NCBI GenBank assembly: GCA_035624455.1
Contig: DASPRM010000157.1
Location: forward strand, 1 to 64,000
Source of the DNA: Terriglobales bacterium
Lineage (GTDB): Bacteria > Acidobacteriota > Terriglobia > Terriglobales > Acidobacteriaceae
Direction of reading: 5' to 3'
Length of the DNA: 64,000 nucleotides
In this document: positions 1-64,000 of the stretch, piece by piece
Layout: each line of letters begins with the position of its first letter
How positions within the stretch are numbered: position 1 is the stretch's first letter
Notes under the pieces: model-generated
The model's database searches: none
What the model saw: the letters and a program-made list of their open reading frames with translations, nothing else
What the model was told of the DNA's origin: nothing
Position numbers and translations under genes: made by a program

Positions 1-294
1 GTGCGCAGCGGCAAGCTCGACGAGATCACCGCCGCTGAAAGCCGGTACAAAGTAGTACGGGTGAGCTGGGTAGGAACTGCCGATGCGAGAAGCATTCTGG
101 CCGCGCTTCCCAACGTGTCGAACGTTACCGTGCAGGATTCCGAGGCTGTGTTCCGCTTCACCGGGAGCGATGAGCAACTAGCTCAGATTCCGGGCGAACT
201 CACCGCCCGAGGGGTTCGCGTTCTCTCTTTCAGCGAAGTGAAGCAGACAGTCGAAGAGCTCTATCTCAAGCTCTCCACCAACGAGGTGATGTAG
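1..294 (+). CDS. ABC transporter ATP-binding protein, C-terminal end (5' partial)
   Basis: This is the last 97 residues of a protein that begins before the window. No Walker or signature motif is left in the visible part; the sequence has the alpha/beta character of the regulatory tail that follows the nucleotide-binding domain in many ABC-2 type exporters. The stop codon TAG shares one base with the GTG start of the next gene, a multi-pass membrane protein, which is the usual ATPase-permease order. The ABC assignment therefore rests on the neighbour and the C-terminal style, not on catalytic motifs. The GTG at position 1 is most likely internal. Confidence 0.6.
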   Translation: MRSGKLDEITAAESRYKVVRVSWVGTADARSILAALPNVSNVTVQDSEAVFRFTGSDEQLAQIPGELTARGVRVLSFSEVKQTVEELYLKLSTNEVM

Positions 295-1802
295 TGAACC
301 TGCTGCGGCGAAATCCGGAACTGCTGCGCCATGTCCGCTCCGAGTTGCGTGCCCCGCGCATGGCGCTGGCGGCCGGCTTGTCTTACGTACTGTGCTTCCT
401 GATTTCCATCTTGCACTCGCAGATGACCACGGCCGGACCCTACTCCGGGCGGACGCCTGAAAGCAACTCCGTCTTCTTTTGGATCTTGATCCCGCAAGCC
501 TTGGTGCTGAGCCTCTGGTGCCTCTCCTCCACCACGCAGTCGATCGCCGGCGAGCGTCTTCTGAAGACCTACGATTTCCTGCGCACCACTCGCTTAACGG
601 CTGGCGAATTGCTTGTTGGGATGGTATTCGGCGTGCCCATCATGGCGTACTTCGCCGTCGGATGCACGGTTCCGTTCGCCATTGCCGCCGGCTTGGGATC
701 GCAAGTGCCCCTTTCCGCCATGCTGGTGACCTACTTCCTGCTTTTTGTGTTCGTAGTGTTCTTGTCGCTGGTGGGATTGCTGGTCTCCATGCTGGTTCAA
801 AAACCACGCGCCGGAGGAGCCCTGCTCATAGTCTGGTTCTGGCTTATGCCCTTCACTCTGATCGGCATGACCGGCCGCTTCGGTTTCCCTTACCCGGGAG
901 TTGCTGCTCTTACCATCGTTCCCGGACTTCTTCCCTTGTATCATGCGTACACTTCTGTTCCCTCTACCGCGCCTTTCTTTGGCGTGCACGTGCCACTGCT
1001 CTCTCTTTCCCTGCTGCTCTATGTTTCTCTTGGAGCCTGGATCGTAGTGGCGCTGCTGCGCAATTTGAAGCGCGAGCGGGAAGAAATTCAGTTGCTCTCG
1101 CGCTGGCAAGCCATCGGACTGGCTGCTTATCTGAACCTGCTGATGCTCGGCTTTTTGGATCCCGCAGCTCTGCTCGGTACTCGCTCCCCATATTCGTTCG
1201 GCGTGGAGCCGGCGACGATTGTCCATTTGGCTTTCAATAATCTGATTTTCTATGCGGTTGGCCTTGCGACCCTGACGCCACCGGAACGCCTCAAGATATG
1301 GTTTCGCGATTACCACGCCGGACGGCAATCTTACTTGTCAGAAAACGGCCCGCCTTGGCCATGGATGGCACTGGCGGCGGCCCTGGCGTTCGTGGCGCTC
1401 TGGCTGGAAGCGGCCTCGGCGCGGTCTGCCGTACCCTTTGACAACTGGTCACTTGGACATTCGGGACTCTCGCTGATGGTCTTTTTGGTTTACGCCACTC
1501 GCGACGTGCTCTTCCTCCAATGGTGCACTCTGACGAAGATGAAGAATCCGATCGTCAAAGGGATCCTGCTGGTCTGGCTCTACTATTTTGCTGCGGGAGT
1601 CATCACCACCCCTCTGGCACAGGCATCTCGGTCAATGGCTTCGTCAGGTTTCTGCCTGCTAACTCCGGCCGGAGCACTGGTTCACGGACAGATTGAAACT
1701 GCACTGATCGGCGCCGGCTTGCAGATCGGCGTCATCATCTATTTGCTCTTTCTGATTCGCGATCGCCTGACGCGAGCACCGGCACAACTGGCGACTGCCT
1801 AG
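294..1802 (+). CDS. ABC-2 type transporter permease, multi-pass membrane protein
   Basis: A 502-residue integral membrane protein with about ten or more hydrophobic segments, for example around residues 25-42, 60-75, 108-135, 145-165, 175-215 and several in the C-terminal half. It starts with GTG overlapping the stop of the preceding ATPase gene by one base, so the two are probably translationally coupled. It should be the membrane half of an exporter, with an ATPase that energises transport. No residue points to a substrate. The length is greater than a minimal ABC-2 permease (about 250 residues), which fits either a fused double permease or an acidobacterial family with extra helices. Confidence 0.7.
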   Translation: MNLLRRNPELLRHVRSELRAPRMALAAGLSYVLCFLISILHSQMTTAGPYSGRTPESNSVFFWILIPQALVLSLWCLSSTTQSIAGERLLKTYDFLRTTRLTAGELLVGMVFGVPIMAYFAVGCTVPFAIAAGLGSQVPLSAMLVTYFLLFVFVVFLSLVGLLVSMLVQKPRAGGALLIVWFWLMPFTLIGMTGRFGFPYPGVAALTIVPGLLPLYHAYTSVPSTAPFFGVHVPLLSLSLLLYVSLGAWIVVALLRNLKREREEIQLLSRWQAIGLAAYLNLLMLGFLDPAALLGTRSPYSFGVEPATIVHLAFNNLIFYAVGLATLTPPERLKIWFRDYHAGRQSYLSENGPPWPWMALAAALAFVALWLEAASARSAVPFDNWSLGHSGLSLMVFLVYATRDVLFLQWCTLTKMKNPIVKGILLVWLYYFAAGVITTPLAQASRSMASSGFCLLTPAGALVHGQIETALIGAGLQIGVIIYLLFLIRDRLTRAPAQLATA

Positions 1803-1868
1803 CATTAGGGGGCGCTGCCATTTGGTCACCTAAATTCGCGTAGGAAACGGACGTTCCCGTTCGTCCAG

Positions 1869-1885
1869 GCCGAGCCCAGCTCGAC
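1869..1885. repeat. Short palindromic intergenic repeat (GCCGAGC..GCTCGGC type), copy 1
   Basis: In the 234-bp gap after the permease gene, GCCGAGCCCAGCTCGAC is an imperfect inverted repeat. A near-identical sequence with a perfect 7-bp stem occurs at 45051-45067, also between genes, and both are preceded by a GTCC-containing flank. This suggests a dispersed repeat family rather than a gene-specific site. Confidence 0.45.
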
Positions 1886-1909
1886 GCTTATCCCAGGTTC
1901 CCCGAACCG

Positions 1910-1961
1910 GTCATGCTGGGCGACGGCCGAGTATGAAGACGAGGACCGAGTCGAAGGACCT
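1910..1961. repeat. Dispersed GTCATnCTGAGC...GAGTCGAAGGACCT-type intergenic repeat, copy 1
   Basis: The stretch starts with GTCATGCTGGGCGACGG and ends with CCGAGTCGAAGGACCT. The same ends recur at 14532-14570 and 30879-30929 with different centres that can form hairpins. All copies lie between genes. The rest of the gap 1803-2036 shows no coding potential that I can support. Confidence 0.5.
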
Positions 1962-2036
1962 TATGTTTCTGTAGTGATCCGAAGCTGCATGCTCCAACTT
2001 CGCGCGCTGCTTCTCGGCAGTACCCTTAGAGAACAG

Positions 2037-3428
2037 CTACATCATTAGCCTGCTCAATCCCGCTGCCGGCAGATCGGCCACGAGAAACTTGCAGTACTGT
2101 CCTGCCGCTTTACATATCGCCTCTGCCGCCCTGTATCCGCTGCGCACCGCTCCCTCCATTGTGGCAGGCCAACCTGTGGCCGTCCAATCTCCAGCGAGAA
2201 ACACGCGAGGCCATTCCGACTGCGGCCCCGGGCGATATTCATCCAGCCCTGGCCGCGGCGAATACGTCGCGTGCACCTCCTTGATCACAGTCGCTTTCTC
2301 CAGCCTGGCGTCAGCTGCCTTGGGAAAGAATTCCGCCAGCTCCCGCATCGCCATATCGATGATCTCCTGCCGCCCCATCTCCACCTGCTTCTTCGAAGAG
2401 CTGATCACCAGCTCCACATAGCTTCCGGAATCACCTCGCCCCAGCAGCTTCGATTTATGGAACATCCACTGGATATTCCGATCCAAAAGCACGGCATGTT
2501 CCAGATTTGTGATCTGCCGGTCGAACCATAAGTGGATTCCCGTGATCGGCGAACTCTCAAAATGACTTAACATCGCCCGCAGCGCCTCGGATTGCCGCTC
2601 CTCTGGAAGCAACTGCGGCAGGACGTTGAACGGCGCTGCTAAGACAACATAGTCTGTCGCGACCTCCTGCCCACCGCAGCTGACTCCAACCTGATCCGCT
2701 TGTGCCCGAAAACGCTCCACCCCGCAGCGCAGGTTCACATCGCCGCCTCGGTCCCGGATGAACTCACCAGCGGCGCCATAGAGATCGCTCAGCGGAATCG
2801 CAGGAATTCCCATGCGCCCGCCCGCCCGCGACTTCAAGAATGACTCTCGGAACACATGGGCCGCGTACTTCGGGGAACAGCGGTCGAGGTCTTCGTTGAG
2901 TGCGCTGACCAGCACCACTTTCCAAAAACGTTCAATTGCCCGCTCAGTCTGCCTCTGCTGGTGCAACCAATCGAGAAATGATTGGCGGCCGTCATCCTGC
3001 ACCTCGTGCCTCAAAGCGAGCATGGCCCGGGCGATGCCCAGTTTGTCGCGCAGCGAAAGCGCTGACGCAGACAAAAAAGACGGCGCCGTATGCAGCGGCT
3101 CGGGCAAAAGCGATGGCTTGATCACCGATTGCCGTCCGCCGGGCTCAACAAAAATCAACTGCTCGAACCAACGAATCTTATTTTCAGTCGCGGTGCGCCG
3201 GTAAAAATCGATGAGATTCGTGCAGCAGCCAAGCAACACGTGTTGGCAGTTATCCACGACTTCGCCCGTCGCCGGATGCTGATACGACGATGCCCTGCCT
3301 CCGAGATAAGGCTTGCGCTCGAACAGACGCACGGCGAATCCCACTTCGACCAGCGCACAACCCGCTGCCAGCCCTGCCAGACCTCCGCCGACAATGGCCA
3401 CTGTCTTCTTGGTTGGGGATGGGGTCAT
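2037..3428 (-). CDS. hpnE: HpnE, hydroxysqualene dehydroxylase (squalene-associated FAD-dependent desaturase)
   Basis: A 463-residue flavoprotein of the amine oxidase/phytoene desaturase superfamily. The N-terminus has the FAD-binding dinucleotide fold with GGGLAG at residues 14-19 and the acidic end of strand beta2 (FERK). The C-terminus has the typical flavin-contacting segment LAGDWTATGWPATMEGAVRS. In the HpnCDE route this enzyme reduces hydroxysqualene to squalene. It is the last gene of the minus-strand hopanoid operon, starting 4 bp inside hpnD. That position beside hpnD and hpnC separates it from carotenoid desaturases. Confidence 0.93.
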   Translation of the reverse strand: MTPSPTKKTVAIVGGGLAGLAAGCALVEVGFAVRLFERKPYLGGRASSYQHPATGEVVDNCQHVLLGCCTNLIDFYRRTATENKIRWFEQLIFVEPGGRQSVIKPSLLPEPLHTAPSFLSASALSLRDKLGIARAMLALRHEVQDDGRQSFLDWLHQQRQTERAIERFWKVVLVSALNEDLDRCSPKYAAHVFRESFLKSRAGGRMGIPAIPLSDLYGAAGEFIRDRGGDVNLRCGVERFRAQADQVGVSCGGQEVATDYVVLAAPFNVLPQLLPEERQSEALRAMLSHFESSPITGIHLWFDRQITNLEHAVLLDRNIQWMFHKSKLLGRGDSGSYVELVISSSKKQVEMGRQEIIDMAMRELAEFFPKAADARLEKATVIKEVHATYSPRPGLDEYRPGPQSEWPRVFLAGDWTATGWPATMEGAVRSGYRAAEAICKAAGQYCKFLVADLPAAGLSRLMM

Positions 3429-4330
3429 TCTTTGAGGCGGCGGATACAGCCTTGGCCGAGGATCTTGAGCTTCTCACGCGTAGTCAGGCGGATCTTCTTC
3501 CCGAACACCTGGTAATCGTTTTTTGCAATCTTCTCTAGCAACTGCCGATAAATTTCCAGCAGTACCCACATCGCGGGACGGCTCTCAGCGTCCAGCATGG
3601 TGATGAGTTCGTCACCAGACTTGTAATACTCGCGCGCTCGATCGGCCTCGAACTTGAGCAGCGGCCGCAGATATGAAGGATCCGTCTCCTGCCGCAGATG
3701 CTCGGGCTTGAGTCCGTACTGCATCAGATCGTCCCCGGGCAGATAAACGCGCCCCATCGCCGCATCCTCCTTCACGTCGCGGATGATGTTCGTCAGCTGA
3801 AAGGCGATGCCCGTGCGCTCCGCCAGCAATTCGGCCCGCGCATCGCGATATCCGAAAATTCGGATGCAGACCAGCCCCACCACGGAAGCGACGTGATAGC
3901 AGTATTGATAAAGTTGGTCGAAGGTTCGGTACAGTACGATTGGCCCAACTTTCCTTCCTGCCGCGACCTCGGCAACATCCATGCGCGTACCGTGAATCAG
4001 CTTTTCCAGCAATTCCGCAGGAATCTTGTATCGCTGCTTGGTGTCGGCCAAGGCCATCAGAATAGGTTCGTCCGTCGCTTCACCGGACGCGACCTCCTGG
4101 AAAGCTCTAAGCCACGCATCTAGTCGTGCTCGCTTCTGCTCGGCCGGAAGACTCAGGTCATCGGAAAGATCGTCGGCATGGCGCATAAACGCGTACACAG
4201 CACACAGAGCATCCCGCTTTCGGCGCGGTAGCACCAGAAAGGCATAGTAGAAGTTCTTGGCTTGCGAGCGCGTGATACTGCGGCACACTCCAAAAGCTGC
4301 CGCGAGTTGGGAAGGAGAAATCTTCACCAC
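3425..4330 (-). CDS. hpnD: HpnD, presqualene diphosphate synthase
   Basis: A 301-residue trans-isoprenyl diphosphate synthase (squalene/phytoene synthase fold). The two magnesium-binding aspartate-rich motifs are visible as DDLSD at residues 53-57 and DVKED at 185-189, the second inside the helix beginning NIIRD. In the three-enzyme route HpnD joins two farnesyl diphosphates into presqualene diphosphate. It overlaps hpnE by 4 bp and follows hpnC by 29 bp. A phytoene synthase could look similar, but the paired hpnC and the hpnE neighbour decide the call. Confidence 0.93.
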   Translation of the reverse strand: MVKISPSQLAAAFGVCRSITRSQAKNFYYAFLVLPRRKRDALCAVYAFMRHADDLSDDLSLPAEQKRARLDAWLRAFQEVASGEATDEPILMALADTKQRYKIPAELLEKLIHGTRMDVAEVAAGRKVGPIVLYRTFDQLYQYCYHVASVVGLVCIRIFGYRDARAELLAERTGIAFQLTNIIRDVKEDAAMGRVYLPGDDLMQYGLKPEHLRQETDPSYLRPLLKFEADRAREYYKSGDELITMLDAESRPAMWVLLEIYRQLLEKIAKNDYQVFGKKIRLTTREKLKILGQGCIRRLKE

Positions 4331-4359
4331 CGGAACTTGCTTGCTCTCTGCGACTGTGG

Positions 4360-5301
4360 TCAGAACAGCCTCCGCGCAGCCGCCCTGGCAATCAACAATG
4401 CTTTTTGAACCTTGCTCAGCGCCGGACGGCTTTTGAGCACATCAAAGCCCTGGCGCTCAATCGCGTTGAGGATCTCCTGTCCGCCGCGAGTGAAAAGTTC
4501 GATATCAATTGCAATCTCTCTCTCTAGCGTAGAAGCCAGCGGCAGTCCTCGCCCAAACCATTCCCGCGCGCGTTCAACCTCAAACCTCATCATCGCCAGA
4601 AATTCCGGCGTAGGCCGTCGTTCCGCAATCTGACTCTCGGCTACCCCGAAACGCCGCATATCCGCTAGCGGAAGATAAATGCGGCCCTTCCCGTAATCCA
4701 CAGCCACATCCTGCCAGAAATTCGCCAACTGCAGCGCCGTACATGTGTAATCAGAGAGCTGCTGGCGCATTGCGTCGGAATATCCGCAGACATAGAGCAC
4801 CAGCCGTCCCACAGGATTCGCCGAATTTTTGCAGTAACCGAGCAGCTCTTCGAAAGTGTCATATCGTGTAACGATCTGATCCTGCCGAAAGGCTGTCAGC
4901 AAATCTGCGAACGGCTGCTTAGGGATGTCACATTCGCGTATCGTCTCCGTTAATGCCACGAAGACAGGATGTCGAGCTTCTCCGCGATAGCATGCCTCAA
5001 GCTCCCGCCCCCACTGATTCAAGAGGCCTAGAGACACCTCCGGATTCCCCACTTCGTCGCCCAAATCGTCAGAAATCCGGCAATAGGCATACACGTTATA
5101 GAAATTCTGGTGCAGCCGCTTGGGTAGAAACCAGGTAACAACCGAGAAGTTCTCGTAGTGGCTGGTAGCCAGGCGTCGGCAATACGCTCGCGCTTGCTCC
5201 AGTGTTGGAATCCGCTCTGGAATGGCATATTCCGGCGGCAATGCTTCCCATCCGGCCAAAGGTTTCGCCGAGGTGCCTTCGCTGATCGGCATGTACTCCA
5301 T
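4360..5301 (-). CDS. hpnC: HpnC, hydroxysqualene synthase
   Basis: A 313-residue paralogue of HpnD with the same fold. The first aspartate motif is DDLGD at residues 78-82 in the context YCRISDDLGDE; the second is in LANFWQDVAVDYGKGR. HpnC converts presqualene diphosphate to hydroxysqualene, which HpnE then reduces. The ATG chosen gives a roughly 30-residue leader before the conserved helix, normal for this family. About 100 bp separate it from the upstream dehydrogenase gene, so it may have an internal promoter or only a longer spacer in the hopanoid operon. Confidence 0.92.
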   Translation of the reverse strand: MEYMPISEGTSAKPLAGWEALPPEYAIPERIPTLEQARAYCRRLATSHYENFSVVTWFLPKRLHQNFYNVYAYCRISDDLGDEVGNPEVSLGLLNQWGRELEACYRGEARHPVFVALTETIRECDIPKQPFADLLTAFRQDQIVTRYDTFEELLGYCKNSANPVGRLVLYVCGYSDAMRQQLSDYTCTALQLANFWQDVAVDYGKGRIYLPLADMRRFGVAESQIAERRPTPEFLAMMRFEVERAREWFGRGLPLASTLEREIAIDIELFTRGGQEILNAIERQGFDVLKSRPALSKVQKALLIARAAARRLF

Positions 5302-5404
5302 TCCGCGGGCGTCTTTCTGATTCTACCTGCAAAACACACCGAGGCTCACCCCGAGAATCTGACGTGATGATCCTTTGTGTTCGTCCCGGCTGGTGTCCTG
5401 AAGG

Positions 5405-6454
5405 TCAGTGGCCCGGGATAATAGCGGTCTTGATGTCACCATTGCGATTCAGCATGTGCCGCAGTACATGCTGCAGGCGGGACAATGGTGCTTCTCCAGT
5501 AATGTAGTCCGTACCCCGAATCTTTTTTTCCGCAATCAGCGCAAAGGCCTTGCGCACGCTCTCGGGCGTGTGATGGAAAGTGGCTTTCAGTGTCACTTCC
5601 GAGTAATGCAACCGATTTGTATCCAGGTTAACTTTGGTGCCACTGGCGCAGCCGCCAAAGAAGTTCACCGTTCCACCCTTACGAACCATGTCGATGGCCC
5701 ACTCCCAGGCCTGCGGACGGCCCACAGCCTCAATTACCACATCGGCGCCACGGCGGTCCGGTGTGAGTGCGCGCACCGCGGCCACTGGATCTGCCGTCTG
5801 CGTTATTTGCACGGTTTCATCGGCACCTAGCCGCTTGGAAAACGAAACCTGGGAATCGCGCTTGACCACCGAAATCACGTTGCAGCCCGTCAGCTTGGCC
5901 GCTTGCACGAACATCAGGCCAACCGGGCCACCCCCGATTACTGCCACCGTGTCACCAATTTCGACTTGAGTCTCGTGCAGACCGCGTAACACGCAAGCCA
6001 GCGGCTCAACCATTGCCGCCTCTTCATAAGTCACATACCCGGGGATCGCCAGCATGTTGGTCTCAACAATCCGGCGCGGAATCTTGATGTATTCGGCGTA
6101 GGCGCCATTGTTGAAGAGCAGGTCTTCGCAGAGGTTCTCCTGATGCTTGGAGCAATAAAAACACATCCCGCAGGGAGCGGAGTTCAAGGCGACAACCCGC
6201 ATCCCTTTCTTGAGTCCTCGAACATTGCCTCCGACTTCTTCCACCGTGCCCGCCAGTTCATGCCCAAACAAAGCGGGCGGCACTATCATGCGTGCGTGAT
6301 AACCCCGCTGGTACACCTTAAGATCGGTGCCGCAGGTCAGCGCGACTTGTACTTTTATGAGGATTTCCCCTTCACCGAGCCGGGGAATAGGAACTTTTTC
6401 AATTTTCACGTCCTCTTTGCCATAGAGGACGGCTGCTGTCATGTGTCCATTCAC
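5405..6454 (-). CDS. Zinc-dependent medium-chain alcohol dehydrogenase (MDR), copy 1 in hopanoid operon
   Basis: A 349-residue MDR oxidoreductase. The catalytic zinc cysteine is in the CGTDLK segment and the GHE motif follows. The structural zinc loop has cysteines spaced C-x2-C-x2-C-x7-C (CGMCFYCSKHQENLC). The Rossmann motif is GGGPVGL. Such enzymes oxidise or reduce alcohols or polyols with NAD(P); the closest general groups are sorbitol/threonine dehydrogenases. It lies 6 bp downstream of a second MDR gene and inside the hopanoid operon, so a role in hopanoid side-chain or polyol chemistry is possible but unproven. The substrate cannot be read from the sequence. Confidence 0.85.
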   Translation of the reverse strand: MNGHMTAAVLYGKEDVKIEKVPIPRLGEGEILIKVQVALTCGTDLKVYQRGYHARMIVPPALFGHELAGTVEEVGGNVRGLKKGMRVVALNSAPCGMCFYCSKHQENLCEDLLFNNGAYAEYIKIPRRIVETNMLAIPGYVTYEEAAMVEPLACVLRGLHETQVEIGDTVAVIGGGPVGLMFVQAAKLTGCNVISVVKRDSQVSFSKRLGADETVQITQTADPVAAVRALTPDRRGADVVIEAVGRPQAWEWAIDMVRKGGTVNFFGGCASGTKVNLDTNRLHYSEVTLKATFHHTPESVRKAFALIAEKKIRGTDYITGEAPLSRLQHVLRHMLNRNGDIKTAIIPGH

Positions 6455-6460
6455 TCTTGC

Positions 6461-7588
6461 TTATCCTTCCGAACCGCTGCCCGGTTGGATCACCAGCTTC
6501 AGCGTATCCGGCTGGGGGTGGGCAGCCAGGTTCAACGCTTCTACCGCCTCCACCAAGGGGAAGCGGTGGCTGATGAGCGATTCCAGGTCTACCCTCCTCC
6601 TGAAAACCCAATCCACCGATTCATCCTGAAGATCGATAGAAGCGCTATACGAACCCAGAAGACTCTTCTCGTCCACGCAAATCGAGGCGGGATCAATCAC
6701 CGCCTCTCCACGAACGGTCTGGGCAAATAACAGAATTCGTCCACCAGGACGCGTAGCCTCCATAGCAGTACGAATCAAAGAGGATCCCGGCACGGCTAGG
6801 ATTGCTGCATCGGCTCCGCGTCCTTCTGTCCATTTCCGCACCGAGACCACAGTATCCGCACGCGAAGCCTCTATAACTTCTTGGAGTCCGAACCCTTTCG
6901 CTATTGTAAGCCTCCGGGGGATTAAATCGGAAGTTATTACACGGGCGCCTGCTCGTTGCGCCAGAATCCCGAGAATGATTCCGATCGGACCCTGTCCCAT
7001 CACCACAACACGCTCGCCCGGTTCCAGTCGCAGCGTCTCAATTCCCTTCATGCAGGTGTTCACCGGCTCTATAAAGGATGCCTGCTCAAAAGAAACTCCC
7101 TCGGGAATTAGGACCACGCCTTTCTCCACAATCCAGTCCAGCACCCGCACGTATTCGGCGAATCCACCGCCGCTGGGTTCGAATCCAGCCGTCGCGCCAA
7201 CCTTCTTGTACACCGGACACTGAGCAAACACCTTGTGACGGCAGTAGTAGCATTCGCCGCAAGGAATGTGATGAAACACTGCGACTCGATCGCCAGGCTG
7301 GAACCGAGTAACCCCTTCACCGACCGCCGCCACTACTCCAGTCGTTTCGTGGCCGAAAATCCGCGGCGCACTGTGGGAACCGGTAGCAATCTTCTTCAAA
7401 TCGGTGCCGCAAATGCCACAGGTGTGTACACGTACGAGAAGTTCTCCCCGGCCAATTTTTGGAACCGGCACCTGCTCGATGCGAACATCGTTCACTCCAT
7501 GATAGACGGCCGCCTTCATCGTCGCCGGTATCCTGGCCGCGGCAGTCTGGCGTTGGATTTGTGTCGCAGTCGACATGCCTTTAATCAT
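6461..7588 (-). CDS. Zinc-dependent medium-chain alcohol dehydrogenase (MDR), copy 2 in hopanoid operon
   Basis: A 375-residue MDR enzyme related to copy 1. It has CGICGTDLKK with the catalytic zinc cysteine, GHE, a structural zinc loop starting CGECYYCRHK, and a Rossmann motif GQGPIGI. The first 23 residues look like a non-conserved leader; MKAAVYHG at residue 24 is an alternative start and matches where the family normally begins. It starts 9 bp after hpnG and ends 6 bp before copy 1, so hpnG, this gene and copy 1 are very likely co-transcribed. Two consecutive but clearly different dehydrogenases suggest two steps or two substrates. Confidence 0.85.
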   Translation of the reverse strand: MIKGMSTATQIQRQTAAARIPATMKAAVYHGVNDVRIEQVPVPKIGRGELLVRVHTCGICGTDLKKIATGSHSAPRIFGHETTGVVAAVGEGVTRFQPGDRVAVFHHIPCGECYYCRHKVFAQCPVYKKVGATAGFEPSGGGFAEYVRVLDWIVEKGVVLIPEGVSFEQASFIEPVNTCMKGIETLRLEPGERVVVMGQGPIGIILGILAQRAGARVITSDLIPRRLTIAKGFGLQEVIEASRADTVVSVRKWTEGRGADAAILAVPGSSLIRTAMEATRPGGRILLFAQTVRGEAVIDPASICVDEKSLLGSYSASIDLQDESVDWVFRRRVDLESLISHRFPLVEAVEALNLAAHPQPDTLKLVIQPGSGSEG

Positions 7589-7597
7589 TCGATGTAG

Positions 7598-8326
7598 CTA
7601 TGCATTCACGATGCTCTTACGGCCGGAACTGATATCAGCCATTACACGCACCAGCCCTTTACAGAGTTCCGCAGCCGCACGCCGGGAATTTATTCCCAGG
7701 CGGACTACGGAGGGCCAGTATTGAGGCCGCAAAGCTACACATACCGCAAAACGCGCCATCTCCAATCCACCGTCCCGGTTGATGAAATGATTGAAGGGCG
7801 GCATCAGGAACTCCAATTCGTCAGAAATCGATTTGATGGCGTAAAACGCGATTTCATGCTGCTGAGCAATCCGGGCCACCGCTGCAGCCTCCATGTCGAC
7901 CGCTTCAGCTCCATACCGCGCAGTCAGTTGTTTTTTTGTTTCCCGGCCAACTACCTGTGATGCGCTCACGAGGGCGAGATTGCCGCCATTAACACTCGCA
8001 AAACGATCACCCGTCTCCGCATCGATCACCGTTCCTGGTTCGATCAGGTCGCCAATCTTTCTCTCGGGTGTAAGCGCTCCCGCAAATCCAGCTGAGATGA
8101 TCGCCTGCACATCCTCCGCCGCGATCAGCGCCTCAGTTGCCTTCATGCCCCAACCCCGGCCGATGCCGCACGCCACGTAAACCTCCGAACCGGAAGGCGA
8201 ACGAAAGAGGCGGTAGCCACGGCCTTCATGCGCCAGCGTTTCGCGACGCCACATCTTCAACATAGGAGCAACTTCCTGCTCCATCGCCGAGATTATCCCG
8301 ATCTTCTCAAGCGGCGACATAATCAT
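7598..8326 (-). CDS. hpnG: HpnG, hopanoid-associated phosphorylase/nucleosidase
   Basis: A 242-residue member of the nucleoside phosphorylase (PNP/MTA-SAH nucleosidase) superfamily. It begins IGIISAMEQEV, as MTA/SAH nucleosidases do, and carries the ribose-binding motif AVDMEAAAVA. In hopanoid producers HpnG releases adenine from adenosylhopane to give a ribosylhopane derivative. Its start overlaps the end of hpnA by 20 bp, and the two MDR genes follow directly. The radical SAM enzyme HpnH that makes its substrate is not in the window. A plain MTA nucleosidase is the alternative, but the operon position favours HpnG. Confidence 0.88.
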   Translation of the reverse strand: MIMSPLEKIGIISAMEQEVAPMLKMWRRETLAHEGRGYRLFRSPSGSEVYVACGIGRGWGMKATEALIAAEDVQAIISAGFAGALTPERKIGDLIEPGTVIDAETGDRFASVNGGNLALVSASQVVGRETKKQLTARYGAEAVDMEAAAVARIAQQHEIAFYAIKSISDELEFLMPPFNHFINRDGGLEMARFAVCVALRPQYWPSVVRLGINSRRAAAELCKGLVRVMADISSGRKSIVNA

Positions 8327-9440
8327 GACTACGGAACCATCCTACCGCCCGCCTTAACGCACCATCGACCGCGACTATGGACCATCCCAATTCACGTTCT
8401 GCCTTTGCTGAGGACACATACATCTTCTTGCGTCCCATACGAACGGCATCGATCGTCGCGCGCGGTTCGCGCCCGAGCAGAAAGCCCGTGAAGCAGGTAT
8501 CCAGAACACCAAACCCCAGCGCCACCGCATACGGCAGCTTGAGCGTGGGTGCTGGAATTCCCGTGATCGCAGCCAGCTTCTCCAGAATTTGCTTCAGGCT
8601 GAGGTTTTCTCCGCCGAGTATGTAGCGCTCGCCCGTCCTGCCTTTGTCCATCGCAGCCACATGGCCGCGAGCGCACTCGACCACATCGACCAGGTTCAAC
8701 CCAGTGTCGACATAGGCTGGAAACTTCCGGTTGAGGAAGTCCACAATAATTCGTCCAGTAGGAGTCGGCTTGATGTCCTGCTCGCCCACCGGCGTGCTCG
8801 GACATACGACAACAACATCAGCACCCATTCTCCCCGCTTCAAGAGCTACCTGCTCTGCCAGGAATTTCGAGCGCTTGTAATGGCCTATCATCTCGCTCAG
8901 AGACACCGGCGAATTTTCGTCAGCGAACTCTAGCGCGGGACGGAAACCCATAGTGGCTACGCTACTGGTGTAAACAACTCGCCGCACTCCCGCCTCTCGC
9001 GCGGCTTGCAGAATCGCACGTGTGCCCTCGACGTTAGACCGGTACATGTCCTGGACGTCGGCGGCGTTCCGTGTCCAGAGGCGGTAGTCGGCGGCGACAT
9101 GGAATACGAACTCGCAGCCCGACATCGCTCTCTTCAGCGATAACGGATCACGCAAGTCACCGATCGCCTGATCGGCATTCAGCTCTGCAATATTCTCTTT
9201 GCGACTTGCTGGACGAACCAGCAGTCGCAGCACTGCTCCCTGCGAAGCCAGCAATCGCGCTACATGACTGCCGACGAATCCGGTAGCACCCGTAACCAGG
9301 ATCGACGGTGTATCGCTCCCACTCGTACGTCTCTCACTGGACGCTTCGGCAGAATATGAAGCCGCCCCGGTCGTAGTCGTCGCCTTAGGAGAGCAGAATT
9401 GAGGCAAACCTTCCTCGATCGGCAGACCGGGTTCACTCAT
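8307..9440 (-). CDS. hpnA: HpnA, hopanoid-associated sugar epimerase
   Basis: An extended short-chain dehydrogenase/epimerase. The Rossmann motif GATGFVG follows ILVT, and the catalytic Ser-Tyr-Lys set is suggested by YTSSVATMG and HYKRSKF. HpnA is a nucleotide-sugar epimerase-like protein found with squalene-hopene cyclase; its exact reaction is unsettled. Start choice is uncertain. ATG at 9440 lies 17 bp after the shc stop and gives 377 residues. A GTG at 9518 with a better ribosome site (AAGGTGA) would overlap shc by 61 bp and give 403 residues. Either start leaves a low-complexity leader before the fold. Confidence 0.88.
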   Translation of the reverse strand: MSEPGLPIEEGLPQFCSPKATTTTGAASYSAEASSERRTSGSDTPSILVTGATGFVGSHVARLLASQGAVLRLLVRPASRKENIAELNADQAIGDLRDPLSLKRAMSGCEFVFHVAADYRLWTRNAADVQDMYRSNVEGTRAILQAAREAGVRRVVYTSSVATMGFRPALEFADENSPVSLSEMIGHYKRSKFLAEQVALEAGRMGADVVVVCPSTPVGEQDIKPTPTGRIIVDFLNRKFPAYVDTGLNLVDVVECARGHVAAMDKGRTGERYILGGENLSLKQILEKLAAITGIPAPTLKLPYAVALGFGVLDTCFTGFLLGREPRATIDAVRMGRKKMYVSSAKAERELGWSIVAVDGALRRAVGWFRSHDYVAA

Positions 9441-9457
9441 CGGAAATTCACGAGCAC

Positions 9458-11464
9458 TCAATAGTTCGCGGCCTTCGGGCTCGCCTGCGTGGCCGTAACT
9501 GACTGCTGATTCTGACACTCAGTCATCACCTTGGCGTAGGTCGCAAGCGCCAACAGCGGGAAGTATTCTGCGTACATGCAGTACTTCAAATAGAAGACCT
9601 TCGGGAATCCGGTTCCCGTGTACGGCTTCTCCCACCAGCAACCATTCTTGCGCTGCGTTTTGAGTAGGTACGCGATTCCGCGATGCACCGCGTCGCTGCG
9701 GGTATCTCCCGCTGCCAGCAGCCCCAGAACCGCCCAGGCGGTTTGCGACGCCGTGCTTGGTCCAACGCCCCGCGTGTTCGGATCGTGATACGACCACAGG
9801 CTTTCGCCCCAGCCGCCATCGCCATTTTGCACCATGCGCAGCCATTCCGCCGCCTGCTGGATATAGGGCTCGTTGTGGTCCACGCCAATCCCGTCCAGGG
9901 CACGCAAGCACAGCATGGTTCCGTAAATGTAGTTGCATCCCCAGCGGCCAAACCATGAGCCGTCTGGCTCCTGCTGGTTGAGGATGAACTGAACCGCGCG
10001 CTCGACCCGTTTGTCTTTGCGCGTGTAACCGTAAGCTGCCAGCATCTCCAGTACGCGGCTGGTGATATCTACAGTCGCTGGGTCCAGCATGGCATTGTGA
10101 TCGGCAAACGGGATGTACTGAAAGACCATCTTGTCATTGTCTTTGTCGAACGATGCCCAGCCCCCATCCTTGCACTGCATTGAAAATACCCACGCGATCG
10201 CTCGCTGCACGGATTCGTATTGATAACGCTCATTGCTGTGATCCACATAATTCAATGCCAGGCAGACTTGCGCCGTGTCATCCACGTCGGGATAAAACTC
10301 ATTGTTGAACTCGAAGTACCAGCCCCCAGGCTGCGCCTTCTTGTTCTTGACCGACCAATCCCCCTTATGGGTGATCTGCTTCTTCAGTACCCAGTCTGCA
10401 GCAGCGACCAGGCGCGGATCATTGCGGCTCACGCCGCTTTCTCCCAGCGCAAACATAGCGTAGGCCGAATCCCACACTGGCGATTTGCACGGCTGAAGCC
10501 GGAAGGTCGTCTCTTCCTCGATGCCCAGCTTCTCCAGCTCGTCCATGGCGCGAATGAACTGCGGATCATCTACCGAATATCCCAAGCAGCGAAGCGCGAT
10601 GATCGCGTTCATCATCGCCGGGAATATCGCGCCCAAACCGTCGCTCATCTCGAACCGTTCCAGCATCCACTTTTCCGCCGCCCGAAGTGCCACCGACCGC
10701 AGCGGCCGGATGTGCACGCGTTCAAACCAGTGCGTCAGACGGTCGCAGAAAAGGAAGAAGTTTCGCCAGCTGAAAATACGATTCGCCCAACGCAGGTGCA
10801 GGTTGGCATGCTCTTTCCCACCCACGAACAGCTCGTCAATACCCATTTCAGCGGGAATCTTCTTGAACGGCTTCTTCGCGTATACGATCGCCAGGGGAAT
10901 GAAAATGCCGCGTGACCAGGAAGAAATCTCGTAGATGTTGAACCAGAACCATTTGGGAAAGAGACAGATCTCCGGTGGAACCGCCGGCACCGCGTCCCAG
11001 TCGTACTGCCCGAAAAAGCACAGATAGATCTTGGTGTAGGTATTGGTTGCTGTAACGCCCCCCAGTTCAAGAATCCTCTTGCGCGCCCGTGTCAGCGCAG
11101 GATGATGTGAGGGGTAACCGCATAATTTCAAAGCGAAATATGTCTTAACCGAGGCGCTGACCTCCGAGGGCCCATCGGCAAAAATCGGCCAGCCCCCGTC
11201 TTCGTTCTGATGCTCGAGCATCCAGCGGCACGCCTTCGGGAATGTCTTGGGATCACCTGTCCCCAGCAGGGTATGCATGAAGATGTAATCGGCTTCTAGA
11301 GTCGTGTCTGCCTCTAATTCGCCACACCAGTAGCCATCTTCATGCTGAATGGAGAAAAGGTACTTGCGCGCGGCATCCATAGCCGCTGCCACCCTGCTGG
11401 TTACGTCATCCAGTTTTCCAAAACGCATCGGGGTGGGAGGGATAGCTCCCGGAGCATTCTCCAT
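9458..11464 (-). CDS. shc: Squalene-hopene cyclase (HpnF)
   Basis: A 668-residue class II triterpene cyclase that folds squalene into hopene/hopanol at the membrane. The proton-donating acidic motif DVDD is at residues 393-396 (YPDVDDTAQ). Several QW repeats are visible, including HEDGYW, NEDGGW, CKDGGW, PDGSWFGRWG and NGDGGWGE. The start was set at ATG 11464 (MENAPG), only 8 bp after the ispH stop. The same frame stays open for another 81 codons upstream, but that part overlaps ispH and is not cyclase-like. The normal family length (about 630-720) supports this start. Confidence 0.97.
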   Translation of the reverse strand: MENAPGAIPPTPMRFGKLDDVTSRVAAAMDAARKYLFSIQHEDGYWCGELEADTTLEADYIFMHTLLGTGDPKTFPKACRWMLEHQNEDGGWPIFADGPSEVSASVKTYFALKLCGYPSHHPALTRARKRILELGGVTATNTYTKIYLCFFGQYDWDAVPAVPPEICLFPKWFWFNIYEISSWSRGIFIPLAIVYAKKPFKKIPAEMGIDELFVGGKEHANLHLRWANRIFSWRNFFLFCDRLTHWFERVHIRPLRSVALRAAEKWMLERFEMSDGLGAIFPAMMNAIIALRCLGYSVDDPQFIRAMDELEKLGIEEETTFRLQPCKSPVWDSAYAMFALGESGVSRNDPRLVAAADWVLKKQITHKGDWSVKNKKAQPGGWYFEFNNEFYPDVDDTAQVCLALNYVDHSNERYQYESVQRAIAWVFSMQCKDGGWASFDKDNDKMVFQYIPFADHNAMLDPATVDITSRVLEMLAAYGYTRKDKRVERAVQFILNQQEPDGSWFGRWGCNYIYGTMLCLRALDGIGVDHNEPYIQQAAEWLRMVQNGDGGWGESLWSYHDPNTRGVGPSTASQTAWAVLGLLAAGDTRSDAVHRGIAYLLKTQRKNGCWWEKPYTGTGFPKVFYLKYCMYAEYFPLLALATYAKVMTECQNQQSVTATQASPKAANY

Positions 11465-11472
11465 AATCGGGA

Positions 11473-12483
11473 TTACTCCACCGTCGCTGCCGTTTTGATA
11501 TCGCCCACCGAGACCAACTTCGATCCACTGCCCATGGCTTCCACAATCTCGGGCGGCAGGCCGAATCGGACGTTCTCCGGCATGACTTCGACCTCGCGCA
11601 AATCGGTGAATCCCTGCTGAGAGAGGTATTCCACAACCTCCTCCACCAGGCATTCGGGCGCCGACGCTCCTGCAGTGAGAGCGACTGTTTTCACGCCTTC
11701 CAGCCATTCCGGCTTGATCGCGCGGTAGTTTTCAATGAGGTGAGAGCTTGTGCCCAGGTTGCGGGCTACTTCAACCAGACGGTTGGAATTGGAACTGTTT
11801 TCTGAGCCGACCACCAGCAGCAAATCTGCGTCGCCAGATACGTGTTTTACCGCGGTCTGCCGATTCTCAGTCGCATAGCAGATGTCTTGCGCTGCCGGTC
11901 CCTGGATATTGGGATATTTCTGCTTGAGCGCCTCGATAATGTCGCGCGTCTCGTCCAGGCTCAGGGTTGTCTGCGTCAGATAGGCGACTTTGTCGGGATC
12001 GGGAACGTGCAACTCCTGGACATCTTCTGGCGAACCCACCACTTGGGTCACCAGCGGGGCCTCTCCCAGGGTCCCGATTACTTCATCGTGATCGTGATGC
12101 CCAATGAGAACCAGCGAATAGCCTTCCTTGGCAAAACGCACCGCCTCCACGTGCACCTTAGTGACCAGTGGACAGGTGGCATCGATTACCCTCAGCCTGC
12201 GATTCTTGCTGGCCTCCCGGACCTCCGGTGAAACCCCATGGGCGCTGTAAATTACCCGCTCGCCAGCCGGAACCTCTTCCACGGTATCGACGAAGATCGC
12301 GCCCTTCCCCTGCAACTCCTCTACCACGTAGCGGTTATGGACGATCTCCTTCCGCACGTAGATAGGAGGCCCAAACGTCTCCAGGGCAATGCGAACGATA
12401 TCGATAGCGCGTACCACCCCGGCACAAAAACCCCTCGGCTTCAGCAGCAATAGGGTCTTCCCGGAACCATTCGAAGTCTTCAT
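11473..12483 (-). CDS. ispH: IspH, 4-hydroxy-3-methylbut-2-enyl diphosphate reductase
   Basis: A 336-residue iron-sulfur enzyme that performs the last step of the MEP pathway, giving IPP and DMAPP. The three cluster cysteines are C20 (RGFCAG), C104 (DATCPLV) and C202 (DICYATENRQ). Conserved histidines are present in IVHNRYVV, SAHG and GHHDHDE. It is the first gene of the minus-strand operon and is followed 8 bp later by shc, so precursor supply and hopanoid synthesis are expressed together. The ribosome site GCAAGGA stands just before the ATG. Confidence 0.97.
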   Translation of the reverse strand: MKTSNGSGKTLLLLKPRGFCAGVVRAIDIVRIALETFGPPIYVRKEIVHNRYVVEELQGKGAIFVDTVEEVPAGERVIYSAHGVSPEVREASKNRRLRVIDATCPLVTKVHVEAVRFAKEGYSLVLIGHHDHDEVIGTLGEAPLVTQVVGSPEDVQELHVPDPDKVAYLTQTTLSLDETRDIIEALKQKYPNIQGPAAQDICYATENRQTAVKHVSGDADLLLVVGSENSSNSNRLVEVARNLGTSSHLIENYRAIKPEWLEGVKTVALTAGASAPECLVEEVVEYLSQQGFTDLREVEVMPENVRFGLPPEIVEAMGSGSKLVSVGDIKTAATVE

Positions 12484-12675
12484 TCCTTGCCTTTGAACGG
12501 TAGCTATAACTCAGCTATCCCCAATCCTACTGATGCTAGGGTATCGGACAGCGATGCCCCGCGTCAAACGTAAGCACCACAGGCTGTAGGGATTAGCAAT
12601 GATTGGAGATATCTTAGCGGTAAACGGAGGCGGCGGAAAGTGACCGCCTTTGTACCCCTGCCTCGGAGTCGTTCC
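12484..12675 (-). promoter_or_regulatory. Upstream region of the hopanoid operon (promoter expected)
   Basis: A 192-bp gap between the ispH start and the recN stop. The promoter of the ispH-hpnE operon must lie here if the operon has a single start. I see no convincing -35/-10 pair; TTATAGCT shortly upstream of ispH is the best -10-like stretch. No riboswitch or operator was recognised. Confidence 0.35.
12628..12649 (-). terminator. Possible recN transcription terminator hairpin
   Basis: On the minus strand AGGCGG and CCGCCT form a 6-bp stem with a 10-nt loop, about 27 bp after the recN stop. There is no strong T-run after it on this strand, so it is weak as an intrinsic terminator. Confidence 0.25.
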
Positions 12676-14364
12676 TCACGCGTTCGCCTTCAGCAGTTGT
12701 TCGGCATGCTTTCGGGAGGCCTCTGTTAGCCGGGACCCACTGAGCATGCGGGCGATTTCCTCCCGCCTCCCCGGCTCTGTCAGCCGCCGCACCGCAGTGC
12801 GCATCCGTCCATCCATTTCGCGCTTCTCAATCAGATAGTGCTGGTCGGCAAACGAGGCAATCTGCGGCAGATGGGTAATGCATAGCACCTGCTGATTCTG
12901 CGCAAGCTCTTTGAGCTTCCTCCCAACCGCCTCCGCCGCGCTTCCACCGATCCCGATATCGATCTCGTCGAATACCAGGGTTCGCTGTGCCCCCGAAGTC
13001 CGTCTTCGCCCCGATTTACCCGCCTCCACAGCTGCCTTCAGAGCCAACATCACCCGTGAAAGCTCTCCGCCGGAAGCGATCTCCTCCACCGGCCTGAGAG
13101 GTTCGCCAGTATTGGTTGCGATCAGATAATTCACCTGGTCGAATCCCCCATCAGTCCAGTTCCCCTCATCGTCAGTCCCTACGACCTCGATCTTGAATCG
13201 GGCATTCATTGCCAACTCATTGATTTGTGCCTCAACCACCCTCTCCAGCTTATGGGCTGCCTGATAGCGCGCATGGGAGACCGAGCGTGCGGCCGCCAAG
13301 TAGGATTCGGCAGCCATTGCCAGATCTTGCTTCAGCTTCCCCAGGATTTCGTCCTTGTTCTCTATTTCGTTGAGCTTCCGCGAGACCTCGGCCCCGTAGG
13401 CGATCACGGCTTCCAGGGTCTGACCGTATTTGCGTTTCACGCGGTCGATCAGCGCTAATCGATCCTCAACCGCCGCCAGTCTTTCCGGCGAAGCCTCAAC
13501 CGAATCCGCATAATCCCGCAAGGCATCTCCGATGTCTTCAATAGTGATCCGCGCCGACTCTAACCCCGATAGCGATTCCTGAAACTTCGAATCGTAGCGC
13601 GCCACCTCCTGCAGGTGGCGGTAGGATGCCCTGACCAGCGCGGCGGCAGATTCCCGGTTTTCATACAAAATCTGGAAGGCGGCCTGGGCAGCTCCGTGAA
13701 TCTTCTCCGCGTTCGCCAGCACCCGTTTTTCCGCTTCCAGCCGTTCATCTTCTCCCGCTTGAAGCCTCGCGTCCTCAATCTCTTTCTTTTGGAAGCTCCA
13801 CACGTCGACCATGCGCAGGCGATCCTGCTCGTCGCTCTCCAACTCGGCGATTCTTTCCCGCAATGCGCGCCAAGCAGCAAACGCTTCTCCGACCGGAGCA
13901 GGGTTCGAGCCCGCATAAGTGTCCAGCAGCGCCAGCCGCGTGCCTGTGTCGAATGAGACAATTGATTCACGCTGCGAATGTATCGACGCCAGGCAAGATG
14001 CCAACTGCCTCAGCACGGCAACCGTCGCAGGCTGGTTTGAAACCAGTACCCGCCCTCGCCCATTGGGCAGGATTTCTCGACGAATGATGATCTGGTCCCC
14101 CTCCGGTTCAATCCCATTGTTCTCCATAACCATGCTCGCGCATTTGCCATCCTCGAGTTCGAACACCCCAGACACTACCGCCTTTTCCGCGCCATGACGG
14201 ATCACATCGCTGGACGCCTTTTCGCCCAGCAACAGCGCCAGTGCATCAATGAGGATGGATTTTCCGGCGCCGGTTTCGCCGGTAAGCAGGTTCAGACCCG
14301 AGGCAAACTCCACGACTACACTATCGATAACCGCATAGTTCTCGACGCGCAGTTCCAGTAGCAC
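12676..14364 (-). CDS. recN: DNA repair protein RecN
   Basis: A 562-residue SMC-like ATPase that helps repair double-strand breaks. The N-terminal Walker A is GETGAGKS (residues about 30-37) and the protein opens with MLLELRVENYAVID, typical for RecN. The C-terminal half has the signature ASGGELSRVMLALK, the Walker B LVFDEIDIGIGG and ITHLPQIASFADQH. A long helical middle region is the coiled-coil arm. It stands alone on the minus strand, with the tol operon divergent upstream and the hopanoid operon downstream. Confidence 0.97.
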   Translation of the reverse strand: MLLELRVENYAVIDSVVVEFASGLNLLTGETGAGKSILIDALALLLGEKASSDVIRHGAEKAVVSGVFELEDGKCASMVMENNGIEPEGDQIIIRREILPNGRGRVLVSNQPATVAVLRQLASCLASIHSQRESIVSFDTGTRLALLDTYAGSNPAPVGEAFAAWRALRERIAELESDEQDRLRMVDVWSFQKKEIEDARLQAGEDERLEAEKRVLANAEKIHGAAQAAFQILYENRESAAALVRASYRHLQEVARYDSKFQESLSGLESARITIEDIGDALRDYADSVEASPERLAAVEDRLALIDRVKRKYGQTLEAVIAYGAEVSRKLNEIENKDEILGKLKQDLAMAAESYLAAARSVSHARYQAAHKLERVVEAQINELAMNARFKIEVVGTDDEGNWTDGGFDQVNYLIATNTGEPLRPVEEIASGGELSRVMLALKAAVEAGKSGRRRTSGAQRTLVFDEIDIGIGGSAAEAVGRKLKELAQNQQVLCITHLPQIASFADQHYLIEKREMDGRMRTAVRRLTEPGRREEIARMLSGSRLTEASRKHAEQLLKANA

Positions 14365-14507
14365 CGATACGTCCTGCCGGGAGAGTGGCTGTCAGTTTAG
14401 CAAATGCAATTTCCACTGAATACTCGGTCGAGGATTGTGTCGATACCGCCACTGTTGACTGCCGAAGTACATCTGCTTCTCGGCCCAGCCGTCCCGCTTG
14501 CCTGTTC

Positions 14508-14513
14508 TATAAT
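14508..14513 (+). promoter_or_regulatory. Candidate -10 box for the tol-pal operon
   Basis: Perfect TATAAT about 145 bp before the tolQ start. No good -35 hexamer stands 16-18 bp upstream, so it may not be the true start site. Confidence 0.35.
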
Positions 14514-14531
14514 CAAGCTCGGAGTTGCGTT

Positions 14532-14570
14532 GTCATCCCGAGCCGCCTTCTTTTGGCGAGCGAGGGATCT
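14532..14570. repeat. Dispersed GTCATCCCGAGC...GAGGGATCT intergenic repeat, copy 2
   Basis: GTCATCCCGAGCCGCC and GGCGAGCGAGGGATCT surround a short loop; CGCC/GGCG can pair. It matches the ends of copies at 1910-1961 and 30879-30929. It lies between the possible tol promoter and tolQ, so it would be in the transcript leader. Confidence 0.5.
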
Positions 14571-14656
14571 GGGCGCGCCCGTGCCGTCGCCTCGCGCCCT
14601 GCGTGAGGCGACGTAATCGCACGATTGGGCGCGCATTCTTTCAGTAAAGGAAGCTG

Positions 14657-15382
14657 ATGTTCATTCCCCTGCTTTCTGCCAGCATTGTCGGGGGCGAGAT
14701 CACGGAACTGATCTCGCAGACCGGCCTCGTCGCTAAAGCCGTTCTGATCATTCTGCTTGTGTTCAGCGTGGTTTCCTGGGCCATCATCCTTGCCAAATGG
14801 AGTCGGTTCAGTCGCGCCAAGGTCCAGAGTTCGCGGTTTGTTCGTGCCTTCCGCCGCGCCAACCGTTTCCAGGACATCGCCGCTGTCGCCGAACAGTTCA
14901 AGCCCAGCCCGCTGGTGCCCGTATTCGAATCCGGCATTGAGGAGGTAAGGCGCCAGGGGGGCGTGGTTCGGAATCTCGTGGGCGTGCAACGTGCCATGCA
15001 GGTGGCCTCTTCTGAGGAGTTGACTCGCCTCGAGCGCCGTCTTCCCTGGCTTGCCTCCACCGGCGCCGTCACCCCCTTCATTGGCCTGTTCGGCACCGTT
15101 TGGGGCATCATCGATGCCTTTCAAGGACTCGGTACCGCCGGTGCCGCCACTCTCAGAGCCGTTGCCCCCGGCATCTCTGAAGCCCTCATCACCACCGCTG
15201 CCGGTCTGTTTGCCGCCATTCCGGCGGTGATTGCCTACAACTATTTGCTGGCGGAGGTTCGCCAGTTTGGCGCACGCATGGACGACTTCGCTCTCGAGAT
15301 GCTCAATTCCATGGAGCGCGGCATGACCCAACCCGTGCAGCGCGGGGCCGCAGCGGTTCAGGAACCGGAGTATCGCGCATAA
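14657..15382 (+). CDS. tolQ: TolQ/ExbB-type proton channel subunit
   Basis: A 241-residue inner-membrane protein of the MotA/TolQ/ExbB family. Three membrane segments are visible: residues about 25-45, a pair at about 130-155 and 170-195. The conserved core reads LPWLASTGAVTPFIGLFGTV and ALITTAAGLFAAIPAVIAYN. With TolR it forms the proton-driven motor that energises TolA across the envelope. It is followed at once by tolR, and then by TonB/TolA-like, tolB, pal and cpoB, which favours TolQ over ExbB. A ribosome site AGGAAGCTG precedes the ATG. Confidence 0.92.
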   Translation: MFIPLLSASIVGGEITELISQTGLVAKAVLIILLVFSVVSWAIILAKWSRFSRAKVQSSRFVRAFRRANRFQDIAAVAEQFKPSPLVPVFESGIEEVRRQGGVVRNLVGVQRAMQVASSEELTRLERRLPWLASTGAVTPFIGLFGTVWGIIDAFQGLGTAGAATLRAVAPGISEALITTAAGLFAAIPAVIAYNYLLAEVRQFGARMDDFALEMLNSMERGMTQPVQRGAAAVQEPEYRA

Positions 15383-15811
15383 ATGGCCTTCACCAATTCA
15401 CAAGGCAGAACTCAGACCTCGCTCGCCGATCCCAACGTCACGCCCCTGGTAGACGTGGTGCTTGTGCTGCTGATCATCTTCATGGTCACCGCCCCGGTGC
15501 TTCAGTCTGGAATTGAAGTGGCTGTCCCCAAAACCAAGACCGTCAAACAGATCACTGAGGAACGGCTCGTCATCTCCATAGACAAACAACAACGCGTCTT
15601 CCTGGGCAATGAACCGGTAAACATCAACGAGGTGGGAGCCAAGATTCGCCAGAAAATTCACGATCCGCAAGGCCAGTACATCTTCGTTCGTGCTGACGAG
15701 AACGTCCCCTTCGGCGCATTCGCCACTGTCATGGATGCGGTGAAGCAGGCGGGCATTGCCAATGTCAGCATTGTGACTCAGCCTCTCGAAGAACATGGCA
15801 GCTCGCGCTGA
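15383..15811 (+). CDS. tolR: TolR/ExbD-type subunit
   Basis: A 142-residue protein with one N-terminal membrane segment carrying the essential aspartate: the stretch PNVTPLVDVVLVLLIIFMV at about residues 18-37. The periplasmic part follows. It starts one base after the tolQ stop, and its end overlaps the next gene by 17 bp, so the three genes are translated as a unit. The acidic membrane residue is the proton-carrying site in the TolQ-TolR motor. Confidence 0.92.
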   Translation: MAFTNSQGRTQTSLADPNVTPLVDVVLVLLIIFMVTAPVLQSGIEVAVPKTKTVKQITEERLVISIDKQQRVFLGNEPVNINEVGAKIRQKIHDPQGQYIFVRADENVPFGAFATVMDAVKQAGIANVSIVTQPLEEHGSSR

Positions 15812-16598
15812 CATCTTTACGGAGCACGACCGCTGGGGCCCTACCCTGCTGCTGTCCACGTTCCTCCACATCCTGCTGTTCTCGGGGGCGTTGTTCTATG
15901 CGACTTACGTCACCCGGCCCAGTGGTGAGAGCTGGGGAACAAACGGCCAAGGCGATGCCATTAGCGCCACGATCGTCAGCAGCATCCCGCTTCCATCTCC
16001 GCAAACGCAGACAGAAAACATTCTGGCCAATGAGTCCAAGGGTGTTACCCAGTCTCTGCCCGAGGTAAAGGAACCGGAAGCTCCCGAGGCTATCCCCATC
16101 CCCGCGCGTGATACCAAGTCCACCCTGCCCCAGCCGAAGGCGCTGCCTCCCCGCCCTAAGCCGCAGGCCAAGCCGCGTCCAGCGCCCGTCGAGGAAGCCA
16201 ACGTGATTCCCTTCGGACAGGGAGGACCTGTCAGCGGTCCTTATGGCGCGTTTAACGCAGGCGGAGCCAAGGGCGGATTCGGATTCACCGGCACGGGTGG
16301 CGATTTCGGCAGCCGTTATGCCTGGTACGTGCGCGTTGTCCAGCAGAAGGTGTCCGAGAACTGGCTGAAGTACGAGATCGATCCCCGCATTACCAGCGCA
16401 CGTCGCGTGTACGTCACATTCGATATCGATCGCAGCGGGCGGCCCAGCAACGTTCAGCTTTCGCAATCGAGTGGCGTGCCCTCGCTTGACCAGTCGGCGC
16501 TTCGCGCCCTGCAGCGCATCGACACCTTCGGTCCCCTCCCTGGCGATTACGCGGGCAGCCGGGTCTCAGTAGAATTCTGGTTCGATTATCGCCGCTGA
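15795..16598 (+). CDS. TonB/TolA-like energy transducer (TonB C-terminal domain)
   Basis: A 267-residue periplasm-spanning protein. It has one N-terminal membrane segment (about residues 14-35), a proline/lysine-rich linker (residues about 85-135, many PKP and PAP runs), and a C-terminal TonB-type domain beginning near WYVRVVQQKVSENW and ending VSVEFWFDYRR. In this operon it takes the place of TolA and should couple TolQR to the outer membrane. The linker is proline-rich like TonB, not a long alanine/lysine coiled coil like classical TolA. Confidence 0.82.
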   Translation: MAARADIFTEHDRWGPTLLLSTFLHILLFSGALFYATYVTRPSGESWGTNGQGDAISATIVSSIPLPSPQTQTENILANESKGVTQSLPEVKEPEAPEAIPIPARDTKSTLPQPKALPPRPKPQAKPRPAPVEEANVIPFGQGGPVSGPYGAFNAGGAKGGFGFTGTGGDFGSRYAWYVRVVQQKVSENWLKYEIDPRITSARRVYVTFDIDRSGRPSNVQLSQSSGVPSLDQSALRALQRIDTFGPLPGDYAGSRVSVEFWFDYRR

Positions 16599-16641
16599 CA
16601 TTGTGACAGGCGCCGATGACCGATTTTGCTTTTAGGAGTCC

Positions 16642-18033
16642 ATGTCGGATTACGATATGATAAAAGTCGCTTCTGGTTTCCCCACTACGGTGCGCCTCTT
16701 CATTGCAATACGCGCTCTCATCTTGATCCTTGCCTTCTTCATTATCACTGTCTCCTCGGCAGCACAAACCGATTGGATTCGTACTGGAACCGGGCTGGGA
16801 GTGGAGAAGGTGCGGCTTGCGGTCCCCGATTTCAAAGCCATCTCTCCCGATCCCCAGACGGCTCAACTGTTGAAGATTTTCAACGATACCTTGTGGAGCG
16901 ATCTTGATAACGCTGGCATCTTCGACATGGTATCCAAGAGCTTCTACCCGCTGGAAGTTCCCGGTCGGCCGGAGGAGATGAAGCTCACCGCCTGGTCAAG
17001 CCCGCCTCCGAATGCAGGTATGGTTGCCTTTGGAAATCTCGATGGTTCAGGTCAGGATGTTCTGGTGCAGGGATGGCTCTACGACGCCAAAAATACTAGT
17101 TCCCCTCAAGTGCTAGGCAAACAGTATCGTGAAAAGGCGACCCCGGATAATGCGCGGGTGATCGCTCACCGTTTTGCCAATGAAATCATCTTCCGACTCG
17201 GCGGCGGCATTCAGGGCATCACGGAAACCAGAATCTTCTACGTGAGCACGCGCAGCGGCCGCAAGGAAATCTGGGCGATGGACTACGATGGCGTCAACCA
17301 GCACCAGGTAACCCACCTCGGTTCCATTTCGCTCTCCCCACGGGTCTCTCCCGACAACTCTCGCCTCGCCTTTTCGAGCGAGTCGCGTGGAGGCTGGGAA
17401 ATCCGTATGTGGTCGCTCGATCTGAGCCGTTTGGTCGCGTTTCCTGCGTACAACGGCACGAATTTGTCCCCGGCCTGGTCTTCCGATGGCACCAGGATCG
17501 CCTTCTCCTCCTCCCGCACCGGTGACCCCGAAATTTATGTCGCCGACGCTGACGGCCGCAACTTACGCCGCGTAACCAGCTATCGCGGTCCGGATGTTTC
17601 CCCGGTGTGGAATCCCAAAACCAACTCCCAGATCGCATGGGTAAGTGGCCGCACGGGTCTGCCCCAGATATACACCATGGAAGCCGACGGCACCAACGTG
17701 CAGCGCATGACCGACCAGGGCTATGCGGTTTCCCCTTCCTGGTCACCGAATGGCCAATATCTGGCCTTCGCTTGGATCCGCCACTATGGGCCTGGCGCTC
17801 CCGGCGCGTCGGATGTCTACGTCATGGACATCACTACCAAGCAGTTCGTGCAGCTAACCCATGACGCGGGACGCAACGATTCTCCGTCATGGTCCCCCGA
17901 TGGGCGTCACATTGTGTTTCAGTCGAATCGCACCGGGGGCGAGCAGATCTGGACTATGCTCGCGGACGGTACTCAACAGAGACAATTAACCACCGCCGGC
18001 CAAAATACTCAGCCTAATTGGAGCTTTAAATAG
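16642..18033 (+). CDS. tolB: TolB, periplasmic beta-propeller protein of the Tol-Pal system
   Basis: A 463-residue secreted protein. An N-terminal hydrophobic segment (about residues 20-40, ending SSAA) is a signal sequence. The TolB N-terminal domain follows, then a six-bladed PD40 propeller with repeated motifs such as SPRVSPDNSRLAFSS, SPAWSSDGTRIAFSS, SPSWSPNGQYLAF and SPSWSPDGRHIVFQS. The end WSFK is typical. TolB binds Pal. The gene lies between the TonB/TolA-like gene and pal, the standard order. MIKVASGF at residue 6 is a possible later start. Confidence 0.95.
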   Translation: MSDYDMIKVASGFPTTVRLFIAIRALILILAFFIITVSSAAQTDWIRTGTGLGVEKVRLAVPDFKAISPDPQTAQLLKIFNDTLWSDLDNAGIFDMVSKSFYPLEVPGRPEEMKLTAWSSPPPNAGMVAFGNLDGSGQDVLVQGWLYDAKNTSSPQVLGKQYREKATPDNARVIAHRFANEIIFRLGGGIQGITETRIFYVSTRSGRKEIWAMDYDGVNQHQVTHLGSISLSPRVSPDNSRLAFSSESRGGWEIRMWSLDLSRLVAFPAYNGTNLSPAWSSDGTRIAFSSSRTGDPEIYVADADGRNLRRVTSYRGPDVSPVWNPKTNSQIAWVSGRTGLPQIYTMEADGTNVQRMTDQGYAVSPSWSPNGQYLAFAWIRHYGPGAPGASDVYVMDITTKQFVQLTHDAGRNDSPSWSPDGRHIVFQSNRTGGEQIWTMLADGTQQRQLTTAGQNTQPNWSFK

Positions 18034-18145
18034 GAATCCTATGTTCGGGCGCAATTCTTCATTGAAGAGCCACAACTCGGGCCTTCAGACCGGGAAAGCA
18101 CCCTTGATAATTTCGCTTGGCGAGTTCGCTCGCAGGGAGGATACG

Positions 18146-18883
18146 TTGAAGCACAGCAAGATGAAGTGGTCGATATTGCTGCTGGTCATGGCCAGCATTG
18201 TGGTGCTAGGCGCTTGCAAGAAGAAGGTTGCTCCTCCGCCTCCGCCGCCACCTCCGCCGCCACCCGCACCTACCGCTTCTCTGACGGCGAATCCCAACAC
18301 TATCCAGCCGGGACAGTCCACGAACCTGATTTGGCAGACACAGAACGCCACGAATGTCAGCATCGATGGAATAGGTACGGTTGAGCCCAGCGGCAATAGC
18401 CAGGTAACACCCACTACCTCCACTACCTACCACTTGATCGCGACGGGACCGGGTGGCAGCCAGGATGCCACGGCAAGGGTTACCGTAACCGCACCGCCAC
18501 CTCCTCCGGCTCCTTCCCGCTCGGCAACCGACGAAGAAATGTTCAATCAGAACATCAAAGATATTTTCTTCGACTACGACAGCTACGACATTCGCCCCGA
18601 CCAGCAATCTGCGGTACAGGCCGATGCAGCTTTCCTGAAGCAGCATCCCAATATCACCTTTACCGTGGAAGGTCATTGCGATGAACGCGGCTCCACCGAA
18701 TACAACCTGGCACTAGGCGATAACCGCGCCGGAGCTGTGCGCAGCGCGCTGGTGCAGGCCGGCGTGCCTGCTGACCGGATTCACACCATCAGCTACGGCA
18801 AAGAGAAGCCTTTCTGCACCGAGTCCAACGAGCAGTGCTGGCAGCAGAATCGCCGTGGCCATTTCGTGTACGGCAGCAGATAA
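18146..18883 (+). CDS. pal: Pal, peptidoglycan-associated lipoprotein (OmpA-like)
   Basis: A 245-residue outer-membrane lipoprotein. I chose the TTG start at 18146 because AGGGAGG at 18134-18140 is ideally placed. It gives an 24-residue lipoprotein signal ending in the lipobox VLGAC (Cys24). Next comes a polyproline stretch, an Ig-like domain of about 80 residues (LTANPNTIQPGQS to ARVTVT), a second proline run, and a C-terminal OmpA domain (FFDYDSYDIRPDQ, VEGHCDERGSTEYN, NRRGHFV) that binds peptidoglycan. The frame is open back to 18041 but that part is not conserved-looking. The Ig-like insert is unusual for Pal. Confidence 0.93.
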   Translation: MKHSKMKWSILLLVMASIVVLGACKKKVAPPPPPPPPPPPAPTASLTANPNTIQPGQSTNLIWQTQNATNVSIDGIGTVEPSGNSQVTPTTSTTYHLIATGPGGSQDATARVTVTAPPPPPAPSRSATDEEMFNQNIKDIFFDYDSYDIRPDQQSAVQADAAFLKQHPNITFTVEGHCDERGSTEYNLALGDNRAGAVRSALVQAGVPADRIHTISYGKEKPFCTESNEQCWQQNRRGHFVYGSR

Positions 18884-18919
18884 GAACGGCGTAATTTGGA
18901 GTGGATTTCTGCATCCGCG

Positions 18920-18967
18920 ACACTCCTGAGGGTGCCCCACTCTGGCCGTTCCTTGGCTAGGGTGGGG
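18920..18967. repeat. GTGCCCCACTCTGGCC hairpin repeat, copy 1
   Basis: CCCCACTCTGGCC (18935-18947) and GGCTAGGGTGGGG (18955-18967) pair over 13 bp with two G-T wobbles and a 7-nt loop. The leading CACTCCTGAGGGTGCC is repeated almost exactly at 20058-20074 on the other side of cpoB. It may act as a stem in the transcript after pal. Confidence 0.6.
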
Positions 18968-18982
18968 TTAGGGGAAGAAAGC

Positions 18983-19020
18983 GGGGTGCCCCATCTTTCC
19001 GCTTGCTTTTGGTGGAGGGT
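18983..19020. repeat. Degenerate GTGCCCCA hairpin repeat, copy 2
   Basis: GGGGTGCCCCATCTTTCCGC followed by a T-rich loop and GGTGGAGGGT resembles copy 1 but is more decayed. Confidence 0.35.
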
Positions 19021-19164
19021 TGAATCAAAACGTCCGGAAAACAAAATAGGTTAGAGGCGTCCCGTTTGTCGCGCCGGCGACAGCCTGGGAGAGCATGAAC
19101 TCAACCTACGCAGCAACCTGCGCGGCAAGATATTATGATCAGTTAGGAATTGGCAGGATTACTC

Positions 19165-20031
19165 ATGAAGAATCGAATTTTCGCCACTATCGCGGCCTCG
19201 TTCCTGGCCGTCGCCTTAGCTACCCCTGCATTCTCCGCCAGCAAGGAAATCATCCAGCTCCAGACGCAGGTGCAGGCCATCCAGGACCAGCTCTCGCGGC
19301 TGCAGCAGTCCCTCGATGAGCGCATGGGCGTGATGCGCAACCTCGTCGAGCAGAGCACCGACAACGTCAACAAGCTCAACGGCACGATCGCCGAGATGCA
19401 GAAATCACTGCAGCAGACGCACAGCGATTACAGCACGCGCTCCGACCAGCTCTCCGGTCAAGTCCAGGCGCTGAACGACACCGTCGACGAATTGAAAGCG
19501 CGTCTGACTCGCATTTCCAAGCAACTCGACGACATGCAATCCGCTCAGCAAAACCTGAATCCGGGAGCCCCTGGACAGCCTGGAACTACAGCCGGATCTC
19601 CGGCCCAAGGTCAAGCGCCGCCGCCCGAGACGCTCTACAACAACGCCCTGCGCGATTACAACTCCGGAAATAACCAGCTCGCCGGGCAGGAATTCTCAGA
19701 TTATTTGAAGTACTATCCCGCCACCGATCTGGCGGGCAACGCTGCTTTCTATCTGGCAGACATTCAATATCGTCAGGGCAACTTCGAACAAGCGGTTCAG
19801 AGCTACGATAGGGTTCTGCAGCAGTATCCTGGCGGAAACAAGTCCGCTGCCGCGCAGCTCAAGAAAGGGTACGCGTTACTGGAACTCGGCCGCAAAGACG
19901 ATGGCGTTCGCGAGCTGAACGCTCTGATCACGCGTTACCCCCGCAGCATCGAGGCCCAACAAGCCCGTGATCGCCTTCGCAAGCTCGGTGTCACTCCCAG
20001 CACCAGCGCTCGCCGCCAAACGGCACAGTAA
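19165..20031 (+). CDS. cpoB: CpoB/YbgF, Tol-Pal associated coiled-coil TPR protein
   Basis: A 288-residue periplasmic protein. ATG at 19165 gives a clean signal peptide (MKNRIFATIAASFLAVALA, cleaved after AFSA); a TTG 15 bp upstream is less likely. After it come about 115 residues of heptad-like coiled coil rich in Q, L and E. A Pro/Gly linker follows, and then C-terminal TPR repeats (LYNNALRDYNSGNNQLAGQE, AAFYLADIQYRQGNFEQAVQ, AAAQLKKGYALLELGRKDDG). CpoB links peptidoglycan synthesis with Tol-driven outer-membrane constriction. It is the last gene of the cluster, 281 bp from pal. Confidence 0.9.
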   Translation: MKNRIFATIAASFLAVALATPAFSASKEIIQLQTQVQAIQDQLSRLQQSLDERMGVMRNLVEQSTDNVNKLNGTIAEMQKSLQQTHSDYSTRSDQLSGQVQALNDTVDELKARLTRISKQLDDMQSAQQNLNPGAPGQPGTTAGSPAQGQAPPPETLYNNALRDYNSGNNQLAGQEFSDYLKYYPATDLAGNAAFYLADIQYRQGNFEQAVQSYDRVLQQYPGGNKSAAAQLKKGYALLELGRKDDGVRELNALITRYPRSIEAQQARDRLRKLGVTPSTSARRQTAQ

Positions 20032-20057
20032 CCATGGCGCGGCTGTTCCGTCCGGCA

Positions 20058-20102
20058 ACACTCCTGAGGGTGCCACACTCTAGCCGTTCTTTGGTTGGGG
20101 GT
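20058..20102. repeat. GTGCCACACTCTAGCC hairpin repeat, copy 3
   Basis: CACTCCTGAGGGTGCCACAC with CTAGCC, loop GTTCTTT and GGTTGGGGGT. It is nearly identical in its first half to copy 1 and lies just after the cpoB stop, so cpoB is flanked on both sides by this repeat. Confidence 0.55.
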
Positions 20103-20159
20103 ACCCCCCCTTCTCGCTCCCGCTTTTGGAGCGACAGGGTGGGAGCTAAGTGCTAATTG

Positions 20160-20480
20160 CTAATGGCTGCCTGCTTCATTCACCTTCCTCAGGCAATACT
20201 TGATCTCATCCGCTACCTCCAGCACCCGCATTCCTTCTTGCACCATCAATTTGCACGAAATTGCCGATCGCTGCTGCGTTCCCTCGCCCAGGTCGTAAAC
20301 GACGCGGCAATACTGGCAATCCTCATTCCAGCAGAACCGCCCCAGCGCCACATCCTCCGGAGCAAGGAATTGCAGGCAACGCAGCAGCATGTTCCCCTCG
20401 GGCACCTTGTAGGCTTTGCCTTGAATCTCGATTCTGATCAGCTTGCTGTAAGGTCGGAAGAGTGGCCCAGGGGAACTCAT
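20160..20480 (-). CDS. Small putative [2Fe-2S] ferredoxin-like protein
   Basis: A 106-residue protein not recognised with certainty. Four cysteines are spaced C50-x4-C55-x2-C58-x17-C76 (RFCWNEDCQYC and AISCKLMVQEGM). This resembles the C-x4-C-x2-C-xn-C arrangement of plant-type [2Fe-2S] domains, with a beta-rich N-terminus (IRIEIQGKAYKVPEG) as in that fold. Two more cysteines (C35, C96) lie outside the pattern. It is 222 bp downstream of korB on the same strand, so it could be an electron partner of KorAB; this is inference. The gap 20481-20702 shows nothing I can name. Confidence 0.5.
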   Translation of the reverse strand: MSSPGPLFRPYSKLIRIEIQGKAYKVPEGNMLLRCLQFLAPEDVALGRFCWNEDCQYCRVVYDLGEGTQQRSAISCKLMVQEGMRVLEVADEIKYCLRKVNEAGSH

Positions 20481-20702
20481 GTGTGGATTGTATTCTGACT
20501 TTTGCCAGGTAGGAATAAACGGGCGGATACGGCCGGGGAGGCCCGCTTGGGCCCAAGTCCGCTCCAGAGCCTATCGCTCAGGAGTTACACGTCTTCAGGA
20601 AGGCATCGTAATACGCCTCAATTCCACTGTTCGACAAGGTTTTGTTCCTTCAGAAAAGATCGGGTTTACTCTCCACTTCCCACTTCTGCGTTCGTACTTG
20701 GC

Positions 20703-21761
20703 TTACCTTAGCGCCTCCATGCACTCGTCCAGAACGCGTTTTGGAGGCCGCGTCAGCGATTCCGGCAAGGTCGCGAGCGGTTCGTCGATCATGTTCAGCA
20801 ATTCGACAAAGCTCGGTGCTTTAGGATTTACGTAGAAAACTCCCGTCAGGATCTCACCCTTCTCATGCGCCTCTGCCAGGCGAGTAAGCGCCCTCACCTT
20901 GTCTGTCGGGTCGTACTCCTCTTCCAACTTGTGCAACTTCAGCCGCGATCCGTCGTGCATGGTGACATCAATCGCCTCACCTGCCTGGTAATCGACATCG
21001 ATCTCCTCAAACGCAGGAACAAAGGTGATGTCATGCAGCGGCTCGTCGTGATCCTTGGTGAATTTGTACGATTTAGTGGAACCTTCGTGATCGTTGAAAG
21101 TCACGCAGGGTGAGATCACGTCCAGCATCACCGTGCCATTGTGTGCGATAGCCGCCTTCAGCATGTTGAGCAGCTGCTTCTTGTCGCCCGAAAACGAACG
21201 GCCCACAAAGGTCGCACCCAGCTGAATCGCAAGCGCACAAGTGTCGATCGGTGGAAGATCATTGATGACACCGGTTTTCAGCTTCGATCCCAGATCGGCC
21301 GTTGCTGAAAACTGACCCTTCGTCAGACCATAGACCCCGTTGTCCTCGATGATGTAGATGATCGGCAGATTCCGCCTCATCAGGTGAATAAACTGCCCAA
21401 TCCCGATCGAAGCCGTGTCACCATCACCGCTAACTCCAATCGCCAGCAGGTTGTGATTCGCCAGAATCGCACCTGTGGCTACTGATGGCATTCGACCATG
21501 CACCGCATTAAAGCTGTGTGATCGGCTCATAAAATATGCGGGACTCTTCGAGGAGCAACCGATTCCCGACAGCTTAGCCACACGCTCCGGCTTCACACCC
21601 ATCTCGAACATGGCATCGATAATGCGCTCGGAGATCGCATTGTGGCCGCAGCCGGCGCATAGCGTCGTTTTGCCGCCCTTATACTCAATCGTAGTCAAGC
21701 CGATGCGATTGGTCTTCGGCCCTGCTCCAGCCACGGGTTGCGACGTTGGCGTGCTAGCCAT
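20703..21761 (-). CDS. korB: 2-oxoacid:ferredoxin oxidoreductase, beta subunit (KorB-like)
   Basis: A 352-residue thiamine-diphosphate subunit. The TPP-magnesium motif is GDGDTASIG with the downstream asparagine in EDNGVYGLTKGQ. The [4Fe-4S] cysteines of this family appear as CAGC near the N-terminus, GIGCSSKSP, and VISPC. With KorA it oxidatively decarboxylates 2-oxoacids such as 2-oxoglutarate to the acyl-CoA and reduces ferredoxin. It starts 2 bp after the korA stop. The 2-oxoglutarate preference is inferred from the two-subunit KorAB layout, not from specific residues. Confidence 0.92.
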   Translation of the reverse strand: MASTPTSQPVAGAGPKTNRIGLTTIEYKGGKTTLCAGCGHNAISERIIDAMFEMGVKPERVAKLSGIGCSSKSPAYFMSRSHSFNAVHGRMPSVATGAILANHNLLAIGVSGDGDTASIGIGQFIHLMRRNLPIIYIIEDNGVYGLTKGQFSATADLGSKLKTGVINDLPPIDTCALAIQLGATFVGRSFSGDKKQLLNMLKAAIAHNGTVMLDVISPCVTFNDHEGSTKSYKFTKDHDEPLHDITFVPAFEEIDVDYQAGEAIDVTMHDGSRLKLHKLEEEYDPTDKVRALTRLAEAHEKGEILTGVFYVNPKAPSFVELLNMIDEPLATLPESLTRPPKRVLDECMEALR

Positions 21762-21763
21762 GA

Positions 21764-23599
21764 CTACTTTCCCTCCTGCGAGACAATGTCATCCGTAATG
21801 CTGCGCGCGTCGATGGGCAGCCCGTTGTAGTGCAACACGCTGCGCAGTTTTACTACCTGTGCGGGGTCGACATCGAGCTTCAGCAGATCACGCATTTGTC
21901 CGTCGCGATTCTGATCCACCACGTAGACCCTCTCGTGCCCAGCGACGAACTTGTGCACCTCCTGCCTGAACGGAAACGCTTTCACGCGAAGGTAGTCGGT
22001 CTCCATCTTGTATTCCTTACGCAACTGGTCACGGCTCTCTGTCACTGCCCAGTGTGACGTGCCGTAAGCCAAAACACCCACCGGCGCGCCACTGCCCGTG
22101 ACCTCCGGCGCAGGAACGAACTTTCTCGCCATTTCGAACTTGTGGCGCAGGCGGTCCATGTTGTGCGTATAGTCATCCGGGCGCTCGCTGTACTGGCTGC
22201 TCTCGTTGTGGCCGCTGCCGCGAGCAAACCAGGCCCCCGCCGGGTGGTCGGTTCCGGGTAACGTGCGGTATGGGATTCCATCCCCGTCCACGTCCTTGTA
22301 CCGTGCAAAACCGCCGAGGCGATTCAGGTCATCCTTACTGAGCACCTTGCCACGATGAATTGGCTTTGTCGGATACTCAAATGGTTGCGACATCCAGTTG
22401 TTCATTCCCAGGTCCAAATCGGACATCACGAATACCGGCGTCTGGAACTGTTCGGCCAGTTCGAAGGCATCTCCAGCCATGCTGAAGCACTCTTCCGGAG
22501 AAGCGGGAAACAACAGGATGTGCCGGGTATCGCCATGTGAAAGAAATGCTGTCGACAACAGGTCGCCCTGCGATGTGCGCGTCGGTAACCCCGTCGACGG
22601 CCCCACCCGCTGGATATCCCATATCACCGTCGGGACCTCGACGTAGTACCCAAGACCGGTAAACTCCGCCATCAGCGAGATTCCAGGACCGGCAGTACTG
22701 GTCATCGCTCGCGCCCCTGCCCAACCGGCGCCCAGCACCATTCCAATGGCAGCCAGTTCGTCTTCCGCCTGCACAATCGCAAATGTTGGCTTGCCGTCGG
22801 GACCCATGCGGTATTTCCTCATATAGTCGATCAGCGCTTCGGCCAACGACGAGGAAGGGGTAATCGGGTACCACGCCACCACCGTCACGCCGCCAAACAT
22901 GGCTCCTAACGCCGCCGCCGAGTTGCCATCGATGATGATCTTGCCTTTATTCTCATCCATGCGTTCGATCCAGAAAGGATCGATCTTTTCCAAACTTGCG
23001 ACCGCGTAGTCATACCCTGCCTTGGAGGCGTTTACGTTCAGATCGGCGGCCTTTTGTTTCCTGCCGAACTGCCGTCGTATCGCGGTCTCCATTTCGGCCA
23101 TGTCCAGTCCTAGCAGATGCGCAACCACGCCGGTGTAAATCATGTTCTTGACCAGTTTGCGCAGCTTGGGCTCGGGGCACACCGGCGCCACCAGCTTGTC
23201 AAAGGGAACAGAATAGAAGGTGACATCGTTGCGCAGAGTCTTCAGATTCAGCGGCTCGTCATACAGCACCGCAGCTCCCGCCGCCAGCGAGAGCGTATCC
23301 TCACGCGCCGTGTCCGGGTTCATCGCCAGCAGGAAATCGATTTCCTTCTTGCGCGCAATATAGCCATCTTTGTTGGCGCGGATGGTGTACCAGGTGGGCA
23401 GACCGGCAATGTTGGAAGGAAACAGATTCTTGCCCGAGACTGGTACCCCCATCTGAAAAATCGTGCGGAGAAGAACGGTATTAGCGCTTTGCGATCCCGA
23501 TCCATTAACCGTGGCAACCTGCAGGCTGAAGTCATTGATTACCCGCCTGCGTCCAATTTGGCTGCCTACCTCCTGGACCGCTACATCACTGGTAGCCAT
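21764..23599 (-). CDS. korA: 2-oxoacid:acceptor oxidoreductase, alpha subunit (KorA-like, fused gamma domain)
   Basis: A 611-residue protein. ATG at 23599 with the ribosome site AAAGGTGG is preferred over a start 51 bp upstream. The N-terminal part (NGSGSQSANTVLLRTIF) is the gamma domain that is a separate subunit in some relatives. The pyrimidine-binding domain follows with EDELAAIGMVLGAGWAGAR and STAGPGISLM. The substrate-loop motif GPSTGLPTRTSQGDL is diagnostic for the KorA/PorA family. It is the first gene of the pair and 128 bp from accA, so it probably has its own promoter. Low-potential ferredoxin must be available in the cell. Confidence 0.93.
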   Translation of the reverse strand: MATSDVAVQEVGSQIGRRRVINDFSLQVATVNGSGSQSANTVLLRTIFQMGVPVSGKNLFPSNIAGLPTWYTIRANKDGYIARKKEIDFLLAMNPDTAREDTLSLAAGAAVLYDEPLNLKTLRNDVTFYSVPFDKLVAPVCPEPKLRKLVKNMIYTGVVAHLLGLDMAEMETAIRRQFGRKQKAADLNVNASKAGYDYAVASLEKIDPFWIERMDENKGKIIIDGNSAAALGAMFGGVTVVAWYPITPSSSLAEALIDYMRKYRMGPDGKPTFAIVQAEDELAAIGMVLGAGWAGARAMTSTAGPGISLMAEFTGLGYYVEVPTVIWDIQRVGPSTGLPTRTSQGDLLSTAFLSHGDTRHILLFPASPEECFSMAGDAFELAEQFQTPVFVMSDLDLGMNNWMSQPFEYPTKPIHRGKVLSKDDLNRLGGFARYKDVDGDGIPYRTLPGTDHPAGAWFARGSGHNESSQYSERPDDYTHNMDRLRHKFEMARKFVPAPEVTGSGAPVGVLAYGTSHWAVTESRDQLRKEYKMETDYLRVKAFPFRQEVHKFVAGHERVYVVDQNRDGQMRDLLKLDVDPAQVVKLRSVLHYNGLPIDARSITDDIVSQEGK

Positions 23600-23726
23600 G
23601 CAACCGGACCACCTTTCTATTCCCCCATGGAATGCGGCGAAAAACTTCATTATAAGTCAGGAAAATCGCGGACTGCACCCCGCATGCTTGGCATGGAATC
23701 AGAGAATTCCGAAGGTTAGAACCTAG

Positions 23727-24683
23727 TCAGACCTGCTCGAAAAACCTGGCCATACCCCGAAACTTATCGTACCGCGATATAACCAGGTCGGCGGGACTTT
23801 TTTTCTCCAGCTCGGAGAGGTGCTTCTGCAGTGAGACATCGAGCAAGGCGGCGGCAGCGTCGTAATCCACCTGGGCTCCACCCTCCGGCTCCGAAATGAT
23901 CTCGTCGATGCATCCCAGCTCGATGAGGTCGGTAGCTGTGATTCTCAGCGCTTCCGCCGCCAGCTCTCGCTTGCTGGCGTCGCGCCACATGATCGAGGCG
24001 CAGCCTTCGGGTGAAATCACCGAGTAAATCGCATTCTCCATCATCAGCACGCGATCGGCTACCGCGATGGCGAGCGCTCCTCCGCTGCCGCCTTCTCCGG
24101 TAATCGCGGTGATAATGGGTACTTCCAGTCTTGCCATCTCGCGCAGATTGCGGGCAATGGCTTCTGCCTGGCCGCGCTCTTCCGCCCCCAGCCCAGGGTT
24201 CGCGCCGGGTACATCCACGAGCGTGATGACGGGACGTCCGAACTTCTCCGCCAGTTTCATCACCCGCAACGCCTTGCGATAGCCCTCGGGGCTGGGCATC
24301 CCGAAATTCCGGTACACCTTCTGTTTGGTGTCGCGGCCCTTTTGCATGCCGATCACACACACTGGCCGCCCATGAAAATCGGCCATGCCGCACAAAATGG
24401 CAGGATCGTCGGCAAATGACCGGTCGCCATGAATTTCGCTCCAATCCGCAAAAATGCGCTCCACGTAATCCAGGAAATATGGGCGCTGTGGATGGCGCGC
24501 CAATTCGGTGCGAATCCAGGCATCCGATTTCGCGGATATCTGCTTGCGCAGCGCCTCTACTTGCTCCTGCAGGGACTTCAGTTGCCGCTGGGCATCCTCA
24601 TTGTCGCGCGCCAGCGTCTCCAGTTGACCGATCTGACGTTCGATCTTCTCCAGTTCCTGCTGCGCTTTGGTCGCCGATTCCAT
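23727..24683 (-). CDS. accA: Acetyl-CoA carboxylase carboxyltransferase, alpha subunit
   Basis: A 318-residue crotonase-fold subunit that, with AccD, moves the carboxyl group from biotin to acetyl-CoA for fatty acid synthesis. Recognised by [66 protein letters not shown] and [19 protein letters not shown] at 24683 aligns best with the family length (about 320). A TTG at 24776 would add 31 residues. The ribosome site is weak at both. It lies 168 bp after dnaE, on the same strand. Confidence 0.95.
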
Positions 24684-24850
24684 GAAATTGAATTTTCCGC
24701 TTCTAGCTTCCCCTCGCAGTTGCTCCAGTTCCGTTCCCAGGATGTCCTGCATCAAATCCAATCCCGGAGGAGTCAAGGCAGTACCCTCACAACGCCTGTT
24801 TACGGCAGAATTCGTCGCTTCCGCTCCCCTTTGCTAGTGGAACATGGCGG

Positions 24851-27800
24851 CTAATCCACAACCCGGATGCAGCCCTTCCCCAGAACCTGCTCCACGCGGC
24901 TCAGGAACGCGTGGTCCGGCGAAACATTATAGCCTTCCGCATCCATCACCACCATGAAGTCGTTCTCCCGCTCCAAATCGAAAAGCACTTTTGCCTCTCC
25001 CTGATGCTCGCTCACGATCGTGTGCAACTGATCGACAGTGCCTTCCGTCGCCCTCTCCAAAGCAATCTTCAGCCGGAGTTTCCGCGGCAGGGTGGGCTGC
25101 GCTTCCTCCAGGGGAATCAGGTCGCTGACCATCAGCTTGGGATTGGCGCCCTCCTCCACTTTCACCGACGCCTTAAGGAGAACCGGCACTTCCAGCTTCA
25201 GGCGATCGGCAAGCCGCTTGAAATTGTCGGAAAAGAGCAGGAACTCCACCGACCCTCCCATGTCCTCCAAGGTCCCCTGGGCGTAAAGTTCGCCGCGTTT
25301 GGATTTCAGAATGCGATGCCCGGTGATAACGCCTCCCACGAAAGCCGTCTCGTCTTTGTTCATCGAGGATTTCATGGCAAAGATATCTTCCGTAGTCAAA
25401 GCGCGGAAATCCTTCAGCTTCCCCTGGTACTTCTCGAGCGGATGGCCGGTAATAAAAAATCCGAGAATCTCTTTCTCGTTGGCCAGACGCGTGTGCTCGT
25501 CCCAGTCGGGGACGTCAGGCAACTTGTCATTGCCGTTGGCGACCGCTTCGCAAGCGTCATCAAACACGCCAAACAGCCCGTGCTGACCCGACTCCACATC
25601 GCGCTGCGCCTTCTGCCCGCGCTCAATGGCTCTATCTAACGCCGCCATGAGGGCTGCACGTTTCCCCAGGCCATCCATTGCGCCGCTCTTGATCACTGAC
25701 TCCAGCACGCGCTTGTTCAGGAGCCGCAAGTCCACCTTCTCGCAAAACGCAAAAAGTGACGTGAGCTTCCCCATCTGCTGGCGCGCCGCCAGGATCGATT
25801 CAATCGCGTTGTGGCCTACATTCTTTACCGCCGCCAAGCCAAATCGAATGGCATTCCCGTGCGGCGTGAAATTGGCATCACTGACATTGATATCCGGCGG
25901 CTCCACAGCTATTCCCATCTCGCGGCATTCATTGATGTACTTCACCACATCATCAGTACTTCCCGTAACCGATGTCAGCAGCGCCGCCATGAACTCCACC
26001 GGGTAGTGCGTCTTCAGATATGCCGTGTGATACGCCAGTACGGCGTACGCTGCGGAATGAGACTTGTTGAAGCCATATCCAGCGAACTGTTCCATGAGAT
26101 CGAAAATCCTTTCAACCTTGCGCGCCGGGTAGCCACGCTCGGTGGCCCCATCGACGAAGCGTTTGCGCTGCGCCGCCATCTCCTCCGGCTTCTTCTTGCC
26201 CATGGCGCGGCGCAGCAAGTCCGCCTCGCCCAGAGAATATCCGGCCAACCGATTCGCGATCTGCATCACCTGCTCCTGATACACGATCACGCCCAGCGTC
26301 TCGCGCAGGATTCCCTCGAGCTCCGAGAGCTCGTACTCGATCTTTTTCCGCCCGTGCTTGCGGTCGATGAAATCGTCGATCATTCCGCCCTGAATCGGTC
26401 CCGGCCGGTACAGCGCGTTGAGAGCCGTCAGATCTTCCAGACTGTTCGGCTGATAACGCCGCAGAACATCGCGCATGCCGTGCGACTCAAACTGGAACAC
26501 CCCTGACGTGAGCCCGGTGTGGAAGACACGCTCATAAGTTTGCTGGTCATCCCAGCCCAGCTGGTTTAAATCCAACTCTTCGCCTCGTGTCTGCCGAATT
26601 AACTTGAGCGTCTCGTCCAGAATGGTGAGCGTCGTCAGCCCCAGGAAGTCCATCTTAAGAAGGCCCAGCTTCTCGATGGCCTTCATGTCATAGGCGGTGA
26701 CGATTTCTTCATTCTTAGTCAGATAGAGTGGCACCAGTTCGGTTAAGGGCTGTGGAGCGATTACCACTCCCGCCGCGTGCACTCCAGCGTTTCTGACCAG
26801 TCCCTCCAGGCGCTTTGCCGTGTCGATGATCTGCCGGACCTGAGCTTCATTGGCATATGCCTGGGCCAGTTGGTGCGAGTCCTTCAGCGCCTGCTCGAGC
26901 GTGATGTTCAGCGTTGTCGGCACCATCTTGGCAATGCGGTCAACCTCGGCGTACGGCATGTCCAGCACGCGCCCGACATCTTTGATTGCCGCTTTCGCCG
27001 CCATCGTTCCAAAGGTAATGATCTGTGCGACATTCTCGCGCCCGTACTTTTCGGTAACGTACTTGATCACCTCGCCACGACGATGCATGCAGAAATCAAT
27101 GTCGATGTCGGGCATGGAAACCCGCTCAGGGTTCAAAAAGCGCTCGAACAGCAGCTCGTTTTGCAACGGATCGATATCGGTAATCGCGAGCGAATAGGCC
27201 ACCAGTGAACCTGCTGCCGAACCGCGGCCCGGCCCTACAGGTATTCCCTGCTCTTTGGCATATCGGATGAAGTCCCAGACAATCAGGAAATATCCCGAAA
27301 ACTTCATCTGCTTGATGATCTCGATTTCCCGATTGAGCCGCTGCTCATAGTCACTCAGCGGTTTTCGCAACTTGCCTTGGGCTTCTAGGCTGCGGAGCAT
27401 CTCGAGCCGGCGAACAAAGCCAAGGCGGGTTACGTGTTCGAAGTAGCTGTCGGTATCGAAACCCTCCGCCACGTCGAAGCGCGGAAATGGGTTGGTGACC
27501 TTGCTCAGTTTGACGTGGCAGCGCTCAGCGATTTCCAGCGTCCGCGCCAGCACTTCCGGCGACTCTGAAAATGCCCGCGCCATCTCCTCATAGCTCTTGA
27601 TATAAAACTGATCGGTCTGGAACTTGATGCGGCTCTCTTCGCGTACCGATTTTCCGGTCTGGATGCACACCATCACGTCCTGCGCGTGCGCATCGTCCTG
27701 ACAGAGATAGTGGCTGTCGTTGGTCGCAATGACAGGCAGGTTCAGCTCTGTGGCCAACTTGAATTGCGACGGAAGAATCTTGCGTTCCTGCTCCAACCCT

Positions 27801-28339
27801 TGGTTCTGCACTTCGATGTAGAAGTTTCCCGCACCGAAGATCTCCGCGAACTCGCCCGCAGCGCCCTTGGCTGCGTCATACTTGCCTTCCAGCAACCCCT
27901 CTGCAACTTCGCCTTTCAGACAGGCCGAAAGCCCGATCAGCCCCTTGGTGTGCTCCGCAAGAAATCGTTTGCTGACCCGGGGCTTGTAGTAGAACCCGTT
28001 CAGCGATGCTTCGGAGGTGATCTTGACCAGATTCCGGTAGCCATCCTCATCCGCAGCCAGCACCACCAGATGATTGTAGGTATCGCCCTCCGGCGGGGTG
28101 CGCCGGGTGCAGTGATCTTCCTTTTTGCAGATGTAAAGCTCGCAGCCAAGGATGGGCTTGATGCCTTCCGCTTTAGCTGCGTTGAAGAAATTGACGGCGC
28201 CGAAGATGTTGCCGTGATCGGTCATGGCGACCGCCGGCATCCCCAGCTCTTTTACTCGCTGGACAAGCTGCTCTACTTCACACGCGCCGTCCAGCATGGA
28301 GTAATCGGTGTGGACATGCAGATGGACGAATTGTGACAT
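24851..28339 (-). CDS. dnaE: DNA polymerase III alpha subunit (replicative polymerase)
   Basis: A 1162-residue polymerase. It starts with the PHP domain (HLHVHTDYSMLDG, AMTDHGNIFG). The catalytic centre has PDIDIDFCMHRRGEVI, after GPGRGSAAGSLVAYSL. Next come the helix-hairpin region (GFNKSHSAAYAVLAYHTAYL) and a C-terminal OB-fold segment (AFVGGVITGHRI). The length and order match DnaE1, the main replicative enzyme. Upstream lies a 16-bp palindrome and the stop of the next gene; downstream is accA, a common bacterial neighbour. Confidence 0.98.
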   Translation of the reverse strand: MSQFVHLHVHTDYSMLDGACEVEQLVQRVKELGMPAVAMTDHGNIFGAVNFFNAAKAEGIKPILGCELYICKKEDHCTRRTPPEGDTYNHLVVLAADEDGYRNLVKITSEASLNGFYYKPRVSKRFLAEHTKGLIGLSACLKGEVAEGLLEGKYDAAKGAAGEFAEIFGAGNFYIEVQNQGLEQERKILPSQFKLATELNLPVIATNDSHYLCQDDAHAQDVMVCIQTGKSVREESRIKFQTDQFYIKSYEEMARAFSESPEVLARTLEIAERCHVKLSKVTNPFPRFDVAEGFDTDSYFEHVTRLGFVRRLEMLRSLEAQGKLRKPLSDYEQRLNREIEIIKQMKFSGYFLIVWDFIRYAKEQGIPVGPGRGSAAGSLVAYSLAITDIDPLQNELLFERFLNPERVSMPDIDIDFCMHRRGEVIKYVTEKYGRENVAQIITFGTMAAKAAIKDVGRVLDMPYAEVDRIAKMVPTTLNITLEQALKDSHQLAQAYANEAQVRQIIDTAKRLEGLVRNAGVHAAGVVIAPQPLTELVPLYLTKNEEIVTAYDMKAIEKLGLLKMDFLGLTTLTILDETLKLIRQTRGEELDLNQLGWDDQQTYERVFHTGLTSGVFQFESHGMRDVLRRYQPNSLEDLTALNALYRPGPIQGGMIDDFIDRKHGRKKIEYELSELEGILRETLGVIVYQEQVMQIANRLAGYSLGEADLLRRAMGKKKPEEMAAQRKRFVDGATERGYPARKVERIFDLMEQFAGYGFNKSHSAAYAVLAYHTAYLKTHYPVEFMAALLTSVTGSTDDVVKYINECREMGIAVEPPDINVSDANFTPHGNAIRFGLAAVKNVGHNAIESILAARQQMGKLTSLFAFCEKVDLRLLNKRVLESVIKSGAMDGLGKRAALMAALDRAIERGQKAQRDVESGQHGLFGVFDDACEAVANGNDKLPDVPDWDEHTRLANEKEILGFFITGHPLEKYQGKLKDFRALTTEDIFAMKSSMNKDETAFVGGVITGHRILKSKRGELYAQGTLEDMGGSVEFLLFSDNFKRLADRLKLEVPVLLKASVKVEEGANPKLMVSDLIPLEEAQPTLPRKLRLKIALERATEGTVDQLHTIVSEHQGEAKVLFDLERENDFMVVMDAEGYNVSPDHAFLSRVEQVLGKGCIRVVD

Positions 28340-28427
28340 CGGATACTTCGATTGTAGTTCTCAATCAGAAGGGCTGGAAGGGGAGCCGGGACTGTGGAAA
28401 ATGCGTCGGCTGTGGAGAAGACGGAAT

Positions 28428-28443
28428 TACCTGCATGCAGGTA
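28428..28443. promoter_or_regulatory. Perfect 16-bp palindrome upstream of dnaE, possible operator
   Basis: TACCTGCATGCAGGTA is a perfect inverted repeat in the 113-bp gap between dnaE and the nucleotidyltransferase gene, about 90 bp upstream of the dnaE ATG. Perfect palindromes of this length between genes often bind dimeric regulators. No regulator is known from the sequence. Confidence 0.35.
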
Positions 28444-28452
28444 CCCATTTGC

Positions 28453-30027
28453 CTACTTCCTCTTCCCCGCTTTTTTCGCCGCTTTCTTGGCAGGATGCGC
28501 CCCCGGCTTCTTCTTGGCTACGCTCTTCTTTCCCTGGACCTTCGTCTCTGCTTTCGCGGGCGGCTTCTCGCCCTTGGCTTCTACGGCTTTGGCCGGCGCC
28601 TTGACCGCTGCCTTCTCCGCCGATGCCGCCACTTTAGGAACCGTAGCCGCCGCCTTGGCCCCAACAGGTGCGGCTGGCTTGGCAGCGGCCGCAGCCTCCG
28701 CCGCCTTAGCCGCCCTTCCCCGCTTCGGCGGTGCTGGCGGAGGTGCTGGCGGGGGCGGCGCAAACGGCTTCAGAAACTTCATAATCTCGCTGTGCGAGCG
28801 CAACCTTCCATCGAGCATCAGACGGAAAGCTTCCTCAGCGATCTTGGGGTACTCGGTCAACGAGGGCGTGATGTGTAGCTCCGCCATCTCCGGAAATGGC
28901 AGCTTGTCTTTCAACTGTCGCCACTTGCCAAAGAAATTCTTGATCTTCTGGTCCACTGCCTGCTGTTTGACGGTGGCCGCCAGAAACATCAGCGTCTCCG
29001 GATGCGCTTCACTTAGCACTTTCCATGCTCGCGATGGTGTAGCCGCATCCTTACCGGAGAGCTTCTTAGTCAACTCTTTGGCATCGTCCTCCAACTCGCG
29101 CCAGGTCTGAACCAGGTGTTTGTTGGGAATCAGCTTGCGGATATCCGCGACATCTTTTTCTCCCAGCCGTCGGGTGATGAAATACAAGACCGCGGCCGCC
29201 GGATCACCTTGCACCCCGATGTCGGCAAGCTGCTGCTTGGTCTTAAGCAGTTGAGCCAGGCCAGTGGCGTCCACTTTGGCTACTGCCCAGTGCGGATGCA
29301 GGATATGCAGCCAGCCTTCCTTCTCCAAGGCTCGCAAGACGTGCAACGGATCGTCCTCGTACGCCAGCCTCTCAATCTCGCTTCCAATGTCCGCACTGCG
29401 GATATTCTCGATGTAATTGTTTTCCTTGGCGGAATCGTAGCGCGCCTGAGTGCGTTCTTCTAGGTTCCAGTGGAAGCGTGCCGCCAAACGGGTAGCGCGG
29501 ATCAGCCGTACGGGATCTTCCAGAAAAGCGTAATTGTGCAGGATACGGATCACCTTGGTCTCGATGTCCGCCGAGCCATTCGCTGGATCCAGAAAAAGCC
29601 CGTGCGATCCCGGATTCAGAGACAACGCCATGGCATTCACCGTGAAGTCGCGCCGTCGCAGGTCTTCCCCGATCGATGCGGGCGTGATCAGCGGTGGCTT
29701 TCCCGGTTTCTCGTAGGTCGCCGTGTGCGCCATTCCAATTTCGCCACGCAGGTTACCCGGAAACAGCACAGTTAGCGATTTCACATCGTCGTCTGCGCCA
29801 ATCACGGTGACGCCGTGCCGTTCCAGTTCCTTCTGCAGCCGCAGCGGGTTTCCCTGAATCGTGAAATCCAGATCGCGAATGGGAAATCCGGTGAGCGTGT
29901 CGCGGATGGTTCCCCCGGTGACATACAGATTCACGCCCACAGCGCGTGCCACATCTTGAACCAGATTGACAGCCTTCATCTGGTCAGGCGTGAGCCGGGT
30001 TTCCATGGTGTAGATGTAGTCTGCCAT
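28453..30027 (-). CDS. Poly(A) polymerase/CCA tRNA nucleotidyltransferase family protein with histone-like tail
   Basis: A 524-residue class II nucleotidyltransferase. The head domain has GGTIRDTLTG and the metal-binding RDLDF (DxD), then RRRDFTVNAMAL and EDPVRLIRATRLAARF, as in CCA-adding enzymes and PcnB. The start at 30027 has AGGAGG just upstream; the frame is open 38 codons further. From about residue 415 on, the protein is a proline-rich linker and then a tail almost only of A, K, P and G (for example AKKAAKKAGKRK), like histone H1 or HU-type extensions. Such a tail could bind RNA or DNA. Whether it adds CCA or poly(A) cannot be told from sequence. Confidence 0.88.
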   Translation of the reverse strand: MADYIYTMETRLTPDQMKAVNLVQDVARAVGVNLYVTGGTIRDTLTGFPIRDLDFTIQGNPLRLQKELERHGVTVIGADDDVKSLTVLFPGNLRGEIGMAHTATYEKPGKPPLITPASIGEDLRRRDFTVNAMALSLNPGSHGLFLDPANGSADIETKVIRILHNYAFLEDPVRLIRATRLAARFHWNLEERTQARYDSAKENNYIENIRSADIGSEIERLAYEDDPLHVLRALEKEGWLHILHPHWAVAKVDATGLAQLLKTKQQLADIGVQGDPAAAVLYFITRRLGEKDVADIRKLIPNKHLVQTWRELEDDAKELTKKLSGKDAATPSRAWKVLSEAHPETLMFLAATVKQQAVDQKIKNFFGKWRQLKDKLPFPEMAELHITPSLTEYPKIAEEAFRLMLDGRLRSHSEIMKFLKPFAPPPPAPPPAPPKRGRAAKAAEAAAAAKPAAPVGAKAAATVPKVAASAEKAAVKAPAKAVEAKGEKPPAKAETKVQGKKSVAKKKPGAHPAKKAAKKAGKRK

Positions 30028-30373
30028 GCCCTCCTGCTTGCAATCCGCACTGTCAGTCTGCAGCCGTCCTCCGGGGCGATTTTCGCGGCCGGCCACAACA
30101 GGGTTTTCCACAGCCCTTTTCGCTGCAGTCGGACGAAACATCGCACCGGCATTGCCAATATCAGCTAAGTTGCTATGGATAAGCCATTTAGAGACGGAAA
30201 CCAGGCGGCCGCAAACCCGTCAAAATAACACAATGTTCACGTTTTGGCTACCTAGCCTGCCATTCTCCATGTTGCTTTTCGCGGAAAGTGGCACAATCAA
30301 AGCACCGGCGAGGAAAATCCAGTTCGACTCTCCCGCCGCGCCGTCGCCCTTCGCGGCGGATCTCCGAGACCAA
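30028..30373. other. Divergent intergenic region upstream of two genes
   Basis: A 346-bp region between the nucleotidyltransferase start and the chosen start of the next plus-strand gene. The plus frame of the latter is open throughout, with an ATG at 30233, so part of it could be coding. I see no operator or hairpin. Confidence 0.4.
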
Positions 30374-30859
30374 ATGCCTTCGACGCACAAGAAAGTGATC
30401 GTCCGCAAGTTCGACCGCGACACCGTCAACGGTTTCGTGGCCCCACGCTTCATCGTTGACGGTAAGCTTGAACTTCTCAACACTGCCGGTAAGCTCGTTT
30501 CCATTGGCCTGGAAACCATCAAGGGCGTTTACTTCGTCCGCGATTTCTCCGACTCGGAAGATCTGAACCGCAAAACCTTTGCCTCCCGGCCACGTACTGA
30601 GGGACTTTGGCTGCGGCTGCACTTCAAGGACAATGACATCCTCGAAGGAACCATGCCCAACGATCTCACGCAGATCTCTGCCGACGGATTCCTGATAGCT
30701 CCGCCCGATACCCGCTCTAACACCCAGCGCGTCTTCATTCCCCGCCCCGCCCTTTCGTCCCTGGACGTACTCGCGGTAATTGGTGGCCCCGGTGCTCGCA
30801 GGCGCAAACCTCCGCAGCGCCCCGTCGATACCCGCCAGGTACCGATGTTCAGCGAGTAG
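30374..30859 (+). CDS. Conserved acidobacterial protein (DUF6982-like)
   Basis: A 161-residue soluble protein. I recall similar proteins in Acidobacteriota under DUF6982; the name is given from memory with moderate certainty. The core is beta-rich: KVIVRKFDRDTVNGFV, LLNTAGKLVSIGLETIKGVY, FVRDF, then KTFASRPRTEGLWLRLHF, FLIAPPDTRSNTQRVFIPR and a basic proline-rich end. No catalytic residues or signal peptide are seen from this start. An ATG at 30233 would add 47 residues with a hydrophobic beginning, but without a ribosome site. The function is not known. Confidence 0.6.
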   Translation: MPSTHKKVIVRKFDRDTVNGFVAPRFIVDGKLELLNTAGKLVSIGLETIKGVYFVRDFSDSEDLNRKTFASRPRTEGLWLRLHFKDNDILEGTMPNDLTQISADGFLIAPPDTRSNTQRVFIPRPALSSLDVLAVIGGPGARRRKPPQRPVDTRQVPMFSE

Positions 30860-30878
30860 TGCCACACACTTCAACTGT

Positions 30879-30929
30879 CGTCTTGAGCGAGGACGGGGTA
30901 AGCCGATCCCCGTCCGAGTCGAGAGACCT
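30879..30929. repeat. Dispersed GTCTTGAGCGAGG...GAGTCGAGAGACCT intergenic repeat, copy 3
   Basis: The centre GGACGGGG and CCCCGTCC forms a perfect 8-bp stem with a 9-nt loop. The outer ends match copies 1 and 2. It lies between the conserved protein gene and lpxD and could serve as a terminator-like stem, though no T-run follows. Confidence 0.5.
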
Positions 30930-30994
30930 GCTGTCCTCTGGGCCAACCCGCCTCCCTGTCTCAATTACAATTCCTCTGCTTCACCAAGAAATCT

Positions 30995-32041
30995 ATGAAA
31001 CTCTCAGAAATTGCCTCCTCATTGGCAGCTCATCTCGACGGTGCTGACGTCGATATCACCGGCGTCGCTGGCATTGAAGAAGCCGGCCCTGGGCAGATCA
31101 CTTTCATTGCCAACCCGCGCTATGCCGCCGCCGCCAAGTCCACCCGGGCTTCCGCAATCATAGTGGCCGAAGATTTTCCAGCGACCTCCGTCGCCACTCT
31201 TCGCACCAATAATCCTTATCTTGCCTTCGCTCGCACCATCGAGTTCTTCTACCATTCACCCCGTTATGCGACCGGCATTCACTCCACCGCTGTCATTCAT
31301 GACTCCGCCAGAATTGGCAGGCACGCCTCCATCGGGCCCTTCGTTTTTGTCGATGAAGATGTGGTTATCGGAGACAATTGCGTCCTTCTCCCGCACGTGG
31401 TGATTTACCGTGGCGCTCGCATCGGCGACAACTTTTTCGCTCACGCCCACGCCGCAATCCGCGAGTACTGCCATCTCGGCAATAACGTCATCCTGCAAAA
31501 CGGCGCGGTGGTTGGGGCCGACGGCTTTGGCTTCGCCAAGGACGACGCTGGCCGTTGGCACAAAATCGTGCAATCCGGTCCCGCAATCATTGGCGATGAC
31601 GTGGAGGTCCAGGCGAACGCCTGCGTTGACCGCGCCAGCATCGGTGCGACCCGCATCGCCCGTGGCACGAAGATCGATAACCTCGTCCAGGTCGGCCACG
31701 GCTGCCGCGTCGGCGAGGACACTCTTCTATGCGCTCAAGTCGGGCTTGCAGGGTCTACCGAGGTCGGAAATCATGTAATTCTGGCTGGGCAGGTCGGCGT
31801 GGCAGGCCACTGCAAGATCGGTGATGGCGCTGTCGCTACCGCACAGAGCGGCATCCCAAACGATGTCGCCGCCCGCACAACCGTCAGTGGTTATCCTGCG
31901 ATCGAAAATCGACAATGGCTACGTAGTGTGGCCATTTTCAATAAGTTACCAGAACTTGCGAAGGCAATACGTGAGCTAGGCGGCGAAGCCACACGCCCCG
32001 AGCGAGTCACCCGCTCGCGTGAGATCGACCCGAAATCATAG
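30995..32041 (+). CDS. lpxD: LpxD, UDP-3-O-acylglucosamine N-acyltransferase
   Basis: A 348-residue left-handed beta-helix acyltransferase for lipid A, attaching the second hydroxyacyl chain from acyl-ACP. The N-terminal uridine-binding domain (GVAGIEEAGPGQITFIANPR) is followed by many hexapeptide repeats. The catalytic histidine is H235 in VQVGHGCRVG. The C-terminal helix follows SGYPAIENRQWLRS. Its presence indicates lipid A and an outer membrane. It is not beside other lpx genes, which is common outside Proteobacteria. Confidence 0.95.
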   Translation: MKLSEIASSLAAHLDGADVDITGVAGIEEAGPGQITFIANPRYAAAAKSTRASAIIVAEDFPATSVATLRTNNPYLAFARTIEFFYHSPRYATGIHSTAVIHDSARIGRHASIGPFVFVDEDVVIGDNCVLLPHVVIYRGARIGDNFFAHAHAAIREYCHLGNNVILQNGAVVGADGFGFAKDDAGRWHKIVQSGPAIIGDDVEVQANACVDRASIGATRIARGTKIDNLVQVGHGCRVGEDTLLCAQVGLAGSTEVGNHVILAGQVGVAGHCKIGDGAVATAQSGIPNDVAARTTVSGYPAIENRQWLRSVAIFNKLPELAKAIRELGGEATRPERVTRSREIDPKS

Positions 32042-32146
32042 ATGTTTTCTCCGCAAGCCCACCGCAAACTTCTGGTGCATCTGCCGCCTTCCGCGTAAAT
32101 TGTTGCGGTAACGCCGCACGTCAACAACACATCCCATTCCTTCAGC

Positions 32147-32941
32147 ATGACGGATCTCCGCCAGATAGGTGACGGCAAGAAAACTGACGAGCCCCGCCCC
32201 ATTCGCGTACTCCTGCTCGACGACTTGCAGGACAACCTCTTCCTGCGCAGCGCGATTCTTCGGCAGCATGGCTATCAGGTAGTGCCTACTTCTTCCGTGG
32301 AGGAGGCGCTCGCTCAGCTTCATGATATCGATATCGCCGTTCTGGACTATCAATTGGGCGCGGGCACATTCGGCACAGAAGTAGCCGAGTCATTGCGCGA
32401 GAAGCGTCCCGAGGTCCCCATCATCATCATGTCAGCAGTGCTGGAGCGTCGCTTTGGCGGTATCGCCGATATGCACCTGCTGAAGGGCTACAGCTCGGTG
32501 AACGATCTGCTGACTGCCCTGCGCTCTTTTGAAGCCAAACGCCGTGGTAAGCCGGTGGTTGTCCACGCGCGCGACTTCTACTACAACCGCATCGCCCTGG
32601 CTGTCGGCAGTGATGTCGTTCTGGAAATCCTGGACCACGACGGCAATTTCGAATACGTCAACGACCTCTTTGCTTCCTTCTTCGGCCGTAGGCGCTCCTG
32701 GTTCACCGGCCGAAACCTGTTTGAGCAATTCCCGGAGCTGGGCGACAGTTGGCGCGAGCTGATCCGCACCGTCGCCGAAACTCGTGAAACCTACATCGAC
32801 CGCGGCTTCCGCGGCTTGCCTCAACTCCCCACCAAGAATTCCCGCTGGACATGGAACGTGCTGGTTTTTCCGATCAAGCTGCACGACGGCAGCGACGGCG
32901 TCATGCTCACCGCCCGCATGATCGAAAAGAAAGGCTTTTAA
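32147..32941 (+). CDS. Response regulator receiver-PAS protein without output domain
   Basis: A 264-residue two-domain signalling protein. The receiver domain has the acidic pocket LLLDDLQDN, the phospho-acceptor D67 (AVLDYQLG), and K113 (LLKGYSS). The C-terminal half is a PAS domain (VVLEILDHDGNFEYVNDLF to DGVMLTARMIE). No histidine kinase, DNA-binding or GGDEF domain is attached, so it would act through a partner. No kinase gene is next to it in the window. It may be linked to lpxD only by position, 105 bp apart. Confidence 0.82.
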   Translation: MTDLRQIGDGKKTDEPRPIRVLLLDDLQDNLFLRSAILRQHGYQVVPTSSVEEALAQLHDIDIAVLDYQLGAGTFGTEVAESLREKRPEVPIIIMSAVLERRFGGIADMHLLKGYSSVNDLLTALRSFEAKRRGKPVVVHARDFYYNRIALAVGSDVVLEILDHDGNFEYVNDLFASFFGRRRSWFTGRNLFEQFPELGDSWRELIRTVAETRETYIDRGFRGLPQLPTKNSRWTWNVLVFPIKLHDGSDGVMLTARMIEKKGF

Positions 32942-32960
32942 TCGCAGCCAAAACCTTAGA

Positions 32961-32991
32961 GTGCCCCATCCTAGCCTTCTTTTGGCTGGGG
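32961..32991. repeat. GTGCCCCATCCTAGCC hairpin repeat, copy 4
   Basis: GTGCCCCATCCTAGCC, loop TTCTTT and GGCTGGGGG pair as an imperfect hairpin. It follows the receiver-PAS gene and belongs to the same family as the copies at 18920-18967 and 20058-20102. Confidence 0.5.
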
Positions 32992-33019
32992 GACTGCCGA
33001 GGCCAAGCCTCGACGATCG

Positions 33020-33736
33020 CTAATCCTTGTTTTGCGTACCCCTTCGCTCTGCTGGCAACGCACTCCCGATGGCGCTCCGCACCGCACTGATCAGTTCCTC
33101 GCGCTCGGCGAAGTGGCGGGGGGCAATGGGCGCATGAAACACGATTCGCGCCCGGCCGGGCTTCGCCACATAATGCCCCTTCGGCAGCAATTCCTCTGTG
33201 CCCACGATGGTGATTGGCACGATCGGCACTCCCGTATCCATCGCCAGGTAAAACGCGCCTTTCTTGAACGGCTGCAGCTTGCCGTCCGGCGAGCGCGTTC
33301 CCTCCGGAAACACCGTCATGTTCAGCCCTGACCGCACCACCTGTTCGGCTTCTCGAACGCTGGCGATAGCCGCATCACGGTTGCTGCGATCTATGGGCAC
33401 AAGCTGACCCATCACCATCGCTCTACCCAAGATCGGGATCCTGAACAGCTCCTTCTTCACCAGCACCGACGTCCTTCCTGGAATCAGAGGGATCAGCAGC
33501 GGCGGGTCCAGGTTTGATACATGGTTCGACATGAAAATGTAATTGCGATTTTCAAGCCGATCCCTGCCAACCACCTGCCAGCGAACGCCGGAAATGCGTA
33601 CCCCTGCCAGGGCTATCCACATCGCTGCCCGGTAAAGAGCACTAACATCTCCCGTCAGAAATGTCAGCGGAAAGCCCCACAGCGCCGTAAGCGGCACCAT
33701 GGCAGCCCAGAAGATGAGGGTTAAAAGTGAGCGCAT
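33020..33736 (-). CDS. plsC: 1-acyl-sn-glycerol-3-phosphate acyltransferase (PlsC family)
   Basis: A 238-residue membrane-bound acyltransferase of phospholipid synthesis. ATG at 33736 (MRSLLTLIF) is preferred; the frame is open 18 codons further upstream. The catalytic HX4D is NHVSNLD and the glycerol-phosphate motif is VFPEGTRS, with a further conserved VPIVPITIVGT. One N-terminal hydrophobic segment is present. It stands between convergent/same-strand genes and repeats, with no clear operon partner. Confidence 0.93.
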   Translation of the reverse strand: MRSLLTLIFWAAMVPLTALWGFPLTFLTGDVSALYRAAMWIALAGVRISGVRWQVVGRDRLENRNYIFMSNHVSNLDPPLLIPLIPGRTSVLVKKELFRIPILGRAMVMGQLVPIDRSNRDAAIASVREAEQVVRSGLNMTVFPEGTRSPDGKLQPFKKGAFYLAMDTGVPIVPITIVGTEELLPKGHYVAKPGRARIVFHAPIAPRHFAEREELISAVRSAIGSALPAERRGTQNKD

Positions 33737-33823
33737 GACATTCGGATGAAAGCAGAAGACTCCGAGGGATGCCGCTTTGACTGGGTGCAAATGCTGATTG
33801 CTGGCTGCTGATTGCTGATTCTG

Positions 33824-35749
33824 CTAATCCCCCCTCACCCATGCCGCCCGCCTTTCTCGCTGCGCCACCGTGACATCCGTCGCATCCATCAAGCTGAACT
33901 CCGGTTCCTCCTTCCCCGCCAGCTTGATCTTGACCTCGCGTGTGCCATGCGCGCCCCGAATTCGGAACCGAACCGTACTTCCTACCGGCCTTTGCGCAAG
34001 CTTCGCGGCCATGTCTGGCGTAACTGCCCGGCCATCCACCTGCTCAATGGTATCGCCCATGGCCAGCGCCGCTTTCGCCGCATCACTTCCCGGCTCGACC
34101 GAGATCACCACGGGCTTGCCGCCAAAATTGGCGCTGGCGAGAAATCCTGGATCCGCGCTTAACACCATGCGACGCTCGAGCCTCAAGCCTATGGATTGAA
34201 AAAATTGGTCGTAGGGAATTTCTTCCACGCCGGCAATGTACTTATGAAAGAAATCGGCAAAATTCGCTCCCGTCAGCTTTTCTGCCGCTTCCCGCACACC
34301 ATCGGAATCCGCGTAGTACCGATGATTACGCGCATAGGTTTCATTCATCCACTGGAACAGATCGCGCAGCGACTTCTTGCCGTTTGTCGCGTCCCGCATA
34401 GCCAAGTCCAACAGCACGCCCACGATCTCGCCCTTGTTGTAATAGGAAATGCTTCGCGCCGGCAGACGGTAGTAAGCGTATTTCTCCAACCATGCATCCA
34501 GACTGGACTGCTCCACCGACTGTGTCAGACGTGCTGGACGGGTTTCCAGCAGCTTGATTTGGTATGCCAGGCGGCGTAAGTACTCCTGCTCGCCTATCAG
34601 CCCGGCGCGCACCAGCATGTGCTCCGCTACCGTGCTGGTCACGCCTTCGGCAAACCATAGTGCGCGCGTGTAGTTTTCGCGGGTGTAATCAATCGGCTCC
34701 AGCGATTGCGGGCGGATCCGCTTCACATTCCAGACGTGAAAAAATTCGTGCGCGCTCACACTGGCAACAGAATCAGGATCTTCGCTCGCCCTGCCGGCAT
34801 TGGTATCGATGGCCGTCGAATGGGCATGCTCCATTCCTCCACCCGCAGGCCCGCGCGGAAAATGGTAGATGAATACGTAGCGCTCGACTGGACGGTCCTG
34901 CATCCAGTCGGTCTCAGCCGTAACGATCTTGCGCAGCATCTCCCGCAGCGAATTCAAGTCATAGTCCCCGGGGTCGGCATCGACAGCGATCATATAGCGG
35001 GAGCCGGCTTCGTCGAACCATGTCTGCTGGCAGCGACAGAACTCGACTGGCGAATCCACGAGCTGGTCGTAGCTGGTGTCTCCCACCGAAACTATCCGAG
35101 CGCCGCCGGACTCGGCCTCCCCCTCTTCTGACGCTCCGCTTACCACCTTCCAGTCTCGCGGCATGTCTTTAAAGTAGACTCGATGCCGCTTGCTCCTCAT
35201 CCCTGGGTCATACATCAGGATCAGCGCCAGATTGAGAAAGCCATGTTCGGGATTCAGCTGCGCTCCAAAAGGACCTGGCATATCGGCGAAGACGTTGTAC
35301 GCCACGATCGCCCCGCGCTCCGTCCCCCCGATGTGCCACGCCGTCTTGTCGATCTGGCGCACCGCGAGCGCAGCGCCCCAGGGATCGTGGGCGCTCACTG
35401 CCGGTATGTATTGCGCAAAATCGCGAATCTGATACAGCCCGTTCCACGCCGGCATCTGCACCTCGCGATCCGCGGATCCCCCTGGAAGCTGCATCTCCAC
35501 CTGCACCAGGTGTTGATCGCGTTTAGCAAGCGAAACCGTGTAAACAACTGACGCTAAACTGTGGGGAGCTCGCGAGTCCGCCTGGCGAGGCTGAGATTGC
35601 GAAGCTCGGGGCGGCGGGATCTGAGCCGGCGAAGGAGCGGTCGTCGCCTGGCTGGCAAGCGCCGCGACTGCCTCGCTTGCCGCAAGCGGAGCCGTGATAG
35701 CGAAGATGGCGAGGACAATACGAAGACTTCGAATTTCGCCGCAGATCAA
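33824..35749 (-). CDS. M61-family (glycyl aminopeptidase-like) secreted metalloprotease with PDZ domain
   Basis: A 641-residue exported protein. A signal peptide (IVLAIFAITAPLAAS) and a Pro/Gln-rich linker precede an M61 N-terminal domain. The zinc site is HEFFH at 334-338 with the third ligand E368 (LWFAEGVTS). The C-terminal PDZ domain runs from about residue 545 (VISVEPGSDAAKAALAMGD). It starts 4 bp inside mpl, so it is translated with a peptidoglycan recycling ligase. That link suggests envelope peptide processing, but no substrate can be inferred from the motifs. Confidence 0.9.
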   Translation of the reverse strand: MICGEIRSLRIVLAIFAITAPLAASEAVAALASQATTAPSPAQIPPPRASQSQPRQADSRAPHSLASVVYTVSLAKRDQHLVQVEMQLPGGSADREVQMPAWNGLYQIRDFAQYIPAVSAHDPWGAALAVRQIDKTAWHIGGTERGAIVAYNVFADMPGPFGAQLNPEHGFLNLALILMYDPGMRSKRHRVYFKDMPRDWKVVSGASEEGEAESGGARIVSVGDTSYDQLVDSPVEFCRCQQTWFDEAGSRYMIAVDADPGDYDLNSLREMLRKIVTAETDWMQDRPVERYVFIYHFPRGPAGGGMEHAHSTAIDTNAGRASEDPDSVASVSAHEFFHVWNVKRIRPQSLEPIDYTRENYTRALWFAEGVTSTVAEHMLVRAGLIGEQEYLRRLAYQIKLLETRPARLTQSVEQSSLDAWLEKYAYYRLPARSISYYNKGEIVGVLLDLAMRDATNGKKSLRDLFQWMNETYARNHRYYADSDGVREAAEKLTGANFADFFHKYIAGVEEIPYDQFFQSIGLRLERRMVLSADPGFLASANFGGKPVVISVEPGSDAAKAALAMGDTIEQVDGRAVTPDMAAKLAQRPVGSTVRFRIRGAHGTREVKIKLAGKEEPEFSLMDATDVTVAQRERRAAWVRGD

Positions 35750-37167
35750 GCGGGTGCACTTACCTCGCGCAGGGCTTGTAGCCGGGCCGGAAGCTTCTCA
35801 TAGATTCCGCCAAATCCGCCATTGGAAAGTATTGCCACCACATCGCCCGAGCGCAACTCCGGCGCGATCGCAACGACAATCTCGTCGGCATTCGCTATCA
35901 GGCGTGCCTGCCTGCCATTGCGATTCAGATCGGCAATCACTGCGGCTGCATCCAGCCGTTCGCGCGCAGGCACCGCTTCGGGCTTGAATATCGCTGCCAC
36001 TACGACCTGGTCGGCCTTCGACAGCGCACTCACCAGTTCTTTCTGAAAAACATTCCGGCGCAGTGTGTTCGATCGCGGTTCCAGCACCGCCCATAACCGG
36101 CGCCCGGGATAGCGGGTCTGCAGTGCTTTCAGCGTTTGCTCAATTGCTGTCGGATGGTGCGCAAAATCGTCGATGATGGTGATCCCATTTACCTCCGCGC
36201 ACACCTCGAGCCGCCGCTTCACGCTCTTGAAAGTCTTAAGCGCTCGCTGGATCGCCTCCATCCCGATGCCGTATCCCGCAGCCATCGCAGCAGCCGCCGT
36301 CGCGTTCAACAGGTTGTATTCGCCGGCCAGCGGAAATTCGAAGCTGCCCCAGCCCACGCCGTTGAGCAGAATCCTCCAGGCGGTTCGCTCCGCCTCATAG
36401 CGCACATCCACAATACGCCACTGCGAACTAGGCCTGAACCCATATCGCTCCACCGGGCAGAAGGCGTGAGCCACGCACTCATCCACGTTCGCGCTGCCAT
36501 CCCAGGCGACAATCCGGCCGCGACGAGGAACCAGGTTGACCAGGCGCTTGAACGCCGTCTTGACCGCCTCCAGATCGGCGTAAATGTCAGCATGATCAAA
36601 TTCCACTGAGGTCAGAATCACGGCGTCCGGGAAGTAATGGAGAAATTTCGGCCCTTTGTCGAAGAATGCCGTGTCGTATTCGTCCCCTTCGATAACGAAG
36701 TTCCGCCCTCGTCCCAGTCCAAAGCTGCTTTGGAAATTCTCGGCGATACCGCCCACCAGAAATGACGGCTCCTGGCCTGCGCTCTCGAATATCCAGGCCA
36801 GCATCGAGGTGGTTGTTGTTTTGCCATGGGTGCCGGCGACCGCGATCACTTCGCGTCCGCTGAGAAATTCATCGTGCAGGATCTGCGGAAGCGACTGAAA
36901 CGGAATCCGCTGGTCCACAACTTCCTCTAGCTCGACGTTGCCGCGTGAAATCGCATTGCCCACTATTACCAGATCCGGGCGCGGCTCCAGGTTGCCTGCA
37001 GCAAACGGCTGTGCCAGCGGAATTCCCAGCGACTCCAGAAAATCCGACATCGGTGGGTACGCCGCGGCATCCGACCCCGTTACCCGAAAGCCGCGCTCCT
37101 TCAACATGCCTGCCAACGACGCCATCGCCGTTCCACAGATCCCGATCAAATGAATATGTTTTGACAA
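35746..37167 (-). CDS. mpl: Mpl, UDP-MurNAc:L-alanyl-gamma-D-glutamyl-meso-DAP ligase
   Basis: A 473-residue Mur-ligase family enzyme. It starts with the N-terminal Rossmann-like IHLIGICGTAMASLAGML and has the ATP loop VAGTHGKTTTTSM, then EGDEYDTAFFDKGPKF and DDFAHHPTAI, the latter typical for Mpl/MurC. Mpl reattaches recycled tripeptide to UDP-MurNAc. The ldcA gene, whose product trims the tetrapeptide to that tripeptide, is next to it upstream with a 3-bp gap, which supports Mpl over MurC. The M61 peptidase gene overlaps its end. Confidence 0.9.
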   Translation of the reverse strand: MSKHIHLIGICGTAMASLAGMLKERGFRVTGSDAAAYPPMSDFLESLGIPLAQPFAAGNLEPRPDLVIVGNAISRGNVELEEVVDQRIPFQSLPQILHDEFLSGREVIAVAGTHGKTTTTSMLAWIFESAGQEPSFLVGGIAENFQSSFGLGRGRNFVIEGDEYDTAFFDKGPKFLHYFPDAVILTSVEFDHADIYADLEAVKTAFKRLVNLVPRRGRIVAWDGSANVDECVAHAFCPVERYGFRPSSQWRIVDVRYEAERTAWRILLNGVGWGSFEFPLAGEYNLLNATAAAAMAAGYGIGMEAIQRALKTFKSVKRRLEVCAEVNGITIIDDFAHHPTAIEQTLKALQTRYPGRRLWAVLEPRSNTLRRNVFQKELVSALSKADQVVVAAIFKPEAVPARERLDAAAVIADLNRNGRQARLIANADEIVVAIAPELRSGDVVAILSNGGFGGIYEKLPARLQALREVSAPA

Positions 37168-37170
37168 ATG

Positions 37171-38166
37171 TTATCCGTTGAGACTCAAGTTCGACTGCAC
37201 CTGTGCAGGTACCACTGGTGCAGTTGCTGACTCCAGGAAGGTCAGGCTTGCTCCCTCTTCATAATCGACATCCAGCCGAACCTGTACCCCAAACGGCAGA
37301 GTCATGTTTCCGTACGGCACGTGTCCCGAAGGCAAGCCAAACGCCACCGGCACGCGCAGCTCCCGCAAAATCCGGCGCACGACATCCTCCAGCCTGTATT
37401 CCTGCTCGCCGGGCTGCTCACAGTCCATCATCTCGCCGAAAATGAACCCCGCAACCTTATCCAGCTTGCCGGCATACTTCATCTGCATCAGCATGCGGTC
37501 CACTTGATAGGGCTTCGTCCCCACGTCTTCGATGAAGAGTATCGTGCCTTCAGTGTCGATCTCATACGGTGTCCCCACGGAAGCCGCCAGGATCGACAAG
37601 CACCCACCGTACAGAATTCCCTCGGCAGAACCACGGATAAGCGGCCGGAATCCAAGCACCGCTTTTCCGTCCAGCGTCCAACGCTCCCTTCCCGACACCG
37701 CCGCCTGCCACGCCGCCACGTGCACTCCATCTGGCCTGGCAAAATCCTTGGTGACCATCGGACCGTGAAAGCACACGATCCCGGCGTCCACCATTCGGGT
37801 GAGCAGGCACGTCATATCGCTGTAACCCACAAAAATTTTCGGATACCTCCGCAGGCGCTCCAGATTCATGTGAGGAAGAAGATAATTGCTGCCGTATCCT
37901 CCGCGAGCGCAGATCACCGCATGTACGTCGTCGCGCTCGAACATCTCTTCGATATCGCGCGCTCGCTGATCCGGCGGGCCGGCAAAGTAGATGTCATGGT
38001 CGAAAATATTGTCGAAGTAGAACGGCTTGTACCCCATCCGCCGCAGCTGGTCACACCCCGCTTCCAGCAACTCGCGCTTGATTGAGCTGGCCGGCGCCAC
38101 TATACCCACCGTGTCACCAGGTTGAAGTGGTGGCGGTTTTCGCAAAATGTCGGGAGATCGGGACAT
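37171..38166 (-). CDS. ldcA: LD-carboxypeptidase (LdcA, S66 family)
   Basis: A 331-residue serine peptidase of family S66. The nucleophile serine is in VGYSDMT, the glutamate in FIEDVGTKPYQVDRML, and the histidine in LPSGHVPYGN, in the usual order. It removes the terminal D-alanine from recycled murein tetrapeptide. The ATG at 38166 was chosen; a TTG at 38196 would add 10 residues. Beside mpl, it points to cytoplasmic peptidoglycan recycling. MccF-like microcin resistance proteins share this fold and cannot be fully excluded. Confidence 0.9.
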   Translation of the reverse strand: MSRSPDILRKPPPLQPGDTVGIVAPASSIKRELLEAGCDQLRRMGYKPFYFDNIFDHDIYFAGPPDQRARDIEEMFERDDVHAVICARGGYGSNYLLPHMNLERLRRYPKIFVGYSDMTCLLTRMVDAGIVCFHGPMVTKDFARPDGVHVAAWQAAVSGRERWTLDGKAVLGFRPLIRGSAEGILYGGCLSILAASVGTPYEIDTEGTILFIEDVGTKPYQVDRMLMQMKYAGKLDKVAGFIFGEMMDCEQPGEQEYRLEDVVRRILRELRVPVAFGLPSGHVPYGNMTLPFGVQVRLDVDYEEGASLTFLESATAPVVPAQVQSNLSLNG

Positions 38167-38280
38167 TAACGCATCAATCTTAATCGAGGACTTCAAGAAT
38201 TGGATATGAGTGCCCTTGATTCCAAAAGCTGCTGAACTTCGGGAGCGGCCATTCAGGTCTTGATCCCGCAGCTCCTGAAA

Positions 38281-38314
38281 GTGCCCCGTTCAAGCGAAGC
38301 TTGGGCGGGGTTTT
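38281..38314. repeat. GTGCCCCGTTCAAGC hairpin repeat, copy 5
   Basis: CCCCG TTCAAGC GAA GCTTGGG CGGGG forms a strong stem followed by TTTTT on the plus strand. It lies between dapF (ends at 38371) and ldcA. On the minus strand, where both genes are, there is no T-run, so it looks more like a member of the hairpin repeat family than a dedicated terminator. Confidence 0.5.
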
Positions 38315-38370
38315 TCCAGTTCGTGCACTCTGTCTCGCTTCAGCGGAGTTCGCCGTTCCGATTTACCCGA

Positions 38371-39204
38371 TCACAAATAGAACTCCCCCTCGCACAGAAT
38401 CTGCGCCGGCCCGGTCAGGATGACCTCACTATTCCATTCCACGATCTGCGCCCCTCCCGGACTCACCACCTTCACCGGGGACCGTGCCTTCCCGGCAAAA
38501 ATCGAAGCCACCGCCGCCGCACATGAGCCCGTTCCCGAGGACTGGGTCTCTCCTGCTCCCCTCTCGAAAATGCGAATTTCAATTTCTGAGCTGCTCCTTG
38601 CTCTTACGAGCTCAACATTCATGCCCTGCTTGAAGTTTCGATGTGTACTGATCACGCTGGCTTCGCCCTGCCAGTCTGGCTCGAAATCGTCCACCAGCAT
38701 CACGAAATGTGGATTTCCCATCGAGACCGGAATGCCCTCGACTTGTCCTGTGTAAAGTTCCAACCTGATCGGATCTTTCACCACCGCCTCACCCATGCTC
38801 ATTTGAAATTCGAAATTCATCCCCTCCTGCCGAGTCAGTATGCAGCGCTTCACTCCAGCGTCAGTCTGGATTTTCAACTCCTTCTTGCCCGTTTGATGCG
38901 TCAGCCAGGCAGCGACACAGCGTGTCCCATTTCCAGACACCTCGGCCCCCGAGCCATCCGCGTTGTAGAGCTTCACTCGAATATCAGCGACATCATTCTG
39001 CTCGGGGATGAGCCACTCCACGCCATCGGCGCCGACACCAAGGTGGCGCTCGCAAATCCTGCGCGTCAACTCCGGCATGTCTGCGGGCTTGGCGTGCTTG
39101 CCTTCAATCAGGATGAAGTCATTGCCACAGGCCGTGGCCTTCACGAACGGCAGTGATGGCATGGAGACAGAATTGTAACGCGTGCGCCAGTTGCCGCTGA
39201 TCAC
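38371..39204 (-). CDS. dapF: Diaminopimelate epimerase
   Basis: A 277-residue PLP-independent racemase-fold enzyme that turns LL-DAP into meso-DAP for lysine and peptidoglycan. The catalytic cysteine pair is C96 in SGNGTRC and C228 in SSGTGSC. The substrate loop is ACGNDFILIE, where the usual GNDF is kept. The GTG start at 39204 overlaps the glycosyltransferase stop (GTGA) and has AGGGAG upstream; ATG at 39162 would remove 14 residues and match the usual N-terminus. It joins the downstream ldcA-mpl block functionally. Confidence 0.95.
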   Translation of the reverse strand: MISGNWRTRYNSVSMPSLPFVKATACGNDFILIEGKHAKPADMPELTRRICERHLGVGADGVEWLIPEQNDVADIRVKLYNADGSGAEVSGNGTRCVAAWLTHQTGKKELKIQTDAGVKRCILTRQEGMNFEFQMSMGEAVVKDPIRLELYTGQVEGIPVSMGNPHFVMLVDDFEPDWQGEASVISTHRNFKQGMNVELVRARSSSEIEIRIFERGAGETQSSGTGSCAAAVASIFAGKARSPVKVVSPGGAQIVEWNSEVILTGPAQILCEGEFYL

Positions 39205-40940
39205 CTGCTCTTCTCACTCCCTCCTCTCTCCAGGCTGTGATAAATCGTTACCGGTGGTTGACCTTCGGACCGGACAAAGCTCACGGCCTCCAACCCCTGC
39301 GGATGTGCCCGCACCGCCTGGTAGACGGCATCGCCCTCACTTGCGACCACAAAATCTGCGGCTCCGGCTGGATGCCCGAGCGCTGGTTCCCAGACGTGGC
39401 GATTCGTCTCGTTGATGGTGCGGCGCAGCGGCATCCCGATCCGTTGCAAAGCCCCGCTATACGCGCCGGTGTACATCAGCACTGTCGCATCCGGTGGCAG
39501 TTTTTCCAGTTCCGCCGCCAGCTTCCGCTCCAGAGAAATGCGGGTGCGCGAATTCACCATCGCTTCCCGCAGGCAGATCGGCACCTCGCGCAAGCAACTC
39601 ACATAACTCAGAACGACAAATGTCGCTGCTATCGAAACCACTCCTGGTCGTAACCACCCACCGCGGATTCGCGTTAGCAACGCAAATAGTACGAGCGCAA
39701 GCAGAACTACAAAGGCCGGCACCAGCTGCGTCCCGTACCGAACGTTGTAGTACGAATACGGCCACCATTGCGGCAGAAAGATCGGTACGCTCCCCCAGGC
39801 TATCGACAACACGTAGAACGGCAGCGGCACGCTAAGCAGCAGCCACGGCCAAAGCGGCCGCAGATAGAACGCAATCAGCAAGGATCCCAGCACCGCCGTC
39901 CACAGCCACGCCTTTCTTTGCCACGAAGTAGTTTCCCAGTTACCCGCCAGGTTGAGCTCAGCTGATTCGACAAAGAAAATCGCCGCCACCTTCGGGCTTT
40001 TCCATCCGGGATGATAGGAATCGCCCGGTTTGTGCGTGCGCCGCTCAATCGTTCGCGCCGAGTAGGGACCGATGGCGAATGCTAATGGCCCTTCAAACCC
40101 TGCTGCATTCCAGACCAGCCACACTGCCGGCCCAACGGCAAGCAGACACGCGAACTTCAGGAGCGCGGACTTCCACGCCTGCTCACTGAAAGCATGCATC
40201 CATGGCAACCCTCGCCGCCTTGCCTGCCATGCCAACGCCCCAAGTGCTGCCACCCCAAACACCAACGCCGCAAACCAGCCGTCGTATCGCGTGAAGACGC
40301 CCAGGAGCAGTAGCACGCCGCAACCCAGCAGGCTGCGCTGCGCCCGCTCGTCATCCCCGCGGTAAAGTTGAAAGAAAAACTGCGAAAAGAACAAAGTTGC
40401 CCAGATGAATACAGCCAGGTACACCGGCTCGGTCATGGCAGTTGACTGCAGATATAGCAGATTGGGATTTGCCGCGAACGCCAACGCAGCCAGCCAGCTC
40501 GCCACTCTGGCCTCACCCTTTCGGCCGGGGATCGCGCCCAAGCCTGCCCTCACCAGCCGAAAGATTCCCAGCGTCGAGGCCACATGCGCAATCATCGAGG
40601 GAATCGATCCCCCAACGCCCGTGCGCCACATCCACTTCGCCACCACGAACGGCAGAATCAGGAAGTGAAGTAGTGGCAGCCAGACCGTCCCCAGCTCCAG
40701 CGGACCTGGCGTCCGCGAGTCAAACACCCGCCGCGCAATGTTGATGTGCGCAACCGCATCGCCATACAGCAATATCTCGCCCCGCAGGTAATAAAACAGA
40801 AAAGCAAGCCACGAGACGGAGATTACAATCAGCGCAAGCAGGTAATATTCCAGGACAGCGCACCCGCCGCTCTCAATTGCTGCTTCAGCAGGAATTTCAT
40901 TCCTGGGGGCGGGAATTTCGTGATCGGGGGTACTGCTCAT
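39201..40940 (-). CDS. Membrane glycosyltransferase (PMT/ArnT-like GT-C family)
   Basis: A 579-residue integral membrane protein with about ten to twelve hydrophobic helices. The first periplasmic loop carries the acidic motif YGDAVAHINIARRV after the first membrane helix, as in GT-C lipid-linked sugar transferases. A C-terminal soluble part (ELEKLPPDATVLMYTGAYSG) follows the last helix. It should move a sugar from a polyprenyl phosphate carrier to an envelope target. It overlaps the PfkB gene and dapF by 4 bp each, so it sits in a tight operon. The substrate is not known. Confidence 0.78.
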   Translation of the reverse strand: MSSTPDHEIPAPRNEIPAEAAIESGGCAVLEYYLLALIVISVSWLAFLFYYLRGEILLYGDAVAHINIARRVFDSRTPGPLELGTVWLPLLHFLILPFVVAKWMWRTGVGGSIPSMIAHVASTLGIFRLVRAGLGAIPGRKGEARVASWLAALAFAANPNLLYLQSTAMTEPVYLAVFIWATLFFSQFFFQLYRGDDERAQRSLLGCGVLLLLGVFTRYDGWFAALVFGVAALGALAWQARRRGLPWMHAFSEQAWKSALLKFACLLAVGPAVWLVWNAAGFEGPLAFAIGPYSARTIERRTHKPGDSYHPGWKSPKVAAIFFVESAELNLAGNWETTSWQRKAWLWTAVLGSLLIAFYLRPLWPWLLLSVPLPFYVLSIAWGSVPIFLPQWWPYSYYNVRYGTQLVPAFVVLLALVLFALLTRIRGGWLRPGVVSIAATFVVLSYVSCLREVPICLREAMVNSRTRISLERKLAAELEKLPPDATVLMYTGAYSGALQRIGMPLRRTINETNRHVWEPALGHPAGAADFVVASEGDAVYQAVRAHPQGLEAVSFVRSEGQPPVTIYHSLERGGSEKSR

Positions 40941-41860
40941 TCCAGGTGGGTCAGTTCGCGAAAAATCTCGAACCGTTCATCGATCTGCTCACGGGTAAGC
41001 GACAGCAGGCGTCTGGTGCCGAATGCCTCAACCGCGAACGACCCCATCACTCCGCCGTAGAACATGGCGCGCTTCAGCACCTCACGGTTGATCTCCCCCT
41101 GCGAGGCCAGATATCCCATGAACCCGCCGGCAAACGAATCTCCCGCTCCAGTTGGGTCCCGGACTTCGTCCAGCGGAAGGGTGGGAGCACGGAACGGATG
41201 TCGCCCTATCCCGAACGCGCCTTCGCGGAAGAAAACCGTGGATCCGTATTCGCCATGCTTGGTGACCAGCGCCTTCGGTCCTATCGCCAGAACTTTTTGT
41301 GCGGCGCGTGGCAGGCTGGACTCTCGCGCCAGCATCTTCGCTTCCGCATCGTTGATCAGCAGCACGTCGATCAGCTTCAGCGTCTGCAGGAGCGGCTCAC
41401 GGAAGCCATTGATCCAGTAATTCATGGTGTCGCCGCCCACTAGCCGGGCGCCGTTCATCTGCCGGCGTACATCCGCTTGCAACGTCGGATCGATATTGCC
41501 CAGGAATAGAAACTCAGTATCACGGTACTCGGTCGGGATCTTGGGCTGAAAATTCTGAAACACGTTCAGTTCCGTCACCTTCGTCTCAGCTTCATTCGGA
41601 TTGGAACCATATTCGCCTTCCCAGAAAAACGTCTTTCCCGGCGCTCGCTCCAGCCCTCGAATATCAATACCGTGCTTCTGGAACACCGCTTCCTGCGCCG
41701 GCCCAAAATCATCCCCAACAACTGCGACAATGCGAACTTCCGCAAAATAACTGGCAGCCAGCCCGAAGTATGTGGCTGATCCTCCCAACTCCCGCTCCAC
41801 CTTCCCGGATGGCGACTGGATCGTGTCAAATGCAACTGAACCCACGGCCAGGATAGACAC
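40937..41860 (-). CDS. PfkB-family sugar/nucleoside kinase
   Basis: A 307-residue ribokinase-fold enzyme. It begins ILAVGSVAFDTI and has the GG substrate site (ELGGSATYFGLAA) and the C-terminal catalytic motif DPTGAGDSFAGGFMGY with the base aspartate. It starts right after the mtnP stop with no gap and overlaps the glycosyltransferase gene by 4 bp. Next to MTA phosphorylase a role in salvage of a ribose-type product or adenosine is possible, but family members act on many sugars, so the substrate is open. Confidence 0.85.
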   Translation of the reverse strand: MSILAVGSVAFDTIQSPSGKVERELGGSATYFGLAASYFAEVRIVAVVGDDFGPAQEAVFQKHGIDIRGLERAPGKTFFWEGEYGSNPNEAETKVTELNVFQNFQPKIPTEYRDTEFLFLGNIDPTLQADVRRQMNGARLVGGDTMNYWINGFREPLLQTLKLIDVLLINDAEAKMLARESSLPRAAQKVLAIGPKALVTKHGEYGSTVFFREGAFGIGRHPFRAPTLPLDEVRDPTGAGDSFAGGFMGYLASQGEINREVLKRAMFYGGVMGSFAVEAFGTRRLLSLTREQIDERFEIFRELTHLE

Positions 41861-42739
41861 TTACTTAACCGCTCCCTCGGCAATGTATTTCCCGATGATG
41901 GGCTCCAGCCGCTTGAGTGTTTCGGGTGGGATTTTCGCTCGATCAGTAACAATTGCTGTCGCCAGGGCCGAGGCACAATTGCAATTGCGTTTGCTAGGCA
42001 TGCGGGCTACCGAATGACGCAGCACGCGAATTGCATTCTCCGCATTCTTCATCAACACGGCGATGATCTGCTCGGCGGTAACCGATTCATGAGCCGGATG
42101 CCAGCAATCGTAGTCTGTGACCATGGCCAGCGTGGCATAGCAAATCTCTGCTTCACGCGCCAGCTTGGCTTCCTGCAAGTTAGTCATGCCGATGACGTCC
42201 ACGCCCCAACTGCGATACAGATTCGATTCTGCCTTAGTCGAAAACTGCGGGCCCTCGATGCACAGGTAGGTGCCACCCAGCTTTGCGTTTACCTCTGCTT
42301 CACTGCAGGCTGCATTCAGCACTCTCGAAACTTCCGGGCAAACCGGATCCGCGAACGCGATGTGCACCACCACTCCATCACCAAAGAAAGTCGACTTCCG
42401 CGCATACGTGCGGTCCACAAATTGATCGGGGATCACAAAATCCATCGGGCAGAGTTTTTCTTTCAGAGATCCCACTGCTGACGGAGACAGGATTCGCTCC
42501 ACCCCCAGCATTTTGAATCCCATGATGTTTGCCCGGAAATTCAACTCACTGGGCAGAATGCGGTGTCCGCGCCCATGCCGCGCCAGAAATGCGACCCTCC
42601 TTCCTTCCAGCTTGCCCAGAATGTAGCCATCCGACGGCTCACCAAATGCTGTATCCAGCCTAACCTCGCGCACATCGCTGAGCCCAGGCATGCTGTACAG
42701 ACCACTGCCGCCGATAATCCCAATCTCCGCTTCCGACAA
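41861..42739 (-). CDS. mtnP: S-methyl-5'-thioadenosine phosphorylase
   Basis: A 292-residue nucleoside phosphorylase. Recognised by IGIIGGSGLYSMPGL, FLARHGRGHRILPSE, FRANIMGFKMLGVERI, TYLCIEGPQFSTKAES and DVIGMTNLQEAKLAREAEI. It splits methylthioadenosine into adenine and methylthioribose-1-phosphate in the methionine salvage pathway. The downstream kinase gene begins immediately after its stop. No other methionine salvage gene (mtnA, mtnB and so on) is in the window. A TATAAT on the minus strand at 42821-42826 may be its promoter. Confidence 0.95.
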   Translation of the reverse strand: MSEAEIGIIGGSGLYSMPGLSDVREVRLDTAFGEPSDGYILGKLEGRRVAFLARHGRGHRILPSELNFRANIMGFKMLGVERILSPSAVGSLKEKLCPMDFVIPDQFVDRTYARKSTFFGDGVVVHIAFADPVCPEVSRVLNAACSEAEVNAKLGGTYLCIEGPQFSTKAESNLYRSWGVDVIGMTNLQEAKLAREAEICYATLAMVTDYDCWHPAHESVTAEQIIAVLMKNAENAIRVLRHSVARMPSKRNCNCASALATAIVTDRAKIPPETLKRLEPIIGKYIAEGAVK

Positions 42740-42820
42740 AACTTACTCCTGAATGTGCGAATTCACTGAGAAACGTCGCGCTGGAACCCACGCGGAACAA
42801 CCGGTGTTGCGGAACTTGCG

Positions 42821-42826
42821 ATTATA
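42821..42826 (-). promoter_or_regulatory. Candidate -10 box for the mtnP operon
   Basis: TATAAT on the minus strand about 80 bp upstream of mtnP, in the gap before the next gene. No clear -35 hexamer was found at the right distance. Confidence 0.3.
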
Positions 42827-42852
42827 CAAAACGGCACGCAGGCTATATTCCC

Positions 42853-44418
42853 TTAGTGTTGTCCCACGGCCGCCCCATATGCCGCGTTCTTCAACGCCAG
42901 CGAATCGTCGAAGCCTTCCGTAATTAGCAGAATCGGGCCGCGCGCCTCCAGCTTGATCAGGCCATCGGCAGTTCGCCATGTATCTTTCGTTGTGACAACT
43001 CTCGCCGCTTCCATGTTGCCATCCGCATCATGCCTGCCTTTGATCACCGCTCCCTCTTCAATCTTACCCTCGACCTTGTATCTCTTCGGAATCGAAGCCG
43101 CATAGATTTTCCCGAAATTTTCCGCCGCCTCTGGAGACGCCCAGCGGGAGACATAGATCAGCGCAATGTTCTCCGGCTTCGTATCCGGAGCGCCTTTCTT
43201 CTTTGCCGCATAGTAATAGCCACCCCGCCAGTTACTCGCGACTACTTTGGAATCCTCCTCTGGAACTCCATACTGTTCCGCCATCACCTTGACGTCGAAC
43301 TCCCCGATCGAGCCCACATCGTATTTCTCCCACTCCACTCCCAAAACCTGGTCGAAGTTAGGCAACTCCAGTGCTGGTGTCCGCTCACCTGCCAGGTACG
43401 TCTTGGGCTCCATGATCTGGCGAGTATCGAGCGGAGGATTCTTGAATACGCCCGCAAAGGCCTGCTCTTTTCCTCCTTTTGCCAACAGCTCGCGCTCAAA
43501 ATCCAGCCCATAGGTGTAGGGAAAGACCAGCACCTCCTTCAAATAAAGCGGGGCCTTGGCAAAAATAGGAGATCCGGTGCCGTCCATCATGCCCGCTTCC
43601 ATCGCCTGCACCAGCAGAGGCGCACTCAGAACCGACTGCCCGGCGGGCGCCAGCATGTAATTGAGCATGGCAACCATCGCCTGCCCTTCTACTGCAGCTT
43701 CCCGCGCCGCGATCTGCTCATCAGACTGGATCTCGGTTTGCATCTTGCTGCCAGCCTTGGAATTTTTCCCCATCCACTTCTCGATTCCAAAGTTCTGGTC
43801 CTGCAGGGCATGCGTAAGTTCATGGGCCATGACCGGCTTCTGAGATTCCGGCTCGACCCAGTCCAGCAGGTAAACCGTCTTGTCTTTGGAGTTGTAATAG
43901 CCCGCCACCTGCTCTTTCAGCAGCTCCAGCATGAATGGCTCCAGCTGGAAGTTGCGGGGTATCAATCCAAATTTTTTCAGCACTACCTCCGAACGTTTCA
44001 GCCTTTGCGCCTGCTCGTCTTCTGTGAACCGGTCGGAGACGAACTTGGCCACTTCCTCCCGGCTGGTGAACTTCCGCTTGATTTTGTGGTGCAGGCGTAG
44101 CCCGGTATCGCGGCTGTCGAATTGCACGATGGCTTCAATCGAGCGAAGCAGTTCGTCAGCTTCCGCATGGGTGATGTGGTGTTCAGGCCCAGCCGCCGAC
44201 GTCTCTCCCGGCAAGGGGGCCTGGCTGTCAGGGGCCTGCTGATTCGTAAGTCCAACGTCTGACCTGCCTTGCGGCCCTGAAGGACCTGCTGTCTGCCCCG
44301 GGCTGGCGCCGCCAAACGCCAGTAGTATCAACAGTACAAGAACCAAGAGATTAGGGGGTACCGGCCCTAAGTCTGATCTACGAGGCTTCAATCGAACTCC
44401 CGAGGTTGTCTTAGGCAT
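42853..44418 (-). CDS. Secreted or membrane-anchored HExxH metalloprotease-like protein
   Basis: A 521-residue protein that I cannot assign to a named family. One N-terminal hydrophobic segment (residues about 23-36) precedes a Pro/Gly-rich linker. The zinc-type motif is H199-E200-L-T-H203 (AHELTHALQDQNF), with E243-type residues (EAAVEGQAMVAML) downstream as a possible third ligand, a layout seen in DUF-type gluzincins. The rest is a mixed alpha/beta region with no more recognised domains. It stands alone, 91 bp from the divergent TPR gene. Peptidase activity is inferred only from the motif. Confidence 0.65.
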   Translation of the reverse strand: MPKTTSGVRLKPRRSDLGPVPPNLLVLVLLILLAFGGASPGQTAGPSGPQGRSDVGLTNQQAPDSQAPLPGETSAAGPEHHITHAEADELLRSIEAIVQFDSRDTGLRLHHKIKRKFTSREEVAKFVSDRFTEDEQAQRLKRSEVVLKKFGLIPRNFQLEPFMLELLKEQVAGYYNSKDKTVYLLDWVEPESQKPVMAHELTHALQDQNFGIEKWMGKNSKAGSKMQTEIQSDEQIAAREAAVEGQAMVAMLNYMLAPAGQSVLSAPLLVQAMEAGMMDGTGSPIFAKAPLYLKEVLVFPYTYGLDFERELLAKGGKEQAFAGVFKNPPLDTRQIMEPKTYLAGERTPALELPNFDQVLGVEWEKYDVGSIGEFDVKVMAEQYGVPEEDSKVVASNWRGGYYYAAKKKGAPDTKPENIALIYVSRWASPEAAENFGKIYAASIPKRYKVEGKIEEGAVIKGRHDADGNMEAARVVTTKDTWRTADGLIKLEARGPILLITEGFDDSLALKNAAYGAAVGQH

Positions 44419-44509
44419 ATACCGGATGCTCGCGGTTGTTGCCCTCTTCCTCTATGGATAACATTACCGCATAATCTACCGCTCAGCGGGGGGTGGGATC
44501 GTACTTGCC

Positions 44510-44995
44510 ATGAAAGACGCAGACCAGAGGGACCAGGCTATTGAGTTCTTTCGCCAGGCCTACGCCCATCAGATGCAGGGCGAATACAAGGAAGCGATCG
44601 AACTTTATACCCGTTCCATCGAAGCATTTCCCACTGCCGAGGCTTACACCTTTCGCGGCTGGACCTACTCTCTGCTGGGAGACTATTCCACCGCCATCGC
44701 CGAGTGCATGGAAGCGATAAAGTTAGACCCGGAATTCGGTAACCCCTACAACGACATTGGGGCTTACATGATCGAACAGAAACGCCTCGATGAAGCTCTG
44801 CCTTGGCTGGAGAAAGCCACTCGCGCCCGCCGCTACGATGCCTATTGTTTTCCCTGGTACAACATGGGCCGCGTTTACGAGAAGAAGTACAACTGGGCGC
44901 AAGCCAAGAAGTGCTATCGGCGCGCCGTAGAAGAAAATCCGAAATACATGCCCGCCAAAGTCGCCCTCAAGCGCTTGCGCGTCATCTGGAATTGA
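44510..44995 (+). CDS. TPR-repeat protein
   Basis: A 161-residue soluble protein made almost wholly of tetratricopeptide repeats: MQGEYKEAIELYTRSIEAFP, AYTFRGWTYSLLGDYSTAI, NPYNDIGAYMIEQKRLDEAL, WYNMGRVYEKKYNWAQAKKC. Such proteins hold partners together. No signal peptide or other domain is present. It is divergent from the metalloprotease-like gene and convergent with leuB, so no operon partner points to its job. Confidence 0.8.
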   Translation: MKDADQRDQAIEFFRQAYAHQMQGEYKEAIELYTRSIEAFPTAEAYTFRGWTYSLLGDYSTAIAECMEAIKLDPEFGNPYNDIGAYMIEQKRLDEALPWLEKATRARRYDAYCFPWYNMGRVYEKKYNWAQAKKCYRRAVEENPKYMPAKVALKRLRVIWN

Positions 44996-45050
44996 CGATA
45001 TCTGATTGCTTGCCCAATACCACGTGGGAATGGACATCTCGTCCGCTCAG

Positions 45051-45067
45051 GCCGAGCGCAGCTCGGC
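45051..45067. repeat. Short palindromic intergenic repeat (GCCGAGCGCAGCTCGGC), copy 2
   Basis: A perfect 7-bp stem with a 3-nt centre between two convergent genes, near-identical to 1869-1885. It may terminate one or both transcripts, but no T-run is next to it. Confidence 0.45.
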
Positions 45068-45096
45068 ACCATCAACCTTGCACTTACCCAATTGAT

Positions 45097-46146
45097 TCAC
45101 TCCCCCACCTTCTTCCTGATCCACTCCGCACACCCCTTTGTGCCCAGACTGCCCCCCACGTCCTGCGTCGTTTTCTTCTGCTGCACCGCCTCGAGCACTG
45201 CCGCTTCAATTTTCTTCGCCTCTGCCGCCAGCCCCAGGTGCGACAGCATCATTGCTCCAGTCAGGATCGCGCCCATCGGATTAGCGATATCTTTGCCCGC
45301 GATCGGCGGCGCCGACCCATGCACCGGCTCGAACATCGAAGTCCGGCCCGGATGGATATTCCCGCTCGCTGCCATGCCCAATCCTCCCTGCAACGCCGCC
45401 GCCAGGTCGGTAATAATGTCGCCGAACATATTGTTGGTCACGATCACGTCCAGTGACCTCGGTTCCCGCACCATCTGCAGGCACAACGCATCCACGTACA
45501 TATGCTGGCGCTGAATCTCCGGAAATTCCTGCGCCACCTGCTTGAACACTCGCTGCCACAAACCTCCGGCGTAGGTCATGACATTCGATTTGTCCGCCAT
45601 TAGTACTTTCTTCCGGCCGTTCACGCGCGCATATTCAAAGGCAAAACGAATCACCCGCTCCACTCCCTTGCGGGTATTCATGTCCTCCTGCGTCGCAACT
45701 TCATCCAGCGTATCGCGCTTGAAGGTTCCTCCCATATCCATGTACACACCTTCAGTATTCTCGCGGATCACAACAAAATCGACGTCGCTTGGAGTGGCAT
45801 TCTTCAGCGGACACAGCGATTCATCCAGCAACTTTACCGGCCGCACATTCGCATAGAGGTCCATCTTGAACCGCATGCCGAGAAGGATCTCCTTGGCATG
45901 AACATTGCTGGGCACGCGCGGATCACCCAGGGCGCCCACAAAAATGGCATCAAATTCTCGTGCCAGCATGGTGAAGCCGTCAGCTGGAATGGTCGTGCCA
46001 TCCTTCAGGTAGCGGTCGGCGCCCCAATCAAAATAGGTAAATTCCAGCGGCACCTCGGTAACATCCATCACGCTCACTGCCAGCGGAATCACTTCCTGCC
46101 CAATGCCATCCCCCGGAACAACCGCAATGCGCTTCTTCTCATTCAC
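45097..46146 (-). CDS. Isopropylmalate/isocitrate-type decarboxylating dehydrogenase
   Basis: A 349-residue beta-decarboxylating dehydrogenase. It begins IAVVPGDGIGQEVIPLA and has the substrate arginines (RFKMDLYANVRPVKLL), FVVIRENTEGVYMDMGG, the lysine KSNVMTYAGGLW, and the metal aspartates in NNMFGDIITDLAA, then the NAD site FEPVHGSAPPIAGKD. Most likely LeuB (3-isopropylmalate dehydrogenase); the tartrate/malate dehydrogenase group is the alternative, because DWGADRYLKDG resembles that branch. No other leucine gene is in the window to decide it. Confidence 0.85.
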   Translation of the reverse strand: MNEKKRIAVVPGDGIGQEVIPLAVSVMDVTEVPLEFTYFDWGADRYLKDGTTIPADGFTMLAREFDAIFVGALGDPRVPSNVHAKEILLGMRFKMDLYANVRPVKLLDESLCPLKNATPSDVDFVVIRENTEGVYMDMGGTFKRDTLDEVATQEDMNTRKGVERVIRFAFEYARVNGRKKVLMADKSNVMTYAGGLWQRVFKQVAQEFPEIQRQHMYVDALCLQMVREPRSLDVIVTNNMFGDIITDLAAALQGGLGMAASGNIHPGRTSMFEPVHGSAPPIAGKDIANPMGAILTGAMMLSHLGLAAEAKKIEAAVLEAVQQKKTTQDVGGSLGTKGCAEWIRKKVGE

Positions 46147-46216
46147 GCGGGAAAAGATATCAGATCAATCCACAAGCCAACGCTATTCGCCAACACGCCT
46201 GCTCTCCCACGCGGGC

Positions 46217-46222
46217 TATAAT
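46217..46222 (+). promoter_or_regulatory. Candidate -10 box very close to the ygfZ-like start
   Basis: TATAAT starts 17 bp before the ATG at 46234. If it is used, the transcript would have almost no leader. There is no clear -35 hexamer, so this is weak. Confidence 0.3.
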
Positions 46223-46233
46223 TAAGGGTTGCG

Positions 46234-47313
46234 ATGACGACGCTGACTACGCCGCTGAACGAACATCTTCTCGCCGCTGGCGCCCGAAGGGGCGAATACC
46301 GCGGCGTCGAAACCGCACGCTCCTTTGGCAACCCGACACACGAGTTCGGAATTTTGCTTCGCGGCTGCGGCCTTTTCGATCTCGGCTGGCGCTCAAAAAT
46401 CTCGATCACCGGTAAAGATCGCATCCGCTGGATGAACGGCATGGCCACCAATAACATCCGTGACCTGCCGGTGGATCAGGGCAATTACAACTTCTTGCTC
46501 AATGCTCAAGGCCGTATCCAAGGCGACCTTTATGTCTATAACTTCGGCGATCACCTGCTTGTGGACACCGAAGCCTGGCAGACCCCGACCATTCTGAAGC
46601 TGTTCAAGCACTACATCATCATGGATGCCGTCGAGGTTACGGACATCAGCGAAAAGCTCACCGCCTTGGGATTGCAGGGACCCCAATCGCGCGAGGTGCT
46701 TCACCGCCTGGGACTCAATGTCCCCGACGATCTTCGGCCACAGCATGTCCTGAAGCTGACCTGGCAAAATGTTGGCGTCTCCCTGATCCGCATGGCCGGC
46801 CATCTTGCAGACGGTTACGAAATCTGGCTGTCGCCCTCTGACGCAAGCCGTCTATGGGATGCCCTGTCTGCCGCCGGAGCGACTCCGGTTGGCACCGATG
46901 CGCTGGAAATCTTCCGCGTCACCGCTGGAATTCCGCGCTTCGGCCAGGACATTCGTGATCGCGACCTGCCCCAGGAAACGGGACAGATGCAAGCCCTCAA
47001 TTTCTCGAAAGGTTGTTACCTCGGACAGGAGATCGTCGAACGCATCCGCTCTCGAGGCAATGTTCATCGCCAACTGACCGGATTACTGATCGAAGGTGAG
47101 CCCCCTGCTCCAGGAACCAAGCTGGTAGTAAACGGCAAAGACGTGGGAGAAATCACAACCGCTCTGAAGGTGCCTGCAGCCGGCGCTGAGAAAACATTGG
47201 CCTTGGGGTACATTCGGAAGGAAGCCGTCCGCCCGGATATCATCGTGCAAGTGAATGGATCGCAGGCGAAGCTTTTCAATCCGCCATTCCGGGAAGCACT
47301 ATTGACCGGTTAA
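46234..47313 (+). CDS. ygfZ: YgfZ/GcvT-domain folate-binding protein
   Basis: A 359-residue protein of the aminomethyltransferase fold. The signature is KGCYLGQEIVERIRSRG with the conserved cysteine, after FRVTAGIPRFGQDI. N-terminal GLFDLGWRSKISITGKDR and MNGMATNNI are typical. YgfZ uses folate to help repair or assemble some iron-sulfur enzymes. It is divergent from the dehydrogenase gene and followed by the DUF1844 gene 46 bp later. GcvT itself is unlikely because the KGCYxGQE motif marks YgfZ. Confidence 0.9.
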   Translation: MTTLTTPLNEHLLAAGARRGEYRGVETARSFGNPTHEFGILLRGCGLFDLGWRSKISITGKDRIRWMNGMATNNIRDLPVDQGNYNFLLNAQGRIQGDLYVYNFGDHLLVDTEAWQTPTILKLFKHYIIMDAVEVTDISEKLTALGLQGPQSREVLHRLGLNVPDDLRPQHVLKLTWQNVGVSLIRMAGHLADGYEIWLSPSDASRLWDALSAAGATPVGTDALEIFRVTAGIPRFGQDIRDRDLPQETGQMQALNFSKGCYLGQEIVERIRSRGNVHRQLTGLLIEGEPPAPGTKLVVNGKDVGEITTALKVPAAGAEKTLALGYIRKEAVRPDIIVQVNGSQAKLFNPPFREALLTG

Positions 47314-47359
47314 TCAAGATCTGCCGTTTCTACAAATCAAAACTATCGGACCTTTGAGT

Positions 47360-47941
47360 ATGCCACCCAAAAAAGAACAAGAGTTCACAGTTACTGATCG
47401 ACGCCGTTTTGTTGAGGACGGTGAGGCTCAAACAAGTACTCCTAACGTCGAGAACGAGCCTGCCTCTCCCGGATCGCAGAGTCCCTTCCTCGCGCCCGAG
47501 ACCGAAGCTGGACCCTCACCAGACGCCCAAGCTCCGCCTCCGCCTTCCGAAGCCGAGCAACAGGCTCAGCACCACGCATTTAAACAGTCCACTGCCAGCC
47601 TCGACGAGGAACTGAAATCCGCCACCGGTCGCCCGGCTCAGGATTTCGAGATGACCTTCGAGCGCTTTGTCGCTTCGCTTTACATGACCGCTCTCATGCA
47701 GATGGGCCTGCTGAAGGAGCCGGGTATGCAGCCCCCTCCTGTCGACCTGCTCGGAGCTCGGCAGACCGTCGACACGCTGGTCCTGCTGCGTGACAAAACC
47801 AAAGGCAATCTCACTCCCGCGGAAGAGAACATGCTCAAGAACTCGCTATATGAGGCGCAGATGGCATACGTGGAAGTCACTAACGCCCTTAGCCGTGCTG
47901 CGCAAGCTCCGCCGGCAGGCTCGTCCGCGTTCAAAAAATGA
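47360..47941 (+). CDS. DUF1844 domain protein
   Basis: A 193-residue protein. ATG at 47360 was chosen over TTG at 47354. The first 80 residues are low-complexity and Pro/Glu-rich; the last 110 match the DUF1844 pattern: FERFVASLYMTALMQMGLL, VDLLGARQTVDTLVLLRDKT, KGNLTPAEENMLKNSLYEAQ. The domain is widespread in Acidobacteria and other phyla but has no settled function. Its stop overlaps the start of the metallo-hydrolase gene by 4 bp, so both are translated together, with ribF a few bases further. Confidence 0.85.
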   Translation: MPPKKEQEFTVTDRRRFVEDGEAQTSTPNVENEPASPGSQSPFLAPETEAGPSPDAQAPPPPSEAEQQAQHHAFKQSTASLDEELKSATGRPAQDFEMTFERFVASLYMTALMQMGLLKEPGMQPPPVDLLGARQTVDTLVLLRDKTKGNLTPAEENMLKNSLYEAQMAYVEVTNALSRAAQAPPAGSSAFKK

Positions 47942-48708
47942 AAGCCATCCTGACCGTCTTGGGTAGCGGCACGTCGATGGGAGTACCCACCATCGGTTGC
48001 GGCTGTGCGGTTTGCAACTCCCCGGATCCGCTGGACCGCCGCACTCGCCCCTCCATCATGCTGGACTACGACGGCAAGCGGGTGGTAATCGACACCACGC
48101 CCGATTTCCGCGAGCAGGCGATCCGCGAGCGCATCCGCTCGGTCGATGCGGTCCTCTATACCCACGCCCACGCCGACCACATTCTCGGTCTTGATGACCT
48201 ACGCCCTCTAACCTTCAACCGGCCAGGCAAGCTGCCGCTCTATGCCGAAGCCAAAACCCTCGAACGCTTGCGCAGTATGTTCAGCTATATCTTTGCCGGC
48301 GATTACAAGTACGGTGGGCTGGCGGAGGTGGAGTTGCGCGAAATCGATGGCCCCGTGGACTTATGGGGCGCCCACTTCAGCCCGGTTCGCATTTTTCATG
48401 GCGACAATGAGATTCTTGGTTTTCGCTTTGGCGGAGCTGCGTACCTGACCGACTTCAGCACCATTCCTGACGAGTCCTTCTGCCAATTGCAGAATCTCGA
48501 CATCCTTTTCCTGGATGCCTTGAGGCATAAACCTCATCCCACCCACTCCACGGTTGAGCATTCCCTGGCCATCGTCGAGCGTTGCCAGCCCCGCAGAGCG
48601 TTCTTCACCCATATCTCCCACGACCTGCCTCATGCCGCGACTAATGCTATCCTGCCTCCCAACGTTCGTTTAGCACACGACGGTATGAAGCTCGAATTCG
48701 AAATCTGA
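47938..48708 (+). CDS. MBL-fold metallo-hydrolase (PhnP-like)
   Basis: A 256-residue metallo-beta-lactamase fold enzyme. The metal motif is THAHADHILGLDD, with later ligands in AAYLTDFSTIP (aspartate) and FFTHISHDL (histidine). The N-terminus VLGSGTSMGVPTIGCGCAVC carries cysteines that in PhnP-like proteins bind a structural zinc. Members of this group are phosphodiesterases for cyclic phosphates, but the substrate here is not evident. It overlaps the DUF1844 gene (ATGA) and is followed by ribF 11 bp later. Confidence 0.87.
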   Translation: MKAILTVLGSGTSMGVPTIGCGCAVCNSPDPLDRRTRPSIMLDYDGKRVVIDTTPDFREQAIRERIRSVDAVLYTHAHADHILGLDDLRPLTFNRPGKLPLYAEAKTLERLRSMFSYIFAGDYKYGGLAEVELREIDGPVDLWGAHFSPVRIFHGDNEILGFRFGGAAYLTDFSTIPDESFCQLQNLDILFLDALRHKPHPTHSTVEHSLAIVERCQPRRAFFTHISHDLPHAATNAILPPNVRLAHDGMKLEFEI

Positions 48709-48719
48709 ATCGGAATTGC

Positions 48720-49697
48720 ATGCGCATCTTTCGCCACCTCGAAGATGTTCCCGCAGATCTGGGGCCTACCTTCCTTAGCGTCGGGAATTTCGATGGCGTT
48801 CACCGCGCCCACCAGGCGGTCCTGAATGAACTGATCGACCGTGCACGCCGCGCTGATGCCATCGCCATGGTGGTCACTTTCGATCCGCACCCCTACCGCA
48901 TCCTGCGCCCCGATTCAGATCTCAAGCTGCTGACTCCCACTCCTGTCAAACTGGACCTGCTGCAGCAATACGGCATTCACGCCGTCCTCGTGCTTCCCTT
49001 CACGCGCGACCTTTCATTGATGAACCCTGCTGAATTTGCTTCTCAGATTCTGGTCCGCCGTCTGCACGCGCGTGAGGTTCATGAAGGCTTCAACTTCCGT
49101 TTCGGGCACAAAGCACAGGGCGACGTAACCCTGCTCGAAAGTCTTGGCCGCCAGCTCGGCTTTTCGCTTGAGATCTACCCCGAGATGCAAATCCGCGGCG
49201 AGACCGTCTCCAGCAGCCAAATTCGAAGGTTGCTTCGCGAAGGCAATGCCAGCAAAGCACGCCACCTGCTCGGCAGAGTGTTCAGCATCTGGTCCACCCC
49301 GGGACGAGGGCGCGGCTACGGGCATAAATACACCGTGCCGACAATCAATTTGAGTCGCTACGATGAGTTGGTTCCCGCAGATGGCGTCTATATCACCCAG
49401 TCCCGCATTGGCGACGAGTGCTTCGACTCCGTTACTAATGTCGGCACTCGGCCCACTTTTGGCGCTGATTCCTTCGCCATTGAAAGCCATCTGCTGAACT
49501 TTCATCCCATCGACCTCGCTGCCGACACTCCCGTCGAACTCTCCTTTCTACGGCGGGTACGCGACGAGATCAAGTTCCCCTCGGTTGAGGCTCTACGCGA
49601 GCAGATCGCCCGCGACGTGCACCGCGCCCGCCGCTTCTTCCACCTGCGGGAGAAATTTGCAGAACTGTCCACCGCCAGGGCAACTGCTCATCCATGA
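48720..49697 (+). CDS. ribF: Bifunctional riboflavin kinase/FAD synthetase
   Basis: A 325-residue enzyme that makes FMN and FAD. The N-terminal adenylyltransferase has FLSVGNFDGVHRAHQAVL and VSSSQIRRLLREGNASKARH. The C-terminal kinase has GRGRGYGHKYTVPTINL and SVTNVGTRPTFG. The gene closes a plus-strand unit from ygfZ and the DUF1844 gene; RibF flavins would serve the many flavoenzymes here (HpnE, NadB). The last residues end 25 bp before a convergent gene. Confidence 0.96.
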   Translation: MRIFRHLEDVPADLGPTFLSVGNFDGVHRAHQAVLNELIDRARRADAIAMVVTFDPHPYRILRPDSDLKLLTPTPVKLDLLQQYGIHAVLVLPFTRDLSLMNPAEFASQILVRRLHAREVHEGFNFRFGHKAQGDVTLLESLGRQLGFSLEIYPEMQIRGETVSSSQIRRLLREGNASKARHLLGRVFSIWSTPGRGRGYGHKYTVPTINLSRYDELVPADGVYITQSRIGDECFDSVTNVGTRPTFGADSFAIESHLLNFHPIDLAADTPVELSFLRRVRDEIKFPSVEALREQIARDVHRARRFFHLREKFAELSTARATAHP

Positions 49698-49721
49698 GCC
49701 GAAGTGTCATCTTGAGGCGTC

Positions 49722-50408
49722 CTACGGATACGTCACCGGCACGGTCATCGGCGTCTGTACCCGTGCGCGGAAGATGGCGTTCTTCTCCTCTACTTCGGCG
49801 ATGGCGTCCGCATGAATTGTGTAGTGCCCGCGCGGTAGGCTCGAGCCAAACGGAATTAGCTGATCAATCTCCAGGTGCACCAGCGTGAACTTCTGATACC
49901 CCAGCGCAAATGCTTTTCCGTATTGGTCAACTGCCACGATGATCACGGTCAAATCAAAATCGTCCCCCGTGTAGTTGGAAACCACCACGGAACCATCGAT
50001 CCGATCATCCTGCACTTTGGGTCCGTGCTTCCAATTGATCGTCAAGGCAGCCCGGATCGTAATCGTGCAGTCCTGTCTCACCTTCTGGACTGGTAAGCTG
50101 TAATCGGACACTTCCACGGTAAAGCGAAAGTCGCCCGGAACCCGAGCCACCCCGGAAATAATGCCCCGTGATCGGTCCAATGCGAGCCCCGGCGGCAGTT
50201 TGCCAATAGGAAGATTCCAGCTGATCGGCGCCTGGCCGCCCTGCACCTTGAAGTGGAAGCGGTAGTCGCTGCCCACCATCCCGTCAGGCAGTGGCAGGGG
50301 CGTCAGCGTAAGTGGGGCAACCACCGCCTGAGCACTAACGCGCGGACCCGAGATGCACCACATCAACAAAATGGCCGGCAGAAACGAAAATGCCCAGCAC
50401 GAGCGCAT
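49722..50408 (-). CDS. Secreted protein with Ig-like (putative Ig/cadherin-type) domain
   Basis: A 228-residue exported protein of unknown function. ATG at 50408 gives a signal peptide (MRSCWAFSFLPAILLMWCIS, cleaved after RVSA). Residues about 35-110 match the bacterial putative-Ig pattern: PLPDGMVGSDYRFHFKVQGG, APISWNLPIGKLPPGLALD, GIISGVARVPGDFRFTVEVSD. The second half (IDGSVVVSNYTGDDFDLTVI to HYTIHADAIAEV) looks like another beta-sandwich. No catalytic motif is present. Divergent from the MFS gene by 72 bp. Confidence 0.7.
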   Translation of the reverse strand: MRSCWAFSFLPAILLMWCISGPRVSAQAVVAPLTLTPLPLPDGMVGSDYRFHFKVQGGQAPISWNLPIGKLPPGLALDRSRGIISGVARVPGDFRFTVEVSDYSLPVQKVRQDCTITIRAALTINWKHGPKVQDDRIDGSVVVSNYTGDDFDLTVIIVAVDQYGKAFALGYQKFTLVHLEIDQLIPFGSSLPRGHYTIHADAIAEVEEKNAIFRARVQTPMTVPVTYP

Positions 50409-50480
50409 TTGCGGATTATACGGGCAGCCCGCAATTCCCCTGCCCACCGGTTGATCTCTGTCCTGCTACAATCCCCGCCC

Positions 50481-51725
50481 ATGTCCGCGGCTGCCCTGCT
50501 CAGCGTTTCCTCCGCCGCCCAGCGCAGGACGTTGCTGGCCGCCGCTTTGGGCTGGATGTTGGACGCCTTCGACGTGATGCTGTACGCCATGGTGCTGGCG
50601 CACATCATGCGCGACCTGGGCATGAGCAAGGGAACTGCGGGGCTGCTCAACACCCTGACCCTTCTCGCCTCAGGCCTGGGTGGCCTTCTGTTTGGTTTCA
50701 TTGCCGACCGTGTGGGCCGCCGCTCCGCCCTGATGTTGAGCATTCTCACCTACTCCATCTTTTCCTTCGCCTGCGGCTTGGCGACTTCCATTCTGATGCT
50801 CGCCTCGTTTCGCTTCATCCTCGGTCTCGGTATGGGCGGAGAATGGAATACAGGCGCCACTCTCGTCGCCGAAACCTGGCCCACAGAACTACGTTCGAGA
50901 GCCCTCGCTGTGGTCCAGAGTTCGTGGGCCATCGGCTACGCTGCTGCCGCGCTGGTCAGCGGCATCGTGCTTCACTACTACAACTGGCGTGTCGTCTTTT
51001 TCGTGGGCATTTTGCCGGCTTTGATAACACTGTGGATTCGTAAAGACGTCCCCGAATCGGAGCTGTGGGCGCGGCACCGGACAACCGCCAACCTCGGAGG
51101 TGCAATTCAAAGCCTGCTTCCCTCCAGCCTCTTTTCATCACAGTACTGGAGTCGCACTCTGGCGCTTCTGTCCCTGAACCTCTTCGGCTTGTTCGGATGG
51201 TGGGGCCTCTTCAGCTGGATCCCTCCCTATCTCTCGCTTCCGGTTTCTCAAGGCGGACGTGGATTTGGCTTGCTCGGTACCACCGGACTGTTGATTTTTC
51301 TGAATCTGGTAGGAATGTTGCCTGGATATCTCTGCTATGGATGGCTGGCGGAGAAATTGGGGCGCAAGAAGTCTTTCCTCCTCTTTTTCCTGGGCGCAGC
51401 CCTCACGATTCCTCTCTATGCTGCCGCAACCAATCCTCCGTTGATCATGATCCTGGGCGCGATCGTTGCCTTCTTCGGAACCGGATTCTTTTCCGGCTCA
51501 GGCCTGGTCGGCAGTGAACTCTTCCCTACCGAGATTCGCGCCCGCGCTCTCGGTTTCACTTACAACGGCGCACGTACCCTCAGCGCTCTGGCGCCGTTCA
51601 TCATTGGCCGTGTAGGACAGGCGAAAGGCCTCGGCCCTGCCTTCTACTTGTGTGCGCTCTCGTTCCTGCTGGCCGCCATCGCCTCCCAGTTCTTGCCCGA
51701 GACTAAGGGAACGTCGTTGTCTTGA
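50481..51725 (+). CDS. MFS transporter (aromatic acid/sialic acid-type family)
   Basis: A 414-residue major facilitator with about 12 membrane helices. ATG at 50481 is chosen because it precedes the first helix; the frame is open 76 codons upstream without likeness to a protein. The first helix carries GWMLDAFDVMLYAMVL, whose aspartates mark the aromatic acid:H+ symporter and sialate-type groups. The loop motif GFIADRVGRRSALM follows helix 2, repeated as GWLAEKLGRKKSF. The substrate cannot be told. It is followed by a 336-bp gap with a palindromic element. Confidence 0.83.
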   Translation: MSAAALLSVSSAAQRRTLLAAALGWMLDAFDVMLYAMVLAHIMRDLGMSKGTAGLLNTLTLLASGLGGLLFGFIADRVGRRSALMLSILTYSIFSFACGLATSILMLASFRFILGLGMGGEWNTGATLVAETWPTELRSRALAVVQSSWAIGYAAAALVSGIVLHYYNWRVVFFVGILPALITLWIRKDVPESELWARHRTTANLGGAIQSLLPSSLFSSQYWSRTLALLSLNLFGLFGWWGLFSWIPPYLSLPVSQGGRGFGLLGTTGLLIFLNLVGMLPGYLCYGWLAEKLGRKKSFLLFFLGAALTIPLYAAATNPPLIMILGAIVAFFGTGFFSGSGLVGSELFPTEIRARALGFTYNGARTLSALAPFIIGRVGQAKGLGPAFYLCALSFLLAAIASQFLPETKGTSLS

Positions 51726-52061
51726 TATGCAATCGGCAATTGTCGTGAACTGCACAAGATGTTATGTCGCGGCCCCTGACTATTCGTCTTCGGGACAAGG
51801 TTTGGGTGGAGCAGGGCTTTCAGCCCTGCATTTATGAAGAGGTAAAGAGCGGCTTTTGCCGCTGAGGGACGCTCTTTTGTACGGCGCAGGGTTCCCTCAG
51901 GGGCTGAAGCCCGGATCTTCTACGGCTCTTCCATGCAGGCGTTAAGCCCTGCTCCACCCAGTTGCTGTCGGGACTTGATCCGCTTTGCTTCAATGCAAGA
52001 TAGGTATGTGTCGCGCTAGCCGACCACACTGATCCGGTTGGTTCCGTCGGAGCACAACAGT
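51726..52061. other. Intergenic region with large inverted-repeat element
   Basis: 336 bp between convergent genes. The inverted repeat 51803-51960 fills about half of it. The remaining 100 bp to the EamA stop show no feature that I can name, and no coding sequence is supported. Confidence 0.5.
51803..51960. repeat. 158-bp inverted-repeat element with nested hairpins
   Basis: The left end TGGGTGGAGCAGGGCTT (51803-51819) is exactly matched in reverse complement by the right end (51944-51960). The next ten bases match partly. Inside are smaller hairpins, for example GCGGC..GCCGC near 51851 and CCCTCAGGGGCTGAAGCCC near 51893. No ORF is inside. It has the look of a miniature mobile or REP-type element; target site duplications were not evident by eye. 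Confidence 0.6.
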
Positions 52062-53039
52062 CTATTCGATCGGCTCTACCACCACCGCCGCATCCTGCTT
52101 CTCTGGCAACTGCACCAGCACCGTAGCCGACAGCACCAGCACGATCCCGACAATCTGGCTGCCCCGCATCGTCTCTCCGAGAGCAAAAAACGCAATCAGG
52201 ATCGAGAACACCGGCTCCAGGCAACTAGTCACGATCGCCCTGGTTGGATCCAGATTCTGCAGCCCGGCAAAATAAAACGAAAACGGCAGTAGAATCGACA
52301 TGACCGCAAACACCGCCAGAAACAGCCACTGCGCTCCCGAATAGTGCGCAGCCATGATTTTCCACGGCGGATTGATCACCATCCAGAAGAGAGCTGTCCA
52401 AACAAATACATACAAGAGCACTTTCCAGCGGTCGTGGTGATCCAGCAGGCTAGGCGCGTACACGTTGTAAAAAGCGAACGAAAACGCTGCCACCTCTGCG
52501 GCAATCAGTCCAAGGGTATCCATTCGAAAACCACCCTCGTGAAACAAGCCGATTACCAAGCTAATCCCCACAATCGCCAGCGCCACCGAAATCACCTTCA
52601 TCAACGTCGCCCGCTGCCGGCCTCGCAGCACCATGTACAGCAAGACCCATACCGGAGCCGTGTACTGCAGCACAATTGCGGTGCTTACATTTGTTTTCTG
52701 AATAGCCAGATAGTAGAAGTAGTTCGATGCCACCATCCCGAAAATCGCCAGTGCCAACGCGCGAGCAAGGTCGACGCCAGAGAATCGCAATCCCGCTCTC
52801 CCCCGACGCCACAGCAGAATAGGCGCCAATACCAGGAGCGAAATGGTGGTCCGGCTTTGCGCCAGGATCAAAGGATCGATCGCTGGAAGCCCTTTGCCCG
52901 AGGTAAGCCGTCCCGTGAAAGCAGCTCTCCCCAGGCTTGCGGAGACTCCCCAGCACAGTGTCGCTGCGGCAATGAACAGATAGCCGCGCACGGGATGTGG
53001 ATTATTTCGATAGGACCTGATCGATTTCGTCGCGGTCAA
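52062..53039 (-). CDS. EamA (DMT superfamily) transporter
   Basis: A 325-residue membrane protein with ten helices in two EamA repeats. The start of each repeat is visible as YLFIAAATLCWGVSASLGRA and AAEVAAFSFAFYNVYAP, and the end of each carries FGMVASNYFYYLAIQKTNVS and PFSFYFAGLQNLDPTRAIV. The likely export or import substrate is a metabolite, not known. The TTG start at 53039 overlaps the end of the selenocysteine glutaredoxin gene by 38 bp; GTG at 52991 would avoid the overlap. Neither has a good ribosome site, so coupling to that gene is plausible. Confidence 0.85.
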   Translation of the reverse strand: MTATKSIRSYRNNPHPVRGYLFIAAATLCWGVSASLGRAAFTGRLTSGKGLPAIDPLILAQSRTTISLLVLAPILLWRRGRAGLRFSGVDLARALALAIFGMVASNYFYYLAIQKTNVSTAIVLQYTAPVWVLLYMVLRGRQRATLMKVISVALAIVGISLVIGLFHEGGFRMDTLGLIAAEVAAFSFAFYNVYAPSLLDHHDRWKVLLYVFVWTALFWMVINPPWKIMAAHYSGAQWLFLAVFAVMSILLPFSFYFAGLQNLDPTRAIVTSCLEPVFSILIAFFALGETMRGSQIVGIVLVLSATVLVQLPEKQDAAVVVEPIE

Positions 53040-53241
53040 ATCCGATCAATACCTCATCCCCAACCACCAGGGTGGGCGTAGAGCGGCTGTTGTATTTGTA
53101 GACCAAATCTTCGACTGCTGCGGGATCGGCGGAAACATCGCGGTCTTCGTATTCGATACCTCTCTCCGAGAGGTAGGCCTTGATCGTGTGGCAGGGCGGT
53201 CAGCCCGGCTGAGTGAATACAACGACCTTCCTCGGCTTCAT
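53002..53241 (-). CDS. Selenocysteine-containing glutaredoxin (in-frame UGA at the redox site)
   Basis: Reading the minus strand from ATG 53241 to TAA 53002 gives 79 codons with one internal TGA at 53202-53200. The frame encodes MKPRKVVVFTQPG, then TGA, then PPCHTIKAYLSERGIEYEDR, and ends with the glutaredoxin features SRSTPTLVVGDE (cis-proline P56) and LIGFDRDEID. The TGA falls exactly at the first cysteine of the CPPC active site, giving U14-P-P-C17. On both sides the frame is intact and family-like over the whole length. A SECIS-type hairpin follows (separate entry). The product should be a NrdH/Grx-like thiol-disulfide oxidoreductase of 79 residues. It lies 41 bp after osmC and overlaps the EamA gene. 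A sequencing error TGC to TGA is the main alternative. Confidence 0.85.
53157..53175 (-). promoter_or_regulatory. Bacterial SECIS-like hairpin of the selenoprotein gene
   Basis: On the minus strand TACCTCTC, loop GGA, GAGAGGTA form a perfect 8-bp stem. The loop begins 32 nt after the UGA. Bacterial SECIS elements are known to be short hairpins just downstream of the UGA, with a small apical loop that has a G in one of the first two positions, at about 16-37 nt. This hairpin meets all of these points and lies inside the coding sequence, as required in bacteria for SelB binding. Confidence 0.75.
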
Positions 53242-53282
53242 AGCATGCACAATGCCAGCAATCCTACACTAAACAACAATAT

Positions 53283-53687
53283 TCAATCTCCCAACAGCTC
53301 CACCTGCGTCGTGATCTTCGCAGTCCTCTCCAGCATGGCTGAGACAGAACAGTATTTCTCTTTCGAGAGTCGCACCGCATCCTCCACTGCCTTTCGCGAT
53401 ACTGGACCAGTTACCCGATACAGCAAGCGTATGTCCGTGTACACCATGGGTGGATCTTTGGCCCTCTCCCCTTCGGCACTTACTTGCACCCGCGTGAACG
53501 CTTCGCGCTTCTTCCGCAGAATGTTTACTACGTCGTAGGCCGTGCAGGCGCATAACCCGATGAGCACCAGGTCCACGGGACTATTAGCAGTCTTCTCGCT
53601 GCCCGCGTCCACCACAATTGCATGACCGCTGCTCGCCTCGGCGATAAATCGGTCGTTATCTGTCCAACTGGCAGACGCCTTGACCAT
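53283..53687 (-). CDS. OsmC-family peroxiredoxin-like protein
   Basis: A 134-residue OsmC/Ohr-fold protein. The resolving/peroxidatic cysteines are C48 in GLCACTAYDVVN (C46 next to it) and C113 in KEKYCSVSAML, the usual two positions. These proteins reduce organic hydroperoxides using thiols. The gene is 41 bp upstream of the selenocysteine glutaredoxin on the same strand, so a shared redox role is likely but not shown. It ends in LLGD. No regulator of the OhrR type is nearby. Confidence 0.9.
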   Translation of the reverse strand: MVKASASWTDNDRFIAEASSGHAIVVDAGSEKTANSPVDLVLIGLCACTAYDVVNILRKKREAFTRVQVSAEGERAKDPPMVYTDIRLLYRVTGPVSRKAVEDAVRLSKEKYCSVSAMLERTAKITTQVELLGD

Positions 53688-53764
53688 TCAATCCCCTCTC
53701 GTACATCAATTCACATTTCTGACCTTGCGCTGGTCCTCGGTTTTGGGGTTGTCCATTCTTCACT

Positions 53765-55192
53765 TCAACGCCGATTGTCCGTTTGTGGCTCCGGATGAAT
53801 CAGCACCCGAAACAATCCAGGCGCTTCCTGTTTGAAGCGTGTCTCCATGGCCGTCATCACTTCGTGAACGCGCGACAAGGGAAGGTCGTCCTCCATGGTG
53901 CAATGGCACGAAACGTAGAGCTTCCCGCCTACTCGCTTGAACTGCATTTCGTGAACGTCCTTGACCTCCTGAAATTGAGGAGCGATCTCCTTGAGCTTGC
54001 GTTCCAGGGCTGCATTCTGCACCAGTTCATCCCCGGTCTCGATAGTTGCAGGCTCACTCTCAATGTGCGTCAAAATGGTCGAGATCTCCCCAATCTGCTC
54101 GCGTATCTCCTCCTCGAGTTGCGTTACCCGGTCATGCGCCTGTTTCAGCGGAAGAGTCTCCTGCATCTCCAGATGCTGCTCTACGTGCAGTCTGCCATGC
54201 AAGTCCTGAATGCTGATGTCGTGCACTCCCAGGTTATGCCGCGCAGCCACGGCACGGATGCGATCAAAGATGTTTTCGCCGCGTACCGCCCGCGGCAACG
54301 AGTGCACCACTACGTCGGCATCCGGAAGAATGCGGCGCGCTGCTGCCGTCACCTCTCCCACCACCTCCTCCGATTTTTGAAACGTGACATTGCGGCTCAA
54401 GGCCACCGACAAATCCGCAAAGTAGCGGTTGCCTGACCGCCGAATTCGAGCCCGGTCCACCTCCAGCACCCCCGGAACGCCGGAAACCGCCTCGATTACC
54501 TTGCCTCGCGCACCTTTGGGAGCAGCGTCCAGCAGAGCATCAGTGGTCTGCCGTGCCAGGCGCCAACTCACCGAGATCACCACTCCCGCCACAAACAAGG
54601 CTGCGATCGGATCGGCTCTTTCCAGCCACGCGAGTTGGAAACGCTCACCCACCCAAACCAGTGCCAGTCCCAGAATCACCACTGCGCTTGACCAGATGTC
54701 GGTTCGGAAATGTAGCGCATCCGCCTGCAGCGCCTGGCTGTCATACTTATCCGCAATTCGTTGTAGAGCCCGTGATCGCCACCAGTCCACCACCATGGAG
54801 AGTGCCATGACCGCGAACGCCGCCAGCGAAGGTTCGATCTCCACCATGTGAAAGAACAGGCGCTTGATGGCTTCCCAGATGATCCAGGCACAGGTGAGCA
54901 GCAGCAGCCCGGTTTCCAGAAAGGCGGAGAAGCTCTCGATCTTGCCATGGCCGTACTGATGCTCCGCATCCGCCGGCTTGTCCGACACTCGGACCGACAT
55001 CAGCGTGATCACTGCGGCCACCAAATCGAGTCCAGAATGTAGAGCTTCTGAGAGTATGCCCAAGCTGCCCGTGCTTAAACCAACCACAATCTTCAGCACT
55101 GTGACCGCAATCGCCGCCCACACTGAGTTCTGCGCCACGGAGCGTTTCTCCGTGTGCATCGCGCTGCTCGTGAGCGTGGTCGTGTCGGACAT
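53765..55192 (-). CDS. Cation diffusion facilitator (CDF) transporter with extended C-terminus
   Basis: A 475-residue metal transporter. ATG at 55192 was chosen; the frame is open 15 codons further. The six-helix CDF domain has GLSTGSLGILSEALHSGLDL with the metal-site histidine and aspartate, HQYGHGKIESFSAFLE, and ADALHFRTDIWSSAVVILG. Normal CDF proteins have about 300 residues; here the cytoplasmic part is about 270 residues and seems to hold two or three metal-binding/dimerisation domains (VPGVLEVDRARIRRSGNRYF; HNLGVHDISIQDLHGRLHV; FQEVKDVHEMQFKRVGGKLY). Substrates could be zinc, iron or manganese. Confidence 0.88.
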   Translation of the reverse strand: MSDTTTLTSSAMHTEKRSVAQNSVWAAIAVTVLKIVVGLSTGSLGILSEALHSGLDLVAAVITLMSVRVSDKPADAEHQYGHGKIESFSAFLETGLLLLTCAWIIWEAIKRLFFHMVEIEPSLAAFAVMALSMVVDWWRSRALQRIADKYDSQALQADALHFRTDIWSSAVVILGLALVWVGERFQLAWLERADPIAALFVAGVVISVSWRLARQTTDALLDAAPKGARGKVIEAVSGVPGVLEVDRARIRRSGNRYFADLSVALSRNVTFQKSEEVVGEVTAAARRILPDADVVVHSLPRAVRGENIFDRIRAVAARHNLGVHDISIQDLHGRLHVEQHLEMQETLPLKQAHDRVTQLEEEIREQIGEISTILTHIESEPATIETGDELVQNAALERKLKEIAPQFQEVKDVHEMQFKRVGGKLYVSCHCTMEDDLPLSRVHEVMTAMETRFKQEAPGLFRVLIHPEPQTDNRR

Positions 55193-55338
55193 AGCTCTTC
55201 TGATTATCCCTGTTCGCCACTGAAGCAGCCAAGCCAAACCCGCCAGAAACCCGGCCTGGCGCTTCCGAAATCGAGGCGCAGATGTGCTACGATGGCCTCT
55301 CCACCCTAGTTGTGTTTCACGATCGGAGACAATTGAGA

Positions 55339-56448
55339 ATGCGATTTTTGGGTCTACTACTCCTCCTCACTTCGACCCTTGCCGTCTGCCAGCAGGGGGC
55401 CAAACCCGCTCCCAAAGCAAGCGGGAGCCAGACCACGCCGCCGGCAGCGTCCTCCTCGCCCAACTTCGGCCCGGCGGGCTCCAACAAAGACTCGGCCGCC
55501 CCTGCTTTTGAGGTTCCTCCCAATGCCGCAGTCATCACAGTAACTGGGATTTGCGATCTGAAATCGGCTGGCACCGCATCTTCTGACTGCAAGACTACCG
55601 TTACCCGCGCTGAGTTCGAACGCCTTGCTGACGCCCTTAAGCCCAATCTTCCTCCCGCAGCCAAACAAAAACTCGGCGAAGATTACACCCGGGCGCTGGT
55701 CTTTTCGGCTGAAGCTAAGAAGCGAGGGCTCGATCAGGGTACCCGCCTCGAGGAAGTCATGCGCTTCATCCGCATGCAGGTGGTAGCTCAAGAGCTGCTG
55801 AAGGAGCTTCAGGAGCAGGCCAAACCCACCCCTGAACAGGTCGCTCAGTACTACAAGGATCACGAGTCTCAATACCAGGAAGTCACGCTGAAGCGCATCT
55901 TCCTTCCCAAGAACCGCTCCGATGCCAAACCCGACGACAAACCGGATGAGGCTGCATTTTCCGCCAACGCCGAGAAGATTCGCGCCCGCGCTGCCGCGGG
56001 CGAAGATTTTGACAAGCTCCAGAAAGAGGTCTTCGAGGCCGCCGGCTTCAAGACTCCTCCGCCTACCACCATTCCCGCATGGCGACGTCAGTCCGTACCC
56101 GCCAGCCAGGCTGCCGTGTTCGACCTCAAGCCCGGCGAAGTTTCCCAGGTGCTTCCAGAGACTATTGGAGCTTATATCTATCGTCTCGAATCCAAGCGCA
56201 CCCTTCCCCTGGACCAGGTGAAGCCGGAGATCGAGGCCAACCTGTCACAGGAGAAGTTCACTGCCGAAATGCAGTCCCTTACTTCCGGCGTGAAGACCGA
56301 GCTAAACGAGGCCTATTTCCACATTCCGCAACAGCATCCACCAGCGGAAGGCTCGGTGTCTCAGCCGAGTGCTTCAAAAGCCGCCTCCACTGGGCCAACC
56401 GCAGCCAAACCCGCTGCTCCCAAGGAGCCTGCAACACAATCCAAGTGA
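55339..56448 (+). CDS. Secreted parvulin-type peptidyl-prolyl isomerase (SurA/PrsA-like)
   Basis: A 369-residue exported chaperone. ATG at 55339 gives a signal peptide (MRFLGLLLLLTSTLAVC). A Pro/Ala/Ser-rich linker follows, then a SurA-type helical domain (LADALKPNLPPAAKQKLGED) and a PPIC region (VTLKRIFLPKNRSDAKPDD to TIGAYIYRLESKRTLPLDQV). The end is again low-complexity. It should help outer-membrane proteins fold in the periplasm. The catalytic parvulin loop seems reduced, so it may be mainly a chaperone. The stop overlaps the epimerase start by 4 bp. Confidence 0.85.
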   Translation: MRFLGLLLLLTSTLAVCQQGAKPAPKASGSQTTPPAASSSPNFGPAGSNKDSAAPAFEVPPNAAVITVTGICDLKSAGTASSDCKTTVTRAEFERLADALKPNLPPAAKQKLGEDYTRALVFSAEAKKRGLDQGTRLEEVMRFIRMQVVAQELLKELQEQAKPTPEQVAQYYKDHESQYQEVTLKRIFLPKNRSDAKPDDKPDEAAFSANAEKIRARAAAGEDFDKLQKEVFEAAGFKTPPPTTIPAWRRQSVPASQAAVFDLKPGEVSQVLPETIGAYIYRLESKRTLPLDQVKPEIEANLSQEKFTAEMQSLTSGVKTELNEAYFHIPQQHPPAEGSVSQPSASKAASTGPTAAKPAAPKEPATQSK

Positions 56449-57566
56449 CCAGCGCCACCAAACCCACCGTCATTGTGACCGGGGTCTCAGGCAATCTTGG
56501 ACTCCGGTTACTCCGGCAGTTGTCCGGGTTTGACGTGATTGGTGTGGATATGTACCCGCCCCGTAGCGATTCTCTCGCCCGCTTTGAAGCCATGGATCTC
56601 GGGCTCGAATCGTCCTGTCAGCAGATGGTGCGGCTGCTGCGCGATTCCGGCGCCCGCTCCGTCGTTCATCTGGCGTTCGTGCTTGATCCCCTGCGCACCG
56701 GGGTGCTCGATTTGAATCGCATGTGGCAGATCAACGTCGCTGGCACTGCACGTGTGATGGAGGCGATAACAGAAGTCAACCGCAGCGGAGGCCAAGTCGA
56801 GACATTCATCTTTATCGGCAGTGTTTCTGCCTACGGCCCTCAGACCCCTGGGCCAGTGCGCGAGACCCATCCCCTGGCCGCTCACACGCTGCCCTACGCG
56901 ATCCACAAGAAGGAAGCGGATGATGTGGTTCGCCACCGGGCAGGAAATCTTGCCCGCTGCACCACCTACCTGCTTCGACCCCACATTTTCACCGGCGCCT
57001 CCATGCAGAACTATATGGTCGGGGCCTTGCGCGGCACTCCCACTGGCAATGCTCCCCGAGCCGAGAAAATGCGAGAACGTGGAGAGCGTCTGCCCATGCT
57101 TCTCCCCCGCGGCGAAGAATACCTTCACAACAAACTTCAGTTTGTTCACGTGGATGACGTCGCCCGGCTGCTGACATATATCCTGCGCCAGCCCGGCAAG
57201 GGAAACGAATTACTGATCTTCAATGTCGCCGGCCGCGGCTATCCCTTGACGATCCAGGATTGCGCCCGCATCTCTGGGCAGAAAATCGTGCAACTGCCGG
57301 GCAAATGGTTGTGCCGAGCCGCTCTCAGGCACTACTGGAACCGTGGTATCTCCGGGGTTCCGCCTGAAGCCTTCCCCTACATGATCGGCTCCTACACGAT
57401 GGATACCACCCGCCTGCAGAAATTCCTGGGCGATGACTATTCGCGGGTGATTCAGTACACGGTCGAAGATGCCCTTCTCGACAGCTTCCGCACCGAGGAG
57501 GAATCCCGGCTCTTCGCTCGCAACCTGGAAGCCAAAACCAAAGAGGCAGCCCGCTCCCGCGCTTGA
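56445..57566 (+). CDS. NAD-dependent epimerase/dehydratase family protein
   Basis: A 373-residue extended SDR. The GTG start at 56445 overlaps the PPIase stop (GTGA). The frame is open back to 56079, but that part is the shadow of the PPIase gene. The nucleotide motif is VTGVSGNLGLRLL, the catalytic tyrosine-lysine is in LPYAIHKKEADDV, and the serine in FIGSVSAYGP. The substrate-binding part is not specific, so it may act on a nucleotide sugar or another ketone. A hairpin with a T-run follows, suggesting that the transcript ends here. Confidence 0.85.
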   Translation: MTSATKPTVIVTGVSGNLGLRLLRQLSGFDVIGVDMYPPRSDSLARFEAMDLGLESSCQQMVRLLRDSGARSVVHLAFVLDPLRTGVLDLNRMWQINVAGTARVMEAITEVNRSGGQVETFIFIGSVSAYGPQTPGPVRETHPLAAHTLPYAIHKKEADDVVRHRAGNLARCTTYLLRPHIFTGASMQNYMVGALRGTPTGNAPRAEKMRERGERLPMLLPRGEEYLHNKLQFVHVDDVARLLTYILRQPGKGNELLIFNVAGRGYPLTIQDCARISGQKIVQLPGKWLCRAALRHYWNRGISGVPPEAFPYMIGSYTMDTTRLQKFLGDDYSRVIQYTVEDALLDSFRTEEESRLFARNLEAKTKEAARSRA

Positions 57567-57624
57567 AGATTCGCTAGCCCATGATTGCTGCACATCCGTT
57601 CCGGAAATAGTTAATTGAGGAGCC

Positions 57625-57664
57625 GTGCTGAGCCCCGCCCGCGGGCGAAGCACCTATGTTTTTT
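57625..57664 (+). terminator. Rho-independent terminator after the epimerase gene
   Basis: GTGCT and AGCAC enclose the palindrome CGCCCGCGGGCG (57636-57647), followed closely by TTTTTT at 57659-57664. It is about 60 bp after the plus-strand stop and before the convergent ubiE stop, so it may serve both directions weakly. Confidence 0.45.
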
Positions 57665-57694
57665 GGGGCCACAGGGAATTCTTATTTCACGTCC

Positions 57695-58489
57695 TCACAC
57701 GTCACCGGATACTTTCCCCTTCTTCCCCCGATACAGCCCCGCAATCCCGAATGTGTACGGTGTCCACGAGACATAGTGGAATCCGATGTCTCGCATCCGT
57801 CCCAGAATCTCCTCGGGCGCCGGAAAACGTGCCACCGAAGCCGGAAGGTACGCGTACGGCCCCTTCACGCCCGAAATCATCGTGCCTAACTTGGGCAACA
57901 CGTGCCGGAAATACCCACGGTACAAACTACCCATCAGCCCTTTCGGTTCGCCAAAATCCAGAATCCCCACTTCCCCGGAATGGCGCAACACTCGATAAAT
58001 TTCCGACAGGCCCGCGTCGTAATCGGCCAGATTGCGAAATCCGAAAGCCGCTGTGACCAGATCTACCGAATCCGAAGCCAGAGGGAGCCGTAACGCATCT
58101 CCTTCCACCCACCGAATCCCCGTCCCCTGGCCCTTTGTCTTGGCTCGCTGCAGCATGGCATGGGAAAAGTCCGCACCCAAAACAAGGGGCAACCCTCCCT
58201 TGTTCTTCGCCTCCCTCAGTAGAGCGAAGCTCATATCGCCGGTACCGCAACATAGGTCCAGCAGCCGTGCTCCCGGACGGATCAGCACCGCTCCAAAATT
58301 GCGGGCCGTCCGCCGCCACCATGTGCGGTCGACGTTGAACGAGAGGATATGATTCAGCAGGTCGTAGCGCGGCGCAATCGAAGTGAACATCTCGCGCACC
58401 GCCCGCGCCGCAGCTTCACGATCCTTCGCTCCTTCGGGAGTAGCCCCAACCACTGTGGCTCTCTTCTGATTTTCAGTGGAAGTCGACAC
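57695..58489 (-). CDS. ubiE: UbiE/MenG-type quinone methyltransferase
   Basis: A 264-residue class I SAM methyltransferase. The SAM motif is LLDLCCGTGDMSFALL and UbiE-specific stretches are FTSIAPRYDLLNHILSFNVD, TAAFGFRNLADYDAGLSEIY and ILDFGEPKGLMGSLYRGYF. It methylates demethylmenaquinone and/or a ubiquinone precursor; Acidobacteriota usually use menaquinone, which favours MenG activity. It starts directly after the aroB stop and could be co-transcribed with it. Confidence 0.92.
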   Translation of the reverse strand: MSTSTENQKRATVVGATPEGAKDREAAARAVREMFTSIAPRYDLLNHILSFNVDRTWWRRTARNFGAVLIRPGARLLDLCCGTGDMSFALLREAKNKGGLPLVLGADFSHAMLQRAKTKGQGTGIRWVEGDALRLPLASDSVDLVTAAFGFRNLADYDAGLSEIYRVLRHSGEVGILDFGEPKGLMGSLYRGYFRHVLPKLGTMISGVKGPYAYLPASVARFPAPEEILGRMRDIGFHYVSWTPYTFGIAGLYRGKKGKVSGDV

Positions 58490-59590
58490 TCAAACTGCCT
58501 TCGTGAGCGCCTGCGACTGCTCGATCGCCCGCATCACCACGCGCTCCGGCACATCGCACGCGATATCGACGCTTCCGATTCCAGTGGGTAGGACAAAATG
58601 CACGACTCCATTGAGCGTTTTCTTATCGTGCGCGAGGCGACGGTAGATGTTCCGTGCTGGGACTTCGAACTTCGGCCACATGGCGTAGCCTTGCACACCG
58701 GATATGATCCGGCGTGCCGCCTCTTTGTCCAGCCTGCCTCGCTCTTCGGCGATCATCGTGGCTGCCACCATTCCCCACGCCACCGCCTCGCCGTGAAGCA
58801 CTTTTCGATATCCGGTTTCGGCCTCGAGCGCATGTCCCAGCGTGTGCCCGAAATTCAGAATCCGCCGCAATCCAGACTCGCGCTCATCCGCCGCCACCAC
58901 GTCAGCTTTCACCTTCACGCTCGCGCTGATTACTCGCTCCAGGCTGGCTGCGTCGCGCCTCAGAATGAGTTCGCGATTCTGCTCCATGAATTCAAAAATC
59001 GCGGGATCGCGGATCACCCCGCACTTCAGCACCTCGAACAATCCCGCGCGAAACTCGCGCTCCGGCAGCGTCGAAAGTAGCTGCGGGTCGATCACCACCA
59101 GTCGCGGGTGGTGAAACGTTCCCAATAGGTTCTTGCCTTGGCGCAGGTCAACCCCGGTTTTTCCCCCGACGGCAGCGTCCACTTGGGCTAGCAGCGTGCT
59201 TGGCACCTGAACAAAATCCAAACCACGCATGTAGAGCGAGGCCAGCAATCCCGCTACATCGCCGACCACTCCGCCGCCAAACGCCACTAAGATGGACTTG
59301 CGATCCGCACTCGCCTTTAACAATTTCTCCGCCACGCCCTCGACGGTTTTCAACGTCTTGAAACGCTCGCCATCGGGCATCTCAATAAAGCTGGGCACAA
59401 ACTTCCCTTTTTTCAGCGCGCTCGCAAGTTGCTTCCCCCAGCGCCTGCGCACCGCCGCCACAGTTACCACCATCACAGACTGACGTTCGGGAAAAATCTC
59501 TCGCAGAAGTGTTCCGCTGCGGCGAAGCAAACCGCTCTCAATCAGCGCCGGATATGCACGGGATGGTATGTTGATGTCGACGCGGATCAC
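58490..59590 (-). CDS. aroB: 3-dehydroquinate synthase
   Basis: A 366-residue NAD- and zinc-dependent enzyme of the shikimate pathway. Motifs: VAFGGGVVGDVAGLLASLYMR, VPSTLLAQVDAAVGGKTGVD, GLFEVLKCGVI, and the zinc histidines in ILNFGHTLGHALE and LHGEAVAWGM. GTG at 59590 (VIRVDINIPSRAYP) is chosen; the frame is open 43 codons further, but that part runs into the divergent nadB start. The nadB start is only 58 bp away, so the two genes share a short divergent promoter region. Confidence 0.95.
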   Translation of the reverse strand: MIRVDINIPSRAYPALIESGLLRRSGTLLREIFPERQSVMVVTVAAVRRRWGKQLASALKKGKFVPSFIEMPDGERFKTLKTVEGVAEKLLKASADRKSILVAFGGGVVGDVAGLLASLYMRGLDFVQVPSTLLAQVDAAVGGKTGVDLRQGKNLLGTFHHPRLVVIDPQLLSTLPEREFRAGLFEVLKCGVIRDPAIFEFMEQNRELILRRDAASLERVISASVKVKADVVAADERESGLRRILNFGHTLGHALEAETGYRKVLHGEAVAWGMVAATMIAEERGRLDKEAARRIISGVQGYAMWPKFEVPARNIYRRLAHDKKTLNGVVHFVLPTGIGSVDIACDVPERVVMRAIEQSQALTKAV

Positions 59591-59648
59591 GCGTCCATCA
59601 TACCGTAGGAGGCGGCGCGCCCAGCTGGGTGCTAAGATTCCCGCCCGA

Positions 59649-61244
59649 ATGAAAAACGTTCCCGCTGAAACCGACTTTGTAGTTGTGGGCGCAGGCGTCG
59701 CCGGAATGCGCGCTGCCATCGAGCTCGCCTCCGCTGGTCAGGTTTTGGTGTTGGCCAAACTCGAGCTCACCGAGTCCGCAACTCAGTACGCACAGGGAGG
59801 AATCGCAGCCGCGCTCAGCGACGAAGACGAAATCGGCCTGCATTTGCAGGACACCCTCAATGCGGGCGATGGGCTCTGCAACGTCGATGCTGCTCGGGTA
59901 CTGGTGGAGGAAGGCCCGGAACGCATTGAAGAGCTGATCGCCTGGGGCACCCAGTTCGACCGCGCCGGAACCAAGCTCGCCTTCACCCGGGAAGGCGCGC
60001 ATAGCCGCAATCGTATTCTGCACGCCCATGGCGATTCTACCGGCCAGGAGATCGCCCGTGCCCTCTACTTCAAGGCGAAATCCCTGCATAACGTTGCCTT
60101 TTGCGAGTTCGAGTTTGCCACCGATCTTTTGCTCGAAAATGGACAGGTCGCCGGCCTCACATTGCTCACCGAAAAAGGCGTGCCCCATCCCGTGCTCGCC
60201 TCCGCCGTTCTGCTCGCCACCGGCGGCTTAGGCCATGTCTACCGCGAGACCACTAATCCCGCAGTCGCCACCGGCGACGGTGTAGGCATGGCCTACCGCG
60301 TTGGGGCGGAAATCAGCGACATGGAATTCGTGCAATTCCACCCCACCGCGCTCTACCTCAAAGCTGCGGCCCGCTTCCTGCTTTCTGAAGCCTTGCGCGG
60401 CGAGGGCGCCTATTTGCGCAACGAAGCCATGGTGCGCTTCATGCCCAAGTACCACCCCATGGCCGAGCTCGCGCCGCGCGACGTAGTTGCCCGCGCTATC
60501 GCCCACGAACTGGAAGTCAGCCGCAGCAAAGATCCAGTTGTCTATCTCGACCTGACTCACAAGAATGGCGAAGCACTCAAAAAACGCTTTCCTCGCATCT
60601 ATCAAACCTGCTTGCAGTACAACATCGACATCACCACCGATCTCATCCCCGTCCGACCCGCCGCCCATTACGCCATGGGTGGTGTGCGCACCGATCTTGA
60701 CGGCCGTACCAGCCTTCCCCGCCTCTTTGCTGCGGGAGAAGTAGCCTGCACTGGAGTTCATGGAGCCAATCGCCTGGCCAGCAACTCTCTGCTCGAAGGG
60801 CTGGTGTATGGCGCACGCGCCGGCCACTCTATGCAGGAGCAAGTCAAACCCGCCAGTCATGCGACTTCTGAAGGCTCAACTGGTAAACCTCCAGCCGAGT
60901 CCGCCGCTGTAACCAATCAGCCTCAGTCCGGCAAAGCCGCGGAAGAAGTGATCCGCCATGTGCAGGAAATCATGTGGCGGGATGTGGGGATCGTTCGCAG
61001 CGGCGACGGCCTGAAGAAAGCCATTTCCCAGCTCGATCACCTCCGTGCCTGCTTGCCTCGCGAGAACACGCGCCGCGCCCACGAAGCTCAAAACATCCTG
61101 CAGACTGGCCTGCTGATCGCCAGGTCCGCTCTCGTCCGCGAAGAGAGCCGCGGTGCCCACTATCGGATTGATTTCCCTTCCCCCAACGATGCCCGTTTCA
61201 AGAAGCACTCCATTGTGCAGAACGACAAGATTCGCTTCGAATAG
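59649..61244 (+). CDS. nadB: L-aspartate oxidase
   Basis: A 531-residue flavoprotein that starts NAD synthesis by oxidising aspartate to iminosuccinate. The FAD motif is VVGAGVAGMRAAIEL, followed by YAQGGIAAALSDEDE, the substrate region HSRNRILHAHGDSTGQEI, LATGGLGHVYRETTNP and MEFVQFHPTAL, and AHYAMGGVRTDL with GEVACTGVHGANRLASNSL. ATG at 59649 is chosen; 27 more open codons upstream overlap the divergent aroB. The nadA and nadC genes are not in the window. Confidence 0.95.
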   Translation: MKNVPAETDFVVVGAGVAGMRAAIELASAGQVLVLAKLELTESATQYAQGGIAAALSDEDEIGLHLQDTLNAGDGLCNVDAARVLVEEGPERIEELIAWGTQFDRAGTKLAFTREGAHSRNRILHAHGDSTGQEIARALYFKAKSLHNVAFCEFEFATDLLLENGQVAGLTLLTEKGVPHPVLASAVLLATGGLGHVYRETTNPAVATGDGVGMAYRVGAEISDMEFVQFHPTALYLKAAARFLLSEALRGEGAYLRNEAMVRFMPKYHPMAELAPRDVVARAIAHELEVSRSKDPVVYLDLTHKNGEALKKRFPRIYQTCLQYNIDITTDLIPVRPAAHYAMGGVRTDLDGRTSLPRLFAAGEVACTGVHGANRLASNSLLEGLVYGARAGHSMQEQVKPASHATSEGSTGKPPAESAAVTNQPQSGKAAEEVIRHVQEIMWRDVGIVRSGDGLKKAISQLDHLRACLPRENTRRAHEAQNILQTGLLIARSALVREESRGAHYRIDFPSPNDARFKKHSIVQNDKIRFE

Positions 61245-61309
61245 TTGGCAGGGTCCGCCGAGGAAATCTCGAGAACAATTTGATCTGTTCCCTGCAGGTG
61301 ACCGTCCGT

Positions 61310-62233
61310 TTACAGGCCCGCCTCGATGCGCGACCGTGGATCAAGGTAGTCTCGCAGCGCGTCACCAATGAAGTTGAAGGACAGCACCGCCAACATCACT
61401 GTGATGGCAGGAAAAATTACCAGGTGAGGAGCATCGAAGAGGTGTGACCGGCCATCATTCAGCATTGAACCCCAACTTGCCGTCGGCGGAGCTACTCCCA
61501 ATCCCAGAAAACTCATCGTGGCTTCTGCAAGAATCGCGCCTGCCATGCCAATCGCGGCTTGCACAATCACTGGCTGAATCATGTTCGGCAGAATGTGGCG
61601 AGTGATGATCCAGAAGTCCCCTGCTCCGATCGCCCGCGCCGCTTCTACGTATTCTCTCTCTTTGGTTGCTAATACCTGTGCACGCACCAGCCGCGCGTAA
61701 CCTACCCACCCTCCAATGATCAGCGCGAGGATCAGGTTAACCAGCCCCGGCCCAAGAAACGCCACGAACGCGATCGCCAGCAGGAACCCGGGGAACGACA
61801 GAAACGCGTTCATCATAATGATGTTCACAAACCGGTCGATGCGGCCCCCATAGTATCCCGCGGTGCATCCCACCAATAAGCCGAGCAGCAGCGATCCGGC
61901 GACAACACTGGCTCCCACCAGCATGGAGATTCGCGCCCCGAAGATGATGCGCGACAGGATGTCACGCCCCAGTTCGTCCGTGCCCAGCCAGTGCCGCGTG
62001 GAAGGTCCCAAAAGCCTCGCCGGCAGCTCGATCTGCGATGGATCATAGGGCGCAATCCAGGGCGCAAAGAGCGCGAACATCACGAAGACCAGGATGAACA
62101 GAGCTCCCACCGTCGCCAGCGGGTTAAATCGGAGCGCACGCCAAAGTGCCTCGATCTGCCCGCGCGCCGGACCAGGCTCAATTGCTTGTGTAACCGATGC
62201 CATCGCGATCGGCCCCATCATAACCGAAGCCAT
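61310..62233 (-). CDS. Peptide/nickel-type ABC transporter permease (DppC/OppC-like), isolated
   Basis: A 307-residue inner-membrane permease. The N-terminal OppC-type part (FNPLATVGALFILVFVMFAL to HWLGTDELGRDILSRI) and the EAA loop EAARAIGAGDFWIITRHILP are clear, with about six helices. Family members import peptides or nickel with partner DppB, DppD, DppF and a binding protein. None of these is adjacent; the neighbours are nadB (convergent) and a secreted protein (divergent). Its partners may be elsewhere. ATG at 62233; later Met codons are possible starts. Confidence 0.88.
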   Translation of the reverse strand: MASVMMGPIAMASVTQAIEPGPARGQIEALWRALRFNPLATVGALFILVFVMFALFAPWIAPYDPSQIELPARLLGPSTRHWLGTDELGRDILSRIIFGARISMLVGASVVAGSLLLGLLVGCTAGYYGGRIDRFVNIIMMNAFLSFPGFLLAIAFVAFLGPGLVNLILALIIGGWVGYARLVRAQVLATKEREYVEAARAIGAGDFWIITRHILPNMIQPVIVQAAIGMAGAILAEATMSFLGLGVAPPTASWGSMLNDGRSHLFDAPHLVIFPAITVMLAVLSFNFIGDALRDYLDPRSRIEAGL

Positions 62234-62297
62234 TCTCGTGTACGATCATGCAAGCGCATCTTACCAATGAATAGTCGCGACCTCGGAGGTTGCCCGG

Positions 62298-63101
62298 ATG
62301 CCCCATTGGATCAGCACGTTCATCTTGACCGCAGCATTAGCTCTGCCCAGCGTAGCCGGGGTCACCTATACCGCCGAAACCCGAACGGTAACCGCCGAAG
62401 ATCCTGATCATACGGCCGACATCAAGGTTCGCGCTCTCGTCAGCGGCAGGAAGGCACGCGTGGATTTTCTGGAAAGTGAACTGCCTGAACTAGGCAAAGG
62501 CCGGTATCTGCTCTCTACCGACGAAGGCAAGACCGTCTACCTCGTCGATCCCGACGGCAAGACATTTGCTCTCTGGGACGCGGATAGCATGGTTTCCGGC
62601 ATGGCCGATCTGATGCGCCGCATGCGCTGGCAGATGAAAGTGCACTTCGAAGAGCCGAAAATCGTAAAGCTGCTCGACGAGAAAGGTGAGATGGTCGCCG
62701 GCCTGCCCACGCGCCACTACCGCTACCGCACCAGCTATCGCGTGCGGATAGAGCTGGCCGGCACCGATACCATCAACACCACCGTGGACGAAGATATCTG
62801 GACAACTTCGGTCCTTCAGGAACCCGGCCTTCGCCTCTGGCTCAAGCAGGATCCACCAACCTCCGGCGACGACCAACTCGACCGCATCATTCGCGAGGAG
62901 AAGTCCAAGATTCAGGGATTTCCGCTAAAGAGAATTACCGTCACCAAGAGCATCGATCATCGCGGCAAGGCCAGCGACAGCCGGACCGAGATGATCGTAA
63001 TCGAGATGAAGACCCTCCCGGTAGACGACTCAGCCTTCCAGATCCCGTCTGGCTACAAAGAAATGGATCTGAGCAAGCGCGTACCGTTGCATCGGGACTG
63101 A
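62298..63101 (+). CDS. Secreted protein of unknown function (DUF4412-like)
   Basis: A 267-residue exported protein. It has a signal peptide (MPHWISTFILTAALALPSVAG) and a beta-rich mature part with a lipocalin/LolA-like alternation: VRALVSGRKARVDFLESE, GRYLLSTDEGKTVYLVDPD, MVAGLPTRHYRYRTSYRVRI. Near the end FPLKRITVTKSIDHRGKASD and FQIPSGYKEMDL recall DUF4412 proteins, a comparison from memory. No catalytic site is seen. It is divergent from the permease gene by 64 bp. Confidence 0.7.
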   Translation: MPHWISTFILTAALALPSVAGVTYTAETRTVTAEDPDHTADIKVRALVSGRKARVDFLESELPELGKGRYLLSTDEGKTVYLVDPDGKTFALWDADSMVSGMADLMRRMRWQMKVHFEEPKIVKLLDEKGEMVAGLPTRHYRYRTSYRVRIELAGTDTINTTVDEDIWTTSVLQEPGLRLWLKQDPPTSGDDQLDRIIREEKSKIQGFPLKRITVTKSIDHRGKASDSRTEMIVIEMKTLPVDDSAFQIPSGYKEMDLSKRVPLHRD

Positions 63102-63108
63102 AGAGAGA

Positions 63109-63378
63109 CTACTCAGGGTCTCCGTCAACAACGATTCTCGGAAGACTTGGATCTTGGGAAGCTGCGATTTCGCGCAGAGCTTTCCAAGCATTAGCTCGAA
63201 GCTCCAAATCGCTGCGAAACCGATCGGACCGTGTGGCTTCTCGGAAGAACAAGAGCACCATTTCCAAATCGGCGCCGCCTCCGATCAGGCGGCGAGTATC
63301 CGCGAGACGCTCTTGTTTGCTGTTTTCCGGCAATCTCACTTGAGCATTCTTACTTGCGCGCCAGTTCTTCCGCTTCAT
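63109..63378 (-). CDS. Small hypothetical protein downstream of ccmD
   Basis: An 89-residue charged protein, not recognised. It begins MKRKNWRASKNAQVRLPENS and has a probable helix (LEMVLLFFREATRSDRF) and another (LELRANAWKALREIAAS). Its start overlaps the end of ccmD by 29 bp on the same strand, and its end is 7 bp from the convergent secreted-protein stop. It may be a real last gene of the ccm unit or a chance ORF; codon use by eye does not settle it. Confidence 0.4.
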   Translation of the reverse strand: MKRKNWRASKNAQVRLPENSKQERLADTRRLIGGGADLEMVLLFFREATRSDRFRSDLELRANAWKALREIAASQDPSLPRIVVDGDPE

Positions 63379-63469
63379 CCCTCACCCGCTGGAATCCCCG
63401 GGTCAAAATAACCAGATAAACAATGTGCACCAGCCAGGTCACCGCGTACGCTGCATAAAGAAATTTCAT
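63350..63469 (-). CDS. ccmD: CcmD, heme exporter protein D
   Basis: A 39-residue single-pass membrane protein, shorter than the usual cutoff. It begins MKFLYAAYAVTWLVHIVYL and has the hydrophobic helix and the polar C-terminal tail (RVRDEAEELARK) of CcmD. Its ATG overlaps the ccmC stop by 4 bp (ATGA), the usual arrangement. CcmD stabilises CcmE/CcmC in the cytochrome c maturation system I. The short length and position make it the best candidate. Confidence 0.8.
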   Translation of the reverse strand: MKFLYAAYAVTWLVHIVYLVILTRGFQRVRDEAEELARK

Positions 63470-64000
63470 CTCCGGATCCTCACTTCAGGCTCTACCAGCG
63501 ACTTCATGGCGTGCGCCTCCTCAACTCTTTGTCGCACCCGCTCCAGCGTGTAGCGAAGCCAAATCAGTAGTCCGGCCAGCGCCAAAAACGCCACCCAGTT
63601 GACCATGAGCGCATATTTCATTTGCGGATCGATGCCTGACTTCGGACCCCCACCAAACACCGGCTGAGGATGCTGCGTCCGAAACCAGCGGATCGCCATG
63701 AACACAAATATCGCATTGAGTGCGCCAAACACACCAAACACAGCCGCCAGCACCGGATTCGGTCCACCTACGGAAAACTTCCTGAGCATCAGATAGCCGA
63801 CGTAGATCAGCCAGAGCACGAGCGTGCTGGTGAGGCGCGCGTCCCATGCCCACCAGATCCCCCACACCGGCCGAGCCCACAACGGGCCGGTCAAAAGCAC
63901 AACTGTGCAGAACACCACTCCAACTTCGGCCGTCGAAACCGCCACCGCGTCCGCCTGCGGGCTTCGCCGCGCCAGAAACCACAACGACGCTGCGAAATTC
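63466..64000 (-). CDS. ccmC: CcmC, heme-handling protein of cytochrome c maturation (5' partial)
   Basis: At least 178 residues of a CcmC-type membrane protein that continues beyond the window end. The tryptophan-rich heme motif WGIWWAWDARLTS is present, with about four visible helices. CcmC passes heme to CcmE. It overlaps ccmD by 4 bp. The frame is open to the end of the window (FAASLWFLARRSP is coded across the last bases), so the Met at 63984 is an internal codon. Confidence 0.88.
   Translation of the reverse strand, partial: NFAASLWFLARRSPQADAVAVSTAEVGVVFCTVVLLTGPLWARPVWGIWWAWDARLTSTLVLWLIYVGYLMLRKFSVGGPNPVLAAVFGVFGALNAIFVFMAIRWFRTQHPQPVFGGGPKSGIDPQMKYALMVNWVAFLALAGLLIWLRYTLERVRQRVEEAHAMKSLVEPEVRIRR

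Follow-up and report, generated by a model that had tools for sequence, protein, structure and literature searches.

Selenocysteine (Sec)-containing glutaredoxins were on record by 2006 at the latest (PMC1794560) and are a characterized family (PMC13188914). Selenoproteins in Acidobacteria are also already known (PMC1794560). The UXX-star proteins are small glutaredoxin-like selenoproteins as well (NF041212, NF041211, and NF041114), and UXX-star family 1 has a UxxT motif (PMC13188914). Among the related proteins with a Cys active site, B. cereus BC3987 is a small CPPC thioredoxin that is related to the Cp9/YruB proteins and to NrdH, and it can reduce class Ib ribonucleotide reductase (PMC3720550). 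NrdH redoxins themselves have a C-[VMI]-Q-C motif and are encoded in an nrdHIEF operon (PMC3720550).

The gene described here lies in the window, by which we mean the whole 64,000-nt stretch of DNA that was analyzed. Its product has much in common with the known Sec-glutaredoxins of Geobacter sulfurreducens, Alkaliphilus, Moorella, and Clostridium oremlandii: the PF00462 fold, Sec as the first residue of UxxC, the existence of Cys homologues, and a bacterial SECIS after the UGA. However, unlike them, it comes from an acidobacterial lineage, has a YruB/BC3987-like sequence with UPPC, and is encoded in a genome without detectable GshB. We found no description of this acidobacterial redoxin in the literature searched, which was only part of what exists. 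The features of the locus are as follows.

52062..52991, minus strand: EamA-family (DMT) transporter, just downstream of the redoxin (PF00892, 2.3e-37); adjoins the redoxin in almost every UGA orthologue
53002..53241, minus strand: predicted Sec-containing YruB/glutaredoxin-fold redoxin gene, 79 amino acids, UPPC, from ATG 53241 to TAA 53002 (frame and profile matches)
53200..53202, minus strand: in-frame UGA, the predicted Sec codon, where the first active-site Cys would be (46 close homologous rows have TGA here, and Cys rows have TGC/TGT in this column)
53157..53175, minus strand: predicted bacterial SECIS hairpin, with an 8-bp stem (53175-53168 with 53164-53157) and a GGA loop (53167-53165), 32 nt after the UGA
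53283..53687, minus strand: OsmC-family protein, just upstream of the redoxin (Pfam PF02566, 3.1e-17); adjoins the redoxin in most UGA orthologues
53765..55237, minus strand: CDF cation-efflux transporter, further upstream in the same conserved block (PF01545/PF16916); syntenic in many orthologues

The original prediction was of a glutaredoxin frame from ATG 53241 to TAA 53002 with a TGA at 53202-53200, exactly at the first Cys of CPPC. When we read the window sequence and its translation, the coordinates, the codon, and the peptide were all reproduced. The frame, on the minus strand at 53241-53002, codes for a protein of 79 residues with a glutaredoxin fold and contains a single in-frame TGA (MKPRKVVVFTQPG-U-PPCHTIKAYLSERGIEYEDRDVSADPAAVEDLVYKYNSRSTPTLVVGDEVLIGFDRDEIDQVLSK); Cys homologues have TGC or TGT in the same alignment column. 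Standard gene calling would end the frame at this TGA, after 13 codons. We place the start provisionally at ATG 53241, in agreement with the N termini of the orthologues; an in-frame GTG at 53250 is an alternative.

With C put for U, the best Pfam match was Glutaredoxin (PF00462, E = 6.9e-16), and the score against the NCBIfam YruB model TIGR02196 was above the cut-off (90.2 versus 88.55 bits). The closest solved structures were 3ZIJ and 3ZIT, which are of the CPPC protein BC3987. Its YTQPDCPPC resembles FTQPGUPPC in the redoxin, but the first active-site residue is Cys in BC3987 and predicted Sec here. The redoxin is also related in sequence to the UXX-star selenoproteins. However, it scored under the cut-off of each UXX-star model (58.8 versus 66 for NF041212, 46.9 versus 100 for NF041211, and 27.7 versus 72 for NF041114), and its UPPC keeps the resolving Cys. 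We also rejected NrdH as its identity, because the motif is UPPC and the neighbors encode OsmC, EamA, and CDF proteins instead.

Our survey of homologues covered 200 genomes sampled from the same family. There were 45 further close homologues with TGA at the Sec codon, whereas others had TGC or TGT. The analyzed set was 46 UGA rows, including the redoxin of the window, and 21 Cys rows. The UGA rows are spread over many genera, and UGA matches were also found in other families of the phylum. We checked close relatives for an ordinary stop followed by a decayed downstream frame, but the TGA was kept and the frame was intact. Among the homologues, the frame downstream of the UGA had a median pairwise dN/dS of 0.19, which indicates purifying selection. 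Therefore, the frame with its TGA is not a product of chance. YruB-like redoxins that are more distant but also contain a UGA, with U-[HLM]-F-C motifs (loci L053, L076, L077, and L078), occur in the window's own family and on a contig from Chloroflexota. In the three own-family rows among them, the GG-loop hairpin was absent at the corresponding place.

A bacterial SECIS model specifies a loop of 3-9 nt, a stem of 4-16 bp, G in the first two loop positions, a distance of 16-37 nt from the UGA, and a minimum free energy (MFE) of -7.5 kcal/mol or below (PMC13188914). The redoxin hairpin satisfies this model with its 8 bp, GGA loop, 32-nt distance, and an MFE within the limit: -13.5 kcal/mol for the 51 nt after the UGA and -20.9 for 67 nt. 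Folding of the whole region was modestly more stable than that of shuffles (z -1.58), and the per-row synonymous fold-energy z averaged -0.90 in UGA rows and -0.22 in Cys rows. Whole-region fold energy is weak evidence, so we tested the specific hairpin, and the SECIS case rests on it. The six inner pairs were Watson-Crick at a mean of 5.85/6 in the UGA rows. When these rows were recoded synonymously, the mean fell to 2.41 (standard deviation, 0.15), and 0/500 recodings reached 5.85 (z 22.9). Cys rows had 1.48 inner pairs, which was not above their own synonymous null. In a selection of 27 distinct rows, pairing was seen in 92.1% of cells and five of the eight pairs changed on both sides; pairing in shuffles and slid controls was well below that observed. 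Therefore, constraint on the nucleotide structure goes beyond that on the protein sequence, and does so only when the UGA is present. UGA and Cys redoxin genes code for similar peptides, but the hairpin is conserved with compensatory changes in the UGA genes and is absent from the Cys genes. An Rfam scan of the window at the gathering threshold gave no match. We also scanned the window for further UGA-plus-hairpin sites and found three others, with read-through peptides that looked non-coding by eye.

The source genome is a 4.39-Mb draft of 166 contigs that is 97.7% complete. A search for selA, selB, selC (tRNA-Sec), and selD had been set beforehand, and all four were found. The tRNA-Sec has a UCA anticodon, and profile searches placed SelB (351 bits), SelA (558 bits), and SelD (360 bits) all over the cut-off. 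The SelD gene (C95:34543-35478, L017) has an in-frame TGA at the N-terminal active site, with a 7-bp hairpin and GGU loop 20 nt downstream, and so SelD itself probably contains Sec. An FdhA-type dehydrogenase gene (L112; contig C75, about 72.6-69.8 kb, minus strand) has a TGA in ...ARV-U-HGPTV... with a hairpin after it, and its product is another probable selenoprotein. We take both TGA positions to be the usual Sec sites of those families. The redoxin, SelD, and FdhA-type genes together indicate that this genome uses UGA as a Sec codon at several sites where Sec is expected.

We detected full SelB in 45/46 UGA genomes but in only 8/25 Cys genomes (Fisher p 1.6e-9, with related genomes included in the counts and phylogenetically independent pairs too few to test). 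The UGA exception, genome G154, had weaker SelB matches only, and assembly gaps are perhaps the reason. G154, an assembly of 330 contigs in which full SelB was not found, has two UGA redoxin copies (L024 and L059). In the Cys group, G144 has a contig-end SelB fragment over the cut-off and G124 has partial matches, so 8/25 is a lower bound. Cys redoxins in genomes with SelB include L044, L081, and L094-L098. Therefore, the Cys form does not need loss of the Sec machinery. A tree of the redoxin family, built from 79 columns only, has about six to eight Sec/Cys changes, at least four of them forced by supported branches.

Machinery, conserved TGA, UGA-specific hairpin, and SelB distribution together argue, by sequence evidence, for a genuine Sec gene, and the reading of this UGA as Sec is strongly supported. 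Our main reading is of a redoxin with a UPPC active site in which Sec, inserted at the UGA via SelB and the hairpin, would be the nucleophile and Cys17 the resolving residue; we give it a probability of about 0.96. SelB carrying Sec-tRNA(UCA) would bind the hairpin just past the UGA, and Sec would be inserted there in place of termination. By analogy with the glutaredoxin/thioredoxin family, the selenolate of Sec14 would then attack disulfides or oxidized thiols, and Cys17 would resolve the mixed selenosulfide. The original prediction of a selenoprotein is upheld by the presence of the Sec machinery, by conservation of the TGA and the downstream frame, and by covariation in the SECIS-type hairpin.

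We weighed this reading against others. UGA readthrough exists in some bacteria, and a near-cognate tRNA (Trp or Cys) or a UGA-sense code could place a residue other than Sec. This is very improbable, because a UGA-reading tRNA-Sec, SelA, SelB, and SelD are present, the SECIS is conserved, nearly all UGA genomes have SelB, and the UGA falls exactly at catalytic Cys/Sec positions in the redoxin, SelD, and FdhA. Early termination by a standard gene caller would also fit a pseudogene, in which a gene that once encoded a CPPC glutaredoxin acquired the TGA by ordinary nonsense mutation. However, the TGA is in 46 close homologous rows from many genera, the frame beyond it is intact and under selection, the hairpin is in UGA rows only, and the genome encodes the Sec machinery. 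Conservation of the TGA together with the intact frame refutes the pseudogene reading, to which we assign hardly any weight. A change of TGC to TGA by sequencing or assembly error might be suspected in a draft of 166 contigs, but dozens of separately assembled genomes have the identical TGA and only UGA genes have the hairpin. Such an error is therefore very unlikely, the least credible of these explanations, and is refuted by the homologues.

The Sec redoxin sits in a conserved block, with the order CDF, OsmC, redoxin, EamA retained in most UGA homologues. The EamA-family gene likely starts at GTG 52991, as judged by eye. This gene context makes the OsmC-family neighbor a possible redox partner.

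The original label of glutaredoxin holds for the fold, but the functional class may instead be a thioredoxin-reductase- or bacillithiol-linked redoxin of the YruB/BC3987 type. BshC is present (474 bits; L109, C139:11366-12922), whereas GshB had no match in the 97.7% complete draft when one family was searched. This suggests a bacillithiol-using organism. Bacillithiol synthesis is predicted for Acidobacteria (PMC6282198). The sole GCS2 protein fits carboxylate-amine ligase/YbdK-type models. A classical glutathione-dependent glutaredoxin would agree with Glutaredoxin as the best Pfam match, and the characterized Clostridium oremlandii Sec-Grx has GSH-bound structures (PMC13188914, reference 109 therein). 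Even so, glutathione dependence seems unlikely here, given BshC without a GshB match, the GCS2 assignment, and BC3987-type thioredoxins as the nearest structures. Because the closest structures are of the BC3987/YruB type and the genome has bshC without detectable gshB, we consider with moderate confidence that thioredoxin reductase or bacillithiol is a likelier electron donor than glutathione. A broader proposal is more tentative, with odds approaching even: a lineage-wide BC3987/YruB-type Sec redoxin that depends not on glutathione but on thioredoxin reductase or bacillithiol, that might reduce OsmC/Prx-type peroxidases, for instance, and in which repeated Sec/Cys exchange is tied to loss of the Sec machinery.

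Sec-glutaredoxins were known already, and what sets this redoxin apart is that its YruB/BC3987-like sequence and its low-molecular-weight thiol background are mildly unusual. The gene is a clear example of one that standard annotation loses although it is real, and it is common to many genera of one bacterial family. Sec and Cys forms occur among related genomes, and the presence of the hairpin tracks that of the UGA; this makes the family a good natural test of Sec gain and loss. Should the donor prove to be bacillithiol or thioredoxin reductase, Sec redoxins would extend beyond glutathione systems.

What the first reader, a model, noticed from the sequence alone, without database searches (positions are those of the whole stretch)
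53157..53175. SECIS-type hairpin with GGA loop 32 nt after the UGA
Seen directly: TACCTCTC-GGA-GAGAGGTA, a perfect 8-bp stem inside the coding region. The loop position (32 nt after the UGA) and a G in the first loop positions match what is established for bacterial SECIS elements. Such a stem exactly here is unlikely to be chance and separates Sec insertion from a sequencing error.
Basis: partly seen in the sequence, partly recalled or inferred. Interest (0 to 1): 0.85.

Follow-up and report, generated by a model that had tools for sequence, protein, structure and literature searches.

The report
Selenocysteine signal in a glutaredoxin-like gene
A small RNA hairpin just after an in-frame UGA in a soil bacterium's redox gene is kept by evolution as the signal for inserting selenocysteine. 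Across the gene family the hairpin sits in either of two places exactly 9 bases apart.

Summary
The hairpin is real. On the minus strand, 32 nt separate the UGA (53200-53202) from a GGA loop closed by a perfect 8-bp stem (53157-53175). It lies inside an 82-codon glutaredoxin-like gene (53002-53250) of an Acidobacteriota genome that also encodes SelA, SelB, SelD and tRNA-Sec(UCA). In this one sequence the hairpin is only moderately improbable: about 2.5% of synonymous recodings give an equally good one. The comparison with homologues settles it. 45 UGA homologues carry the stem in the same register, 44 of them with at least 6 bp (0.8 expected from protein sequence alone), with compensatory changes at 5 of 8 pairs. 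None of 38 Cys/Ser homologues passes the same test. The unexpected part is a second clade of 33 UGA homologues whose hairpin lies exactly 9 nt nearer the UGA (23 nt, loop GUU). In both registers the Leu-Ser codons form one arm, pairing upstream in one and downstream in the other. One genome carries a gene of each register and one detected SelB. I found no description of such a switch in the papers I could search.

The parts
53002..53250 (-). Sec-containing glutaredoxin-like gene with a GUPPC motif (82 codons from GTG 53250; the homologues suggest the ATG at 53241)
   Evidence: Pfam Glutaredoxin 58.5 bits; TIGR02196 YruB family 90.0 bits (cut-off 88.55); NF041212 Uxx-star 58.6 bits (cut-off 66). 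82 distinct UGA homologues and 38 Cys/Ser homologues align at this codon.
53200..53202 (-). in-frame TGA read as selenocysteine (first residue of the UPPC active site)
   Evidence: the only stop in the frame; homologues have TGA, TGC or TGT (one TCT) at the same codon, with the protein conserved on both sides.
53157..53175 (-). bacterial SECIS hairpin: 5' arm 53175-53168 (TACCTCTC), loop 53167-53165 (GGA), 3' arm 53164-53157 (GAGAGGTA)
53168..53199 (-). 32-nt stretch between the UGA and the apical loop (includes the 5' arm)
   Evidence: the published bacterial SECIS model allows 16-37 nt (PMC13188914).
53283..53687 (-). OsmC-like protein gene, conserved upstream neighbour
   Evidence: synteny.
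52062..53039 (-). EamA-family transporter gene, conserved downstream neighbour (its annotated start overlaps the end of the Sec gene)
   Evidence: synteny.
53765..55237 (-). cation diffusion facilitator (CDF) gene, conserved further upstream
   Evidence: synteny.

Best explanation
The hairpin is the SECIS element of a glutaredoxin-like selenoprotein gene. Inferred from the known bacterial mechanism: when the ribosome reaches the UGA, the mRNA hairpin binds SelB carrying Sec-tRNA(Sec), and selenocysteine is inserted instead of termination, giving a redox protein with a UPPC active site. Shown here: the hairpin, its conservation beyond what the protein sequence requires, its tie to UGA rather than Cys codons, and the genes of the machinery. 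Not shown: SelB binding, Sec insertion or enzyme activity.
For: 1) It meets every constraint of the published bacterial SECIS model: 3-9 nt loop, 4-16 bp stem, G in the first two loop positions, 16-37 nt spacing, MFE <= -7.5 kcal/mol (model in PMC13188914). 2) At the 32-nt spacing, 44 of 45 sequences of its register have a stem of >=6 bp, against 0.83 on average and 5 at most in 200 sets of synonymous recodings; no other 3-nt-loop spacing reached two sequences. 3) Covariation: 95% of cells paired, 5 of 8 pairs with double changes, 28 such cells, 0 of 500 shuffles as high, slid controls 1-3 cells. Pair states changed about three times each at pairs 2 and 3 on the tree. 4) By one test, 78 of 82 UGA homologues carry a stem in one of the two registers and 0 of 38 Cys/Ser homologues do. 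5) The 3' arm uses the rare Arg codon AGA in 32 of 38 Arg-bearing genes; AGA is 4% of Arg codons in the window and 17 of 401 elsewhere in these genes. 6) The genome has SelB, SelA, SelD and tRNA-Sec with anticodon UCA. Its SelD has its own in-frame UGA followed at 20 nt by GUCCAGC-GGU-GCUGGAC. 7) Of 25 sampled Sec-gene genomes 24 have a SelB match (one partial match is under the cut-off); of 15 genomes sampled for a Cys homologue, 9 have none, including five nearly finished ones.
Against: No experiment shows Sec in the protein. Folding energy of the single sequence is unremarkable. Three UGA genes of the same clade (L014, L157, L165) have imperfect stems, though L165 is a broken copy. The homologues are related, so counts overstate independence. 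NF041212 (Uxx-star) scores below its curated cut-off.
Confidence: 0.96

Rival explanations
1. The stem is a by-product of the conserved peptide YLSERG, whose codons happen to be self-complementary, with no RNA function.
For: The arms are fully coding, and synonymous recoding gives an equally good stem somewhere in the SECIS window in 2.5% of draws for this gene.
Against: Across the clade, recoding explains 0.8 of 44 stems. Synonymous changes covary with distant ones: Leu CTC/CTT with Arg AGA/Lys AAA, and Tyr/Phe TAC/TTC with Gly GGT/GGA. Cys homologues lack the stem.
Confidence: 0.01
2. The UGA is a true stop or a sequencing/assembly error of a Cys codon, and the downstream frame is a remnant.
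For: TGA differs from the Cys codons TGC/TGT by one base.
Against: The UGA occurs at the same codon in 82 distinct sequences from many assemblies, with the frame intact on both sides in nearly all, a SECIS hairpin after it, and the Sec machinery in the genome.
Confidence: 0.01
3. The hairpin is a conserved RNA element with some other role (for example mRNA stability or pausing) and only coincides with the Sec codon.
For: No direct SelB binding data.
Against: Presence of the hairpin follows UGA versus Cys codons, spacing and loop fit the SECIS model, and SelD in the same genome carries the same kind of hairpin after its UGA.
Confidence: 0.02

Closest known systems
Bacterial SECIS element (bSECIS consensus model, bSECISearch; E. 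coli fdhF/fdnG/fdoG)
   Different: The 32-nt spacing is near the upper end of the model. The family uses two fixed registers, 32 nt (GGA/GGC loops) and 23 nt (mostly GUU/GUA loops), which share the Leu-Ser codons as one arm.
Sec-containing glutaredoxins and GUXX-star / Uxx-star proteins (NCBIfam NF041212, NF041211, NF041114; glutaredoxin selenoproteins listed in PMC1794560 and PMC13188914)
   Same: About 80-residue glutaredoxin fold with Sec as the first residue of UxxC near the N terminus.
   Different: Below the NF041212 cut-off (58.6 against 66) and just above the YruB-family cut-off TIGR02196 (90.0 against 88.55). Conserved next to OsmC and EamA genes.
SelD (selenophosphate synthetase) SECIS of the same genome
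   Same: Perfect 7-bp stem, 3-nt loop beginning GG (GGU), after an in-frame UGA.
   Different: 20 nt from the UGA rather than 32.

Membership tests
Bacterial SECIS element | Stem-loop directly downstream of an in-frame UGA, inside the coding region | tested here: met
[quoted passage not shown]
   GGA loop; model quoted
Bacterial SECIS element | Upper stem 4-16 bp, spacing 16-37 nt, MFE <= -7.5 kcal/mol | tested here: met
   8 bp, 32 nt, -10.7 kcal/mol
Bacterial SECIS element | Conserved by base pairing among Sec homologues and absent from Cys homologues | tested here: met
Bacterial SECIS element | Bound by SelB and needed for UGA readthrough | not testable with these tools
   Needs a reporter or a binding assay
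Sec-decoding genome | selA, selB, selC (tRNA-Sec UCA), selD present | tested here: met
NCBIfam TIGR02196 (YruB-family glutaredoxin-like) | Score at or above the curated cut-off | tested here: met
   90.0 against 88.55 bits with U read as C
NCBIfam NF041212 (Uxx-star) | Score at or above the curated cut-off | tested here: not met
   58.6 against 66 bits

The most novel reading that the evidence does not exclude
Within one selenoprotein family the SECIS moved by exactly three codons by swapping hairpin partners. The Leu-Ser codons (CTY-TC) are the 3' arm of a hairpin at 23 nt in one clade (pairing with upstream Lys-Glu codons GAAAGA) and the 5' arm of a hairpin at 32 nt in the other (pairing with downstream Glu-Arg/Lys codons GAGAGA or GAGAAA). 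Sequences such as L046, which can pair both ways, suggest the path. SelB of these bacteria would then read at least three spacings: 20 nt (SelD), 23 nt and 32 nt.
Probability: 0.55. Interest if true: 0.6.

Novelty: new member of a known kind. Interest (0 to 1): 0.42.

Why it matters
It confirms a selenoprotein gene that a standard gene caller would cut at the UGA, and shows that comparison of homologues can give strong support for a SECIS before any experiment. The two-register family offers a natural test of how much freedom SelB allows in SECIS spacing, and of how a coding region can relocate an RNA signal without losing the protein.

Tried and rejected
Rfam at gathering thresholds found nothing in the window, so it says nothing for or against this hairpin. 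Single-sequence folding z-scores were uninformative. A tree of 65 usable protein columns could not decide whether register A arose once: two A/B changes on the best tree, and one clade not rejected (p-AU 0.475). The direction of the switch is therefore not claimed. Tests on independent pairs went the right way but were too few for significance. L046 was first called register A by my automatic rule because both registers score 7 of 8; I count it as B with an extra A-like pairing. I considered the remnant stem in L142 (Cys, no SelB match) as possible chance: it is an 8-bp stem one base off register, so I call it a likely fossil only. A search from a Bacillota centre to find the register in other phyla was not accepted by the tool. 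Whole genomes were not available as files, so other selenoproteins of this genome were not counted.

Full report
What is there. On the minus strand the gene 53002-53250 encodes MHAMKPRKVVVFTQPGUPPCHTIKAYLSERGIEYEDRDVSADPAAVEDLVYKYNSRSTPTLVVGDEVLIGFDRDEIDQVLSK when its single in-frame TGA (53202-53200) is read as a residue. It matches Pfam Glutaredoxin (58.5 bits), the YruB family TIGR02196 (90.0 bits, cut-off 88.55) and, below its cut-off, the Uxx-star family NF041212 (58.6 against 66). The TGA is the first position of the UPPC motif. Exactly 32 nt lie between it and the loop of TACCTCTC-GGA-GAGAGGTA, 53175 down to 53157. The finding's description is correct; the strand is minus.

Is one sequence enough? 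No. The hairpin is in the MFE of all four stretches tested, and on its own folds at -10.7 kcal/mol, but dinucleotide shuffles fold about as well for the longer stretches. Holding the protein fixed and redrawing codons, 2.5% of recodings give a stem of 8 bp or more in the permitted window with a G at the loop start, and 0.2% give it at this spacing. The case has to rest on homologues.

Homologues. Whole-genome searches over class, family, order and phylum, plus named GTDB genomes, gave 120 distinct sequences aligned at the Sec codon: 82 TGA, 37 Cys, 1 Ser. The closest named matches are Acidobacteriota of the Terriglobia (Candidatus Angelobacter, Silvibacterium, Acidipila and others), which places the window's genome there. 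Stem scores at two positions sort the TGA genes cleanly. Register A has 45 genes with 32 nt between the UGA and the loop. Register B has 33 genes with 23 nt (L046, which my automatic rule put in A, is counted here). Four are degenerate (L014, L157, L165, L181). None of the 38 non-Sec genes passes the same test. Scanning spacings 14 to 43, no 3-nt-loop stem of 6 bp or more recurs at any other spacing (threshold two sequences). At 32 nt there are 44 of 45 register-A genes (synonymous recoding: mean 0.83, maximum 5 of 200 draws); at 23 nt, 31 of 33 register-B genes (mean 0.34, maximum 2).

Covariation. In register A, 95% of cells pair, 28 cells carry changes on both sides, in 5 of 8 pairs, and 0 of 500 shuffles reach this; sliding the partner by one to three columns leaves 1 to 3 such cells. 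C-G changes to U-A at pair 3, U-A to G-C at pair 2, A-U to U-A at pair 7. At pair 3 a synonymous Leu change (CTC to CTT) goes with Arg AGA to Lys AAA; at pair 7 Tyr TAC to Phe TTC goes mostly with a synonymous Gly change GGT to GGA. The pair states change at least three times each at pairs 2 and 3 on a tree that leaves out the hairpin columns; this is too few for a sign test, but none went the other way. Register B also covaries (93.9% paired, 15 double-change cells, 0 of 500). Each register fails on the other clade: A on B sequences 68.6% paired, B on A sequences 53.1%. Arg at the 3' arm is AGA in 32 of 38 genes that have Arg there; AGA is 4% of Arg codons in the window's long frames and 17 of 401 elsewhere in these genes.

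Machinery. The genome has SelB (351 bits, cut-off 242), SelA (558 bits, cut-off 268), SelD (360 bits, cut-off 125) and a tRNA-Sec with anticodon TCA. SelD itself has an in-frame TGA and, 20 nt on, the loop of GUCCAGC-GGU-GCUGGAC, so the same cell carries a second hairpin with a 3-nt loop starting GG. Among 40 genomes checked, Sec-gene genomes have a SelB match in all but one (G132, 91% complete, 420 contigs; the G190 match is partial and under the cut-off), while five nearly finished Cys-only genomes (G284, G292, G087, G374, G212) have none. G413, with a Cys gene and no SelB match, still shows an 8-bp stem with an AGGT loop one base off register (L142), which looks like a fossil SECIS.

Mechanism. 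By the established bacterial mechanism (PMC1794560, PMC13188914), SelB-GTP-Sec-tRNA(Sec) binds the hairpin and delivers Sec at the UGA. The hairpin meets each numerical constraint of the published model. What is shown is the signal and its constraint; insertion itself is inferred.

The unexpected part. In register B the arms are (A)-K-E codons GCGAAAGA and F-L-S codons TCTTTCG(C), loop GTT. In register A they are Y/F-L-S codons TACCTCTC and E-R/K-G codons GAGAGGTA, loop GGA or GGC. The two hairpins overlap by six nucleotides in the Leu-Ser codons, which serve in the 3' arm in B and the 5' arm in A; the shift is exactly 9 nt. L046 can pair both ways (7 of 8 in each), and its MFE is register B. 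Genome G449 carries an intact gene of each register (L151 A, L162 B) and one SelB match; its congener G406 has the B gene and a broken A copy (L161, L165). G449 is a fragmented assembly of about 810 contigs, so mixing cannot be excluded. The tree needs two A/B changes, and one clade is not rejected (p-AU 0.475), so I claim two registers and an evident arm-sharing geometry, but not the direction or number of moves. A 2006 study reported that SECIS phylogenies agreed with those of their proteins (PMC1794560). Four of the seven paper searches could have shown a shift within a family; their result lists, and the passages read in three papers, describe none. That is weak evidence of novelty.

Neighbourhood. 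The order CDF - OsmC - Sec gene - EamA on one strand is kept in most same-family loci with enough flank, which suggests, without proving, a shared role in thiol or peroxide defence.

Verdict. This is an ordinary SECIS in a new member of a known selenoprotein type. The two-register behaviour of the family is the part worth following.

Noticed in passing
L033, L036, L037, L039-L059, L160-L164, L178, L180, L184, L186: A second clade of the family carries its SECIS hairpin exactly 9 nt closer to the UGA (mostly loop GUU/GUA at 23 nt), sharing the Leu-Ser codons as an arm with the 32-nt register.
   Followed up: yes
window 52062-55237 (-): Gene order CDF transporter / OsmC-like / Sec glutaredoxin / EamA transporter on one strand is conserved across the family; the EamA frame's nominal start overlaps the Sec gene's end.
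   Followed up: partly
L068 1531-1563 (G000:C95): SelD of the same genome is itself a UGA gene with a 7-bp GGU-loop hairpin 20 nt after the UGA.
   Followed up: yes
L142 (G413:C16): A Cys homologue in a genome with no SelB match keeps an 8-bp stem with an AGGT loop near the SECIS position, a likely fossil SECIS.
   Followed up: partly
L165 (G406:C107): A broken copy of the register-A gene in a genome whose register-B paralogue is intact; the sister genome G449 keeps both.
   Followed up: partly
L173 (G535:C477): One homologue has Ser (TCT) at the Sec/Cys position, with the rest of the protein conserved.
   Followed up: no
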